Positions 1 to 47,475 of a stretch of 47,475 nucleotides of DNA are shown piece after piece. Made by a program: the position numbers and the translations under genes. Under the pieces are notes generated by a model. That model ran no database searches. It saw nothing but the letters and a program-made list of their open reading frames with translations, and was not told where the DNA came from. The stretch comes from Spirochaetaceae bacterium (GTDB taxonomy: Bacteria > Spirochaetota > Spirochaetia > CADAEX01): the NCBI GenBank assembly GCA_009780675.1, contig WQZP01000019.1:1-47475 (forward strand), read 5' to 3'. The first letter of the stretch is position 1, and each line of letters starts with the position of its first letter.

Positions 1-141
1 GACTTCCTTGTTTTCAGATGCCCATATTTCCGGACATACTCCGCTCGGCATACCCCGCTTCTGCAACTCTGTTCCTGTTGCTCCGTCAAGAACAAGAATT
101 TTATTTTTAAGCAATTCCAAAAATATTTTTTTATCTGCCAT
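1..141 (-). CDS. metH: Methionine synthase N-terminus (partial, runs off left edge)
   Basis: Only the first 47 codons are in the window. The translation contains ILVLDGATGTELQKRGMP, the start of the homocysteine S-methyltransferase barrel found at the N-terminus of cobalamin-dependent methionine synthase. This domain binds homocysteine and zinc and accepts the methyl group from methylcobalamin. The ATG at 141 is preceded on the minus strand by an AAGGA Shine-Dalgarno. The gene lies 27 bases downstream of a stand-alone reactivation-domain gene on the same strand, which supports MetH over a simple homocysteine methyltransferase such as MmuM or BHMT. The cobalamin-binding parts are outside the window, so the exact MetH architecture is inferred. 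Confidence 0.8.
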   Translation of the reverse strand, partial: MADKKIFLELLKNKILVLDGATGTELQKRGMPSGVCPEIWASENKEV

Positions 142-168
142 GTTTTTTCCTTATCTAAATATCAGTAT

Positions 169-795
169 TTAAGAAATCCCTGTTAGCGCAATAACCGATT
201 TTTGCGGTATAAGCATAAAACCTGGTGTTATATCAACTCCGATTTTTTTCATCTCAAGCAAATCATAAAAAACTTTTTGCGTTTCAAGAGAGAGGTCTCC
301 ATATCCCGGAGAAAATCTTTTGGAAAAAAGTTTTTCTGATTTTCTTATAAGTTCTTTATTATAAAAGGATACAATATAATCAAGCCCGCTATCTACAATT
401 TCACCTGCTGCTGCATCAAAAACAACAGCTTTTGTCATATTTTCTTTCTGTTCTTTTTCTATAAGATCCATTATCTGATTACTGCATGTTATTCCAATTA
501 CAAGAATTTTCTTTGCTCCGGAGATAAATTTGTAAAACGAGCTACTTGTTATCTCGATTTTTTCTCTCCTGCTGCTTTCGGGATATATCAGAATTTTCCC
601 ATCATCTGTTGTATCTAAATTACATTCCAGCGTAACACCTCTAAGTTTCACAAGAGATGCTGCTTCGTTTATCCAGCTTATGATCTCTTTTCTGGCTGCT
701 TCATCAAGTTCTGTTTGATTTTGCTTATAGCCAAGCCTTGAGAAAATAACCTTGTGGTCAGGGCGGGGTATTATATTATCAATATACCTGAGCAT
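169..795 (-). CDS. Stand-alone MetH reactivation-domain protein
   Basis: A 208-residue protein whose C-terminal half reads RFSPGYGDLSLETQKVF and then VDITPGFMLIPQKSVIAL. This is the signature of the vitamin-B12-dependent methionine synthase activation domain, which binds S-adenosylmethionine and reductively re-methylates oxidised cob(II)alamin. In E. coli the domain is fused to the C-terminus of MetH. Here it is a separate gene directly upstream of and co-directional with metH (27-base gap), so it probably acts as a separate subunit. The middle part has an alternating hydrophobic pattern consistent with the core fold. No Shine-Dalgarno precedes the ATG at 795, and a possible -10 box lies only 5 bases upstream, so the message may be leaderless. 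Confidence 0.82.
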   Translation of the reverse strand: MLRYIDNIIPRPDHKVIFSRLGYKQNQTELDEAARKEIISWINEAASLVKLRGVTLECNLDTTDDGKILIYPESSRREKIEITSSSFYKFISGAKKILVIGITCSNQIMDLIEKEQKENMTKAVVFDAAAGEIVDSGLDYIVSFYNKELIRKSEKLFSKRFSPGYGDLSLETQKVFYDLLEMKKIGVDITPGFMLIPQKSVIALTGIS

Positions 796-800
796 GACAT

Positions 801-830
801 ACTATACTATGGATGGGTTCTGTTTTTCAA
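801..830 (-). promoter_or_regulatory. Possible promoter of the metH-reactivation operon
   Basis: On the minus strand TTGAAA (complement of 825-830), an 18-base spacer and TATAGT (complement of 801-806) resemble a housekeeping promoter. The -10 ends 5 bases before the ATG at 795, so transcription would begin at or next to the start codon. Read by eye only. Confidence 0.4.
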
Positions 831-988
831 TGGAATGGACATGACAGGGAAGGGAAGCTGTATCAATAACATCGGCTAAATAAAAATAGCTGCTGATTTG
901 TGCAGATTTTCACGTATTATTAAAAAATTTCATGAAAAATCTGAAGCGCCATGCATCTTTATGCAGTTATAAGGTGTGGAGAACAAAA

Positions 989-1546
989 ATGAATGAATTG
1001 CAAAGTATAAAATCAATGATTTATGAAATACGCGGATATCAGGTCATGCTGGATATGGACTTGAGTAAAATTTACCAAGTGGAAACAAGGGTGCTGAATC
1101 AGGCGGTCAAGCGCAATATAGAACGTTTTCCGCCTGAATTCATGTTTCAGTTGACAGCAAAAGAGTATGATTTCTTGGGATCGCAATTTGCGACCTCAAA
1201 CTTGAAGTCACAAATTGTGACTTCAAGTTGGGGAGGGCGGCGTAAACTTCCTTTTGTTTTTACTGAGCACGGCGTAATAATGTTATCTTCTGTTTTGAGC
1301 AGCAAAGTTGCTATACAAATAAATGTAGCAATTGTCAAAGCTTTCATAGATATGCGGCGTTATATTACCAAACCAGCACATGAAAAATTGGTTGATTTAG
1401 AAAAAGTCTTAATGTTGCACATAGACGACACAAGTCACAATTTTGTAGAACATGCGGCAATAATCAATGAAATTATAGGCACATTGAATAATATGATTGA
1501 AACTCCTCCGGAGCCAAAACGAAAAATAGGTTTTAAGTCTGATTAA
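989..1546 (+). CDS. ORF6N-domain DNA-binding protein
   Basis: A 185-residue protein with an N-terminal ORF6N domain: IYEIRGYQVMLDMDLSKIY, then RFPPEFMFQLT and FTEHGVIMLSSVLSS. The family is found in phage anti-repressors and in many bacterial mobile or accessory regions and is thought to bind DNA. The C-terminal tail (about 130-185) is predicted helical. The start at 989 is chosen because GTGGAG sits just upstream; an earlier in-frame ATG at 932 has no ribosome site. Residues about 67-85 hold a duplicated motif (SQFATSNLK / SQIVTSSWG) whose DNA is a perfect inverted repeat. A truncated second copy follows immediately. The gene stands alone between metH-associated genes and a surface-protein gene, as expected for an accessory insertion. 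Its target is unknown. Confidence 0.8.
   Translation: MNELQSIKSMIYEIRGYQVMLDMDLSKIYQVETRVLNQAVKRNIERFPPEFMFQLTAKEYDFLGSQFATSNLKSQIVTSSWGGRRKLPFVFTEHGVIMLSSVLSSKVAIQINVAIVKAFIDMRRYITKPAHEKLVDLEKVLMLHIDDTSHNFVEHAAIINEIIGTLNNMIETPPEPKRKIGFKSD
1199..1229. repeat. Perfect 15-bp inverted repeat inside the ORF6N gene
   Basis: Arms 1199-1213 (AACTTGAAGTCACAA) and 1215-1229 are exact reverse complements around a single central base. A second small palindrome, TCGCAA-T-TTGCGA, lies just upstream at 1181-1193. The arms encode part of the duplicated SQ..TS motif. Confidence 0.9.
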
Positions 1547-1567
1547 TATAAAATTCTATATAACTAT

Positions 1568-1769
1568 TTCCTGCTCGAATTTATGTTTCAGTTGACAGAA
1601 AAAGAGTGTGAATCTTTGAAGTCACAATTTGAGACTTCAAACTTGAGGTCGCAAGTTGCGACCTCAAGTTGGGGCTGTATTATATTGATAAAAATCAACA
1701 TTGACAGCCCAAAAACCATGTTGTACATTAGAATGTATGGGAAAGGGTTTTTTCAAAAAAATCAATAGT
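1568..1769 (+). pseudogene. Truncated second ORF6N copy
   Basis: The frame containing 1583 translates to EFMFQLTEKECESLKSQF and on to SQVATSSWG. It matches the middle of the upstream ORF6N gene without gaps over about 103 bases (1131-1233 against 1572-1674). Similarity stops abruptly after TSSWG, where the conserved continuation GGRRKLPFVFTEHG is replaced by unrelated codons ending at a stop at 1769. The N-terminal third of the domain is also missing. This looks like the remnant of a duplicated gene or of a recombination event, not a functional protein. Confidence 0.7.
1640..1670. repeat. Second perfect 15-bp inverted repeat, in the ORF6N remnant
   Basis: Arms 1640-1654 (AACTTGAGGTCGCAA) and 1656-1670 are exact reverse complements around one base. 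Relative to the copy at 1199-1229, two positions differ in each arm and both pairs of changes keep the pairing intact. Confidence 0.9.
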
Positions 1770-1784
1770 TTTGACTCGCCTGGC

Positions 1785-2957
1785 ATGATTGTTGCAAACA
1801 AACTTCTTTTAAGTAAAAGAATTTATACGTTACTCGCAATAATGTTACTCCTTTCTTCTGCCTGCATATTTATTTCTTGTCCTAATCCCATGGTAGCGTG
1901 GATTCTTGCCAAAGATGATGAATCCAAAGATGATGAATCCAAAGATGATGAATCCAAAGATGCGGGTATTGGTAGCGGTATTGTCAGAATGAATGTTGCA
2001 AGTATTGAAGAATTTAACTCTGCTCTTGACAGTATCAGAACCGGTGGAAATGGCAAGAACTATGTTATAAATATTACTGGTAACATCGATGGTATAACGC
2101 CGCTAACTGCAGCTTTAACCGGTGACACAGGTTTTGGCTTGGCAGAGAATATTGCTATAACACTTACAGGAAACGGTACACTTAATACAGCTGATGCTAA
2201 TGGTGGTATGCTCAGGGTCGGTGGTGGACAGAAGCTTGTTATAGATGGGAACTTAACTTTAAATGGGCGGAGAAGTGGACAGAATGGACATGCTGGTGAT
2301 AACATTAGCACTGCAATTATTTTCGTACAAACCGATGGAATACTCATATTAAAAAACGGGATTATCACAGGCAATACTACTAGCCAGATAGGAGCTGTTG
2401 GCGGAGTACAATTAGGCGCAAATTCTTCTTTTATTATGGAAGGAGGAGAAATCAGCGGAAATGAAGCTTCTCAACGAGGCGGCGGTGTAACGACTGCTAG
2501 TAACTCAGCCTTTACTATGAATGGTGGAATTATCAGCGGAAACACTGCTGGTTCACAAGGCGGCGGTGTGGTAGTTAGCAGTAACTCAACTTTTAATATG
2601 AATAGCGGAACTATCACTGGGAATACTTCGAATGCTGGTGGTGGTGGTGTATTAGTTCAAGGAACTTTTAACATGGCAGGCGGGAGTATCACTTCTAATA
2701 TAGCGCGACAGTCAGGTGGTGGTATTGCTATTAATAACGATGGAACTTTTTCAAAAACCGGTAATTCTGTTATAACAGGTTTTGCTGATGATACTGTAAA
2801 TGGAAATGTGGTGAGAGACAATGCTGGCGGTATAATAGACAACATGGGGCATGTTGTGAGTCTTACTTCTACAACACCAGCAAGAAGAAGAGAAATTACA
2901 GCAGGAGCGGGAGTTAATATAAGCTGGGATGGCACTACTGCTGTTGGATTTGATTGA
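1785..2957 (+). CDS. Putative lipoprotein with Gly-rich beta-helix-like repeats
   Basis: The protein is 390 residues from the ATG at 1785. A basic N-terminus and hydrophobic stretch lead to a lipobox-like ACIFISC, giving a predicted lipoprotein exported across the inner membrane. Next comes an acidic linker with KDDES in three tandem copies. Roughly residues 70-350 carry repeats of the kind GG.ISGN.A...GGGV, alternating with FTMNGG, typical of right-handed beta-helix surface proteins (pectate-lyase-like or Pmp-like). No enzyme active site is apparent, so an adhesin or surface structural role is more likely than a lyase, but this is inference. The start is uncertain: 1785 gives the best signal peptide but has no clear Shine-Dalgarno, and an in-frame ATG lies at 1737. 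The neighbouring ORF6N remnant and GC-rich block mark this as variable DNA. Confidence 0.68.
   Translation: MIVANKLLLSKRIYTLLAIMLLLSSACIFISCPNPMVAWILAKDDESKDDESKDDESKDAGIGSGIVRMNVASIEEFNSALDSIRTGGNGKNYVINITGNIDGITPLTAALTGDTGFGLAENIAITLTGNGTLNTADANGGMLRVGGGQKLVIDGNLTLNGRRSGQNGHAGDNISTAIIFVQTDGILILKNGIITGNTTSQIGAVGGVQLGANSSFIMEGGEISGNEASQRGGGVTTASNSAFTMNGGIISGNTAGSQGGGVVVSSNSTFNMNSGTITGNTSNAGGGGVLVQGTFNMAGGSITSNIARQSGGGIAINNDGTFSKTGNSVITGFADDTVNGNVVRDNAGGIIDNMGHVVSLTSTTPARRREITAGAGVNISWDGTTAVGFD
1915..1959. repeat. 15-nt tandem repeat, three copies (KDDES)
   Basis: GATGATGAATCCAAA repeats three times head to tail in the linker after the lipobox-like cysteine. Fifteen bases is a multiple of three, so gain or loss of copies would keep the reading frame and change linker length. 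Confidence 0.85.
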
Positions 2958-2989
2958 ACGGGGAATAACCAGCTTCGTGTGAGGCTGAT

Positions 2990-3169
2990 TATTTGGATAG
3001 CAGTAAGGGCTGGGGCTGGGTTGTTTCGGCGTCTAATGGCACCGCGCAATGACGCGCGCGGGCGGGTGTGCGGAAAAAAAAGGGAGGCGCCTCTGGAGGG
3101 TGTCCTTTTTTTCGTACACACAGGTCCCGCGATGTTTGTATTGGCACGCTGCTGTTTGCGCTCGGTTTT
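2990..3169. repeat. GC-rich block with a large imperfect hairpin, no gene
   Basis: The 3' flank of the beta-helix gene is much richer in G and C than its surroundings. It contains an imperfect inverted repeat, with about 3067-3085 pairing with about 3103-3120 (an A-run/T-run stem) around the perfect palindrome GAGGCGCCTC. The block sits between convergent genes. It could be a dispersed element or a bidirectional terminator. Short open frames here have no recognisable protein features. Confidence 0.45.
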
Positions 3170-4732
3170 TTAGTATGATGCAAAAAACATCTCAACCATT
3201 TCCATATCAACTTCTTTTGGTTCCACTATAGAGTTATCCGCTGTAAGGGTAAAGAGCTTTTTTTGCTGAAGTATTCTTTTTCTGAGCGCCTGGTCGTTAC
3301 TTCCGGATAAATCATCTCCTTTTTTAAGAAAATTGATTGTTCTTGAAATTCTGAATGCTGTTATAAGCTGCTTTGTGGAAAGTGTATTATTCCATGGGAA
3401 TGCAGAACTCCCTCTGCATAGCACTGGAACAATATTATCCAGGAATTGATTTGTATTAAATCCCAAAAGCCCAGGCACAGCATAAAACATGGAAATACCC
3501 GAAATACCCGGAGTTTTTGCGAGAAAAAGCAAAGAATCTACTGTTTTTTCCGGAGAATCAGAATCAAGCCCAGCTAAAAAATATGTTACAGCAGGAACTT
3601 TTTTTGCCTCAAGCAGAAAAAGAATTTTTTTAAGCTTTCCCAAATCATATTCCCTTTTTTGAGATTCAGTAACGTCTTTATCTGACGATGTTAGTGTAAA
3701 ATTAAATTGCCTGAAATTATAATCATTTATAAGCGTAGTGCATATATCCTCATCAAGAAGCATATAGTCAAGACCGTTTTCTGCAGAAAAAAATACTCTC
3801 TCCGCCGGAGCCCCGGTTTTGATAAAAAATTCTTTTATTATTTCAAGTTGTTTTAAAAAAACAGATTTGTCGCAAAGCATATTATCATCTTCGATATTTA
3901 TAAATATTTTTTTATTTTTATGATTTTCAAAAACAGCTTTCATGCTTGCAAGAGTTTCTTTTAATGCTGTTGGCTCTGATTTTCTAAAACCTCTTCCATG
4001 TGTAATAAAATTAGAACAAAACCTGCACTTTTTAAAACACCCGCGTGAAAGCATGAGCGAAACGCAGAGACTATTTTTATCTGTATATGCTATCCCAACT
4101 GATGGGGTAAAATCTCCTGCTTTGGTGTGACATTCCCTGAATCTGCTTTCAGGAAGGATAAAATCGCGCGAATTGTGTGGACCGCGAGAATCGCGAGAAA
4201 TACCCGAAGCAATGATTTCTCCCAAGTCTGCCCGCGTACGCGTATACCAATCAAAAAAAATCTCAGCCTCGCCAGTAATCGCAAAATCAAAATATTCTTT
4301 AAAATATTCAGGAAATACAGAAACACCTGCGCCGCAGGCAATAATTTTAATGCCCGGCTTTATTTTTTTAAAACTTGCTGCAAAAGTTATTGCTGAATCT
4401 GCATAACAATACGCAAAAAGAGAGACAAACACAGCGCTATAATTCCCTGCAGCAATAATAGAAACGCATTTATCTATATCATACCCAAAATGAGTATAAG
4501 ATGTAAAAAAAGAGCAACTCCCTCTTTCTTCCGGCATTATATACTTATTAAGATAACTTATTGGTTTGGGTATCTCTATTTTATGCTTAGCCCCTTTTGT
4601 AAAATCAAAAATACTTGTATTAAAACCAGCTTTAGTCAATATTTCTGCCCCTTTGATGGCTCCAAGTGAAGCAAATCTGCGCTGCGAAAAGTAAAAATCT
4701 TCAACAGGGGGGATTACTACAGCAACATTCAT
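3170..4732 (-). CDS. B12-binding-domain radical SAM protein
   Basis: A 520-residue protein. Residues 1-170 resemble a cobalamin-binding Rossmann-type domain as found before many radical SAM domains, although no DxHxxG motif is obvious. The radical SAM cluster motif is SRGCFKKCRFCSNF with C232, C236 and C239 (CxxxCxxC), which holds a 4Fe-4S cluster and cleaves S-adenosylmethionine. The rest resembles the barrel of this superfamily. The substrate is unknown; relatives include methyltransferases and methylthiotransferases. It starts at ATG 4732 and is the only gene on its strand here, convergent with the beta-helix gene and divergent from the secreted protein at 4786. A Ser/Arg-rich stretch at about residues 178-200 looks like a family-specific loop. 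Confidence 0.78.
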   Translation of the reverse strand: MNVAVVIPPVEDFYFSQRRFASLGAIKGAEILTKAGFNTSIFDFTKGAKHKIEIPKPISYLNKYIMPEERGSCSFFTSYTHFGYDIDKCVSIIAAGNYSAVFVSLFAYCYADSAITFAASFKKIKPGIKIIACGAGVSVFPEYFKEYFDFAITGEAEIFFDWYTRTRADLGEIIASGISRDSRGPHNSRDFILPESRFRECHTKAGDFTPSVGIAYTDKNSLCVSLMLSRGCFKKCRFCSNFITHGRGFRKSEPTALKETLASMKAVFENHKNKKIFINIEDDNMLCDKSVFLKQLEIIKEFFIKTGAPAERVFFSAENGLDYMLLDEDICTTLINDYNFRQFNFTLTSSDKDVTESQKREYDLGKLKKILFLLEAKKVPAVTYFLAGLDSDSPEKTVDSLLFLAKTPGISGISMFYAVPGLLGFNTNQFLDNIVPVLCRGSSAFPWNNTLSTKQLITAFRISRTINFLKKGDDLSGSNDQALRKRILQQKKLFTLTADNSIVEPKEVDMEMVEMFFASY

Positions 4733-4785
4733 AATCAGCTATGATATTGATTTAAGAATTATCCTGCAATACCGATAGATTTATT

Positions 4786-5214
4786 ATGATAAAATATAAA
4801 AATATTATTATATTATTTATACTTTTTTTTACAGCTTTTTCGGCATTTTCCAGAGAGCTTATAAGCGAGGAAATTAGAAGCAACAATGGCCGGGTAGACA
4901 GATGGATTTACTTAAAATCAGATGGCGGACTCATAGTAGAGGCTGATAATAATTTTGACGGCGTAATTGATTATTTTCTTGAAACAGATGCAAGCGGAAA
5001 CAAGATTTTTGAATCAATTGATTCTAATTTCAATGGTGTTATGGACACTTTTTTCTATTATGAGAATGGCGTACTTGTCAGAAAAGAGATAGATAGCAAT
5101 TCTGACGGCCAAATCGATATGTGGATCTATATTGAAGAAGGTGTTTATGTTGTAAGAATTGAGCGCTCTACAAATAATGATGGTGTAATTGATTTTGTAA
5201 GACGTTATAGGTAA
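4786..5214 (+). CDS. Secreted protein with Asp/Asn-rich calcium-site-like repeats
   Basis: A 142-residue protein with an N-terminal signal peptide (residues 1-22, ending FSAFSR). Four spaced motifs follow: DNNFDGVIDYF, DSNFNGVMDTFF, DSNSDGQIDMWI and STNNDGVIDFV. Each has the D.(N/D).DG.ID pattern of EF-hand or dockerin-type calcium loops, about 35 residues apart and separated by aromatic beta-strand-like segments. Calcium binding is therefore plausible but not proven, and no enzymatic residues are apparent. It lies 15 bases upstream of the rRNA methylase gene on the same strand and may be co-transcribed, though no shared function is evident. I do not recognise a named family. Confidence 0.65.
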   Translation: MIKYKNIIILFILFFTAFSAFSRELISEEIRSNNGRVDRWIYLKSDGGLIVEADNNFDGVIDYFLETDASGNKIFESIDSNFNGVMDTFFYYENGVLVRKEIDSNSDGQIDMWIYIEEGVYVVRIERSTNNDGVIDFVRRYR

Positions 5215-5229
5215 TATTTTTTCTTGGTT

Positions 5230-5994
5230 ATGGAAGCAATTACAGGATTTCATGCTATAGAAGAGGCTTTGAAAAACTTAACTCTATCTGCCTGCCCCGA
5301 CAAAAATAGGGGCAAGCTTTATATAACCGGAAAGCATAAACGGCATGATATTATTGCAGCAATTGCGCATGAAAAAAAAGTCAAAGTTATAAAAACAGAT
5401 CAAAAAGAAATTGATTCTTTTTCAAACGATAGTGATAACAGAGGAGCAGTTCTTCTGTTGTCTGCCAAAAGAAACAGCAGAGTAAAGCATCAGTCTTTAA
5501 AAAATTTCCTGGATATAATAAATAAAAATAACTCAATTGTCCTGCTTCTTGATGGAATAACAGACCCGCATAATTTTGGAGCTATTTTAAGATCCGCAGA
5601 CCAGTTTGCTGTTGATCTTGTCATAATACCTGGAAAAAGGAGCGCAGGTGAAAACGCAACTGTAAGAAAAACATCTGCAGGCGCATCAGAATATGTTTCT
5701 GTTATAGAGGATAATCTTGCCAGAAGCATAGATGCTTTAAAGAAAAACAACTTCTGGGTATATGGGGCTGATATGGATGGGAAACCATGCATGATACAGG
5801 ACTTAAAAGGGAGAATAGCTCTTATTCTTGGAAGTGAAGGGAAAGGTATTTCAAGGCTTCTTGCGGAAAAATGCGATGGTCTTATAAAAATACCGTCTTA
5901 CGGGCGTGTTGATTCTTTTAATGTCTCTGTAGCGTGCGGCATATTGCTTTATGAAGTTATCAGGCAGCAATCAGGAGAACAATCTGTTAAATAG
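5230..5994 (+). CDS. rlmB: 23S rRNA (guanosine-2'-O-)-methyltransferase, TrmH/SpoU family
   Basis: A 254-residue SpoU-family enzyme of RlmB type, which methylates the 2'-O of G2251 in the 23S rRNA P-loop using S-adenosylmethionine. The N-terminal part (1-90) has the substrate-binding fold, starting EAITGFHAIEEAL. SpoU motif 1 is DPHNFGAILRSADQF at about 112-126 with the catalytic Arg. Motif 2 is LILGSEGKGIS at about 198-208. Motif 3 is IPSYGRVDSFNVSVACG at about 220-236, where the usual SLNVS reads SFNVS. The deep knot fold is inferred from these motifs. The start is uncertain between TTG 5224 and ATG 5230, neither with a good Shine-Dalgarno; the ATG is preferred. It converges on purD. Confidence 0.85.
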   Translation: MEAITGFHAIEEALKNLTLSACPDKNRGKLYITGKHKRHDIIAAIAHEKKVKVIKTDQKEIDSFSNDSDNRGAVLLLSAKRNSRVKHQSLKNFLDIINKNNSIVLLLDGITDPHNFGAILRSADQFAVDLVIIPGKRSAGENATVRKTSAGASEYVSVIEDNLARSIDALKKNNFWVYGADMDGKPCMIQDLKGRIALILGSEGKGISRLLAEKCDGLIKIPSYGRVDSFNVSVACGILLYEVIRQQSGEQSVK

Positions 5995-6028
5995 GTTCTG
6001 AACCAAAAATGAAATATTGTTCTTGACT

Positions 6029-7288
6029 TTAAATCTCTCTCTCAAAGAATTTTTTCCCAATATCGTGTCTGTAAAAACTGTCTTTGAAATAAACTTCCTC
6101 TGCTGCAACATACGCATTTTTATTTGCAGTAATTATATCCTGCCCAAGTCCTACTACAGAAAAACACCTGCCACCGTTAGTTACTACATTATTCTCATCA
6201 TCAAACCTGGTAGATGCGTGAAAAATAACAACATATTTTTCTTTAAAACGGGGGAGGTAATCTACAGGAAGCCCTTTTTCATATTCACCTGGATAGCCAC
6301 CTGCTGCTATTACAACACATATAGCTGTATCTGTAGATATTTTCAAAGGAAAAGATTTTATATCACCCTGTATAATGGCTTCGCAGAAATCGCCAAAATC
6401 CGAAAGAATAAGAGGGATAAGAGCTTGCGCTTCCGGGTCCCCGAATCTTACATTATATTCAAGTAACTTTGGCCCCTGAGCTGTGATCATAAGTCCAAAA
6501 TAGAGAATCCCTTTATAGCTAAGCCCTTCATCTGCCATACCTTTAAAAGTAGGCTCAATAATCTCTTTTTTTATTGTTTCAAGCATTTGAGCTGAAAGGG
6601 AAGGTACAGGGCATATTGCGCCCATTCCACCGGTATTGGGGCCTTTATCATCATCATAAGCTTTTTTAAAATCTGCGCATGGAGGGAGGATTATATAATT
6701 TTTGCCATCGGAAAACGTAAATATTGTGACTTCCCAGCCTACAAGATATTCTTCAATAAGCAATTTGTCGTTTTTTAAAATATCAAGCCCGAATTCAAGA
6801 AGTTTTGCCTTATCATCAGATTCAAGGACCCCTTTTCCTGCTGCAAGCCCGCTTTTCTTTATTACAATTTTTCCATTTCTTGCGTTTATCTCATTTTCAA
6901 ATTCTTTAGGAGAATCGATTTCAATGGCAGATGCTGTAGGGATATTATATTTATGCATGAAGTTTTTTGAAAAAGCCTTGCTTGATTCAAGCATTGCAGC
7001 AGCTTTGTGCGGCCCTATAGCTCCTATTCCTGCTGCCTGCAGCTCATCAACAACACCTGCGGCAAGTGGCGCTTCGGGGCCAACAAAAACATAATCTATC
7101 CCATATTTTTTACATATATCTATTACCATTTGACTATTGCAGGGATCAATGTCAGGAATATTTTCTGCTATATCATCGGTACCTGCATTTCCGGGAGCAA
7201 CGTAAAGACCTGTAATGCTTTTACTTTTTGAAAAACTCCATGTAATTGCATGCTCTCTTGCCCCTGCTCCTAAAACCAGAACTTTCAA
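6029..7288 (-). CDS. purD: Phosphoribosylamine-glycine ligase
   Basis: A 419-residue protein of normal length for PurD (GAR synthetase), which joins 5-phosphoribosylamine and glycine with ATP. The N-terminal domain starts KVLVLGAGAREHAI. GPEAPLAAGVVDEL follows near residue 70. The ATP-grasp region includes KKSGLAAGKGV and the diagnostic NTGGMGAICPVP. The C-terminal domain has LEYNVRFGDPEAQ, which contains metal-binding residues. Its start overlaps the end of purN by 4 bases (ATGA-type), a sign of translational coupling. It is the last gene of the tatD-dusB-purFMND run and converges on rlmB. Confidence 0.96.
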   Translation of the reverse strand: MKVLVLGAGAREHAITWSFSKSKSITGLYVAPGNAGTDDIAENIPDIDPCNSQMVIDICKKYGIDYVFVGPEAPLAAGVVDELQAAGIGAIGPHKAAAMLESSKAFSKNFMHKYNIPTASAIEIDSPKEFENEINARNGKIVIKKSGLAAGKGVLESDDKAKLLEFGLDILKNDKLLIEEYLVGWEVTIFTFSDGKNYIILPPCADFKKAYDDDKGPNTGGMGAICPVPSLSAQMLETIKKEIIEPTFKGMADEGLSYKGILYFGLMITAQGPKLLEYNVRFGDPEAQALIPLILSDFGDFCEAIIQGDIKSFPLKISTDTAICVVIAAGGYPGEYEKGLPVDYLPRFKEKYVVIFHASTRFDDENNVVTNGGRCFSVVGLGQDIITANKNAYVAAEEVYFKDSFYRHDIGKKFFEREI

Positions 7289-7860
7289 TTATTACCTCCT
7301 GCGCAAGAATCCAAAAGATTTTCTATTACTTCCGGATATGTCGCATACTCAAGGTTATGTATTTTTTTTTCGATTTCTTCAATAGGTTCGCAAATATTTC
7401 TTATAAAAGATTCTTGCCTTATGACCGGCCCGGTATCCATTCCACTATCTACATAATGTACTGTGATGCCAAGCTCTCTGTCGTCAGACGCATAACTTTT
7501 TTCAATAGCATGAGTTCCGGGGTATTTAGGTAAAAGTGATGGATGGATATTTACAATCCTGTTTTTATATTTTTCTACAAACATGGGCGACAGGAGCCTC
7601 ATAAATCCAGCCAAAGCAATAATATCGACTTTTTCTTTTTCAATTATTTTTATGATTTCTTCCTCTGCAGATTCTTTAGTTTTTTCAAAATATGAAACAT
7701 AGTAGCTATTTATTCCAAGATTTTTTGCCCGCTCAAATGAATATGCTTTTTTCCTGTCGCATATCATGCATGGTATTGTATGCTTTGTTTTTAGTATTTT
7801 TTCGGCAATAACCTGAAAATTTGAACCGTTGCCGGAAGTAAATACCGCAAGTCGTGCCAT
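7285..7860 (-). CDS. purN: Phosphoribosylglycinamide formyltransferase
   Basis: A 191-residue PurN, the folate-dependent GAR transformylase that follows PurD in purine synthesis. The phosphate-binding loop is TSGNGSNFQVI. The catalytic region is IVNIHPSLLPKYPG, with the conserved Asn and His, followed by HYVDSGMDTGPVI containing the catalytic Asp. The length is close to the usual 190-215. It starts immediately after purM ends (adjacent bases, no gap) and overlaps purD by 4 bases, so the three are almost certainly one transcript. Confidence 0.95.
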   Translation of the reverse strand: MARLAVFTSGNGSNFQVIAEKILKTKHTIPCMICDRKKAYSFERAKNLGINSYYVSYFEKTKESAEEEIIKIIEKEKVDIIALAGFMRLLSPMFVEKYKNRIVNIHPSLLPKYPGTHAIEKSYASDDRELGITVHYVDSGMDTGPVIRQESFIRNICEPIEEIEKKIHNLEYATYPEVIENLLDSCAGGNN

Positions 7861-8820
7861 TTACCTTAATTCGCCAATAACATTTATTTCGATTCTTTCT
7901 TTTCTTGCAAACGAAAGAAGGTTATTTACATTTTCCTTATGAGCGACAAGGGCTATTCCAATACCCATATTAAAAACTTTTCGCATTTCTGATTCTGCTA
8001 TTCCGCCATCTTTCATTATTTTTTTAAAAATATCCGGAGTTTTCCATGAAGAATAGTTAAAACTGGTGCTTAAAGTGTTTGGTATTGTCCTCTTTAGATT
8101 ACTCTCAAGTCCCCCGCCTGTAATATGAGCAGCTGAAAGGATCATATCTGTTGAGATGAGTTTTTTTAGTTCTTTGACATAAATTTTTGTTGGTCTTAAA
8201 AGAGTTGCTCTGCCCACTTTATCTTTTTCACCTATTATTTTTCTTGCAAGTGATAATCCATTTGAGTGAATTCCTGATGACGGCAGACCAAGTATTACGT
8301 CACCTCTTTTAATTTCATTTTTTTTAGGTAGCATTTTATCTTTTTCTACGATTCCCACACAAAAACCTGCAAGGTCATAATCATCTTCCTTGTAAACATC
8401 AGGCATTTCCGCTGTTTCTCCGCCTGCAAGGATACAATCGCTATCTTCACAACCTTTAATTATACCTTTAATAATTTCTTTTAGTATTTTCTCATTTATT
8501 TTTCCACATGCTATATAGTCAAGAAAATTAAGAGGCTCTGCTCCGCAAACAATAAGATCATTTACACACATGGCAACAAGGTCTATACCTATTGTGTCAT
8601 ACATATCAAATTCTTTAGTCAGAAGCAGTTTTGTTCCAACCCCGTCTGTTGTAGAAAGAAGCACAGGATTTTTGTATTTTGAAATATCAAGCTCTATTCC
8701 GCCGGCAAATCCACCAATCCCTTTTGAAACAGCTTTAGATTTTATAGAAGCTATAAATTGCGCGAATTTGTCGCCTCTATCTATACTAACACCTGCTCCG
8801 GCGTATGTTTTTATGCTCAT
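7861..8820 (-). CDS. purM: Phosphoribosylformylglycinamidine cyclo-ligase
   Basis: A 319-residue PurM (AIR synthetase), which closes the imidazole ring of FGAM using ATP. It starts MSIKTYAGAGVSIDRGDKF and has the family blocks STTDGVGTKLLL, LDYIACGKIN and GGETAEMPDVY, plus the C-terminal FNMGIGIALV. The ATG at 8820 is chosen over an 18-codon longer frame because AGGAG lies just upstream on the minus strand and the family begins there. It sits 11 bases after purF and directly before purN. Confidence 0.95.
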   Translation of the reverse strand: MSIKTYAGAGVSIDRGDKFAQFIASIKSKAVSKGIGGFAGGIELDISKYKNPVLLSTTDGVGTKLLLTKEFDMYDTIGIDLVAMCVNDLIVCGAEPLNFLDYIACGKINEKILKEIIKGIIKGCEDSDCILAGGETAEMPDVYKEDDYDLAGFCVGIVEKDKMLPKKNEIKRGDVILGLPSSGIHSNGLSLARKIIGEKDKVGRATLLRPTKIYVKELKKLISTDMILSAAHITGGGLESNLKRTIPNTLSTSFNYSSWKTPDIFKKIMKDGGIAESEMRKVFNMGIGIALVAHKENVNNLLSFARKERIEINVIGELR

Positions 8821-8831
8821 TTGTTCTTCTC

Positions 8832-10217
8832 CTAAGTTTCGACTGAATAGCTGCCTGTAAAGCAGTTGTTGCAAAAATCTTCGTAATTTTCAACAACCCC
8901 TTTTAATCTTTCTATAGAAAGAAATCGGACACTATCTGCGCCAATATGGTGTGCAATTCCTTCTGGTGTCATTCTGTTGGAAATAAGCTCTTCTGTTGTT
9001 GGAATATCTATCCCAAAGTAGCATGGATGTTTTATTTCCGGAGAAGAAAGCCTTAAATGTATTTCCTTTGCTCCTGCTTCGCGCAAAACTTTTACAATAA
9101 GCCTGGCTGTTGTTCCCCTTACAAGAGAATCATCAATAAGAATTATTCTCTTATCCTTAACTACATCTTTTACAGGATTAAGTTTCATTCTTACCATAAG
9201 TTCACGTTGTTCTTTTGTTGGTAATATAAATGAACGGCCAGTATAGTGGTTTCTCGAAAGCCCATATTCCAGAGGAAGCCCTGATTTTTCAGAATACCCC
9301 AGCGCAGGGCTGTTACCTGAGTCAGGCACTGCCATTACAATGTCTGCTTCGACTGTTTCTTCTTCTGCGAGAGCTGTGCCCATTTTTTTGCGCATGATAT
9401 GGACTGATTTTCCAAATACTGATGAATCTGGTCTTGCAAAGTATATTAGCTCAAAAACACAGTAATTGCGGGAGGTTACTTTTGCGAAAAATTCAGACCT
9501 CATGCCATGTTTGTCAACAGTAATGATTTCTCCGGGCTCAACTTCTCTTACATCAAATATCCTTAGTATATCGAGCGCGCAAGTTTCAGAAGCAAAAACT
9601 ACAAGATCATCTTTTTTGCCAACATATAGAGGCCTAAAACCGTGCGGGTCTCTTACTGCAATAAGGGAATCATCCTTTATCATTGTAAAGCAGAATGCCC
9701 CTTGAAGCATATTAAGAGTATCAAAAAGAGCTTTTCTGAATTCTTTTTCTTCGGATATTGCTAAAAGATGAAGTATTATTTCTGTATCAGTTGTGCTTTG
9801 GAGTATTGCCCCTTTATCAAAAACAAGTTTTCTTATTTTTTCTGCATTTGATAAAGCCCCATTATGTGCTATTGCTATATCCCCTTTGTTTGAAACAGCA
9901 TGTATTGGTTGTACATTTTCAAGCTTGTTTAAGCCTGTTGGAGAGTATTTTACGTGACCTATTCCAATATTTGAATGGGTCTCAATTTGGAGATATCTTG
10001 AAAGAACAGTTGGAACCATTCCCAAATCTTTGTATGTTTTTATGCTGCCATCTTTTAAATAAGAAATTCCTGCCCCTTCCTGCCCCCTGTGCTGTAACGC
10101 AAAAAGAGTGTAGAAAAGTTTTTCTGGAATGTTTCGGGGAGTTTCGGAATATATACCCGCAACCCCGCAAAAATGTCTTGGTTTTGAATAAATGTCTTCC
10201 ACATAAATAGATAACAC
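8832..10217 (-). CDS. purF: Amidophosphoribosyltransferase
   Basis: A 461-residue PurF, which makes 5-phosphoribosylamine from PRPP and glutamine, the committed step of purine synthesis. The glutaminase domain begins at the nucleophile in HFCGVAGIYS, Cys17 from this start, so a propeptide of about 16 residues must be removed. The glutaminase block LQHRGQEGAGISY follows. The PRPP site is IILIDDSLVRGTTA, and the C-terminal region has RLSSPEIKHPCYFGID, in which this family can place Fe-S cluster cysteines. The start is not certain: GTG at 10217 is used here, and an in-frame GTG at 10202 would give a shorter propeptide. It is third in the six-gene minus-strand run. Confidence 0.95.
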   Translation of the reverse strand: MLSIYVEDIYSKPRHFCGVAGIYSETPRNIPEKLFYTLFALQHRGQEGAGISYLKDGSIKTYKDLGMVPTVLSRYLQIETHSNIGIGHVKYSPTGLNKLENVQPIHAVSNKGDIAIAHNGALSNAEKIRKLVFDKGAILQSTTDTEIILHLLAISEEKEFRKALFDTLNMLQGAFCFTMIKDDSLIAVRDPHGFRPLYVGKKDDLVVFASETCALDILRIFDVREVEPGEIITVDKHGMRSEFFAKVTSRNYCVFELIYFARPDSSVFGKSVHIMRKKMGTALAEEETVEADIVMAVPDSGNSPALGYSEKSGLPLEYGLSRNHYTGRSFILPTKEQRELMVRMKLNPVKDVVKDKRIILIDDSLVRGTTARLIVKVLREAGAKEIHLRLSSPEIKHPCYFGIDIPTTEELISNRMTPEGIAHHIGADSVRFLSIERLKGVVENYEDFCNNCFTGSYSVET

Positions 10218-10271
10218 TCTATAGGAACATTAGTCAAGCGCGCAGCAAAGTAATCCATGCCAGGAAGAATT

Positions 10272-11252
10272 TTATTTCATAAGTTCCGATAATACTGTTT
10301 TATATTCATCCATGGAATTGCATTGCACGATTTTATTTCTTATTGCAGCGCCCCCTTTTATCCCTTTTGTATAAGAACAAAGGTGCTTTCGCATCTCTTT
10401 TATTGCAATTTCGCTTCCTATATATTTTTTAGCCAAATCAAGGTGTTTTATGGCTGCATTAACTTTTTCTTCAAGAGTTATTTCCGGAAGAACCCCATTT
10501 TCTGCAAGAAATTTTATTTCTTTAAATATTTGAGGCCTCCCAATAGCTCCGCGCGCTATCATAACTCCATCGCAACCTGTTTCTTTTAGCATATTAAGGC
10601 AATCTTGCGGTTCAAAAAGATCACCCGAGCCTATAACAGGAACATCAATAGATTTTTTTAACTCTTTTATTTTACTCCAGTCAGATTTTCCTGAATATCC
10701 CTGGGTCTTTGTTCTTGGGTGCAGCGTGACCATTGCAGCTCCGCTTTTAACTGCTATTTCTGCTGCTTTTATAAAGGAAATGTTCTCAAAATCCCACCCA
10801 GAGCGTAGTTTTACTGTAATAGGGATATCTGTTGCTTCTGTAAGCGCTTTTACGATTTCTCCAATTTTATCTGGATTTCTCATAAGAGCAGAACCTGCGC
10901 CTGTTTTTGTGATTTTCGGAACAGGGCAACCGCAGTTAAGGTCAATAATCAGTGGTTTAAAATCAATAATATCCTTAATGGAAGCAACTGCGCTTTCCCA
11001 TGATGAAGAAAAAATTTGAACAACATAATTTATTTCATTTTCAGCTTTATAGAGGATTTTTTTTGTTTTTAGGCTTTTTCTTGCAAGAGCTTCGCTTGAA
11101 ACCATTTCTGTATAACAAAGATTACTTCCATAATCTATGCAAATATGTCTGAAAGCAGCATCTGTAAACCCTGCCATTGGCGCTAAAAATATATTTCCCG
11201 GAATTGTTATCCGGGAACCTATTTCAATGGTGTGGAGCAAATTTTCAGGCAA
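10272..11252 (-). CDS. dusB: tRNA-dihydrouridine synthase, DusB type
   Basis: A 326-residue FMN enzyme that reduces uridine to dihydrouridine in tRNA D-loops. The N-terminal barrel has IFLAPMAGFTDAAFR. The catalytic cysteine is in DLNCGCPVPKITKTGAGSAL, and the FMN/phosphate region is PVIGSGDLFEP followed by GVMIARGAIGRP. The C-terminal helical tRNA-binding part ends near residue 326. The start codon is TTG at 11252 with GAGGG upstream. It lies between tatD (38-base gap) and purF (54-base gap) on one strand, an arrangement that probably reflects operon drift more than shared function. Confidence 0.92.
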   Translation of the reverse strand: MPENLLHTIEIGSRITIPGNIFLAPMAGFTDAAFRHICIDYGSNLCYTEMVSSEALARKSLKTKKILYKAENEINYVVQIFSSSWESAVASIKDIIDFKPLIIDLNCGCPVPKITKTGAGSALMRNPDKIGEIVKALTEATDIPITVKLRSGWDFENISFIKAAEIAVKSGAAMVTLHPRTKTQGYSGKSDWSKIKELKKSIDVPVIGSGDLFEPQDCLNMLKETGCDGVMIARGAIGRPQIFKEIKFLAENGVLPEITLEEKVNAAIKHLDLAKKYIGSEIAIKEMRKHLCSYTKGIKGGAAIRNKIVQCNSMDEYKTVLSELMK

Positions 11253-11290
11253 ATTTCAGGCCCTCTGATATTTTTTAAAATAATTTTGAT

Positions 11291-12073
11291 TTATAAGCCT
11301 TTTTCTTTGATTCCAAAGGCTGCAAAGCTGTTTTTGTAAAAAATATCCGCAGCTTCTTCCAGATCAATATTTCTCATTTCTGCAATAAACTGCGCAGTTG
11401 AATGTAAATATGCAGGTTTATTTCTTTTCCCTTTGTATTCAGAAGGGACCATAAAAGGGCTTTCTGTTTCAATAAGCATCCTTTCGATAGGCATATTTTT
11501 TACAGTATCATGAAGGTTTTTCGCATTTCTATATGTAACATTCCCTGCAAAAGAGATAAAAATATTAAGATCAAGCGCTTTTTTAGCATATTCCCAATCT
11601 TCGGAAAAACAGTGCAAAATACCCCCTTTTGGAGGCAATTTTTGCTTTAATATTTCGAAAATATCACTTCCTGCTTCCCTATTATGAATGATAACAGGCA
11701 GGTCATATTGCTGAGCCATTTCAAGTTGTTTAATAAATAATTCTATTTGTGATTTTTTGTCTCCAAACTTCCGATAATAATCTAGACCTATCTCACCAAT
11801 GGCAACTATGCGGTCATATTTGACGCCAAGGTCTATTTTTTGTTCCCATTCTTTGCCAGGATGGGCAACTTCAGAAGGAGAAACACCTATACTATGATAG
11901 ATGTTTGTGGCGGTTTTAAGATTTTCATAAACAATGAAAAAGTCATGAAGGCTATTGCATATACTCACTATATGCTCCACTTTTTCATGTTTTGCTTCCT
12001 GAATGATAATGAGTTGTTCGATAGGGTCTTCGTTAATAAGCCCTATATGAGCATGAGTATCAAAAAATTTCAT
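11291..12073 (-). CDS. tatD: TatD-family metal-dependent deoxyribonuclease
   Basis: A 260-residue TIM-barrel hydrolase. The metal-binding HxH is FFDTHAHIG, at residues 6-8 (HAH). The family markers GEIGLDYYRKFG, PVIIHNREAG, GILHCFSED and LIETESPFMVP follow in order, giving the expected metal ligands Glu, His, His and Asp/Glu. Members act as 3'-5' exonucleases or general DNases; the YcfH/TatD subtype cannot be decided here. It is first in the tatD-dusB-purFMND run, starts at ATG 12073, and is driven by a clear promoter (complement of 12129-12157). Confidence 0.9.
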   Translation of the reverse strand: MKFFDTHAHIGLINEDPIEQLIIIQEAKHEKVEHIVSICNSLHDFFIVYENLKTATNIYHSIGVSPSEVAHPGKEWEQKIDLGVKYDRIVAIGEIGLDYYRKFGDKKSQIELFIKQLEMAQQYDLPVIIHNREAGSDIFEILKQKLPPKGGILHCFSEDWEYAKKALDLNIFISFAGNVTYRNAKNLHDTVKNMPIERMLIETESPFMVPSEYKGKRNKPAYLHSTAQFIAEMRNIDLEEAADIFYKNSFAAFGIKEKGL

Positions 12074-12128
12074 AATTCACCACTTTTAATTGATTATTTT
12101 AATAATGAAACTGCCTTCTACGGAAAGA

Positions 12129-12157
12129 AGGATAACATGAAGTATATCAGAGGTCAA
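12129..12157 (-). promoter_or_regulatory. Promoter of the tatD-dusB-pur operon
   Basis: Minus strand: TTGACC (complement of 12152-12157), 17-base spacer, TATCCT (complement of 12129-12134). It is back-to-back with the plus-strand promoter starting at 12165; the two -35 boxes are only 7 bases apart, so one bound regulator could affect both. Confidence 0.6.
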
Positions 12158-12164
12158 CATATAT

Positions 12165-12193
12165 TTGACAAATATTGCCCAACGTGCTATTCT
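12165..12193 (+). promoter_or_regulatory. Promoter of the LytM peptidase / bactofilin genes
   Basis: TTGACA at 12165-12170, a 17-base spacer and TATTCT at 12188-12193. The expected start of transcription is near 12200, just ahead of the AGGAG ribosome site for the gene starting at 12220. Confidence 0.7.
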
Positions 12194-12219
12194 CATTTTA
12201 TTAAAGACAGGAGAAAGAA

Positions 12220-13239
12220 GTGTCCCCATTAAGTAGTTATAAAGAAGCGGAATCAAGTTTTGTTGGTAAAATAACAAAACTTTTAAGCGCAATAACAATG
12301 AAAACATCATCAGCATTCAATAATATGATGGATGCTGGAAAACAACGTTTTACTGTAATGCTTATTCCTCACTCAGAGAAAAAAATATTTAATTTTCGAA
12401 TATCAGTTTTTTCCCTTATTGTAATTGTTTTTCTTATGAGTTGTATGCTCACATCCTTTGTTATATTTACAACACAGTTTAAAGGTATGTCGGGTCTTAT
12501 TAAAACGCGCTCTGAAACTCTTGAAAAAAGAGAGACAGATATTGAAATAATAAGGGATCAGATTGCAGAGCTTAAAAGAGTATCAAGGGTTTTTGAAGCA
12601 TCTCTTTTAAATACACTTGGCATAAGTAATACAACTTCCAGTAGTGCAAGGGCTCAAGGCAGCGATTTTATCTCTTTTTTCTCGAACAATCGATCGCAGG
12701 AAGAGCTTTTATTACGCGAACTTGAGGATTTAAGGAATTTAAGTCATTTTCTTCAAAACTCAGTTGAGTCGCTGGAGCAGGTAAGAGAACTTCTTGCAGC
12801 TCAGGGCGATTTGCTTGTTGAGCTGCCAAGTATATGGCCGGTTCAAAATGGAAGAGGCAGAGTTACAAACACCTTTGGCCCCGCAATACACCCATTCACA
12901 AAACAGTGGTATCTCCATAGAGGTATAGACATTGCGTACGCGAGGGGAACTCCTATTGTCTCTACTGCAAATGGAAAAGTTATTGAAAGAGGATTTGATG
13001 TTACAGGTTTTGGAAATTTTGTTGTTATAAGACATATGTATGGATTTTTTACACAATATGCCCATCTGGATCAGGTATATGTTCGGGAAGGTCAAACAGT
13101 TAGGCAGGGGCAGGTTATTGGAACAATGGGTAATACCGGGCTTTCTACAGCGCCGCACTTACACTATGAAGTCAGAATAGGTTCGCAAGTTGTTGACCCT
13201 GAAAGATACCTTAATATAAGAGGCAGGTCTGGTAATTGA
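12220..13239 (+). CDS. M23-family (LytM) murein hydrolase or hydrolase activator
   Basis: A 339-residue membrane-anchored cell-wall protein. One transmembrane helix lies at about residues 62-85, followed by a periplasmic coiled coil at about 95-130 and 160-205. The C-terminal LytM domain has HRGID (H233, D237) and HLHYE (H313, H315), the four zinc ligands, all intact, so endopeptidase activity cutting peptidoglycan cross-links is likely. The start codon is GTG, supported by AGGAG 6-10 bases upstream. It is followed within 35 bases by a bactofilin gene, a common pairing in which the bactofilin scaffold localises the hydrolase to shape the cell. Confidence 0.9.
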   Translation: MSPLSSYKEAESSFVGKITKLLSAITMKTSSAFNNMMDAGKQRFTVMLIPHSEKKIFNFRISVFSLIVIVFLMSCMLTSFVIFTTQFKGMSGLIKTRSETLEKRETDIEIIRDQIAELKRVSRVFEASLLNTLGISNTTSSSARAQGSDFISFFSNNRSQEELLLRELEDLRNLSHFLQNSVESLEQVRELLAAQGDLLVELPSIWPVQNGRGRVTNTFGPAIHPFTKQWYLHRGIDIAYARGTPIVSTANGKVIERGFDVTGFGNFVVIRHMYGFFTQYAHLDQVYVREGQTVRQGQVIGTMGNTGLSTAPHLHYEVRIGSQVVDPERYLNIRGRSGN

Positions 13240-13272
13240 TTCTCTATTTGGTAAGAAAAGGCAGGAATCTAA

Positions 13273-14154
13273 ATGAGTTATAATTTTGTTGAAAATGGAG
13301 CGTTTGTTAACTCCATTGTTGGCGAAGGTACCAGACTAACCGGCGAGCTGGATTTAAACGGGCTTTTAAGAATAGATGGCGATTTTATAGGGACAATAAG
13401 AACAACCGGAAAAGTACTTATAGGCAAAAATGGCAGGGCAAAATGCACAATAACCGCAAGCACTGTTGTTATTGGTGGTGCTTTGAAGGGTAATATCTAT
13501 GCTTCAGAAAAAATTATAGTACTTTCTTCGGGAATAATTTTTGGTAATATTTATACTCCAAAGCTAATTGTTGAAGAAGGGGTAATTTTGGATGGTAATT
13601 GCACTATTAAGAGCAATTATAAAGAGAGTATTGATTCATTAAAAGCCCCCGAAGCTGCAATTATTCCAGGCAATAATACAGAACCAGAAGCTGCAAGTAC
13701 TTCGAGCAGCAATACAGAATCAGAATCTACAAGTTCTTCAAGCAGTTATACAGCGCCAGAATCTACAAGTTCTTCAAGTAGCTATACAACGCCCGAATCT
13801 ACAAGTTCTTCAAGTAGTTATTCAACGTCCGAACCTACAAGTTCTTCAAGCAGTTATACAACGTCCGGATCTACCAGCTCTTCAAGTAGCTATACAACGG
13901 CCGAACCTACAAGTTCTTCAAGCAGTTATACAACATACGGATCTACCAGCTCTTCAAGTAGCTATACAACGCCTGGATCTACAAGTTCTTCAAGCAATTA
14001 TACAACACCAGGACCTGCAAGCTCTTCAAATAATAGTATAAACCCGGAAAACTATGAAGAACAAAGAGAGAATTCAGGTTTTTCTGCACAATATGAAAAA
14101 GAATTAGACGAAAAAACTCTTAGCGAAAACATAACAAGGGGCCCTCTTTTATAA
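13273..14154 (+). CDS. Bactofilin with long Ser/Thr repeat tail
   Basis: A 293-residue protein. Residues about 10-120 form the bactofilin (CcmA) beta-helix core: VGEGTRLTGELDLNGLLRIDG, then repeated GNI and IDG-type turns. Bactofilins polymerise without nucleotides into membrane-associated filaments that set curvature or place cell-wall enzymes. The tail (about 135-260) is nine 12-residue units such as ESTSSSSSYTTP, encoded by 36-nt repeats, and the last 30 residues are charged. Such a low-complexity tail is not typical of bactofilins and is expected to be disordered. It follows the LytM gene closely, so joint control of cell shape is likely. The exact ligand of the tail is unknown. Confidence 0.88.
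   Translation: MSYNFVENGAFVNSIVGEGTRLTGELDLNGLLRIDGDFIGTIRTTGKVLIGKNGRAKCTITASTVVIGGALKGNIYASEKIIVLSSGIIFGNIYTPKLIVEEGVILDGNCTIKSNYKESIDSLKAPEAAIIPGNNTEPEAASTSSSNTESESTSSSSSYTAPESTSSSSSYTTPESTSSSSSYSTSEPTSSSSSYTTSGSTSSSSSYTTAEPTSSSSSYTTYGSTSSSSSYTTPGSTSSSSNYTTPGPASSSNNSINPENYEEQRENSGFSAQYEKELDEKTLSENITRGPLL
13723..14046. repeat. 36-nt coding tandem repeat, nine copies
   Basis: Units begin at 13723, 13759, 13795, 13831, 13867, 13903, 13939, 13975 and 14011. The units at 13831-13902 and 13903-13974 form a 72-nt higher-order repeat (one GAACCT-type unit then one GGATCT-type unit), which points to a recent duplication of two units. The period is in frame, so copy number can change without frameshift. 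Confidence 0.93.
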
Positions 14155-14201
14155 AAAACAGCTTATCAATGTTGTTGTTCTAAATATAAAAAGTATTATT
14201 T

Positions 14202-14714
14202 ATGGAAAGAATTGATCCAGCTACCGGCAACCGTAATTTAAGAAACGATAGTGGAAAAAAAGTTGGAAAAAAACAAGGAAGTTTTTTAGGTTTTTTTGAC
14301 GCAACACAAGCGCCTGATGCAAGTATAACAGAAACAGATTTTTCTTATTATCTCTCTTATGCTGTTGATGAAAATGTTTCTTTGGAAACTCTTCTTGATG
14401 ATGTACATTCATGTGGTGAAAAGCTTGTTGAGAAACCTTTTATTTCAAATATCAAGGAATATAAGCAGGCTGTAAGGCGTTTTTTGGCGTATGTTGTAAA
14501 AAACGCATTTTCTGCAGAAAGTGAAATAAACAAAAAAAAATATGTAAAAAACGGATTACCTTGTGTTGATGAAAAAAAATGGACAAATATTAAAATTGTT
14601 GATGAAAAACTTGAAAAGTTGGCTCTTTACATAGTGCAAAATCAAAGAGGGCAATTGACTATTCTAAAAAAAGTTGAAGAAATAGAAGGTATCCTTATAG
14701 ATTTAATGAGATAG
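14202..14714 (+). CDS. yaaR: YaaR-family protein (DUF327)
   Basis: A 170-residue, mostly helical, cytoplasmic protein. It fits the YaaR family by length and by the C-terminal block AYVVKNAFSAE, KIVDEKLEKLALYIVQNQ and ILKKVEEIEGILIDLMR. The molecular function of YaaR is not established. In Bacillus the gene neighbours yaaT (ricT), and here too ricT is the next gene on the same strand, 67 bases on, which strengthens the call. There is no clear Shine-Dalgarno at ATG 14202. Confidence 0.78.
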   Translation: MERIDPATGNRNLRNDSGKKVGKKQGSFLGFFDATQAPDASITETDFSYYLSYAVDENVSLETLLDDVHSCGEKLVEKPFISNIKEYKQAVRRFLAYVVKNAFSAESEINKKKYVKNGLPCVDEKKWTNIKIVDEKLEKLALYIVQNQRGQLTILKKVEEIEGILIDLMR

Positions 14715-14781
14715 CTATTTTCAATCTCATCTGAATAAAAAACTATATAGGGGTGCAAGATATTACATTTAGGTGATTTAA

Positions 14782-15711
14782 ATGAATGAAGATATTATAG
14801 ATAGTGAAATATTTAAAGAAGATATTATAGAAGAAACAGGGGCAGCAGATGAATTGCCACAAGATCTTCCTGAAAAACTTGTAAAAGTTAAATTTGTCCA
14901 TTCAAATGAGACAGAATTTTGTGAGTATCCAGAGGATTTTACTGTTTCTCATAAAGAATATGTAATTGCAACAGGCAAATATGGCAGAGACCTTGCTACA
15001 GTGCTTGGTGGATATCTGTTAAGTACTGAAAAAGAAAAAATAAAAGGGATAAGATCTGTTCAGACAATAGTCAGAAAAGCAACTTCTGCAGATATGGAAA
15101 AACATAAGCAGAATTGTGAAAAAGCAGAAGAAGCTTTCCGTATTTGTAAAGAAAAAATACATAATCATAAACTGGATATGAAGCTCATTTCTGCTCATTA
15201 TCTTTTAGAAGAACCCAAAGTGCTTTTCTTTTTCTCTGCAGATACCAGGGTTGATTTTAGAGAACTTGTAAAAGATTTAGTATCTGTATTTAGAATAAGA
15301 ATAGAACTAAGACAGATAGGGGTAAGAGATGAGTCCCGTGTTATAGGTGGAATGGGGGTATGTGGCAGAGATTTTTGCTGCCATGGACTTACAGACAAAC
15401 TTACCCCAGTATCGATAAAAATGGCAAAAGATCAAAATCTTTCGCTTAATTCCATGAAAATATCAGGTCCCTGCGGAAGGCTTTTGTGTTGTCTTTCTTA
15501 TGAGTGTGATTTTTATCAGGAAGAAAGAAAAAAATTCCCTGTGGAAGGGACCCGTGTTTTTTTAGGGCAGGCAGCATATAGAGTTATAGAGATAAATATC
15601 CTGACAAAAACAATAAAAATCGAAGGCCCAGATGCAAATATTATTAATGCTAAATTAAACCAGTTAAATTTTGATACAAAATCAAATTCATGGAAATTAT
15701 CTGATGTTTAA
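14782..15711 (+). CDS. ricT: PSP1-domain protein RicT (YaaT)
   Basis: A 309-residue protein with the PSP1 domain. The Cys-rich signature is GMGVCGRDFCC at about 190-200, then ISGPCGRLLCCLSYE at about 228-242. In Bacillus RicT, with RicA (YmcA) and RicF (YlbF), forms an iron-sulfur complex needed for RNase Y-dependent mRNA maturation, biofilm formation and competence. No RicA or RicF homologue is visible in this window, so only the RicT part can be claimed. The acidic N-terminus (1-30) is poorly conserved in general. It follows yaaR. Confidence 0.88.
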   Translation: MNEDIIDSEIFKEDIIEETGAADELPQDLPEKLVKVKFVHSNETEFCEYPEDFTVSHKEYVIATGKYGRDLATVLGGYLLSTEKEKIKGIRSVQTIVRKATSADMEKHKQNCEKAEEAFRICKEKIHNHKLDMKLISAHYLLEEPKVLFFFSADTRVDFRELVKDLVSVFRIRIELRQIGVRDESRVIGGMGVCGRDFCCHGLTDKLTPVSIKMAKDQNLSLNSMKISGPCGRLLCCLSYECDFYQEERKKFPVEGTRVFLGQAAYRVIEINILTKTIKIEGPDANIINAKLNQLNFDTKSNSWKLSDV

Positions 15712-15781
15712 TACTCCAGGCAAACTTGGGGAATAATAGATTTTGTTTTTTAATGGGATGAAGGATATACCTGTAACTACC

Positions 15782-15810
15782 TTGACACCTGGGGTTGATG
15801 TTATTATATT
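15782..15810 (+). promoter_or_regulatory. Promoter of the zinc-ribbon gene
   Basis: TTGACA at 15782-15787, a 17-base spacer and TATATT at 15805-15810. The leader between here and 15876 contains a short bulged hairpin around 15832-15850 (CCCGCGA paired with TCGCTGGG). Together these suggest a strong, independently transcribed unit. Confidence 0.7.
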
Positions 15811-15875
15811 AATTATTAGTATTATATTTTTCCCGCGACATTCGCTGGGATATATCTTGATGATTGGAGGAAAAA

Positions 15876-16046
15876 ATGGGACAAGTAAGTAAGAATGCTC
15901 GTACTACATCTGCTACACATAAGTTTCTTTGTCCTTGTGGAGGAGAAGTAAAAATGAAAACGCTCTTCTCATCAGGCAAGAAGAAGAACTATGCTCAGTG
16001 CGAAAAGTGCAAAAGAGAAGAAAGAAAACCAAGCGAATTTAAATAA
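15876..16046 (+). CDS. Small zinc-ribbon-like protein
   Basis: A 56-residue basic protein with two cysteine pairs, CPCG at about 19-22 and CEKC at about 42-45, expected to form a zinc ribbon. It is rich in Lys and Arg (SSGKKKNYAQ, KREERKP), so nucleic-acid or ribosome binding is plausible. The ATG at 15876 is chosen because GGAGG sits 6 bases upstream; an in-frame TTG at 15864 overlaps that site. A consensus-like promoter precedes it and the S20 gene follows, a ribosomal context. It resembles the size and cysteine spacing of small ribosomal proteins such as L33 but is not clearly one of them. I do not recognise a named function. Confidence 0.7.
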   Translation: MGQVSKNARTTSATHKFLCPCGGEVKMKTLFSSGKKKNYAQCEKCKREERKPSEFK

Positions 16047-16142
16047 TAAAAGGTTGCAATAAAATTGCATATATAGCCCTATTGACTATAGATTTTTTAT
16101 TTGATAAGTTCATAAATCTAATATAATTTAAGGAGTTATCCA

Positions 16143-16409
16143 TTGGCTGAGAAGAAAGGATCTGCAGCAAAAAGACATAGACAAAGCCTCAGAAGAAGAA
16201 TGAGAAATAGAATGGCTGTAAGCGAAGTAAAAACCAGTGTAAAAAGCTTTCTACACGCAGTTGGTACAAAAAATAAAGAAGAAGCAGAAAAAGCTTTTAG
16301 ATTTGTTGTTAAAAAAATCGATACTGCTGCTGGAAAAGGCATTTTCCATAGAAATACAGTTGCAAGAAAAAAATCAAGACTTGCAAAAATGCTTAACAGG
16401 CTAAAATAA
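16143..16409 (+). CDS. rpsT: 30S ribosomal protein S20
   Basis: An 88-residue, strongly basic, helical ribosomal protein that binds 16S rRNA. The family features are SAAKRHRQSLRRRMRNRM near the N-terminus, then GKGIFHRNTVARKKSRLAKMLN at the C-terminus. The start codon is TTG at 16143 with AAGGAG at 16130-16135; no ATG is better placed. In E. coli rpsT also starts with UUG, which contributes to its translational autocontrol, so the same may hold here (inference). It is followed 100 bases later by the HU gene. Confidence 0.95.
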   Translation: MAEKKGSAAKRHRQSLRRRMRNRMAVSEVKTSVKSFLHAVGTKNKEEAEKAFRFVVKKIDTAAGKGIFHRNTVARKKSRLAKMLNRLK

Positions 16410-16412
16410 TAT

Positions 16413-16495
16413 CTGTCCGCAAAGATCGGTTATTTTACGATTTGTCCAAAATTTGCCTACTTTCCCGAAGTAAACTCGGGAACCTTGTAGGACAG
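16413..16495 (+). promoter_or_regulatory. Structured RNA leader between rpsT and the HU gene
   Basis: The core hairpin is TTCCCGA (16462-16468) pairing with TCGGGAA (16476-16482) around a 7-base loop, extended by CCTAC (16456-16460) with GTAGG (16487-16491). The GG of GTAGGACAG can instead pair with CTGTCC (16413-16418) or GTCC (16444-16447), giving mutually exclusive folds. No U-run follows, so it is not a simple terminator. Function unknown. Confidence 0.45.
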
Positions 16496-16508
16496 ACTCT
16501 AAAAAAAT

Positions 16509-16811
16509 ATGAGCGCTTCCAAGCTAACAAAAGCTGAAATTATTGAAAATATCTACGAAAAAACTGCGTTTGATAAAAAAGATATCCATGTGATTGTGGA
16601 TAAAGTTTTTGAAGAAATAAAAGCAGGGTTATTGAAAGATAAAATCATAGAACTCAGAGGCTTTGGTACATTTGAATTAAGAACTCGTAAAGGAAGAGAA
16701 AAGGCGCACAATCCCAAAACAGGGGAGGTAGTATCAGTCAGCTCTCACGGGGTGGCTGTGTTCAGGCCAGGAAAGGAACTGAAAAGTAGTGTCTGGAGCA
16801 TTAGAAAATAA
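16509..16811 (+). CDS. hup: HU/IHF-family DNA-binding protein
   Basis: A 100-residue histone-like protein that bends and packages DNA as a dimer. The N-terminal helical part is LTKAEIIENIYEKTAFDKKD. The signature ELRGFGTFELRTRKGREKAHNP holds the beta-arm, followed by TGEVVSVSSHGVAVFRPGKELK. The usual arm-tip proline is kept in NPKTGE. It is preceded by a structured leader and lacks an obvious Shine-Dalgarno. The 3' end overlaps the likely GTG start of lnt by 23 bases, so the two are translationally linked. In Treponema the hup-lnt order is familiar. Confidence 0.92.
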   Translation: MSASKLTKAEIIENIYEKTAFDKKDIHVIVDKVFEEIKAGLLKDKIIELRGFGTFELRTRKGREKAHNPKTGEVVSVSSHGVAVFRPGKELKSSVWSIRK

Positions 16812-18420
16812 AACGCACAAGTTTTTGATCAATATGGGGCTTTTATTGCTTTCAGCAATAATGTTTTCCCTCTCTTTTCCCTCATTTATAAATCATACAG
16901 GATTCCCTTTTCTGGCATATTTTGCCCTTTTTCCTGCTTTTGCTGCTATATACAGGATGAACTGGGGAGGAGCTGTTTTTTTTGGCTTTTTTCTGGGGGT
17001 GGTCTCCTATATTATTTTTAATTACTGGCTTTATAGATTTGATCCTCTTGCAATACTTATAGTGCCTCTTGTGTATGGAAAATATTATTCCCTCCTTTTT
17101 CCTGTTTTTAAACTATCAAATAAATTGTTTATACAGAGAAGCTACATAATCAATTCAATAATATGGGTTGGGTATGAATATTTAAGGACACAAGGGTTTT
17201 TAGGATATTCTTATGGAATAATAGGTTATACTCAGTATCTTTTCCCCCCGCTTGTAAGAGTTTCCTCGCTAACAGGGATATGGGGCATTTCGCTGCTGGT
17301 GATTTTCCCATCAGCTTTTTTAGGCTATGTCTTCAGAGATGGATTTAAAAACTGGTTTGCAAAGCTTAAAAAAACAGTAATTGACGAAAAAATTGTATTA
17401 GCAGTATATGCTTTGATTTTTACTGCAGCGCTATCTTATGGATTTATTAACACTGTAGATGTTTCGAAACTGGAAACTTGGAGAGTCTCTTTGATCCAGC
17501 ATAATGTAGACCCGTGGCAGGGGGGGCTCACAGCTTACAGAGAATCTCTTGCAAAGCTTAAAAAATTAAGCAAAGAAGCAACTTTGGATTCTCCTGACAT
17601 AATAATATGGTCTGAAACAGCATTTGTTCCAGCAATTGAGTGGAATACGAGATTCAGGACAAACCCCGCGATGTCTCAACTGGTAAGAGAGTTAAAAGAT
17701 TTTCTTGAATCGCAAAATATTCCATATCTTATTGGAAATGGTGAAGGGGTGCATATTGTTGATGAAAGAGGGGAAATAAGAAGGCTGGACTATAATGCAG
17801 CCCTGCTTTTTGAAGCAGGCGGCAGGCATATAGGAACCTACAGAAAAATGCATCTTGTCCCTTTTACCGAACACTTCCCCTATAAAAGGCAATTCCCGGG
17901 TATATATAATTTTCTTAGAGAAACAGGTAATCAGTTCTGGGAAAGAGGGACTGAATATACTGTTTTTGAGCTGGATGGAGTAAAATTTTCAACGCCAATC
18001 TGTTTTGAAGATACATTCGGCTATATATCAAGAGAATTTGTAAGAAGAGGCGCAAATGTTATTGTCAATTTGACAAATGATTCATGGTCTGCCTCTGTTG
18101 CCGCAGAAGTTCAACACATGATGCACGCGGTTTTTAGGGCAGCAGAAAACCAGCGAAGTGTTGTCAGGAGTACAAATGGCGGAATTACGTGTGTTATTGA
18201 CCCTAATGGAAGAATAATAGGGCGGATCGACCCTTTTATAGAGAGTTTTTTAACTGGCGATGTGCCTATAAACAAGGGCGCTTTTACATTATATACAAAA
18301 ATAGGTGATTTATTTGGGCTGATATTTCTTATTTTATCGATATCTGCTATTTTGATAAAACTTATTGTATTGCTTTATTCCCGAAAATCGCAAGGCAGGC
18401 AAGGCGCGAAGGATGCTTAA
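16789..18420 (+). CDS. lnt: Apolipoprotein N-acyltransferase
   Basis: A 543-residue inner-membrane enzyme that adds the third acyl chain to the N-terminal cysteine of lipoproteins. About seven transmembrane helices occupy residues 15-225, and a last helix lies near 510-530. The periplasmic nitrilase-like domain keeps the catalytic triad: E276 in IIWSETAF, K353 in YRKMHLVPFTE and C405 in PICFEDTFG. The GTG start at 16789 lies inside hup and is preceded by AAGGA at some distance; an ATG at 16834 is the alternative. The presence of Lnt fits the several lipoprotein-like genes in the window. Confidence 0.93.
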   Translation: MSGALENKTHKFLINMGLLLLSAIMFSLSFPSFINHTGFPFLAYFALFPAFAAIYRMNWGGAVFFGFFLGVVSYIIFNYWLYRFDPLAILIVPLVYGKYYSLLFPVFKLSNKLFIQRSYIINSIIWVGYEYLRTQGFLGYSYGIIGYTQYLFPPLVRVSSLTGIWGISLLVIFPSAFLGYVFRDGFKNWFAKLKKTVIDEKIVLAVYALIFTAALSYGFINTVDVSKLETWRVSLIQHNVDPWQGGLTAYRESLAKLKKLSKEATLDSPDIIIWSETAFVPAIEWNTRFRTNPAMSQLVRELKDFLESQNIPYLIGNGEGVHIVDERGEIRRLDYNAALLFEAGGRHIGTYRKMHLVPFTEHFPYKRQFPGIYNFLRETGNQFWERGTEYTVFELDGVKFSTPICFEDTFGYISREFVRRGANVIVNLTNDSWSASVAAEVQHMMHAVFRAAENQRSVVRSTNGGITCVIDPNGRIIGRIDPFIESFLTGDVPINKGAFTLYTKIGDLFGLIFLILSISAILIKLIVLLYSRKSQGRQGAKDA

Positions 18421-18428
18421 ATCTGCTA

Positions 18429-18456
18429 TTGACGAATCGAAGAAAAGTGATATCAT
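18429..18456 (+). promoter_or_regulatory. Possible promoter after lnt
   Basis: TTGACG at 18429-18434, a 16-base spacer and TATCAT at 18451-18456, ahead of the frameshifted TPR gene (ATG 18495) and the second bactofilin. Confidence 0.45.
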
Positions 18457-18494
18457 AGTATAGTGATAAATCTATTCTGCCAAAAGGATAATTA

Positions 18495-18714
18495 ATGGTT
18501 ACAGCAGAAAAGTTAAAAGCTCTGGAGTTCTTCTCAGAGGGTAGAAAGCTGTATAAAATGATGGATTTCCAGAAAGCTTCTGATTTTTTTCAAAAAGCTA
18601 TTGATATTTGCCCTGATGATGAGCCGTCAAGTATATCTGGAAAGATGTATATATTATATAAATAATCCGCCACCTGAAGATTGGGACGGAGTATATGTAA
18701 TGAAAACCAAGTAA
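18495..18714 (+). pseudogene. Frameshifted small TPR-like gene
   Basis: ATG 18495 follows AAGGA at a normal distance. The first frame reads MVTAEKLKALEFFSEGRKLY and continues through FQKASDFFQKAIDICPDDEPS, a TPR-type helix pair, then stops at 18663-18665. In the +1 frame, from about 18636, the sequence continues as VYLERCIYYINNPPPEDWDG and ends VYVMKTK at the stop 18712-18714. This is the ending seen on the TPR tail of spirochaete adenylate cyclase-type proteins, as I remember them. One extra base (or a 2-base loss) near 18633-18637 separates the halves; repaired, the product would be about 72 residues. It could be a true mutation, a sequencing error or programmed shifting. No cyclase domain is present. 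Confidence 0.65.
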
Positions 18715-18732
18715 CATGAAGCAGGTAACGCA

Positions 18733-19140
18733 ATGAGTAAAAGTGAGAAGGGAAAAGAAAAAATAAGTACAACACTGGGAAAAGAGACTGTTTTTAAAGG
18801 AAAAATGAGGTTTTCCGATTCACTAAAAATTGATGGAAATTTTGAAGGAGATATTGAATCTTCTGGTTTCCTGTACATAGAAAATGGGGCTGTTGTTGAT
18901 GCGGATATCAAAGTACGGGCTGTTGTTGTAGGTGGTATTGTGCGAGGCAATATAGATGCTTCAGAGAAACTTGAAATGCTTTCAACAGGACAGGTATTTG
19001 GGAATATAAGGACATCCAGACTAAGGATTGCAGATGGTGTAGTTTTTGAAGGCAAATGTGAAATGATAAAAAATGAATCAGAAATAGATGTTTTTTCTGA
19101 CACTGTTGAATCTTTAAAGGAAAAAGTAAAAACGCTTTAA
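18733..19140 (+). CDS. Bactofilin (second copy)
   Basis: A 135-residue bactofilin made almost entirely of the beta-helix core: TLGKETVFKGKMRFSDSLKID, then GNFEGDIESSGFLYIENGA, with repeated IDG/GNI-type turns, and a short charged tail. It forms filaments without nucleotide. Compared with the copy at 13273 it lacks the repeat tail, so the two could form mixed or separate filaments. It overlaps nothing and precedes the CinA-like gene by 9 bases, probably in one transcript. The upstream TPR-like gene is frameshifted. Confidence 0.9.
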   Translation: MSKSEKGKEKISTTLGKETVFKGKMRFSDSLKIDGNFEGDIESSGFLYIENGAVVDADIKVRAVVVGGIVRGNIDASEKLEMLSTGQVFGNIRTSRLRIADGVVFEGKCEMIKNESEIDVFSDTVESLKEKVKTL

Positions 19141-19149
19141 AATTTTTTA

Positions 19150-19866
19150 ATGTTTTTTTCTAAGAAAATAAGATTTTTTATTATTGCTCAGGGGTTTCTC
19201 AAAACTATATGTGAGCAAAAAAAAGTAATTGGACTTGATTATAAAATAATTACCGATGAATTTGGTTTGATTCTTGAACTTTGTTCAGAAAAAGAAGAAA
19301 TTATAAAAGAATTTATATTTTCTTTGCCCGAAGATTTAATGTTTTTTCATTCTTTTTCTATTGATCTTTCTATATCAGATATGGTGTCAGAAGCGCTTAA
19401 AAAAAACAGGACAAAACTTGTTGTCGTGGAATCATGCACCGGAGGATTAATTTCAAAAATCATTACAGACAAGCCAGGAAGTTCTGTGTATTTTTGGGGA
19501 GGATTTACAACTTATAATAACAAAGCAAAAGAGTGTCTTGGTGTTCCTGCTTCTGTTATAAAAAAATATGGCGCTGTTTCAAAAGAAACTGTGATTAATA
19601 TGGCTGAAAAAGGGCTTGAAAAATCAGGAGCAGATATTTCTGTTTCTGTGTCTGGCATAGCAGGACCTGGTGGAGGTTCTGGTAATAAACCTTTGGGGAG
19701 TGTCTGGATTGCTGTAAAAAAAGATATTGCAAAAACTTTTCTATTCCTGTTCTCTGGATCAAGAATAGAGGTAAGAGAAAAAGCAGCGCAAACAGCTCTG
19801 CTGATTATTTGCAAAGAATTAAATAAACAAGGGCTTGACAGTACTATTTTTGAGCATTATATTTAA
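19150..19866 (+). CDS. pncC: CinA C-terminal-domain protein, probable NMN deamidase
   Basis: A 238-residue protein. Residues about 80-230 form the CinA C-terminal/PncC domain, which deamidates nicotinamide mononucleotide in pyridine-nucleotide salvage. Markers are VVVESCTGGLISK, FWGGFTTYNNKAKE, GAVSKETVINMA and SVSGIAGPGGGSGNKPLGSVW. The first 80 residues do not look like the usual COG1058/MoCF half of full-length CinA, which is about 170 residues long, nor are they expected in a stand-alone PncC (about 160 residues). They may be a shrunken remnant of that half. The start is ATG 19150 with no strong Shine-Dalgarno. Confidence 0.85.
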   Translation: MFFSKKIRFFIIAQGFLKTICEQKKVIGLDYKIITDEFGLILELCSEKEEIIKEFIFSLPEDLMFFHSFSIDLSISDMVSEALKKNRTKLVVVESCTGGLISKIITDKPGSSVYFWGGFTTYNNKAKECLGVPASVIKKYGAVSKETVINMAEKGLEKSGADISVSVSGIAGPGGGSGNKPLGSVWIAVKKDIAKTFLFLFSGSRIEVREKAAQTALLIICKELNKQGLDSTIFEHYI

Positions 19867-20030
19867 TTTTGTTAAAGTGTTTAAAAATTGAAAAAAAGCT
19901 GTTAAATGAAGTTCTAAAGCTAAAGCCCTACAAAAAATAAATAAACAATAGTTAAACTTGAGGTTTTGTATCAAACCCTGCATTTTTATAAAATATATAA
20001 TAAAAGAAATAGAGGAGACTTAACCCTTCT

Positions 20031-21668
20031 ATGTTGAGTTTTGAAGAAAAAAATGAAAAGCAGCTTCTTGCAAAGGAAATAGGTGAAGCTGTTTTTTCTC
20101 CCAAGTCTGTCGCTACTACAAAAAAAAGTATAAAAAAGAAAAAAGTAAAAGTAGAGCTTATCAAAGAAACAGGAACCCCTATGGAAGAAGAAAAAACCAA
20201 AAAAACTGTAAAAAAAATTGTTGCAGTAAAAGAAAAAAGCGAAGAGCTATTTTCTGAACCGGAAGAACAGATTTTTTCTGGAGATCAGTCGGATGAAGAT
20301 ATATCGACCGCAATATTTACAAAACTTACAAATAAAAGTAAATCTGCGGGAGAAGGCTCGGATAACGATGCAAAAGATGAAAAAAATAAAATAAGCATTA
20401 ATGATCTTACAAGAATGAATCTCCCGGATCTTAGGGAATTTGCCATACAAATGGGTGTTACGCATGAAAATATAGGAAGCCTCCGCAAGCAGGAAGTTAT
20501 ATTCAGTATTCTTAAAGCACATACAGCAAAAAATGGAATAATCCATGCTTATGGCTCTCTTGAAATACTGCCCGACAGTTACGGCTTTTTAAGATCACCC
20601 CAGAATAGTTATTTGCCGGGAGCAGATGATATTTATATATCTCCTTCGCAAATAAGGCTTTTTAATTTAAGAACAGGCGACACAGTTGCCGGGCATATAA
20701 GAACTCCGCGGGAAGGGGAGAGATTTTTCGCAATGCTTAGGGTTGAGAAAGTCAACTATGATGACCCTTCAATTGCGCAGACACGAGTCCCTTTTGATAA
20801 CCTTACTCCGCTTTATCCCAATGAGCGGATAAATATGGAGACTACAGGCGGTGATCCCACAACAAGAATGATCAACCTGTTTTGTCCAATTGGAAAAGGG
20901 CAGCGTGGTTTGATCGTAGCGCCTCCAAGAACAGGTAAAACAATAATTCTTCAGCGAATAGCAAATGCTATTACAGAGAATCACCCGGAAATTCACCTTA
21001 TTGTTCTTTTAATTGACGAAAGACCCGAAGAAGTTACAGATATGAAGCGCAATGTAAAAGGGGAAGTAATATCTTCTACTTTTGATGAGCAGGCAACAAG
21101 GCATGTGCAGGTTGCGGAAATGGTTATTGAAAAAGCAAAAAGGCTTGTGGAGCATAAAAAAGATGTTGTAATACTTCTTGATTCCATAACCAGACTTGCA
21201 AGAGCATATAACCAGACAGTTCCTACGTCCGGAAAAATACTTTCTGGCGGTGTTGACTCCAATGCTCTCCATAAACCAAAGAGATTTTTCGGAGCAGCAA
21301 GAAATATTGAAAATGGGGGAAGCCTTACGATAGTTGCAACAGCCCTTATTGAAACAGGCAGCAAAATGGATGAAGTTATCTTTGAGGAATTTAAAGGTAC
21401 AGGCAATATGGAAATGCAGCTTGACAGAAAAATTGCAGACAGAAGACTTTACCCTGCCATAAACATAAAGAGATCGGGAACAAGAAAAGAAGAGCTTCTC
21501 CTTACAGATGAAGAGCTTAATAAAATGTGGGTACTAAGAAAGGTTATCAATCCTATGGAAGATATTGAAATTATAGAGTTGTTGGTTGACAGAATGCGCA
21601 AAACAAAGAATAATGAGGCATTCCTTAGATCCATGAATACTACAGGACCTGGTGATATTCCAGGCTGA
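20031..21668 (+). CDS. rho: Transcription termination factor Rho
   Basis: A 545-residue hexameric RNA helicase/ATPase. Residues 1-125 are a Lys/Glu-rich low-complexity extension absent from E. coli Rho (419 residues). Then come the Rho N-terminal helical domain ([20 protein letters not shown], about 122-141), the cold-shock-like RNA-binding domain (about 165-240), and the ATPase with Walker A APPRTGKT at 297-304. Further markers are [26 protein letters not shown] and [21 protein letters not shown]. Walker A reads RTGKT where many Rhos have KAGKT. It is followed by rpmE after 17 bases and then a strong terminator. The start at ATG 20031 has GAGGAG upstream at a slightly long distance. Confidence 0.97.
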
Positions 21669-21685
21669 TTGGAGGATATATAAAA

Positions 21686-21898
21686 ATGAAAAAAGAAATT
21701 CACCCAGAATATACTGAAACAAAGATAGTTTGTGCTTGTGGAAATGCTATTAACACAAAATCAACCGTAAAAGACCTTCGTGTTGAAATATGCTCTGAAT
21801 GTCATCCGTTTTTTACAGGAAAAGAAAAACTGGTGGATACTGCTGGTAGAGTTGAGAGATTTAACAGAAAATACGGACTTGCAAAAGGTCAGAAATAG
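21686..21898 (+). CDS. rpmE: 50S ribosomal protein L31 (zinc-binding type)
   Basis: A 70-residue ribosomal protein: [20 protein letters not shown], then the second half of the zinc site [13 protein letters not shown]. The CxC and CxxC pairs make it the zinc-containing C+ form, which remains on ribosomes when zinc is plentiful. GGAGG lies upstream of ATG 21686. It is co-transcribed with rho and closed by the terminator at 21919. Confidence 0.97.
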
Positions 21899-21918
21899 TT
21901 AGGTAGAACAACTTATCT

Positions 21919-21952
21919 AAAACACGCTGTCAATTACAGCGTGTTTTTAGCA
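21919..21952 (+). terminator. Intrinsic terminator of rho-rpmE
   Basis: A perfect 12-bp stem, AAAACACGCTGT (21919-21930) with ACAGCGTGTTTT (21936-21947), and a 5-base loop CAATT. The descending arm ends in a run of five T. The A-run on the left makes it potentially bidirectional. Confidence 0.92.
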
Positions 21953-22021
21953 CAAATATATGGCCAAATCTATGTACTGTATTGTTTATATCTCTAAGAT
22001 ATCAAATTTGGCTAATACTTT

Positions 22022-22052
22022 TTGATTGCATATACATAAAATTTCATATATT
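22022..22052 (+). promoter_or_regulatory. Possible promoter of the GHMP-kinase gene
   Basis: TTGATT at 22022-22027, a 19-base spacer and TATATT at 22047-22052. Transcription would begin about 3-5 bases ahead of the ATG at 22063, leaving no room for a ribosome site, and none is seen. Weak call. Confidence 0.35.
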
Positions 22053-22062
22053 ATTCATTAAA

Positions 22063-23217
22063 ATGGAAAAAATTATAAATCTCCATAGGGATGAATATGG
22101 TTCTGACCCAGAGATTGTTGTTGAGGCTCCGGGGGCTTTAACAATTATGGGAAATCATGTTGATTCTGATGATGGATTTATGATTCAGGCAGCTCTTGAT
22201 ATGAAAATTTATGTTTCAATGTCAAAGCGGAAAGATAATTCCCTCCGATTTTATGCAGTAGATTTTGATGAAAGAAAAAGAACTTCGGCAGCTAATATCA
22301 AATATAAAAAAGAAGACAGATGGGCCAACTATATAAAAAGCGTTCTGTTTTCCATGGAAAATAGTGGTTTTTCTGTTAAGGGGCTGGATATTACTGTTAC
22401 AGGCAATATTCCGCACGCAATTGGGCTTGCCTCATCATCTGCAATGGAATCTGCTATTATTCTTGCCTTATCCAAGCTATACGAACTTAATCTTCCAAAA
22501 GAAGAAATCATAAAAATAATATATAATGGCGAAGAAAGATTTTTAAATTCAAATAAAGCCCCTTCTGGAATTTATTCCTCATTTTTTGGGAAAAAAGATA
22601 ATTTTTTGTTTATAGACCTCCGTTATGCTACTGTGGACTATCTCCCATTTACTCTGAAAGATTCATCTTTTATTATCACCCTGTCCAATGTTCCATTAAT
22701 ACAGATCGAAAAGGAAATTGAAGACAGGCGCAAAGATATCAATAAATGTGTTGATAAATTAAATTCTTTAAGATATGGAACTTCTCTCCGCGATTATAAC
22801 AAGAGTGATCTTGCAAACGGAATAGGAACAGTTTCCGAGCAGACAAGAAGAAGATGTACTCATGTTGTAGATGAAATCGCGAGAACAGAAGAAGCAAAAA
22901 TCGCTATTAAAAAAAATGATATGGCAACGCTTGGAAGGCTTATGAACAGGTCTCATGAAAGTCTTAGGGATAATTTTGAGGTTTCATGCCCGGAAATAGA
23001 CTGGCTTGTCAAGCGTGCGCAGGAAATAGAAGGTGTTTATGGTTCCAAAATCACAGGGACAGGCTTTGGCGGATGCACATTAACACTGCTTAAAAACTCT
23101 TCTATAGACCGCTATCGCGAACGGCTTGAAGAATACGAAAGAATTTTTGGATTTAATGCAGATATGATAAACTGTAACATATCATCTGGCGCAAAAATTA
23201 TTTATCCTGTAAAGTGA
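22063..23217 (+). CDS. Galactokinase-like GHMP kinase, possibly inactive
   Basis: A 384-residue GHMP-family protein resembling Treponema-type galactokinases. The N-terminal sugar motif reads APGALTIMGNHVDSDDG where galactokinases have APGRVNLIGEHTDYNGG, so the Arg is Ala and GEH is GNH. The ATP motif GNIPHAIGLASSSAMES is intact. The segment corresponding to CGIMDQFxSxFG reads SGIYSSFFG, so the catalytic Asp appears absent. The C-terminal motif GSKITGTGFGGCTLTL is kept. It may be a kinase for another substrate or a sensor without catalysis. The ATG at 22063 is preferred over an upstream TTG frame; no Shine-Dalgarno is visible. It is followed 7 bases later by surE. Confidence 0.72.
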   Translation: MEKIINLHRDEYGSDPEIVVEAPGALTIMGNHVDSDDGFMIQAALDMKIYVSMSKRKDNSLRFYAVDFDERKRTSAANIKYKKEDRWANYIKSVLFSMENSGFSVKGLDITVTGNIPHAIGLASSSAMESAIILALSKLYELNLPKEEIIKIIYNGEERFLNSNKAPSGIYSSFFGKKDNFLFIDLRYATVDYLPFTLKDSSFIITLSNVPLIQIEKEIEDRRKDINKCVDKLNSLRYGTSLRDYNKSDLANGIGTVSEQTRRRCTHVVDEIARTEEAKIAIKKNDMATLGRLMNRSHESLRDNFEVSCPEIDWLVKRAQEIEGVYGSKITGTGFGGCTLTLLKNSSIDRYRERLEEYERIFGFNADMINCNISSGAKIIYPVK

Positions 23218-23224
23218 ATTTATT

Positions 23225-23974
23225 ATGAAAATCCTTCTTACAAATGATGATGGAATTGATAGCCCCGGTCTTAAAGCCATAGAAAAAAAGCTTTCGGCTT
23301 TGTATGATGTTATGGTTGTTGCGCCATCAGAAGAGCGGAGCGGATTTTCAAATTCTCTTACTATTCACAAAAATGTAAAGATAAAAAAAATAGATAAAAA
23401 TCGCTATAGCTGCAGCGGAACTCCTGCGGATTGTGTTCACAGGACCCTGCTTTGCTCAATTGATGGCTTTGTTCCGGATATTGTTGTATCTGGTATAAAT
23501 TTGGGGCCAAATCTTGGAACAGATATTGTCTATTCAGGCACTGCTGCAGCAGCAAGGCAGGCAGCGATCATGGGTGTTCCAGGTGTTGCTGTTTCTGTTA
23601 CTGCATTCCGCGAGCCTTTTTATTTTGACAATGCAGCAACTTTTGTAGCAGATAATATAATCAGTTTTTTTGAAAACTGGAGTCCAGATCATTTTATAAA
23701 TGTCAATGTGCCAAGTATTTCCGCAGAAAATTTTAAAGTTATGACTACAAGACCATCAAAGAGATTTTATAATGAAAAAATAAGCAATATTATAGAATCT
23801 GATGAAAGCCTTGATATCTCATTTGATATTATCGAGATATTACATGATAATAAAAACGATACAGACAGCTATGCAATTGAGAACAATATGATTTCTGTTT
23901 CCCCTGTTTATGTGCAGCCGTTTTCTGATGAGAAAACAATGCTTATATATAAAAAAATTTTAAAGGAAAAGTAA
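23225..23974 (+). CDS. surE: 5'/3'-nucleotidase SurE
   Basis: A 249-residue SurE, a metal-dependent phosphatase of nucleoside monophosphates (and short polyphosphate in some species). The metal-binding start is MKILLTNDDGIDSPG with D8 and D9. VVAPSEERSGFSNSLT carries the conserved Ser, and VSGINLGPNLGTDIVYSGT the conserved Asn. The length is normal. It lies between the GHMP protein and a TPR gene with gaps of 7 and 6 bases, so the three form an operon. Confidence 0.95.
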   Translation: MKILLTNDDGIDSPGLKAIEKKLSALYDVMVVAPSEERSGFSNSLTIHKNVKIKKIDKNRYSCSGTPADCVHRTLLCSIDGFVPDIVVSGINLGPNLGTDIVYSGTAAAARQAAIMGVPGVAVSVTAFREPFYFDNAATFVADNIISFFENWSPDHFINVNVPSISAENFKVMTTRPSKRFYNEKISNIIESDESLDISFDIIEILHDNKNDTDSYAIENNMISVSPVYVQPFSDEKTMLIYKKILKEK

Positions 23975-23980
23975 CCAATT

Positions 23981-24652
23981 ATGGATAGTAGTTTTGAAAA
24001 AGCAGTAAAATTCTATACAGAAAGAAAGTATGAACTGGCTCTCAAAGAACTACTCAAGTCGGATAACAGCCTTAAAGACAATCCAGACCTTTCTTACTAC
24101 CTGGGCCTTTGTTACACAAAGCTTAAACAGTTTGATGAAGCAGTAATTTTTCTTGAGCAGGCAATAACCACAAACACTAATGTGCTTTATATTTATCAAT
24201 GCAGAATGATCCTGGTCTATATTTACGCAGTAACAGAACAATTTAAGCTGGCAGAACATGAGCTAAAAAGGCTTATTGAAGATGGCTATGATTCTGTACA
24301 AGTGTATTGCGCATGCGGATATATCCAATATCAGCAAAAAAATATTGAAAAAGCAATGGAGTTTTTTGAGAAAGCACTGACTATTGATGGAGAACACCCC
24401 ACGACACTTAATTCTGTAGGTTATATTCTTGCAGATGAGGATATTGATCCGGAAACAGCAGTGCAATATTGTGCTAAAGCTGTTGAAAAAATGCCTGATT
24501 ATTACCCTTTTCTTGATTCTCTTGGGTGGGCTCTCCATAAAACTGGAGAAAGTGATAAAGCGCTTGAATATCTTAGAAGCGCTTTTGATTTATCAAAAGG
24601 GAATCGAATTGTTGCAAAGCATCTAAAAGAGGCTATGGATTCAAGAAAATGA
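23981..24652 (+). CDS. TPR-repeat protein
   Basis: A 223-residue, all-helical protein without signal peptide. Tetratricopeptide repeats recur about every 34 residues: YTERKYELALKEL, DLSYYLGLCYTKLKQFDEAV, VQVYCACGYIQYQQKNIEKA, YPFLDSLGWALHKTGESDKA. TPR arrays bind partner peptides, so the protein is presumably an adaptor; its partner is unknown. It follows surE by 6 bases, and a 60-residue ORF follows with a strong ribosome site. Confidence 0.8.
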   Translation: MDSSFEKAVKFYTERKYELALKELLKSDNSLKDNPDLSYYLGLCYTKLKQFDEAVIFLEQAITTNTNVLYIYQCRMILVYIYAVTEQFKLAEHELKRLIEDGYDSVQVYCACGYIQYQQKNIEKAMEFFEKALTIDGEHPTTLNSVGYILADEDIDPETAVQYCAKAVEKMPDYYPFLDSLGWALHKTGESDKALEYLRSAFDLSKGNRIVAKHLKEAMDSRK

Positions 24653-24690
24653 TATTTTCAGCCGATAATTATCTCGTAAGGAGGAGAATT

Positions 24691-24873
24691 ATGGTTGAAA
24701 ATATAAAAGATGCTTCTCTTACTGATTACTCGCCTCCCAAGGTGCAAAAACCACCAGTTCCGGATTCTGTTATAGATCATAAGGACTTAAAAGGGATACT
24801 TTTTCTTGGAGTAAAAGGCGACATCAATGTAGAAGTAAGTCGAGATGACAGTAAATTAGATTTTTTAGTATAA
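24691..24873 (+). CDS. Small protein of unknown function (60 residues)
   Basis: The ATG at 24691 follows AAGGAGGAGAATT, an almost ideal ribosome site, which is the main support that this short frame is real. The product is Pro-rich in the middle (YSPPKVQKPPVPDSVIDH) and ends with short hydrophobic strands (GILFLGVKGDINVEV). No signal peptide or membrane helix. It begins 38 bases after the TPR gene and probably belongs to the same transcript. I do not recognise a family. Confidence 0.6.
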   Translation: MVENIKDASLTDYSPPKVQKPPVPDSVIDHKDLKGILFLGVKGDINVEVSRDDSKLDFLV

Positions 24874-24895
24874 TTTGTAGTTTTACTATAGAGTT

Positions 24896-24964
24896 ATTGA
24901 CCAACGAGCAGGAGTTGCAGGTGAGCTTGCGAAGCGTCACGCATAAGCAAGCGAGGCAGGTCAA
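24896..24964. repeat. Hairpin element (possible dispersed repeat)
   Basis: TTGACC (24897-24902) pairs with GGTCAA (24959-24964) at the ends, and GCTTGC (24925-24930) with GCAAGC (24947-24952) inside. Its reverse complement resembles the segment at about 32204-32252 (20 of the first 23 bases match, the three differences being transitions). Confidence 0.5.
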
Positions 24965-24986
24965 AATAATTAGTATGCTACTTATA

Positions 24987-25099
24987 TTCTGGGTAGTGAA
25001 ACGTATCCAGAAGGTTTATCCACAGATTTGCGCTGGTTCTTCTGCTTTGTTCTGGATAGTGAAACGTATCCAGAAGGTTTATCCACAGATTTGCGCTGG
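24987..25099. repeat. 63-nt-period tandem duplication upstream of a secreted-protein gene
   Basis: Bases 24987-25036 and 25050-25099 are the same 50 bases with one difference (position 24993, G against A), separated by 13 bases. The period of 63 is a multiple of three and both copies are open in the frame of the downstream gene, though its likely start lies beyond them. Confidence 0.92.
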
Positions 25100-25159
25100 A
25101 CAAAAAAACTTTCATATTGCATAATATTTTTTGTGTATAAAACCGGAAACACAAAACGC

Positions 25160-27187
25160 TTGAAACTATTTAAGTATTTATTAATAATCTTTTTACTTTC
25201 CTCTACCAGTTTATTTTCTCAAGACTTTATGGATATCTCAAGAGGCGCTGATGAATTCCGCTGGGGGGTAAGGTCTTTTTTTGCAAGTTCTTATAACAGA
25301 GCAATATTTTCATTTGAAAGAGCGCTTTCATATAACCCGGCAGATGTGCGTGCCAAAGAGTGGTTGGGAAGGGCGTACTATATGTCCGGGCTTGAAGATA
25401 CTGCTCTTTCGGTATGGAATTCACTTATCAGGTCAGGCCACAGATCAACAAACCTTGACAATAAAATTGAAATTATTACTGCGCGCCGTAGAATCTTTGA
25501 TACAAGAAGGACTGACAGAACACTTATTGTGGAACACGAAATAAGGGGCGATTTGGGAAGGGAGAACTTTCTTTTCAGAAGACCGGGCGCTGTTTTGCCT
25601 CTGGATTCCGGTAATTTTATTGTATCAAGTTTTACTACCAATGAGCTTGTTCTTTTTAATGCAAACAGCAGGGTGTTAAACAGATTCAGAGGAGGTTTGG
25701 GGGTTATAAATAACCCTTTTGATGTAATCAAATCTTCTGATGGATTTTTGTTTGTATCTGAGTATGGTGGGAATCAGATAGCCAGACTAAATCTTAATGG
25801 CAGTATAGAAAGAAAATTCGGGGGAAGGGGAAGGGGGCCTGGTCAGCTTCTTGGTCCTCAGTATATTGCGGATAACGGCGCGGGTTATATATATGTTTCT
25901 GACTGGGGTAACAGAAGAATAAGTAAATTTGATTATGAAGGCAATTTTATCTTGGATTTCGGGAGAAGAGTTGGGCGGTATGAAGGATTAAGAGGGCCTA
26001 CCGGAGTTGCTGTTTTAAATAATATTGTTTATGTTGCAGATGTTTTGAGAAAATGTATTGATCTCTTTGATCAAAGCGGCAACTTTATAAGGACTATTGG
26101 GAGAGATATTTTACACGGTCCGGAAGGGATCACTGTTTACAATGAAAACTCTCTTTTAATAGCAGATACAGACAGGGTAGTTATTTTTAATATTGATTTT
26201 GAATCTGTAGAAGTTCTGTTTGCTTCCAACGCACCGGGACCGGGAAGGATTGCTTTTGCAAGATTTAATGCCAATAACGACCTTATGATCTCTGATTTTA
26301 ATAATAACAATGTTATGTTTTTGTCTGAAATGGAGTCCATCTATGGAGGACTTTTTGTGCGTATAGACAGCATACAGGCAGAAAATTTCCCAAATGTAAG
26401 AATGCTTGTAAATGTTGAAAAACGGAATGGTAGACCTATTGTTGGCCTTGAAGCTGCAAACTTCAGGATCACAGAAGCTGGCAGGGCTGTTGAGAATCTT
26501 ACCTTGCTGTTTGCAGGCAATATGGCAAGAAGAGCAGATGTTTCAATAGTTTTTGAAGAATCTCTTTTTATGACCGAGAGAAGAGAGACGCTCCGGAGAA
26601 CTGTAGCCGAACTTTATACTTCATTCTCCAGGGAAGACAGCATAAGAGTAATTTCTGCAGGAGAAAATCCATCGTTAGTTGCAACAGCGGAAACATCGAG
26701 AGAAGATGTTATGAGAACAATATTGCAAACCAACTCCACTTCCCCTAATTTTTCTGCTGGAACAGGGATAAGGCTTGGGGCTTCGGAAATCGTGGGAAGT
26801 ATGAATAAAAAAGCTGTGATTTTTTTATACTCTGGAAACCCAATTGCTCTTGATTTTGATCAGCACAGGCTTGTAGATGTTATGCAGTTTTTAAGAAACA
26901 ATAATATAAGATTTTATTATATATATTTTGAGCGGGGAAGAACCAGGGAAGAGCTTGACTTTCTTGTAAGAGAAACAGGTGGCGCCAGTTTTTTTATTCA
27001 TGGCCCTGGCGGAATCAGCCACATTGCCCAAAAAGTTAAAGAAAGCAAAAGTGGTTATTACTTTTTAGAATATAGATCAAGAAGTTTTGATGAATTCGGA
27101 CGCAGGTTTATTCCTGTGAGAGTTGAAACAGTTTATAACAGAAAAAGTGGAAGAGATGAACTCGGATATTTTTCAGAAAACAGATAA
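25160..27187 (+). CDS. Secreted TPR / NHL-propeller / VWA-like protein
   Basis: About 675 residues from the TTG at 25160, with a signal peptide (KYLLIIFLLSSTSLFSQ). Residues about 30-110 look like a TPR pair (FASSYNRAIFSFERAL; AKEWLGRAYYMSGLEDTAL). Residues about 130-390 hold NHL-type propeller blades such as GPQYIADNGAGYIYVSDWGN. Residues about 400-650 resemble a von Willebrand A-like fold (ADVSIVFEESLFMTERRETL; KKAVIFLYSG), though the DxSxS metal motif is replaced by VFEES. It probably acts in protein-protein contacts in the periplasm or at the surface. The start is uncertain: GTG 25133 and TTG 25091 or 25028 are in frame, and the upstream part runs through a tandem duplication. Confidence 0.7.
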   Translation: MKLFKYLLIIFLLSSTSLFSQDFMDISRGADEFRWGVRSFFASSYNRAIFSFERALSYNPADVRAKEWLGRAYYMSGLEDTALSVWNSLIRSGHRSTNLDNKIEIITARRRIFDTRRTDRTLIVEHEIRGDLGRENFLFRRPGAVLPLDSGNFIVSSFTTNELVLFNANSRVLNRFRGGLGVINNPFDVIKSSDGFLFVSEYGGNQIARLNLNGSIERKFGGRGRGPGQLLGPQYIADNGAGYIYVSDWGNRRISKFDYEGNFILDFGRRVGRYEGLRGPTGVAVLNNIVYVADVLRKCIDLFDQSGNFIRTIGRDILHGPEGITVYNENSLLIADTDRVVIFNIDFESVEVLFASNAPGPGRIAFARFNANNDLMISDFNNNNVMFLSEMESIYGGLFVRIDSIQAENFPNVRMLVNVEKRNGRPIVGLEAANFRITEAGRAVENLTLLFAGNMARRADVSIVFEESLFMTERRETLRRTVAELYTSFSREDSIRVISAGENPSLVATAETSREDVMRTILQTNSTSPNFSAGTGIRLGASEIVGSMNKKAVIFLYSGNPIALDFDQHRLVDVMQFLRNNNIRFYYIYFERGRTREELDFLVRETGGASFFIHGPGGISHIAQKVKESKSGYYFLEYRSRSFDEFGRRFIPVRVETVYNRKSGRDELGYFSENR

Positions 27188-27198
27188 ACCTTAAATAT

Positions 27199-27486
27199 AT
27201 GAAGTGGTGGGAAAACCTTTGTAATAAATGCGGTTTTTGTTGCCTCAAAAAAGAGTATGTCAATGGAGCTTGGATAATTAATTCCAATAACCCATGCGAA
27301 TATCTTGATGTTAAATCAAATCTCTGTTTTGTTTATGAAGAAAGATTTAAAATATGCCCTGAATGTAAAAAAATGACTATTTTTGAAGCATTGTTTGAAG
27401 ATTTTCTTCCTATTACTTGCGGGTATGTTAAATTTTTTAGAAAAATAGGTTTTATAAAATTATTGAAAGTGAAAAAAAATGAATAA
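27199..27486 (+). CDS. YkgJ-type cysteine-cluster protein
   Basis: A 95-residue cytoplasmic protein with the UPF0153/YkgJ pattern: NKCGFCCLKK near the N-terminus (CxxCxxCC when the first Cys, at about residue 8, is included), then NPCEYLD, LCFVYEERFKICPEC and ITCGY. The clustered cysteines are thought to bind zinc or an Fe-S cluster; the function of the family is not established. It overlaps the next gene by 8 bases and starts 11 bases after the propeller gene. Confidence 0.82.
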   Translation: MKWWENLCNKCGFCCLKKEYVNGAWIINSNNPCEYLDVKSNLCFVYEERFKICPECKKMTIFEALFEDFLPITCGYVKFFRKIGFIKLLKVKKNE

Positions 27487-28441
27487 ACTTATAATTTTTG
27501 ATATGGATGGTGTTTTAATAGATGTTTCTTCTTCATATATGGATTGTATAAGAAAAACCGCATCGATATTTTTACATCCATGTATTAATTCAAACCTGCT
27601 AGGGCAACCTCTTTTTGACTTGGCAGATCTTGCTTTTCTTAAAGGAACCGGCGCTCTTAATAATGACTGGGATTTTACTCATAAATTACTAACTTTAATG
27701 TTTTCAAAAATAAGTGGAAACAGGGAAAGCGTAAACAGGGAAGAATGGGATGTGAAGGAGCTTGCTTCTTTTATTAGATCAGAGAGTAAACCTGTTGAAA
27801 ATCTTTTTAAAGCAGCCGGAACAAAAAAGTTTAAAGAAATAGATTTTTTCTATAAAGGAGATGTTGGTTCTGGTAACGTTATTAAGCAGATTTTTCAGGA
27901 AGTATATCTTGGGAAAGAGCTTTTTTCGGAAATGTACGGATTCCAGCCCCAATATTATTTTGAACAAGGGCTTATCCTGAAAGAAAAACTTTTTATAGAC
28001 AGAGATATGCTTTCTTCCCTGTCTGTTTCGCATAGGCTCTCAATTGCAACAGGCCGTCCTGCGATGGAAGCTATGTATGGTATTAAAAAAAATAATATAA
28101 ATTTTTTTGAAAAAGTATTAACCCATGATGACTGCGTAAAAGAACAAAAAGAGGTTGAAAAAAGCAGCGGGGAAAAAATATATTTTGGAAAGCCGCACCC
28201 TTTTATGTTGGATACTATTGCTGCATATTATGAAGCCAGGGGAGAGCTTAAAGAAAAAATATATTATATAGGGGATTTACCGGATGATATGATTGCTGCA
28301 AAAAGATCAAAGTATATATTTTGCGCAATAGGAGTTATATATTCTTCTCCAGATAAGAAAAATTCAATATTAAGGCTTAAAGAAGCAGGAGCAGATTATA
28401 TCGTAGATACGCCGCAGGAATTAATGGAACTTTTAAAGTAG
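27479..28441 (+). CDS. HAD-superfamily hydrolase
   Basis: A 320-residue protein starting MNKLIIFDMDGVLIDVSSSY, the HAD motif I with nucleophile D8 and D10. Motif II is in LSIATGRPAME at about 183-193. The conserved Lys is in YFGKPHPFML at about 237-246, and the acidic motif IV is YYIGDLPDDMIAAKRSK at about 262-278. The long insert between motifs I and II (about 50-150) is larger than in typical phosphoglycolate phosphatases. DVSSSY after motif I is seen in a subgroup often annotated near histidine-pathway phosphatases, but the substrate is not predictable here. It overlaps the Cys-cluster gene and converges with the DHH gene. Confidence 0.85.
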   Translation: MNKLIIFDMDGVLIDVSSSYMDCIRKTASIFLHPCINSNLLGQPLFDLADLAFLKGTGALNNDWDFTHKLLTLMFSKISGNRESVNREEWDVKELASFIRSESKPVENLFKAAGTKKFKEIDFFYKGDVGSGNVIKQIFQEVYLGKELFSEMYGFQPQYYFEQGLILKEKLFIDRDMLSSLSVSHRLSIATGRPAMEAMYGIKKNNINFFEKVLTHDDCVKEQKEVEKSSGEKIYFGKPHPFMLDTIAAYYEARGELKEKIYYIGDLPDDMIAAKRSKYIFCAIGVIYSSPDKKNSILRLKEAGADYIVDTPQELMELLK

Positions 28442-28446
28442 TTATC

Positions 28447-30114
28447 TTATAGAGGTTTTAATACTCTATTCAAAGTATCTTCTATTTTAGAAATTATTTC
28501 TTCCATTATTTTTGTTAAATCAGAAACATTGCTTTGTTTAACTCTAAAACCTACAGCTCCTGGATGTCCTCCGCCACTTTCAATATTAATTTCTTTTATA
28601 ATATCCCGCAAATCAACTTTGGAAAAAGTGTGGCTTCTTCTCATGCGGAATTGGATCAAATCAGATTCTTCCGGATTATCATAATATACAATAATGCTTA
28701 AGTAACCACTCTCTTCTGCAAGGTTGTCAGCCAGGTGGCGTGCTGTACTTGCAACTAACTCTTTTTTAAAATTCTTGTGAAAATAATCTGCCTCATTTTT
28801 ATCAATGACTATATAAGCAATATGGGCAGATATTTTTTTTCTTTCAATAAAGTAGTTGTAACAAATTTTTTCTTCTTCTGATAATTTTTCAAGTTCATTA
28901 AAAATATCTTCTATAGATGAAAAATTGGAGGAATTAGTATATGTCTTTTCCAGAAGCATTTTATTATAATGGTCGCTGAAAAATTTATAAAATTGACTTT
29001 GTCGCGCAGATTTAAGGTATTTGCCCATTTTGGAATCACTTATCAAGCCTGTAAGTATTGCAACAACAAAGTTGCGTGAAAACAAATCAGGTATATTATA
29101 TTGTTTTTTATCACTAAGCTTAAAAGTTAAGTATGCTATAAGTTCACATGTTGAAGATGCCTCATCCACAAAGCAATAATTATTATCTCCTATGTATCCG
29201 CTGTCAGCTCCCAAATGGTGGTCGACTTCAATTTTAGTTATACTTTTATTGGCAATCATTTCTGCGGTTTTCTTCCCCCCTTCAAGCATTGAAGGCTTGG
29301 GTGTATCAAGTGCAATAACAACATCAAAATTGTTTCCAATATCGTGTTCGGACTCAATAACTGAAACATCGTTATACTTACATATCTGAATTAAGTATGA
29401 AGATTTATGCTGATATTCTTTGTATAAAACAATCGTTACTTTTTTTTGAAATTTTTTTATGATAAGGCTAAAGGCAACCATTGAGGCAATACAGTCTGCA
29501 TCGGGGTCTTTATGCCCAAGTATAAGAAAATTATTTTTTTCAGGGATAATATTGATTATATTGTTTATAACTTTATTTCTTTCTGCAATTGTTGGTATTT
29601 TGCTTTTTCCTGTATCAAAAGAATAACAAATGTTTCTGGATATGGTTATATTGCCTTTAGGCTTTTCCAGAGATTTAAGAAAGGCGTTTTCTGCCTCTTT
29701 TACTAAATCTTCAACAGAATTGGCATTTGCAGGATAGGAGGCAATACCAATGTGTAAGGTAATTTTTTCTCCGCCTATATTAAATTTTTTCGAAGCAGAT
29801 ATTTTTTCAGTTATAATACGGCATAAGCGCAAAGCCTCGCTAGCTTGTGCAGCTACAAGTATACTTGCAAAACAATTTTCACCATAATTACCAATAACAT
29901 TATCTTTTTTAATAAAAGCAAATTTAAATTCTAAAATTACATTTTTTAATATATTTTCCAGATTTTCTTTTTTATGAATTTTGCTCAATTCATCGGATTT
30001 ATCAACTTTAAATATTACAAGAGAAATAGGAAGCCTGTGATCGCTTGAATATGCAAATTTGTCAGAAAGAGAATCAGTCAGAAGTTTTTTGCTGCAAAGA
30101 GATGTATTATTTAT
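28447..30114 (-). CDS. GdpP-like DHH/DHHA1 phosphodiesterase with degenerate GGDEF domain
   Basis: Read from ATA 30114 the protein is 555 residues. Residues about 10-150 resemble a GGDEF domain (LTDSLSDKFAYSS ... LPISLVIFKVDKSDE ... GNYGENCFASIL), with GENCF in place of GGEEF, so cyclase activity is not expected. The DHH domain follows with GHKDPDADCIASM, ALDTPKPS and VDHHLGAD; the DHHA1 domain ends with GGGHPGAVGF near 514. Degenerate GGDEF plus DHH-DHHA1 is the cytosolic layout of GdpP, which hydrolyses c-di-AMP, but the PAS domain and membrane helices of GdpP are absent. The first canonical in-frame start (TTG 29988) would cut the GGDEF fold. ATA 30114 has AAAGGAG 6 bases upstream. It follows pyk in the same frame after pyk's stop. 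Confidence 0.78.
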   Translation of the reverse strand: MNNTSLCSKKLLTDSLSDKFAYSSDHRLPISLVIFKVDKSDELSKIHKKENLENILKNVILEFKFAFIKKDNVIGNYGENCFASILVAAQASEALRLCRIITEKISASKKFNIGGEKITLHIGIASYPANANSVEDLVKEAENAFLKSLEKPKGNITISRNICYSFDTGKSKIPTIAERNKVINNIINIIPEKNNFLILGHKDPDADCIASMVAFSLIIKKFQKKVTIVLYKEYQHKSSYLIQICKYNDVSVIESEHDIGNNFDVVIALDTPKPSMLEGGKKTAEMIANKSITKIEVDHHLGADSGYIGDNNYCFVDEASSTCELIAYLTFKLSDKKQYNIPDLFSRNFVVAILTGLISDSKMGKYLKSARQSQFYKFFSDHYNKMLLEKTYTNSSNFSSIEDIFNELEKLSEEEKICYNYFIERKKISAHIAYIVIDKNEADYFHKNFKKELVASTARHLADNLAEESGYLSIIVYYDNPEESDLIQFRMRRSHTFSKVDLRDIIKEINIESGGGHPGAVGFRVKQSNVSDLTKIMEEIISKIEDTLNRVLKPL

Positions 30115-30120
30115 GTTTGA

Positions 30121-30127
30121 CTCCTTT
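30121..30127 (-). promoter_or_regulatory. Shine-Dalgarno that points to an ATA start
   Basis: Minus-strand AAAGGAG ends 6 bases before ATA 30114. No ATG, GTG or TTG occurs in frame between pyk's stop and TTG 29988, 42 codons into the open frame. This is the evidence for choosing the ATA start for the GdpP-like gene. Confidence 0.6.
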
Positions 30128-30171
30128 CCGACTCTGCCATTGGTCTTATAATTAAAGGCTTGGTTTTCTAA

Positions 30172-31974
30172 TTATAATGACCCCTCGTATATTAACTTCT
30201 CTGTTCCGTCAAGTGTGACTGTAATATTTTCCCCAAATTGGCTCATGGCATTAGGAACATAGGAAAGCACTACAATATCATGATTGACTTTTTGCATATA
30301 CTCTTGTGACACCTCTGATGCCCCTTCAAGTATTATTCCGTCAATTATTGGTAATATTGGAGTAAAAGAAGAATCAAAATTATGTGTAACAAGTATTTTT
30401 GATTCTTTTTTAACCATAAGAGCAGCTGCAGCTTCCTGAAAATTATTTACTTTAACAATCCTTCCTGTGCAATGTTTACCAAATCCTTCTCCGCCTTTTC
30501 CTAAAACATTTCCTATAACATGAACTCTTATATTGTTTGTTGCCAATGGGGAACGTATAGGTATCCCTGAAACAACAATAACTTTATCAAGAGAAGCTGC
30601 GAACCCTTTTTGGATCGCTTGTGTAATAGCGCTTTGTATCATTGCTTCTGAATCTTCTTGCTGCTCTATGGCAACAGGAATAATCCCCCAATACAAAAGA
30701 AGCCGTCGTCTTACTACTTCGCTTGGAGATGCAGCAATAATTGGGCGTCTCGGGCGGTAACGGCTAATCAGCTTTGCAGTGTTTCCGCTTAAAGTTGGTG
30801 CAATAATACAGGCAGCTTCTATTTTATCGGCAACCCACGAAGCAGCATTTGAAATTGTATGGGTAAGGTCAATACCAGCGCCTTTTTCCCTGCGTCGTTC
30901 ATAAAGATGTTTTAAATATTCATCCGAAGATTCTACAGCTCTTGCAATACTCTCCATAACTGTTACTGCAGCTTCCGGATATGATCCACTTGAAGTTTCT
31001 CCTGAAAGCATTATACAGTCTGTGCCATCAAAAATAGCATTTGCAACATCTCCTGCTTCTGCTCTGGTAGGGGTTGGGTTTCTTATCATGGAGTCGAGCA
31101 TTTGTGTAGCTGTTATGACTGGTTTTCCCGCTGCATTGCAAAGTCTTATTATCCTCTTCTGCTCCAAAGGTACCCGTTCTGCAGGAATTTGGACTCCAAG
31201 GTCGCCTCTTGCTACCATTATTCCTGCTGCAACTCTTATGATCTCTTCGATATTATTAAGACCTTCTTCATCTTCTATTTTTGCTATAACAGGCATATTA
31301 GAGCCTATTTCCGAAAGATATTTTTGTATTGTTATAACATCCGAAGCTTTTCTTACAAAAGAAGCTGCAATATAATCCAAATCTTGTTGATGCCCAAAAA
31401 GAAGATCTACTTTGTCTTTTTCCGTAAGAGCAGGAAGTTTTGTTTTTACACCAATTACATTAACATTTTTTTTACTGCCAATTTCTGCGTTATTGACAAC
31501 TTTACACTTGATTACTCTTCCCTCGACAGAAAGGACCATTAGAGCTAAAAGACCGTCTGCTATAAGAATTTTTACATTAGGGATAATATCATCTGCAAGC
31601 TGGTCATAATTTACAGTAACTCTGGTTTTTTCTGTAAAAGCGCCATCATCTCCATATAGCTTTATTGCGTCTGATTCCGCAACTACATCTACCAAATCAT
31701 CTTTCGCAAAAGCAATTTTTGCATCATTGCGGATAAGCCCTGTTCGTATTTCCGGACCTTTTGTGTCAAGGATCAATGCGATCGGTACCCCTTCCTCTTT
31801 TGAGATTTTTTTTACCCTTGCAATATTTCCTGCGTGGAATTCATGAGTATCATGTGAAAGATTAAATCTGGCGAGATTCATCCCCTTCTTTATAAGCGAG
31901 CGAACAAGTTCGTCCGTCCCTACTGCTGGGCCTATAGAACAGATAATACGTGTGTTTCTAATGGATGGATGCAT
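30172..31974 (-). CDS. pyk: Pyruvate kinase with C-terminal PEP-mobile-type extension
   Basis: A 600-residue enzyme for the ATP-forming last step of glycolysis. It begins MHPSIRNTRIICSIGPAVG. Markers are ARFNLSHD, LDTKGPEIRTG, VIAKIEDEEGLNNIEEI, MVARGDLGVQIP, ITATQMLDSMI and IMLSGETSSG. The extra 110 or so residues at the C-terminus (HCTGRIVKVNNF ... ILEGASEVSQEYM) match the extension of Bacillus-type pyruvate kinases, related to the phosphohistidine-type domain of PEP-utilising enzymes. The ATG at 31974 is chosen over a longer frame because AAAGGA lies upstream and the family starts there. The DHH phosphodiesterase follows on the same strand. Confidence 0.96.
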   Translation of the reverse strand: MHPSIRNTRIICSIGPAVGTDELVRSLIKKGMNLARFNLSHDTHEFHAGNIARVKKISKEEGVPIALILDTKGPEIRTGLIRNDAKIAFAKDDLVDVVAESDAIKLYGDDGAFTEKTRVTVNYDQLADDIIPNVKILIADGLLALMVLSVEGRVIKCKVVNNAEIGSKKNVNVIGVKTKLPALTEKDKVDLLFGHQQDLDYIAASFVRKASDVITIQKYLSEIGSNMPVIAKIEDEEGLNNIEEIIRVAAGIMVARGDLGVQIPAERVPLEQKRIIRLCNAAGKPVITATQMLDSMIRNPTPTRAEAGDVANAIFDGTDCIMLSGETSSGSYPEAAVTVMESIARAVESSDEYLKHLYERRREKGAGIDLTHTISNAASWVADKIEAACIIAPTLSGNTAKLISRYRPRRPIIAASPSEVVRRRLLLYWGIIPVAIEQQEDSEAMIQSAITQAIQKGFAASLDKVIVVSGIPIRSPLATNNIRVHVIGNVLGKGGEGFGKHCTGRIVKVNNFQEAAAALMVKKESKILVTHNFDSSFTPILPIIDGIILEGASEVSQEYMQKVNHDIVVLSYVPNAMSQFGENITVTLDGTEKLIYEGSL

Positions 31975-32174
31975 GGTAATTTTTCCTTTATAAAATAGCT
32001 TGAAATAAAAAACTAAATATTTTCTACGATAATTATAAATGCAGATAGGTGAATTTTTCAATAATTTAATTATTTAAAAGCATCAAAAAATTATTATCGG
32101 ATCAATAAAAATAGTCGATTTATTCTATTAAAAAATTATGTAAAATATGCCGTTAAATTAATGAGGAAATCAAA

Positions 32175-32819
32175 TTGAATTACAAAAATAACCCTTTTTT
32201 GCTCTGCCTCGCTCGCTCATGTGTGAATTTATTCACATGCATCACCCGCTTATTTGGCAGAAAAAGCATTTTTCTTTTACTCTTTTTTTCTATTCTTATT
32301 ATTTTGGGTTGTAGGACACCACCGCCAGCTCCAAGAGTCACGCCAAATATTGCGCCAACCATTGTAGAAAGGCAACAAACAGTTGTCAGGTTTTATGTTA
32401 CACCCTCAAAATTTTATAATGATAGATACGGTTATATAGGCATAAGGTATCAAACAAAAGAAGAAATATGGGAAGAACGGAAGTCATCTTTTGCAGACAG
32501 GAATTTGTCTGCTGCAGAGTATGAGAGAGTGCGAAATGCCATACCTGAGGATGGTGTTATCTATATCCATATAGGCCGTAAAAACCTTATGCATGCCAAT
32601 ACGCGATACTATTCATTTCGCGGGTATAAAGAGAATAAAGATATTTTTGCAATACAGGGCAGGGAGGGTATCCCCAATATCAGATGCAGGGATGGAAATT
32701 GGTGGAATATCGTAGAAATACCACTCAGAGAACAGATTAATAATGAAATCAATGTGGTTGTAACAGATAGAAGAATAAACAGAGAGTTTAATTTTAAAAT
32801 CATACGGGAAGAGAGCTAG
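32175..32819 (+). CDS. Putative lipoprotein of unknown function
   Basis: A 214-residue protein with a hydrophobic segment (SIFLLLFFSILIILGC) ending in a lipobox whose cysteine is at about residue 46. The rest (about 70-214) is a mixed beta-type domain (VVRFYVTPSKFYNDRYGYIG) with no known motif. The start is TTG 32175 with GAGGAA upstream. The N-terminal 45 residues are long for a lipoprotein signal, and codons about 10-26 (LLCLARSCVNLFTCITR) come from a palindrome-containing segment that looks inserted. Without it the leader would be of normal length. It stands between a divergent pyk and the propeller/deacetylase gene. Confidence 0.6.
   Translation: MNYKNNPFLLCLARSCVNLFTCITRLFGRKSIFLLLFFSILIILGCRTPPPAPRVTPNIAPTIVERQQTVVRFYVTPSKFYNDRYGYIGIRYQTKEEIWEERKSSFADRNLSAAEYERVRNAIPEDGVIYIHIGRKNLMHANTRYYSFRGYKENKDIFAIQGREGIPNIRCRDGNWWNIVEIPLREQINNEINVVVTDRRINREFNFKIIREES
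32204..32252. repeat. Palindromic segment inside the lipoprotein leader
   Basis: It contains TGTGAA (32222-32227) pairing with TTCACA (32232-32237). Its left part resembles the reverse complement of the element at about 24916-24958, and a shorter related hairpin (GTGTGAGAGTTTGCTCACGT) occurs upstream of fliS at about 35412. It may be a small dispersed element tolerated in frame. Confidence 0.45.
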
Positions 32820-32880
32820 GTATTAAGTATCGCCAGCCTTAATGCAAGCAGCAGCAAAACTTTGTCTTCTGCAATTTGCT

Positions 32881-32927
32881 AAAAGTGTCAATTTCGTCAA
32901 AATTTGCTTGCGAAAAGTGACACTTTT
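32881..32927. repeat. Inverted repeat between lipoprotein and deacetylase genes
   Basis: AAAAGTGTCA (32881-32890) pairs with TGACACTTTT (32918-32927). The right part can alternatively fold on itself as AAAAGTG-A-CACTTTT (32913-32927). It could act as a terminator for the lipoprotein gene, although the following bases are C then T. Confidence 0.5.
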
Positions 32928-33017
32928 CCCCCTTTTTATGATAAATCACTTTTCTTCTATAATATTGGTGCAATCAGCACACCCCCATCAGTCTAAAGAA
33001 AAATAAGGCAAATTTTC

Positions 33018-35363
33018 ATGAATAATTCTAATTTATTTGCCGAAAATCAAGTATATATGAAAAGCAATGCACCATTTGTAAAACTTTTTACTCTACTCTT
33101 ATTGCTATCAATTCCCTTCAATGCTGGGGCAGAAATGACTTTTGGAGGAATTAATGTTTTTTCTCCAAACGAAGCTATTTTTACTGCAACAGGTAATCTG
33201 CCGGGGGAAACAAGGGTAAATAGTTATACAACGTTGTTTAAAGCAGACCTTGACACAAGATTCCTGTATCAGCTTACATTTTTCCCCGAAAGAGTGCTTT
33301 TTTTAAGGGAGCAAGGGGTAATCCAGATAAGCAACAGGTTTGGTGTTTTTAGAAGCGATAAAACACTAAGGAGATTTCAACCTGTTCTTGAATTTCCTTC
33401 TTTTGTAAATGGAAGCCAAATATATACAGGAAAAATATCCGGGATAAAAGCCTCCCCAGACGGAAGATGGCTTGTTTATATGGTGCGGACCTCGTCTGCT
33501 TTTGGAAGCCTTGTGCTTATGGATCTTCTTAATAACAATACAGAAACAATTATTTCTTCTAATGTAGAATATAGCTATAGAGAACCGCGCGTGTTGTGGG
33601 CAGATAATTCGCGTCTTCTTGTTTATGAAAAAGCAGGGTCTCTCTTTTATTTTAGCCTTGAACAAAAGTTCTCAGGGATTTTGATAGCTGAGAACTTCAG
33701 AAGGATAGGGCAAGGGCGAATAAATAATGCTGCATGGACAGGTGATAGTCTTCTTTTCCTGAAAGATAATTTTATATTCAGAATAAAAAGCTCAGAGATT
33801 TATGAAGCAACTCTTTATAGTGATTTTATAGATATTGGAGAAGTTATTGGAAGGATTCCATTTAAATTTGATCCTAATTTTGATAACTACTGGGTATCTC
33901 CCAATGGCCTGGAACTTATTATAAACAAAGGCGGGAGAAATATATTTTATTGCAGATTAGACAGAGATACAGTGTTTGATCTGATAGATGTAAAATCTCT
34001 TCCTTATATTTTTCTTCCAAGAAATACTGTAATTAAAAATCTTGTATGGGGTAATAACGGAGTAGTTACAGTTTTAACTTCTACGATTGTAAGGGGTAAA
34101 GAAGAGACAGCTTTGTTTAGACTTTATACAAATGGAAGAGAACTCTCTTTTGAAAGACTGGATGAATCTGGGGTATTTGATATATTCCCATCTGATGATC
34201 TGACAAAGTTGGCGCTTGTTAAAAATAACAGTGTTGCAATAGTGCGGCATCAAACCTGGCAGCTTATAAAAGAGTATAGAGTCAATACACCTCTTAGTGT
34301 GATTTGGCTTAATAATGATAAGATTGCAGTATTTGGAAAAAAAATTGCTGAAGTAATAAAAACAGGAACAGATGAAAGAGATATTTTAACTATTTCGCAG
34401 GTAGATACTGCGGGATTTAACAGAGCTTCATCTATTATAATTTGTTCTGTAGATGGCAGATTTTTCGAGTGGGATGGTAATGGTGGCTGGAATGAAACAA
34501 CAGCAATAAGAGAATTCAATACTCCGGTAACAGCATCGAATAATTACCGTTTATTTGTTGAGTCACTTCAGGACGGAAGTTATAGAAATATGGTATATGT
34601 AAGAGATATAAGACAATATACAACAGTGCCGCTTTTCCCTGTTCCGAGAATACAATTTGATCCAATACCTTTGGTAGATGAGCCTGTTAATTTTAGAAAT
34701 TTTTCACATGGGTCAAGGGTGCGCGGAAGATATGTTTCTCTTGTTTTTAATGCAGTAAGAGATGACAGCGGGCTTACCGAAGTGCTTAATGTTCTTTCCG
34801 ATTATGGTATAAGAGCAACTTTTTTTCTAAGTGGAGATTTTATAAGACGGCATCCTGCTGCAGTAACAGAGATAGCAGATTCCGGCCATGAAGTTGGTTC
34901 GCTTTTCTACTATAATTTTGATTTGACTGATGCCAGATTTGGAGCAACCAGGGAGTTTATAAGAAGAGGCCTTGCGCGGAATGAGCACGAGTATTTCAGG
35001 GCTACTGGAAGAGAGCTTTCTCTTATTTGGCAAGCTCCGTTTCATTTTGTAAATTCAATTATGATTGAGGCAGCTGAACAGATGAATTACAGGCATATAG
35101 GGAGAGATGTTATAATTTTGGATTCTAAATCAAGCAGAGACCCTAATTTTGAGACAAGCCATTTTTATGAATCAGCAGCAAATCTTGTTGAAACTATTAT
35201 AGCTGAAAAAAGACCAGGATCTATAATTCCTGTAGCAATTGGAAAGCCTGATGGTGGAAGGGGTGATTACCTTTTTCAATATCTTGAAGTGCTTATAAAT
35301 AACCTGATAGCTTTGGGTTATGAGATAGTGCCTGTATCGGCACAAATTAACATGGCAAGATAA
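33018..35363 (+). CDS. Secreted propeller protein with polysaccharide-deacetylase-like domain
   Basis: A 781-residue exported protein with a signal peptide (VKLFTLLLLLSIPFNAGAE, to about residue 40). Residues about 45-540 show repeated beta-propeller-like blades (GIKASPDGRWLVYMVRT; VSPNGLELIINKGG; FPSDDLTKLALVKN). Residues about 570-775 resemble a NodB deacetylase: YVSLVFNAVRDDSGLTEVL, YGIRATFFLSGDF, SGHEVGSLFYYNFDLT. The metal motifs look lost. TFDDG reads VFNAV, and the usual HTxxH after GHEVG reads LFYYN, so a binding role is more likely than catalysis. The start is ATG 33018 with AAGG upstream; ATG 33057 would also give a good signal peptide. It lies 103 bases upstream of fliS. Confidence 0.72.
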   Translation: MNNSNLFAENQVYMKSNAPFVKLFTLLLLLSIPFNAGAEMTFGGINVFSPNEAIFTATGNLPGETRVNSYTTLFKADLDTRFLYQLTFFPERVLFLREQGVIQISNRFGVFRSDKTLRRFQPVLEFPSFVNGSQIYTGKISGIKASPDGRWLVYMVRTSSAFGSLVLMDLLNNNTETIISSNVEYSYREPRVLWADNSRLLVYEKAGSLFYFSLEQKFSGILIAENFRRIGQGRINNAAWTGDSLLFLKDNFIFRIKSSEIYEATLYSDFIDIGEVIGRIPFKFDPNFDNYWVSPNGLELIINKGGRNIFYCRLDRDTVFDLIDVKSLPYIFLPRNTVIKNLVWGNNGVVTVLTSTIVRGKEETALFRLYTNGRELSFERLDESGVFDIFPSDDLTKLALVKNNSVAIVRHQTWQLIKEYRVNTPLSVIWLNNDKIAVFGKKIAEVIKTGTDERDILTISQVDTAGFNRASSIIICSVDGRFFEWDGNGGWNETTAIREFNTPVTASNNYRLFVESLQDGSYRNMVYVRDIRQYTTVPLFPVPRIQFDPIPLVDEPVNFRNFSHGSRVRGRYVSLVFNAVRDDSGLTEVLNVLSDYGIRATFFLSGDFIRRHPAAVTEIADSGHEVGSLFYYNFDLTDARFGATREFIRRGLARNEHEYFRATGRELSLIWQAPFHFVNSIMIEAAEQMNYRHIGRDVIILDSKSSRDPNFETSHFYESAANLVETIIAEKRPGSIIPVAIGKPDGGRGDYLFQYLEVLINNLIALGYEIVPVSAQINMAR

Positions 35364-35466
35364 AGCAGGTTTGCGTAGCATTCCAGCTTTGTAAATAAAA
35401 AAGAGGGTCGTGTGTGAGAGTTTGCTCACGTATGATTATAATAAACAGAAAGAGGGGTAGGTTTTA

Positions 35467-35886
35467 ATGAATAATCCGTTAAATATGTATCGGGAAACTT
35501 CAATAAAAACAGCAGGACAGGGCAAGCTTATAGTATTGCTCTATGATGAGGTAATAAAAAATCTTGATAAAGCAATAGCTGTTCTTGACTCAGAAACCAA
35601 ACATTATGATAAGGCAAACAATGCAATAATCAAAGCTCAGGACATAATTACAGAATTGTCTGCTTCTCTTGATTTTGAAAAAGGGAAAGATATTGCAAGT
35701 AATCTGTTTAGCCTCTATGTTTATTTCAGCAGGCAATTAATGACTGCAAATTTGGACAAAGATTCCAAGCCTCTTAAGCCTGTAAGGAATATGATGTATG
35801 AGCTTAGGGCTGCATGGAAGCAGATTGAGAACACAAAAGAAACTCCATCTGGCAAGGGAAGTGTTGGAGTTGATATAGCGGGGTAG
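35467..35886 (+). CDS. fliS: Flagellar export chaperone FliS
   Basis: A 139-residue helical chaperone that keeps flagellin (FlaB in spirochaetes) unfolded for type III export. It starts MNNPLNMYRETSIKTAGQGKL, then LIVLLYDEVIKNLDKAI and the conserved ASNLFSLYVYFSRQL. The length is typical. GAGGGG lies upstream of the ATG. It is followed 4 bases later by a coiled-coil protein that may be a second export chaperone. The gene indicates a flagellated, motile bacterium. Confidence 0.9.
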   Translation: MNNPLNMYRETSIKTAGQGKLIVLLYDEVIKNLDKAIAVLDSETKHYDKANNAIIKAQDIITELSASLDFEKGKDIASNLFSLYVYFSRQLMTANLDKDSKPLKPVRNMMYELRAAWKQIENTKETPSGKGSVGVDIAG

Positions 35887-35890
35887 CTGT

Positions 35891-36343
35891 TTGGCATCTA
35901 TTATAGAAACAAGTATTTTAAATTATCTTTCTACTGTTGTTGCCTCTTTTCAAAAGTGCTTGAATGCTCTTTCTTTCCTGCAAGAGTCGGTTTCTAGTGA
36001 AAATGTTGAGAATCTGATGAAGCAGGTAAAGGGAACTTCCATTATTGCACATAATGCAGTGCGTTATAAGAAAACTGCTGATGCCCTTATTCTGGACATA
36101 AAAGAAGGCGGTGTTTCTGTTGACTCTGGTTTTTTCCCAAAAGTGATACAATTTGAGGAAGAAATCGAAAAACTTAATCTTGATTACGATAAATCATATA
36201 TTATATTAAAAAACAAAATCAAAGATATTATGAGTAAGTATGAAAGAAAATTGTCTGAACTTTCGAAAATATCAAAAAACATAAAAAAAGGAAACAATAA
36301 CTCTTTTTATTACTTATCAGAAATGCTAGATATATCTGTATGA
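35891..36343 (+). CDS. Coiled-coil protein, possible flagellar chaperone partner
   Basis: A 150-residue, highly helical protein with a predicted coiled coil at about 85-130 (VIQFEEEIEKLNLDYDKSY; LKNKIKDIMSKYERKLSEL). Size and composition resemble FlgN/FliT-type export chaperones, and it sits directly after fliS, but no sequence motif proves this. The start is TTG 35891, without a clear ribosome site. Its end overlaps the polA start by 4 bases. Function inferred from context only. Confidence 0.55.
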   Translation: MASIIETSILNYLSTVVASFQKCLNALSFLQESVSSENVENLMKQVKGTSIIAHNAVRYKKTADALILDIKEGGVSVDSGFFPKVIQFEEEIEKLNLDYDKSYIILKNKIKDIMSKYERKLSELSKISKNIKKGNNNSFYYLSEMLDISV

Positions 36344-39228
36344 GTACAGCCCCTTTCTATATCCTTGATGGATATAGCCTTATATATAAATCATATTTTG
36401 CATTTATAAAGGCTCATCTTTATAATAAAAAAAATGAAAACACTTCTGCTCTTTTTGGTTTTTTTAAATCATTGTTCAGTTTTTTTGATCAATATAAGCC
36501 GCAATATTTTGCGGTTGCCATGGATTCAATAGGGCCTACATTCAGACACGAGCAATATGCAGAGTATAAAGCAACAAGGGATAAAACACCGGAAGATCTT
36601 CAGGCGCAAATCCCAAGGATCGAAAAAATACTTGAAGTTATTGGTGTAAAAGTTGTAAGGGTAAATGGCGTTGAAGCAGATGACATAATAGCCACTTTTG
36701 CCAAAAAGTGTTCTTCGGCAAAAAGAAAATATTTTGTTATTACAGGCGATAAAGATTTAATGCAACTTGTGTCTGAGTATACTGCTATTTTAAAGCCAGG
36801 CAAAGCAGGTTATGAAGAATTGGGAAAGCAGGAAGTTTTTGAGCAGTACGGAGTTTATCCCCAGCAGATAGTTGATTACCTTTCTCTTACAGGCGACAGC
36901 GCGGATAACATCCCCGGAGTAAGGGGGATTGGTCCAAAAAACGCGTCATCGCTTCTTGAAAAATACGAAAATATCGAAGGCATATATAATTCACTTGATA
37001 AAATGACAGGGAGCATTAAGACCAAACTTGAGGAAGGCAGGGAAAACTGCCGCATGAGCAGGGATCTTGTTATTCTTAAAGATGATGTTGGTATTGAGGG
37101 TTTGGGCGAAGATGTGGGAGATGGTTTTATCAATAACTTTTCTACAGGTAATTTTTCTTTTATGGATGCTGTGGCGCTTTTTGAAAATGAAAATGCCAAA
37201 AGCCTTATTACATGGATAACGGGAAAAAGCAGCTCTTCCAAAAAAGCGCATGATAAAGCAAGCAGCCAGGATGGAGAGATTTGTTTTGATGAAAGCCCTG
37301 ATGAGAATGGCGCGGGGAGTAGTGGGGGAAGTAGCAAAGGAAGTAACGAAGGTGTTTCTTCTGCCCCTGTTAAAAAAGAAATATCTGCTTCGGAAGACCT
37401 AAGGAAATATTTTAGCGAAGATGAAGTAAAAACACTAAAAGGAAAAGGCTCCTACACAGTTGTTACAGACCTTAATGCTCTTGATTCTCTTATAAAAAAA
37501 GTAAAAGAGAAAAAAATATTTTCTTTTGATATAGAAACCGATGGGCTCGATACATTTACCGCAAACCCTGTAGGGTTTTCCATAGCTTTTGAGAGTGGTA
37601 TTGGTTATTATATTCCCCTTAGGGCAGATGAAAAAGAAATTTTATCTGAATCTCTTGTAAAAAACAGGCTCCGCCTTCTTCTTGAAGATAAATCCCTGAA
37701 GCTTATAGGGCAAAATATAAAGTTTGATTATAAAGTACTTCGCAAGTGGGGTATAAAGCCGCTTAACGTATGGTTCGACACAATGATCGCAGCCTGGCTC
37801 CTTAATACACGCTTGTTGTCTTTTGGAATGGATTATCTTGCAGAATATTACCTTGATTATAAAACAATCAGTTATAAAGATGTTGTACCGGAAGACAAAA
37901 CATTTGACCAGATTCCTCTTGATACAGCAGTGCAGTATGCTGGCGAAGATGCAGATATAACTTACAGATTGTATGAGGTTTTTAGCAAACAGCTAAAAGA
38001 AAAAGAACTGGAATCTTTGTTTTTTGATATTGAAATGCCCATTGTTGTTATACTTTCTGATATGGAGCTCGAAGGGGTAAGGGTAAGAAAAGAGGTTCTT
38101 GAAGCATACGGAAAAGAGCTTGGAAAAAAAATATCAAAACTCGAAAAAGAAATATATGAACTCTGTGGAAAGGAATTTAATATAAGTTCCACAAAACAGC
38201 TTCAGGAAGTGCTTTTTGTTGACAGGCATCTTAAAACTGTAAAAAAAACCAAGACAGGTTATTCAACAGATAACTATGTTCTGGAAGAGCTTGCAAAAGA
38301 AGACCCGCTCCCTGCTCTCGTATTAAAGCACAGAGGGTTTTCAAAACTTAAATCAACGTATGTGGATGCTCTCCCTCAGTTATCAGAATCATCAACCTCA
38401 AAAGTGCATACAACATACAGGCAGACAGGGACAGCCACAGGAAGGCTTTCAAGCATCACCCCTAATTTGCAGAATATCCCCATAAAAGATGAAGATGGGA
38501 GAAAAATCCGCAAAGCTTTTATCCCGTCTGCAGGGCGTGTTTTTATGAGCGCAGACTACTCCCAGATAGAGCTTGTTGTGCTTGCCCATCTTTCGGAAGA
38601 CCCGGAGTTGACGCGCGCTTTTATAGAAAAAATAGATGTACACACCCTTACAGCATCTCTTATTTTTGATATTCTTCAAAACGAGGTAACGCAGGAGCAA
38701 AGGCGCATAGCAAAAACAATAAATTTTGGCGTTATGTACGGAATGAGCAGCTTCCGCCTTTCCAAAGAGTTGCAGATTCCGCGTGCAAAAGCAGATGAGT
38801 TCATAAAATCTTATTTTGACCGCTATAAAATGATCCGGGATTTTATTGATAAAACAGTTAAATACGCGGAAGAAAACAGTTATGTAAAAACAATACTTGG
38901 CAGACAACGTTATATAGATGGTATAAACAGTAAAAACAAAAATGAAAAAAATGGCGCGGAAAGAGTGGCTGTAAATACCCCAATACAGGGTTCTGCAGCT
39001 GATATTGTTAAACAGGCAATGATAAATGTAACCGCAAGAATTATAAAAGAAAAATTAAATTCCAAACTGGTACTGCAAGTCCATGATGAGCTGATTTTTG
39101 AAGTACCGTTTAATGAAATCGATACCATGAAAAATCTTCTAAAAGAAGAGATGGAGTCTGTAATTAAACTTAGAGTTCCTTTAAGAGTAACTATTGAAAC
39201 TGGAGAAAGTTGGGGAGATATGCACTAA
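36340..39228 (+). CDS. polA: DNA polymerase I
   Basis: A 962-residue repair and Okazaki-fragment polymerase. The 5' nuclease domain is 1-290 (YILDGYSLIYKSYFAF; VNGVEADDIIATFA; ITGDKDLMQLVS; GDSADNIPGVRGIGPKNASS). A Ser/Gly/Lys-rich linker at about 300-370 is longer than usual. The 3'-5' exonuclease is intact, with D397 and E399 in FDIETDGLD. The polymerase domain has TATGRLSSITPNLQNIP, motif A MSADYSQIELVVLAHLS at about 735-751, motif B RRIAKTINFGVMYGMS and motif C LQVHDELIFEV. It overlaps the preceding gene by 4 bases and coaE by 1 base (TAATG), so translation is coupled. Confidence 0.97.
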   Translation: MSTAPFYILDGYSLIYKSYFAFIKAHLYNKKNENTSALFGFFKSLFSFFDQYKPQYFAVAMDSIGPTFRHEQYAEYKATRDKTPEDLQAQIPRIEKILEVIGVKVVRVNGVEADDIIATFAKKCSSAKRKYFVITGDKDLMQLVSEYTAILKPGKAGYEELGKQEVFEQYGVYPQQIVDYLSLTGDSADNIPGVRGIGPKNASSLLEKYENIEGIYNSLDKMTGSIKTKLEEGRENCRMSRDLVILKDDVGIEGLGEDVGDGFINNFSTGNFSFMDAVALFENENAKSLITWITGKSSSSKKAHDKASSQDGEICFDESPDENGAGSSGGSSKGSNEGVSSAPVKKEISASEDLRKYFSEDEVKTLKGKGSYTVVTDLNALDSLIKKVKEKKIFSFDIETDGLDTFTANPVGFSIAFESGIGYYIPLRADEKEILSESLVKNRLRLLLEDKSLKLIGQNIKFDYKVLRKWGIKPLNVWFDTMIAAWLLNTRLLSFGMDYLAEYYLDYKTISYKDVVPEDKTFDQIPLDTAVQYAGEDADITYRLYEVFSKQLKEKELESLFFDIEMPIVVILSDMELEGVRVRKEVLEAYGKELGKKISKLEKEIYELCGKEFNISSTKQLQEVLFVDRHLKTVKKTKTGYSTDNYVLEELAKEDPLPALVLKHRGFSKLKSTYVDALPQLSESSTSKVHTTYRQTGTATGRLSSITPNLQNIPIKDEDGRKIRKAFIPSAGRVFMSADYSQIELVVLAHLSEDPELTRAFIEKIDVHTLTASLIFDILQNEVTQEQRRIAKTINFGVMYGMSSFRLSKELQIPRAKADEFIKSYFDRYKMIRDFIDKTVKYAEENSYVKTILGRQRYIDGINSKNKNEKNGAERVAVNTPIQGSAADIVKQAMINVTARIIKEKLNSKLVLQVHDELIFEVPFNEIDTMKNLLKEEMESVIKLRVPLRVTIETGESWGDMH

Positions 39229-39812
39229 TGGTAATAGGACTAACAGGTAAATATTGCAGCGGCAAAAGTTCAATAGCCGAGGAGTTTGAGAAAAGAGGCT
39301 TTTATATTATCGAAGTAGATAAGCTTGGCCATACTGCTTTAAAAGCAAAAAAAACAGAGATTGAAAAAACATTTGGCAGCGCTGTTATAAGGGAAGGAGA
39401 AGTAAGCAGAACTGCTTTGGGAAAAATTGTTTTTAAAAACAGTAAAAAGAAAGAGCAACTTGAGAAAATAGTTCACCCTGTTATGATAGGGGAAGTTGAA
39501 GATATTCTTAAAAAGCGACAGGGAGAAAATATCCTTATTGATGCAGCCATACTTGCTCACATGGGGCTTGATAAATATTGCAATGCTGTTATTTGGGTAG
39601 ATGCTTCATTTTTGAAAAGACTTATTATGGCTCTATACAGGGATAACAGAGGTATTTTTTTTGCTCTTAGCAGAATGATTTCTCAAAAAAAATTGAAATC
39701 TAATCTAACCCGAAAATATGTCGATACTTATATTATAAACAACTCAGGAGATATCAATAGTCTTCCTGATAAAGTTGAAAATATTTTAAAAACTATAAAT
39801 ACAAGGAAATAG
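39228..39812 (+). CDS. coaE: Dephospho-CoA kinase
   Basis: A 194-residue P-loop kinase for the final step of coenzyme A synthesis. The start is MVIGLTGKYCSGKSSIAEEF; the P-loop GKYCSGKS replaces the usual GGIGSGKS. IEVDKLGHTAL follows with the conserved Asp, then VHPVMI, DAAILAHMGLDKYCN and IINNSGDIN near the C-terminus. The ATG at 39228 shares a base with the polA stop. The usual Arg-rich lid motif is weaker than in E. coli CoaE, yet order and length fit. Confidence 0.88.
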   Translation: MVIGLTGKYCSGKSSIAEEFEKRGFYIIEVDKLGHTALKAKKTEIEKTFGSAVIREGEVSRTALGKIVFKNSKKKEQLEKIVHPVMIGEVEDILKKRQGENILIDAAILAHMGLDKYCNAVIWVDASFLKRLIMALYRDNRGIFFALSRMISQKKLKSNLTRKYVDTYIINNSGDINSLPDKVENILKTINTRK

Positions 39813-39817
39813 GCTTT

Positions 39818-40564
39818 ATGGAACAGCAAAAAATATTATGGGTTACTCTTTCCATAGCGATTTTACTTCTTGCTATACTTGGAAGTACTCTTTTTATATT
39901 TGGATCTTCTAATGCTGCAGATCAAACAGCAAGGGTTGCAGATGTAAGGTCTGATAGAGATAGATTTGATCCTATAGAATGGGCAAGAACAGGAAGAGAA
40001 TATCCTACACTTAATGATACTGCACAGCAAAACAATAATGATGGAGGTTTTGTTGTTGGCGGGGCCGTAGCTCCTGGTACAGATACAGTTATTGCACCTG
40101 ATGCAGCAGATAATAGAAATGTTGTATCTCTGCCTATACAAAGAATTGAGCAACCAAGAGTTCCTGCTGCAGCTACTGCTACAACTCCAGCCACTGCTCC
40201 CGCAGCCGCAACAGCCCCTGTTGCTACTGCTCCCAGAACCGAGCCTGCGCCTGCTGCCAGAAGAGCAGATAGTGGCGCAAGACCTGTTGCCCCTGCTACG
40301 CCCAGAAGTGTAAGAGAATATTGGATTCAGACAAATTCTTTTTCAACAGTAGTAAGAGCAGAGGAAGAGAGAAGAGTAATTACATCAAAAGGATTTCCAG
40401 CAGTGATCCAGACAAGAGTAGTTGGAGATAGAACTTTTTACCGTGTCAGGGTAGGAGCTTACTCTACAAGGGAAGAAGCTGAAAAATTTCTATTTTGGAT
40501 CCGAAATATAAATGGGTTTGAAAGCAGCCTGATATACGAAGTTACAGCCAGAAGAGAAATGTAA
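39818..40564 (+). CDS. SPOR-domain membrane protein
   Basis: A 248-residue protein with one N-terminal transmembrane helix (WVTLSIAILLLAILGSTLFIF, about 9-29), a Pro/Ala/Thr-rich periplasmic linker at about 95-165, and a C-terminal SPOR domain at about 168-245 (YWIQTNSFSTVVRAEEERRV; DRTFYRVRVGAYSTREEAE). SPOR domains bind denuded glycan strands of peptidoglycan at division sites. It follows coaE by 5 bases and ends with a hairpin terminator, closing the fliS-polA-coaE run. Confidence 0.88.
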   Translation: MEQQKILWVTLSIAILLLAILGSTLFIFGSSNAADQTARVADVRSDRDRFDPIEWARTGREYPTLNDTAQQNNNDGGFVVGGAVAPGTDTVIAPDAADNRNVVSLPIQRIEQPRVPAAATATTPATAPAAATAPVATAPRTEPAPAARRADSGARPVAPATPRSVREYWIQTNSFSTVVRAEEERRVITSKGFPAVIQTRVVGDRTFYRVRVGAYSTREEAEKFLFWIRNINGFESSLIYEVTARREM

Positions 40565-40607
40565 TCCGAAGTTTTTTAAGCATAAATTCACTTTTGCAAC
40601 CATTCCC

Positions 40608-40645
40608 GATGGGGCTGCCCGAAAAATAAGGGCAGCCCCATCTTA
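40608..40645 (+). terminator. Terminator hairpin after the SPOR gene
   Basis: A perfect 13-bp GC-rich stem, GATGGGGCTGCCC (40608-40620) with GGGCAGCCCCATC (40630-40642), and a 9-base loop. Only a short T-rich tail follows, so Rho assistance or simple 3'-end protection is possible. Confidence 0.75.
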
Positions 40646-40768
40646 ATTTAAGGGGTGGAAAGAAGAATCTTGGCCATAATAAGCCCTTTAGACTGATTTT
40701 TCCCGAAAATCAGCTAAATTTCAGGCAAAAATAGCATTTTTTCAATCAAGTACACACCAATTTTTTAA

Positions 40769-40798
40769 TTGACAAACTATCTATTATAGTCATATAAT
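40769..40798 (+). promoter_or_regulatory. Consensus promoter of the small membrane protein gene
   Basis: TTGACA at 40769-40774 and TATAAT at 40793-40798, both perfect consensus, with an 18-base spacer. The predicted start of transcription is about 25 bases before the ribosome site GAGGAG of the gene at 40833. Confidence 0.8.
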
Positions 40799-40832
40799 TT
40801 TTTATTAAAAACCTAAAAGAGGAGAGTAGAAA

Positions 40833-41069
40833 ATGATAATGGAAGCTGTTCAAGATGCAAATAAAACTGAAGATGAAAAAAGGATAGAAAAAAGAGAAGA
40901 TATTTTATGCTCAATTTTTGGGCACACAATTACTATCGTGCTTGTAGTTTTTATGACTATGGGTGCTACTGGAGCTTTAGGAGCAATACAAAGTCTTGTT
41001 ATTGCTTTTAGTGTTGTTGTTAGTTTGGTAATTCTATATTTAATTTTAGAAAGAGGAATTGTAAAATGA
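40833..41069 (+). CDS. Small membrane protein with two transmembrane helices
   Basis: A 78-residue protein with a charged N-terminus (DANKTEDEKRIEKREDI) and two hydrophobic helices (ITIVLVVFMTMGATGAL, about 33-52; SLVIAFSVVVSLVILYLIL, about 54-72). No family recognised. It has a consensus promoter and GAGGAG ribosome site, so strong expression is expected. The hairpin at 41143-41171, TAAGATTCC with GGAATCTTA, lies downstream. Confidence 0.6.
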   Translation: MIMEAVQDANKTEDEKRIEKREDILCSIFGHTITIVLVVFMTMGATGALGAIQSLVIAFSVVVSLVILYLILERGIVK

Positions 41070-41260
41070 ATTTGGGGCTTTGAAAGCCTCAACCGCATTC
41101 TACGCTGCCACTTATATACAGCAGTATAAAAAAATAATGTGCTAAGATTCCTGTATAATGCGGGAATCTTACATTTGTAATCCCTTTTTTAATAATATTA
41201 CTATTAATATACATCTCAACAAGTTTTTGCGAGGAATAAATCAAATCGCGGGGGAATAGT

Positions 41261-41836
41261 ATGCGTAAAAACAAGTGGAAAATAAGTCAAAAAAAGACTC
41301 TATTATTGACCTGTTTGCTTTGCTTGTTTGTACTTTGTGCTGCGTATTCGCAACCTCAGGGCCAGGCGATTTTCAGGGTCAATGAACACAACATAAAAAC
41401 ATCATCTGATGTGAAGGTCGCATGGCTTTTGCCAGTGTATGTCAGCAGGGTAGTTGATGGGGATACGATTGTCGTGGAAATAGAGAACCCTCCTGCAGGA
41501 TTTAGCAGAAGGGAGCGTGTGAGGTTTTTAGGTGTGGATGCTCCGGAAACAGTTCGCTCTTCCAGGCCAATCGAACACTTTGGGAGAGAGTCATCTGATA
41601 TGGCAAAAGCAACATTGCAGGAGAGGCAGGTATACCTGGCATTTGACTGGAATTTGCGGGACAGGTTTGGCAGGCTTCTGGCATATATCTATCTTGAAGA
41701 TGGTGTTTGTTTTAATGCAATGCAGTTAAAGTATGGGTACACCCGTGTGTACGTTAGATTTCCATTCCAATTTCTTGAGGAATTCAGGCAATACGAAGCA
41801 GAAGCGCGCGCAAAAAAATTGGGATTATGGGAATAG
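41261..41836 (+). CDS. Secreted thermonuclease (staphylococcal nuclease family)
   Basis: A 191-residue protein with a signal peptide (TLLLTCLLCLFVLCAAYSQ). The SNase domain has VVDGDTIVVEI, then VRFLGVDAPETV (catalytic Arg and calcium-binding Asp; the usual Glu lies in PE), DRFGRLLAYIYL (second catalytic Arg) and the C-terminal AEARAKKLGLWE. It cleaves DNA and RNA with calcium, presumably outside the cytoplasm, for nutrient scavenging or defence against extracellular DNA. It stands alone in the accessory stretch. Confidence 0.9.
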   Translation: MRKNKWKISQKKTLLLTCLLCLFVLCAAYSQPQGQAIFRVNEHNIKTSSDVKVAWLLPVYVSRVVDGDTIVVEIENPPAGFSRRERVRFLGVDAPETVRSSRPIEHFGRESSDMAKATLQERQVYLAFDWNLRDRFGRLLAYIYLEDGVCFNAMQLKYGYTRVYVRFPFQFLEEFRQYEAEARAKKLGLWE

Positions 41837-41918
41837 TTCGTTAGAAATTTGTAATATTATGTATGATAAAAACACGCTTGCAATTGCTATCCGGCACTAT
41901 CTTCAAAAAGAAGCGTAG

Positions 41919-42278
41919 CTATTCTTTATCCGGCTTTTTTGCGTAATACTCCACAAGCCAGTCCAAATACTTCATAACATAATCCTGCAAGAGTGGGTCC
42001 ATGCTGTTATAATTATGGATAATCCGCTTAAGCTTGGGGTCTTTCTCCAGATCTGTGAACATATCCCCATTGCCAGTTTTAAGCCAGCTTTCGTTTACTC
42101 TATAAATAAGACAAATCATTTTAATTAGGCGGTCATTAACTTTACGGTGATTTTTTTCAATTTCACCCTGAAAAGAGCGACTAAGCTTAATGGGCTCGGC
42201 AAATTTAGCCTGAGTATACCCAAAAACTTTTCGCAATTGGACTACGCGCTGGTTGATTCCATAGTCATAATCAGCCAA
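41919..42278 (-). CDS. XRE-family helix-turn-helix regulator
   Basis: A 119-residue DNA-binding protein with an N-terminal XRE/Cro helix-turn-helix at about 10-62: VVQLRKVFGYTQAKFAEPIKL, then SFQGEIEKNHRKVNDRLI. NESWLKTGNGDMF follows as in phage-type repressors. The start is TTG 42278 with GGAGG upstream. It is divergent from hicAB across a 218-base region with two large inverted repeats, which are plausible operators for this protein or for HicB. Confidence 0.85.
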   Translation of the reverse strand: MADYDYGINQRVVQLRKVFGYTQAKFAEPIKLSRSFQGEIEKNHRKVNDRLIKMICLIYRVNESWLKTGNGDMFTDLEKDPKLKRIIHNYNSMDPLLQDYVMKYLDWLVEYYAKKPDKE

Positions 42279-42391
42279 TACAGTCTCCCTCCAGATATTT
42301 AATGGTGCAACTTGCTATTGGTTTTGCAATTTTAATTTTACAATATGAAAAAGAAAGAGTGAGAGTTGATTAAAAATATCTATTGCAAAAT

Positions 42392-42430
42392 ATCACTTAA
42401 TAAAATTAACAATTGTTTTTATTAAGTGAT
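42392..42430. repeat. 14-bp inverted repeat between the XRE and hicA genes
   Basis: ATCACTTAATAAAA (42392-42405) and TTTTATTAAGTGAT (42417-42430) are exact reverse complements, with an 11-base spacer. It lies between divergent genes, so an operator is more likely than a terminator. Confidence 0.85.
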
Positions 42431-42441
42431 TAAGTTGATGC

Positions 42442-42472
42442 TTTTTTGCAACTAAAAGATAGTTGCAAAAAA
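42442..42472. promoter_or_regulatory. 12-bp inverted repeat at the hicA promoter, probable operator
   Basis: TTTTTTGCAACT (42442-42453) and AGTTGCAAAAAA (42461-42472) are exact reverse complements around 7 bases. The right arm contains the likely -35 box TTGCAA, so a protein bound here would block hicAB transcription. HicB or the XRE protein is the natural candidate. Confidence 0.65.
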
Positions 42473-42491
42473 TGTAAAACTATACTATATT
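42463..42491 (+). promoter_or_regulatory. Promoter of hicAB
   Basis: TTGCAA at 42463-42468, a 17-base spacer and TATATT at 42486-42491. Transcription would begin at about 42497, at the hicA ATG itself, suggesting a leaderless message. Confidence 0.5.
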
Positions 42492-42496
42492 TATTT

Positions 42497-42754
42497 ATGA
42501 GCAAACTTGAAAAGTTGATAAAACGATTTAAAACGAAACCAAAGGATTTTACATATGCGGAACTATGTAAAATGTTAAATAACTTGGGGTATATAGAGGA
42601 CAATAAAGGAAAAACCTCGGGATCACGAGTTTGTTTTTATAATAAGGAAAGCGGACATTTGATACGTCTTCATAAACCACATCCTGCGAATATATTAAAA
42701 CAATATCAGATAGACTTGATATTTGAAGAATTGGAAGGAAGGAAAATAATATGA
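42497..42754 (+). CDS. hicA: HicA toxin (mRNA interferase)
   Basis: An 85-residue HicA-like protein: SKLEKLIKRFKTKPKDFTY, then AELCKMLNNLGYIED, GSRVCFYNKESGHLIRLHKP and a C-terminal helix (YQIDLIFEELEGR). HicA toxins have a double-stranded-RNA-binding-like fold and degrade mRNA with a conserved His; here the likely one is in SGHLIRLH. The ATG at 42497 is preferred over a 17-codon longer TTG frame that would run through the operator. It overlaps hicB by 4 bases. Confidence 0.85.
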   Translation: MSKLEKLIKRFKTKPKDFTYAELCKMLNNLGYIEDNKGKTSGSRVCFYNKESGHLIRLHKPHPANILKQYQIDLIFEELEGRKII

Positions 42755-43113
42755 AAGATTTAATAAAATATGAAGACTATATGGGAAGTGTGCATTTCAG
42801 TTGCGAAGATGAAACTTTTTATGGGAAAATAGAAGGAATAGATGACTTAGTAACATTTGAAGGAAAAAGTGTAAAAGAATTAACGCAAGCATTCCAGGAA
42901 GCAGTAAAAGATTATTTGGATACTTGTAAAAGATATAATAAAGAAGCAGAAAAATCCTACAAAGGAAGTTTTAATGTAAGAATAAATCCCGAACTGCATA
43001 AGAAGGTAAAACGGACAGCAGTAAAGATGGGCTTATCATTAAATCAGTTTGTCCAGAAAGCGATTGAGGATGAGTTAAATCAAATTGAACTTAGTTTGGT
43101 AAGCAAAACTTAA
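42751..43113 (+). CDS. hicB: HicB antitoxin
   Basis: A 120-residue protein with an N-terminal RNase-H-like HicB domain (YMGSVHFSCEDETFYGKIEG; VTFEGKSVKELTQAFQEAV). The C-terminal ribbon-helix-helix type DNA-binding part is FNVRINPELHKKVKRTAVK followed by LSLNQFVQKAIEDEL. It neutralises HicA and usually represses its own operon. It overlaps hicA by 4 bases (translational coupling). GGAAGG upstream of the ATG gives strong translation, as needed for an antitoxin in excess. Confidence 0.9.
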   Translation: MKDLIKYEDYMGSVHFSCEDETFYGKIEGIDDLVTFEGKSVKELTQAFQEAVKDYLDTCKRYNKEAEKSYKGSFNVRINPELHKKVKRTAVKMGLSLNQFVQKAIEDELNQIELSLVSKT

Positions 43114-43271
43114 AGATACTTTTGCTTATTACCCCCCCTTTTTTTGAAGCAAATCATCTATTGTATCAGTTACATAAAGTAGTATAGGGGAATACATCAG
43201 TGTGAAACACATCAGTTGACAACTATATATGCGTAGATTATTTTTATTATACAGGGTATAAGGAGTATGCA

Positions 43272-43820
43272 ATGCCAGAATTACAAAATGAGCCACTAAC
43301 ATTTGAGAAAGTTTGGGCTATGTTTCAGGAAACAGACCGGCAGTTTAAGGAAACCAGGAAGCAGATGAAGGAAACTGACCGTAAAATTGGTGAACTGGGA
43401 AACCGCTTTGGCGAGCTTGCCGAACACTTGGTTCTTCCAGGCATATTGGAGAAATTCAGCAACATCGGCCTCGATTTTACCAAAAACAGTCATGATATAC
43501 TATTTAGCGACCCTGAAACGCGACGAGCGCTGGTGGAGATTGATATACTTCTGGAAAACGACGATATTGTTATTGCCATAGAAGTTAAGTCAAAGCTGGA
43601 CAATAAGGATGTGAGCAAGCATATTGCGCGTATGGAAGTTTTGCGCCAAATTGCAGACTCTAAAAACGATAAAAGGAAGTATTTCGGCACAGTTGCCGGA
43701 GCCATAATGACAAGTGAAACGCGCAGCTATGCTATTGATTCAGGATTTTATGTCATAGAGCAGAGTGGTGACACCATGAAGCTCAGCATACCCGACAACT
43801 TTATCCCCCGCGAATGGTAA
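43272..43820 (+). CDS. PD-(D/E)XK nuclease-like protein (DUF3782 type)
   Basis: A 182-residue protein. Residues about 10-50 are a coiled coil (FQETDRQFKETRKQMKETD). Residues about 85-120 carry a nuclease-like core: VEIDILLENDDIVIAIEVKSKL, with the Asp of EIDILL and the ExK of IEVKSK, as in PD-(D/E)XK proteins. Family members are widespread in cyanobacteria and spirochaetes and have no proven role; transposon-derived or Holliday-junction-type nucleases are relatives. It ends 149 bases before the tRNA. Upstream ribosome site AAGGAG. Confidence 0.72.
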   Translation: MPELQNEPLTFEKVWAMFQETDRQFKETRKQMKETDRKIGELGNRFGELAEHLVLPGILEKFSNIGLDFTKNSHDILFSDPETRRALVEIDILLENDDIVIAIEVKSKLDNKDVSKHIARMEVLRQIADSKNDKRKYFGTVAGAIMTSETRSYAIDSGFYVIEQSGDTMKLSIPDNFIPREW

Positions 43821-43897
43821 AGATAGTGGATAGCGAATGTTTTTCAGCATGGTTTAAAAAAGTTTATACACTAAAAAACAATTTACTTGCCAATTAC

Positions 43898-43927
43898 TTG
43901 ACAAGATAGAGCATATTTAGATAAATT
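43898..43927 (+). promoter_or_regulatory. Promoter of the tRNA gene
   Basis: TTGACA at 43898-43903, an 18-base spacer and TAAATT at 43922-43927 (a 17-base alternative gives ATAAAT). It lies about 43 bases before the tRNA 5' end. Confidence 0.55.
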
Positions 43928-43969
43928 TACTGCGAAACGTATGTAGCCAGGTGTGCTGCAATGCAATAG

Positions 43970-44043
43970 GGGCCTATAGCTCAGTTGGTTAGAGCCCTCG
44001 ACTCATAATCGAGTGGTCCTTGGTTCAAGTCCAAGTGGGCCCA
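43970..44043 (+). tRNA. tRNA with CAT anticodon, probably tRNA-Ile2
   Basis: The cloverleaf folds by eye. Acceptor GGGCCTA (43970-43976) pairs with TGGGCCC (44036-44042) with one G-T pair. The D-stem is GCTC/GAGC, the anticodon stem CTCGA/TCGAG with loop CTCATAA, and the T-stem CTTGG/CCAAG with loop TTCAAGT. The discriminator is A and CCA is not encoded. The T-arm TTCAAGT and GACTCATAATCG resemble bacterial tRNA-Ile2, whose C34 is changed to lysidine by TilS to read ATA, more than elongator tRNA-Met (usually TTCGAAT). The Ile/Met choice is not certain. A run of nine T follows and may terminate the transcript. Confidence 0.9.
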
Positions 44044-44089
44044 TTTTTTTTTCAAAATAGTTTTTCCATAAATAATTTGGATTCAATAG

Positions 44090-45334
44090 TTGTCAAATAA
44101 CATTACTAATCAAAAAGATAAATTTTTTAAAATAGCAATTCCTCTGTGGTTGGGATCAGGGCTTTCAATAATGGGAGATAGCACTGTTTATGCAGTGTTG
44201 CCCCTTTATGTGGGAGTAGTTGGGATTTCGCTTGCTGGCGCGGGAATGTTAATGGGAATAAACAGGCTTGTTCGTCTGGTTTCCAACAGTGTTTGCGGGT
44301 ATCTTTTTGATTATGGAAATCAGAAAAAATTATTTGTAATATCGCTCTTTCTTGGCTCTTTTTCTTCTATCATTTTTGGATTTTTTTCAGGATTTCCCAT
44401 TCTTTTTATTGCAAGGATTTTATGGGGAATAGCATGGTCAGGCATACTTATTGGCGGAACAAGTATATTAGTAGAAGAAACTACGTCTGCAAACAGGGGC
44501 AAGTGGATAGGGGTACATTATTTTTGGATCTCTGTTGGCAATGTTTGCGGTTATGTCCTTGGGGGATTCCTTTCTGATAAAATAGGTTTTCAGCCTGCGA
44601 TGGTTGTCAATGGCATACTTTCCCTTGTCGGCGCTTTTTTTGCCCTTTTTTTTCTTCCTGCAGATATCGAAAAACCTCACAAGGAAAAAATATCTTTTTC
44701 CAATTTTAGAAAAAATTCTATTATAAAGCTGGACTTAACTTTATTGCTTTATGCAGCTACCTATGGTCTTTCCCGTTTGATTTTTATGGGTTTTATAGTT
44801 ACTTTGCTTAGTGTTATTACAAAAGAAAAAATATCTCCATTTATAACTTTTATAGGAATATCCACTTTGACAGGGCTGATAGCAGGCATAAGAACATCTG
44901 CAGAAATGAGTCTCACCCCTCTTGTTGGAGTTATTTCTGATAAATTTAAAAACAGATTATTTGTTGTAGTAATAAGTTTGTTATTTGGGATCGCAGGCCT
45001 TTTTATGCTATCGTTAGCTCCGCCTTATATGACCCTGTTGGGGCTGCTGATTTGTACAATTCCAAGCGCAAGCATAGCTGTAATAATAAGAACTCTTGTT
45101 GGTGATTATGCTGCTGAAAAAAATAATCAGGGTCGCTCAACAGGATTTGTTATGACAGCAGGGGATTTAGCAAGCGCTGTAGGGCCTATTTTTGCTTTTC
45201 GCATTCTACCTTATGTTGGTATGGATACAATTTTCAGGTTTATGGCTTTATTACTGGTTTTATTCATATTCCTAATACTTGCCTTTATACAGAAAGAAAA
45301 AATAAAAGCATTATTCGGAAAACCCAAGTTGTAA
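44090..45334 (+). CDS. Major facilitator superfamily transporter
   Basis: A 414-residue inner-membrane protein with about 12 transmembrane helices. The MFS loop 2-3 motif is seen as SNSVCGYLFDYGNQKKLF. The second half carries a related LVGVISDKFKNRLFVVV. The substrate cannot be told from sequence. The start is TTG 44090 without a good ribosome site; an in-frame ATG (44171) would remove the first helix, so the TTG is used with caution. It lies 46 bases after the tRNA and converges with the U32 gene. Confidence 0.85.
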   Translation: MSNNITNQKDKFFKIAIPLWLGSGLSIMGDSTVYAVLPLYVGVVGISLAGAGMLMGINRLVRLVSNSVCGYLFDYGNQKKLFVISLFLGSFSSIIFGFFSGFPILFIARILWGIAWSGILIGGTSILVEETTSANRGKWIGVHYFWISVGNVCGYVLGGFLSDKIGFQPAMVVNGILSLVGAFFALFFLPADIEKPHKEKISFSNFRKNSIIKLDLTLLLYAATYGLSRLIFMGFIVTLLSVITKEKISPFITFIGISTLTGLIAGIRTSAEMSLTPLVGVISDKFKNRLFVVVISLLFGIAGLFMLSLAPPYMTLLGLLICTIPSASIAVIIRTLVGDYAAEKNNQGRSTGFVMTAGDLASAVGPIFAFRILPYVGMDTIFRFMALLLVLFIFLILAFIQKEKIKALFGKPKL

Positions 45335-45348
45335 TCGCATAACGCAAT

Positions 45349-47475
45349 TCAAATTCCTTTTTTTATGTTTCCCTTTGATGTGGTTTTAAATATTTCCGAG
45401 ATTTTGCTTTTGTTTACGGGAGTTGGGCTTTCCAAGTAATTTATAAAAAGTTCTGTAATAACAGGTATTGTTTCATGATTATGCCCGCCAAAACTAAAAG
45501 ATCTTAAATCTATGATAAAGTCAGATATTTTATTTTGAACAGCAGAAACAACCTCCGGGGTCAATAAAAAACTATTGTCATATAGCTCTGTATAGTTCCA
45601 TTTTCTTTTATATATTTTTATTTTTCTCCCATTTATTTCATCAAGAATATCTTCCCCGCAGCAATCATAGTAGCAACTGCTGTCACTTGTTTTTTTTCCG
45701 CACCTGTACTCAAGCAAACATTGTTTTGTTGTCATAAGCTTTACTGCTGAATATATGAAACAGGATAGCGCTAAGTCTGATTTTTCAGCCAATGATTTTA
45801 CCTGCTCAAGGGAAAGCTCAAGAGATATTACTGCGCCTGAGCAGCCCGCTGTTTCTGAAAACAGTTTTAGCGCAAGAGAGTTTGTAATATTTAAAAAAGG
45901 GCCTGCAATCCATTCTTTTCCATTATCCAATATGGTTTCCACAAAAGATGTGTTGTTTAAAATTATTTTATTGTCGCAGCTTTTTATAAACTGCTTATAT
46001 TTTTCTTCTGCGCCAAATTCAATTACACTTGGGAAAAAAAGTGTAAAACTTTTATCGATGTTAGTATTACTTGTTGGGTCATTCACTTCCAGTATTATAT
46101 TGATTTTTTTTCCATATAATGATTTTAGTTTTTCTGCTATAGCAATGTTGTCAAGAAAAACAGAGAGCCTGTTTTTCCATGGAGCTGATGGGGTGCGATC
46201 TTTGTTTTCTTTGATATTGTTTTTTTCGCAATATTGCTGCAGAAAAATATCTTTCCCTGGGGAATCTATTGTTTCCAGAAGTTCTGCCGTACATTTTCTT
46301 CTGGCACTGTTTATTAAACTTGAAGGGATAAAAATATTATCTTCCCATTTTTTAAAAACAATATTTTCAAGTTCAAATGGAGTATTGCCAAATCTCGAAA
46401 GCTGTTTTGAAACATCTTCCATTGAAGCAGGATTCTTTTCCGATGCAGATAAAGGCTTTTCCGACTCATAGGTTCCATGTTTATCCAGCGCCTCAAGTTT
46501 GAGATTAAGCCGCGCTCCGGATTCTGCGCATATTTCTGCTGCCACAGGAATTTTCCTGAATACAACATTTTCAATTGCTTTTTTTATTTCCCCTGCTTCA
46601 AGCGCAGGCCTTGATACAAAGACCTCATTCCCTTTTTTTATTTTCCCATCCAGTTTGCCTGTAATTTTTATTTTATATGAATAACTATCTTTCGCGCCAT
46701 TATTAACCGTATTTTCCACCATGTTTTCCGCAACAGCAGTGCAAATAAAATTTCCGCGAACATCTTTTATTATTATTTCAGTTGGGAGATCGGATTTAAG
46801 CTGAAGGCTAACTTCAAGCAAAAAATCATCCGCAGTGTAAGATATAACTTCTGCAAATTTTTTAATAGAGCGGTCAAGAGGAGTATCAGAAAACATATCA
46901 TCACTTACATTGCCTTCAAGATATCCAGCAGTAAACAATCTGTTAAAAACCCCATCAAAAAGCAGAGCTGCGGCGCCTTTTTTTTCTTTGCTGCCAAGAA
47001 TTATTTTCCACCCTTTAACTACTGAATAAACATACGCAGGACTTTTGATCCTCCCTTCTATTTTAAGAGAATCAACTTTTGTAGCCATAAGTTCTGATGA
47101 ATACTCCAGAGCGCTGTTGTCTTTAAGGTTTAAGTAATATTTTTTTTTATCCCTTTTTTTGTAAAGCCGTCTGCAATTTTGTTGGCACAACCCCCTGTTG
47201 CCCGAACACCCTTCGAGAAAAGAACATAAGTAACACTGGCCTGAATAAGAGATGCAGTATGATCCATGTACAAAAACTTCTGTTTCTATGTTATTTTTAT
47301 GCGCCAGATCTGTAAGCTCTTTTATTTCGGAGAGGGAAAGTTCCCGCGCAAGATTTATTCTTGTTATGTTGTGTCTGCCAAAAAACGTTATCTGCCCTTT
47401 GATGTGTGTTGTTGCCTGGGTTGAAATATGGATTTTTGCCATAGGATAATTTTTTTTTAAAATATAAAGAATCCC
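45349..47475 (-). CDS. Peptidase U32-family protein (5' end outside window)
   Basis: The open frame continues to the right edge. Codons before the ATG at 47442 read GILYILKKNYPMAKIHISTQ, which matches the middle of the U32 domain, so the true start is outside and about 100 residues are missing. The signature EVFVHGSYCISYSGQC then SGNRGLCQQNCRRLY carries the conserved cysteines, probably Fe-S ligands. A long C-terminal part, about 500 residues including a likely DUF3656 region, resembles RlhA, which hydroxylates C2501 of 23S rRNA in E. coli. RlhA function is inferred from architecture; other U32 proteins act in ubiquinone synthesis or tRNA modification. Confidence 0.85.
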   Translation of the reverse strand, partial: GILYILKKNYPMAKIHISTQATTHIKGQITFFGRHNITRINLARELSLSEIKELTDLAHKNNIETEVFVHGSYCISYSGQCYLCSFLEGCSGNRGLCQQNCRRLYKKRDKKKYYLNLKDNSALEYSSELMATKVDSLKIEGRIKSPAYVYSVVKGWKIILGSKEKKGAAALLFDGVFNRLFTAGYLEGNVSDDMFSDTPLDRSIKKFAEVISYTADDFLLEVSLQLKSDLPTEIIIKDVRGNFICTAVAENMVENTVNNGAKDSYSYKIKITGKLDGKIKKGNEVFVSRPALEAGEIKKAIENVVFRKIPVAAEICAESGARLNLKLEALDKHGTYESEKPLSASEKNPASMEDVSKQLSRFGNTPFELENIVFKKWEDNIFIPSSLINSARRKCTAELLETIDSPGKDIFLQQYCEKNNIKENKDRTPSAPWKNRLSVFLDNIAIAEKLKSLYGKKINIILEVNDPTSNTNIDKSFTLFFPSVIEFGAEEKYKQFIKSCDNKIILNNTSFVETILDNGKEWIAGPFLNITNSLALKLFSETAGCSGAVISLELSLEQVKSLAEKSDLALSCFIYSAVKLMTTKQCLLEYRCGKKTSDSSCYYDCCGEDILDEINGRKIKIYKRKWNYTELYDNSFLLTPEVVSAVQNKISDFIIDLRSFSFGGHNHETIPVITELFINYLESPTPVNKSKISEIFKTTSKGNIKKGI

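Follow-up and report, generated by a model that had tools for sequence, protein, structure and literature searches.

A GdpP-like phosphodiesterase gene behind pyk in a Spirochaetaceae bacterium, most likely started at an ATA codon

In a Spirochaetaceae bacterium, a phosphodiesterase frame opens right behind the pyruvate kinase gene pyk, and its first canonical start codon lies inside a recognizable domain. Where does its translation begin, and what does the gene encode? The window analyzed here (47,475 nucleotides) is contig 19 of a 2.40-Mb genome assembled in 82 contigs and rated 99% complete. A previous sequence-only reading of the window had placed a GdpP-like gene downstream of pyk. This position was borne out, as an open minus-strand frame of 574 codons (28447..30171) begins one codon past the pyk TAA (30174-30172).

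30172..32061, minus strand: pyk, pyruvate kinase with a C-terminal PEP-utiliser-like domain (NCBIfam NF004978 and TIGR01064, above cut-off)
28447..30114, minus strand: GdpP-like phosphodiesterase gene read from ATA, 555 aa (open frame; Pfam GGDEF, DHH, and DHHA1 above cut-offs)

The start of pyk lies somewhere within its ORF and is not settled. pyk adjoins the phosphodiesterase gene in each of the four genomes of the genus; among loci fetched with flanks of 1.5 kb, none outside the genus showed this adjacency. The phosphodiesterase gene is probably co-transcribed behind pyk. Its remaining sequence showed no decay (no stop, no frameshift, and dN/dS like that of other pairs), and the gene is intact and real. 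The genome also carries a distant second pyruvate-kinase-like frame of 625 aa (L107, G000:C2:69556-71028; ~30% identity to the window pyk), and frames of this type occur in the congeners as well.

The predicted enzyme and its relatives in the genome

The Pfam scores of the product were 53.5 bits for DHH, 37.6 bits for DHHA1, and 34.7 bits for GGDEF. The GGDEF motif reads GENCF in the window and EENCF in the congener G003; therefore, cyclase activity is not expected. The domain matched an active GGEEF domain with a TMt of 0.90 (Foldseek), and selection on it was just slightly weaker than on the DHH-DHHA1 part. From the model and the motif, the GGDEF domain is predicted to be catalytically dead but folded. 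In the DHH-DHHA1 part, H201, D205, D207, D270, D298-H299-H300, D360, G514-G516, and H517 (numbered from ATA) were invariant in 25 relatives, with the motif sequences GHKDPDAD, DHH (298-300), and GGGH (514-517), and Foldseek matched this part to TmPDE, the GdpP catalytic domain, DhhP, and NrnA. The Pfam matches, GENCF, and the DHH-family residues support the degenerate GGDEF-DHH-DHHA1 layout claimed before. The claim that PAS and membrane parts are missing also held, since the frame opens directly behind pyk, leaving no room for them, and contains no such sequence.

The best explanation of the product, held jointly with the ATA start and with somewhat better than even confidence, is a soluble enzyme of the GdpP/TmPDE/DhhP kind, a two-metal DHH-DHHA1 phosphodiesterase that carries a dead GGDEF domain as a fusion partner. 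The predicted enzyme probably hydrolyses c-di-AMP and/or pApA, and its fold and sequence fit either substrate. The sequence-only reading had suggested a search for a DisA-type cyclase. A diadenylate cyclase is indeed present, above the NCBIfam cut-off, but it is CdaA and not DisA. A separate NrnA/DhhP-like gene (L012) was also found in the genome.

In addition, the genome encodes a full-length paralogue of cNMP-GGDEF-DHH-DHHA1 layout, whose GGDEF motif is intact (L007:997-3168). In the tree, the pyk-linked genes of the genus formed their own clade among the spirochaete cNMP-GGDEF-DHH-DHHA1 proteins, and this tree led us to reject the idea that they arose recently by duplication of the full-length paralogue in the same genome. 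No full-length paralogue was found in G003, so the pyk-linked enzyme may be the sole one of its type there. Proteins that combine a cNMP-binding domain, an intact GGDEF, and DHH-DHHA1 were found in many Spirochaetia (L007, L008, and L031-L051), and it is possible that in them a diguanylate cyclase is joined to a phosphodiesterase of the c-di-AMP type and controlled by cyclic nucleotides. At other loci (L029, L030, L034, L050, L052, and L053, and in G119/G045/G063), the GGDEF and DHH-DHHA1 parts are two adjacent frames with stops between them. Because such split frames occur in several genomes, the pair seems to have split or fused often.

Evidence on the start codon

The codons and the ribosome-binding site that bear on the start are as follows.

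30121..30127, minus strand: Shine-Dalgarno (SD) sequence AAAGGAG, 7-nt run, 6-nt spacer to ATA
30112..30114, minus strand: ATA, most likely start codon, 6 nt after AAAGGAG, with no in-frame canonical start for 42 codons
30079..30081, minus strand: CTG aligned with the ATG of the congeners, rival start, with no SD (run of 3)
29986..29988, minus strand: TTG, first canonical start codon, inside the GGDEF domain; starting there removes helix 1 and beta-1

Among in-frame ATG, GTG, TTG, CTG, ATA, ATT, and ATC codons, only ATA 30114, CTG 30081, ATT 30027, ATA 30015, and TTG 29988 occur up to and including the first canonical start, and ATA 30114 precedes TTG 29988 by exactly 42 codons. The Pfam GGDEF match covers frame residues 23-168, distant relatives were repeatedly alignable from residue 22-23 on, and the orthologue of G003 was alignable as far as its own ATG. 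For the 30 codons before TTG, the comparison of the window with G003 gave a dN of ~0.29, a dS of ~0.96, and a dN/dS of ~0.3. In the AlphaFold (AF2) model (mean pLDDT 85.5), helix 1 comprises residues 9-25 and beta-1 residues 30-37 (numbered from ATA), and TTG 29988 falls after beta-1. The sequence upstream of TTG is thus coding, as had been claimed from GGDEF-type sequence extending 42 codons upstream of the first canonical start. The Pfam match, the alignment and dN/dS with G003, and the position of beta-1 upstream of TTG together place the true start no later than about codon 12 counted from ATA.

AAAGGAG precedes the in-frame ATA at 30127-30121 with a 6-nt spacer, just as noted earlier, and no ATG, GTG, or TTG follows it closely in any frame. 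The SD runs were 7 nt before ATA 30114 and 3 nt each before CTG 30081 and TTG 29988. In the same genome, runs of at least 7 nt preceded 2.7% of first ATGs and ~0.1% of internal ATGs. Given four near-cognate codons, the probability of a chance SD of such strength is below about 1%. We surveyed 847 kb of the genome (724 ORFs, simple caller) for near-cognate codons that lie ahead of the first canonical start, follow a 6-nt SD, and have no canonical start in the next 15 nt. Only two frames had one, namely the frame with ATA 30114 and a CTG-started hybrid histidine kinase. A 6-nt SD ahead of any canonical start was present in just 16% of the ORFs; therefore, a missing SD does not exclude CTG 30081.

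The hybrid histidine kinase frame (1341 codons; L057:2311-2400, contig C1 from 42311) has AGGAGG 5 nt before its in-frame CTG. There is no canonical start for 84 nt, and the TTG found there is inside the first membrane helix. This CTG is likely a second near-cognate start in the genome. Orthologues of the kinase were not found in the congeners.

By the strength and spacing of its SD and the lack of a canonical alternative, ATA 30114 is the best candidate for the start, in agreement with the sequence-only reading. Translation from it at a low level is the reading we prefer, with moderate confidence. The gene has what a natural AUA-start gene is expected to have, a strong, well-spaced SD before AUA without a canonical alternative. 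Conservation of the codon among relatives was not seen; the segment that holds ATA is absent from the three congeners, so no conservation supports it. The use of ATA, which we regard as most likely, would be lineage-specific, and by analogy with known cases it is plausible that a non-AUG start keeps the level of the enzyme low.

Two other routes to an unusual start were dismissed. infC was not found in the genome assembly, and rplT and 16S rRNA (sought for reading the anti-SD) are likewise missing from it despite the 99% completeness rating. Loss of IF3 as a cause of relaxed start choice was rejected because rplT, normally in the same operon as infC, is missing too, which indicates an assembly gap and not biology. 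Readthrough of the pyk stop (UAA then U) found no support.

The extra segment, the predicted hairpins, and the rival starts

The region between pyk and the gene holds the following further features.

30082..30171, minus strand: segment of 90 nt separating the pyk stop from CTG; 1-9 nt only in the congeners
30142..30182, minus strand: hairpin H1 (predicted), spanning the pyk stop codon (RNA fold, -12.3 kcal/mol)
30053..30137, minus strand: hairpin H2 (predicted), in which the SD arm 30137-30118 pairs with the gene start 30076-30053
30111..30140, minus strand: mini-ORF ATG...TAA of 9 codons (MAESERSQT), whose stop overlaps ATA (ATAA); weak SD (run of 3)

The orthologues in the three congeners are 64-71% identical to the window protein with dN/dS of ~0.2-0.4, and all three segments of the gene are under purifying selection. 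In these genomes, the ATG follows the pyk stop by 1 nt (G003), 7 nt (G001), or 9 nt (G002), and this short distance suggests that translation of the congener gene is coupled to pyk. In the alignment, the ATG of G003 (L004, ATGTACGATTCACTTTCTGAC) falls on CTG 30081 of the window (CTGACTGATTCTCTTTCTGAC). A check of the start codon in relatives, proposed by the sequence-only reading, thus gave ATG in all three, but at the position of CTG 30081. ATA 30114 itself has no counterpart there, so the refuting condition of that reading, an ATG at this position in every relative, does not apply as worded. G001 and G002 lack the GGDEF domain entirely but keep DHH-DHHA1, in frames of 409 and 403 aa, respectively. 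These GGDEF-less orthologues (L005:1495-2694 and L006:1154-2353) keep the first few start-proximal codons and the linkage to pyk.

The 90-nt segment is present in a single copy in the genome; a mobile or repeated element as its source was rejected, since only chance matches were found elsewhere. The NrnA and concatenated trees weakly favored G003 as the outgroup (support 82/73 and 72.6/69); on that topology, the segment would have been inserted in the window lineage. pyk or DHH alone gave no resolution of the branching order among the congeners. Insertion in the window lineage, rather than deletion in the others, is accordingly only weakly favored and not settled.

In H2, the predicted partner of the SD arm is GACUGAUUCUCUUUCUGAC, the old gene start. 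The predicted unpaired probability of the SD is 0.00, versus 0.14-0.80 in 20 AAAGGAG-ATG starts of the same genome. Among GC-matched windows of the genome, 4% fold as well as the hairpin region and 9% as well as H2 alone, so that the predicted stability is moderate and unremarkable, and the masking of the SD is the remarkable part. Pairing of the SD in such a hairpin could reduce expression still more. The mini-ORF from ATG 30140 reads through the SD-masking arm of H2. No known RNA family or riboswitch was found in the region.

We propose that the arrangement of the congeners, with ATG right after the pyk stop and translation probably coupled to pyk, is of the ancestral type. In the window lineage, ~90 nt lie between pyk and the old start, whose ATG corresponds to CTG in the window. 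Translation would begin at ATA 30114 behind AAAGGAG, at a low level owing to the non-AUG codon and the base-paired SD, and the product would hydrolyse CdaA-made c-di-AMP and/or pApA. It is an attractive idea that ribosomes on the 9-codon leader ORF open the hairpin and reinitiate at ATA. The frame, domains, motifs, SD, orthologues, extra segment, selection, and CdaA are direct observations; from these we infer the use of ATA, the expression level, the substrate, and the control by hairpin and leader. We consider the explanation as a whole (ATA start, GdpP-like soluble enzyme, and low expression) a little more probable than all its rivals together. Its most far-reaching form, in which the insertion uncoupled the phosphodiesterase from pyk and the AUA SD is masked by the old gene start and unmasked only by translation of the 9-codon leader, is quite improbable; if it were true, c-di-AMP turnover would be set by leader translation.

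One point against ATA is that the congener gene works without the ATA segment. A start at CTG 30081, matching the ATG of the congeners, with the AAAGGAG upstream being coincidental or serving something else, is rather unlikely. CTG ACT GAT TCT CTT aligns without a gap with ATG TAC GAT TCA CTT of G003, helix 1 of the AF2 model begins just 2-3 residues ahead of this CTG so that the domain would be nearly whole, and the kinase probably offers a CTG start behind AGGAGG in the same genome. However, the SD run is 3 nt before CTG as against 7 nt before ATA, and with the pyk stop 90 nt away, no coupling is expected. The ATA might instead stem from a consensus error in this assembly, which derives from a metagenome, or from a recent change of ATG to ATA that cost the sampled strain its start codon; we judge this account unlikely. 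An ATG in place of ATA 30114 would make an ordinary start site, the evidence for ATA comes from one strain, the assembly is gappy, with both infC and rplT missing, and citZ of Staphylococcus aureus has a lineage-specific AUA of a like kind (PMC13009471). On the other hand, no sign of decay was seen elsewhere in the gene. Consensus errors in assemblies are rare, which also tells against this account.

The 9-codon ORF could also be the real entry, through reinitiation at ATAA or a -1 shift into the main frame. It passes through the SD-masking arm and stops on ATA, but the SD before its ATG is weak, no slippery sequence was seen, ORFs this short often arise by chance, and it is absent from the congeners, which makes this route very improbable. 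Hardly credible is a start at TTG 29988 with a truncated GGDEF domain, or a decaying gene in which only the DHH part matters. The loss of the whole GGDEF in two sister genomes would be in line with it, but TTG 29988 has no SD and lies after beta-1, and comparison of the window with G003 shows purifying selection on the GGDEF part, the 30 codons ahead of TTG included.

Comparison with known systems

Like the window protein, GdpP/YybT of Bacillus and Staphylococcus has a degenerate GGDEF ahead of DHH-DHHA1 and the full set of DHH-family metal-site motifs, and structures of the GdpP catalytic domain (5xsi/5xsp) were among the top fold matches, at only ~18% identity. In contrast, GdpP has transmembrane helices and PAS, and the window protein has neither; therefore, it is GdpP-like and not a GdpP member. 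Pfam GGDEF_GdpP (PF24898) did not match it up to E=1, and the G003 orthologue L004 scored 30.8 against a cut-off of 30. The earlier GdpP reading thus stands for the layout of the cytosolic half, but the protein is not GdpP minus its sensors: it belongs to its own clade and coexists with a full-length paralogue. The closest full-length relatives are the spirochaete cNMP-GGDEF-DHH-DHHA1 proteins such as L007 (37-42% identity, same domain order), in which a cyclic-nucleotide-binding domain is present and the GGDEF motif is intact, whereas the window gene lacks both. TmPDE (TM1595), DhhP, and Pde2/NrnA are soluble like the window protein and share its catalytic fold and motifs. Stand-alone DHH-DHHA1 enzymes have the bare layout of the G001 and G002 orthologues, whereas the window gene retains GGDEF. 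Bare soluble DHH-DHHA1 enzymes are common. Together with a GdpP without PAS known from Mycoplasma bovis (PMC10720645), this means that the layout alone is not startling.

For the start codon, the nearest parallels are infC, ccpN, and citZ of S. aureus, whose AUA starts behind SDs were identified by ribosome profiling (PMC13009471). AUA reporters of ccpN and citZ gave ~10% of AUG expression in poor medium, the ccpN reporter reached up to 30% of AUG in rich medium, and the AUA of citZ is confined to one S. aureus lineage (PMC13009471). The window resembles these genes in having AUA behind a strong SD, and citZ also in being lineage-specific. The S. aureus starts are proven by ribosome profiling and reporters, whereas that of the window is predicted, and its SD is also predicted to be masked. 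By this analogy, the window case would be of the S. aureus AUA-start kind.

The gene is a real one for an ordinary kind of enzyme with an unusual start. Gene finders limited to ATG, GTG, and TTG truncate such a protein inside a domain or misname it. Across four genomes, one locus behind pyk presents an ordinary ATG start, a probable AUA start, and the loss of a regulatory-looking GGDEF domain. It is a small natural experiment in how start codons and sensory domains of a c-di-AMP-type phosphodiesterase are lost and replaced.
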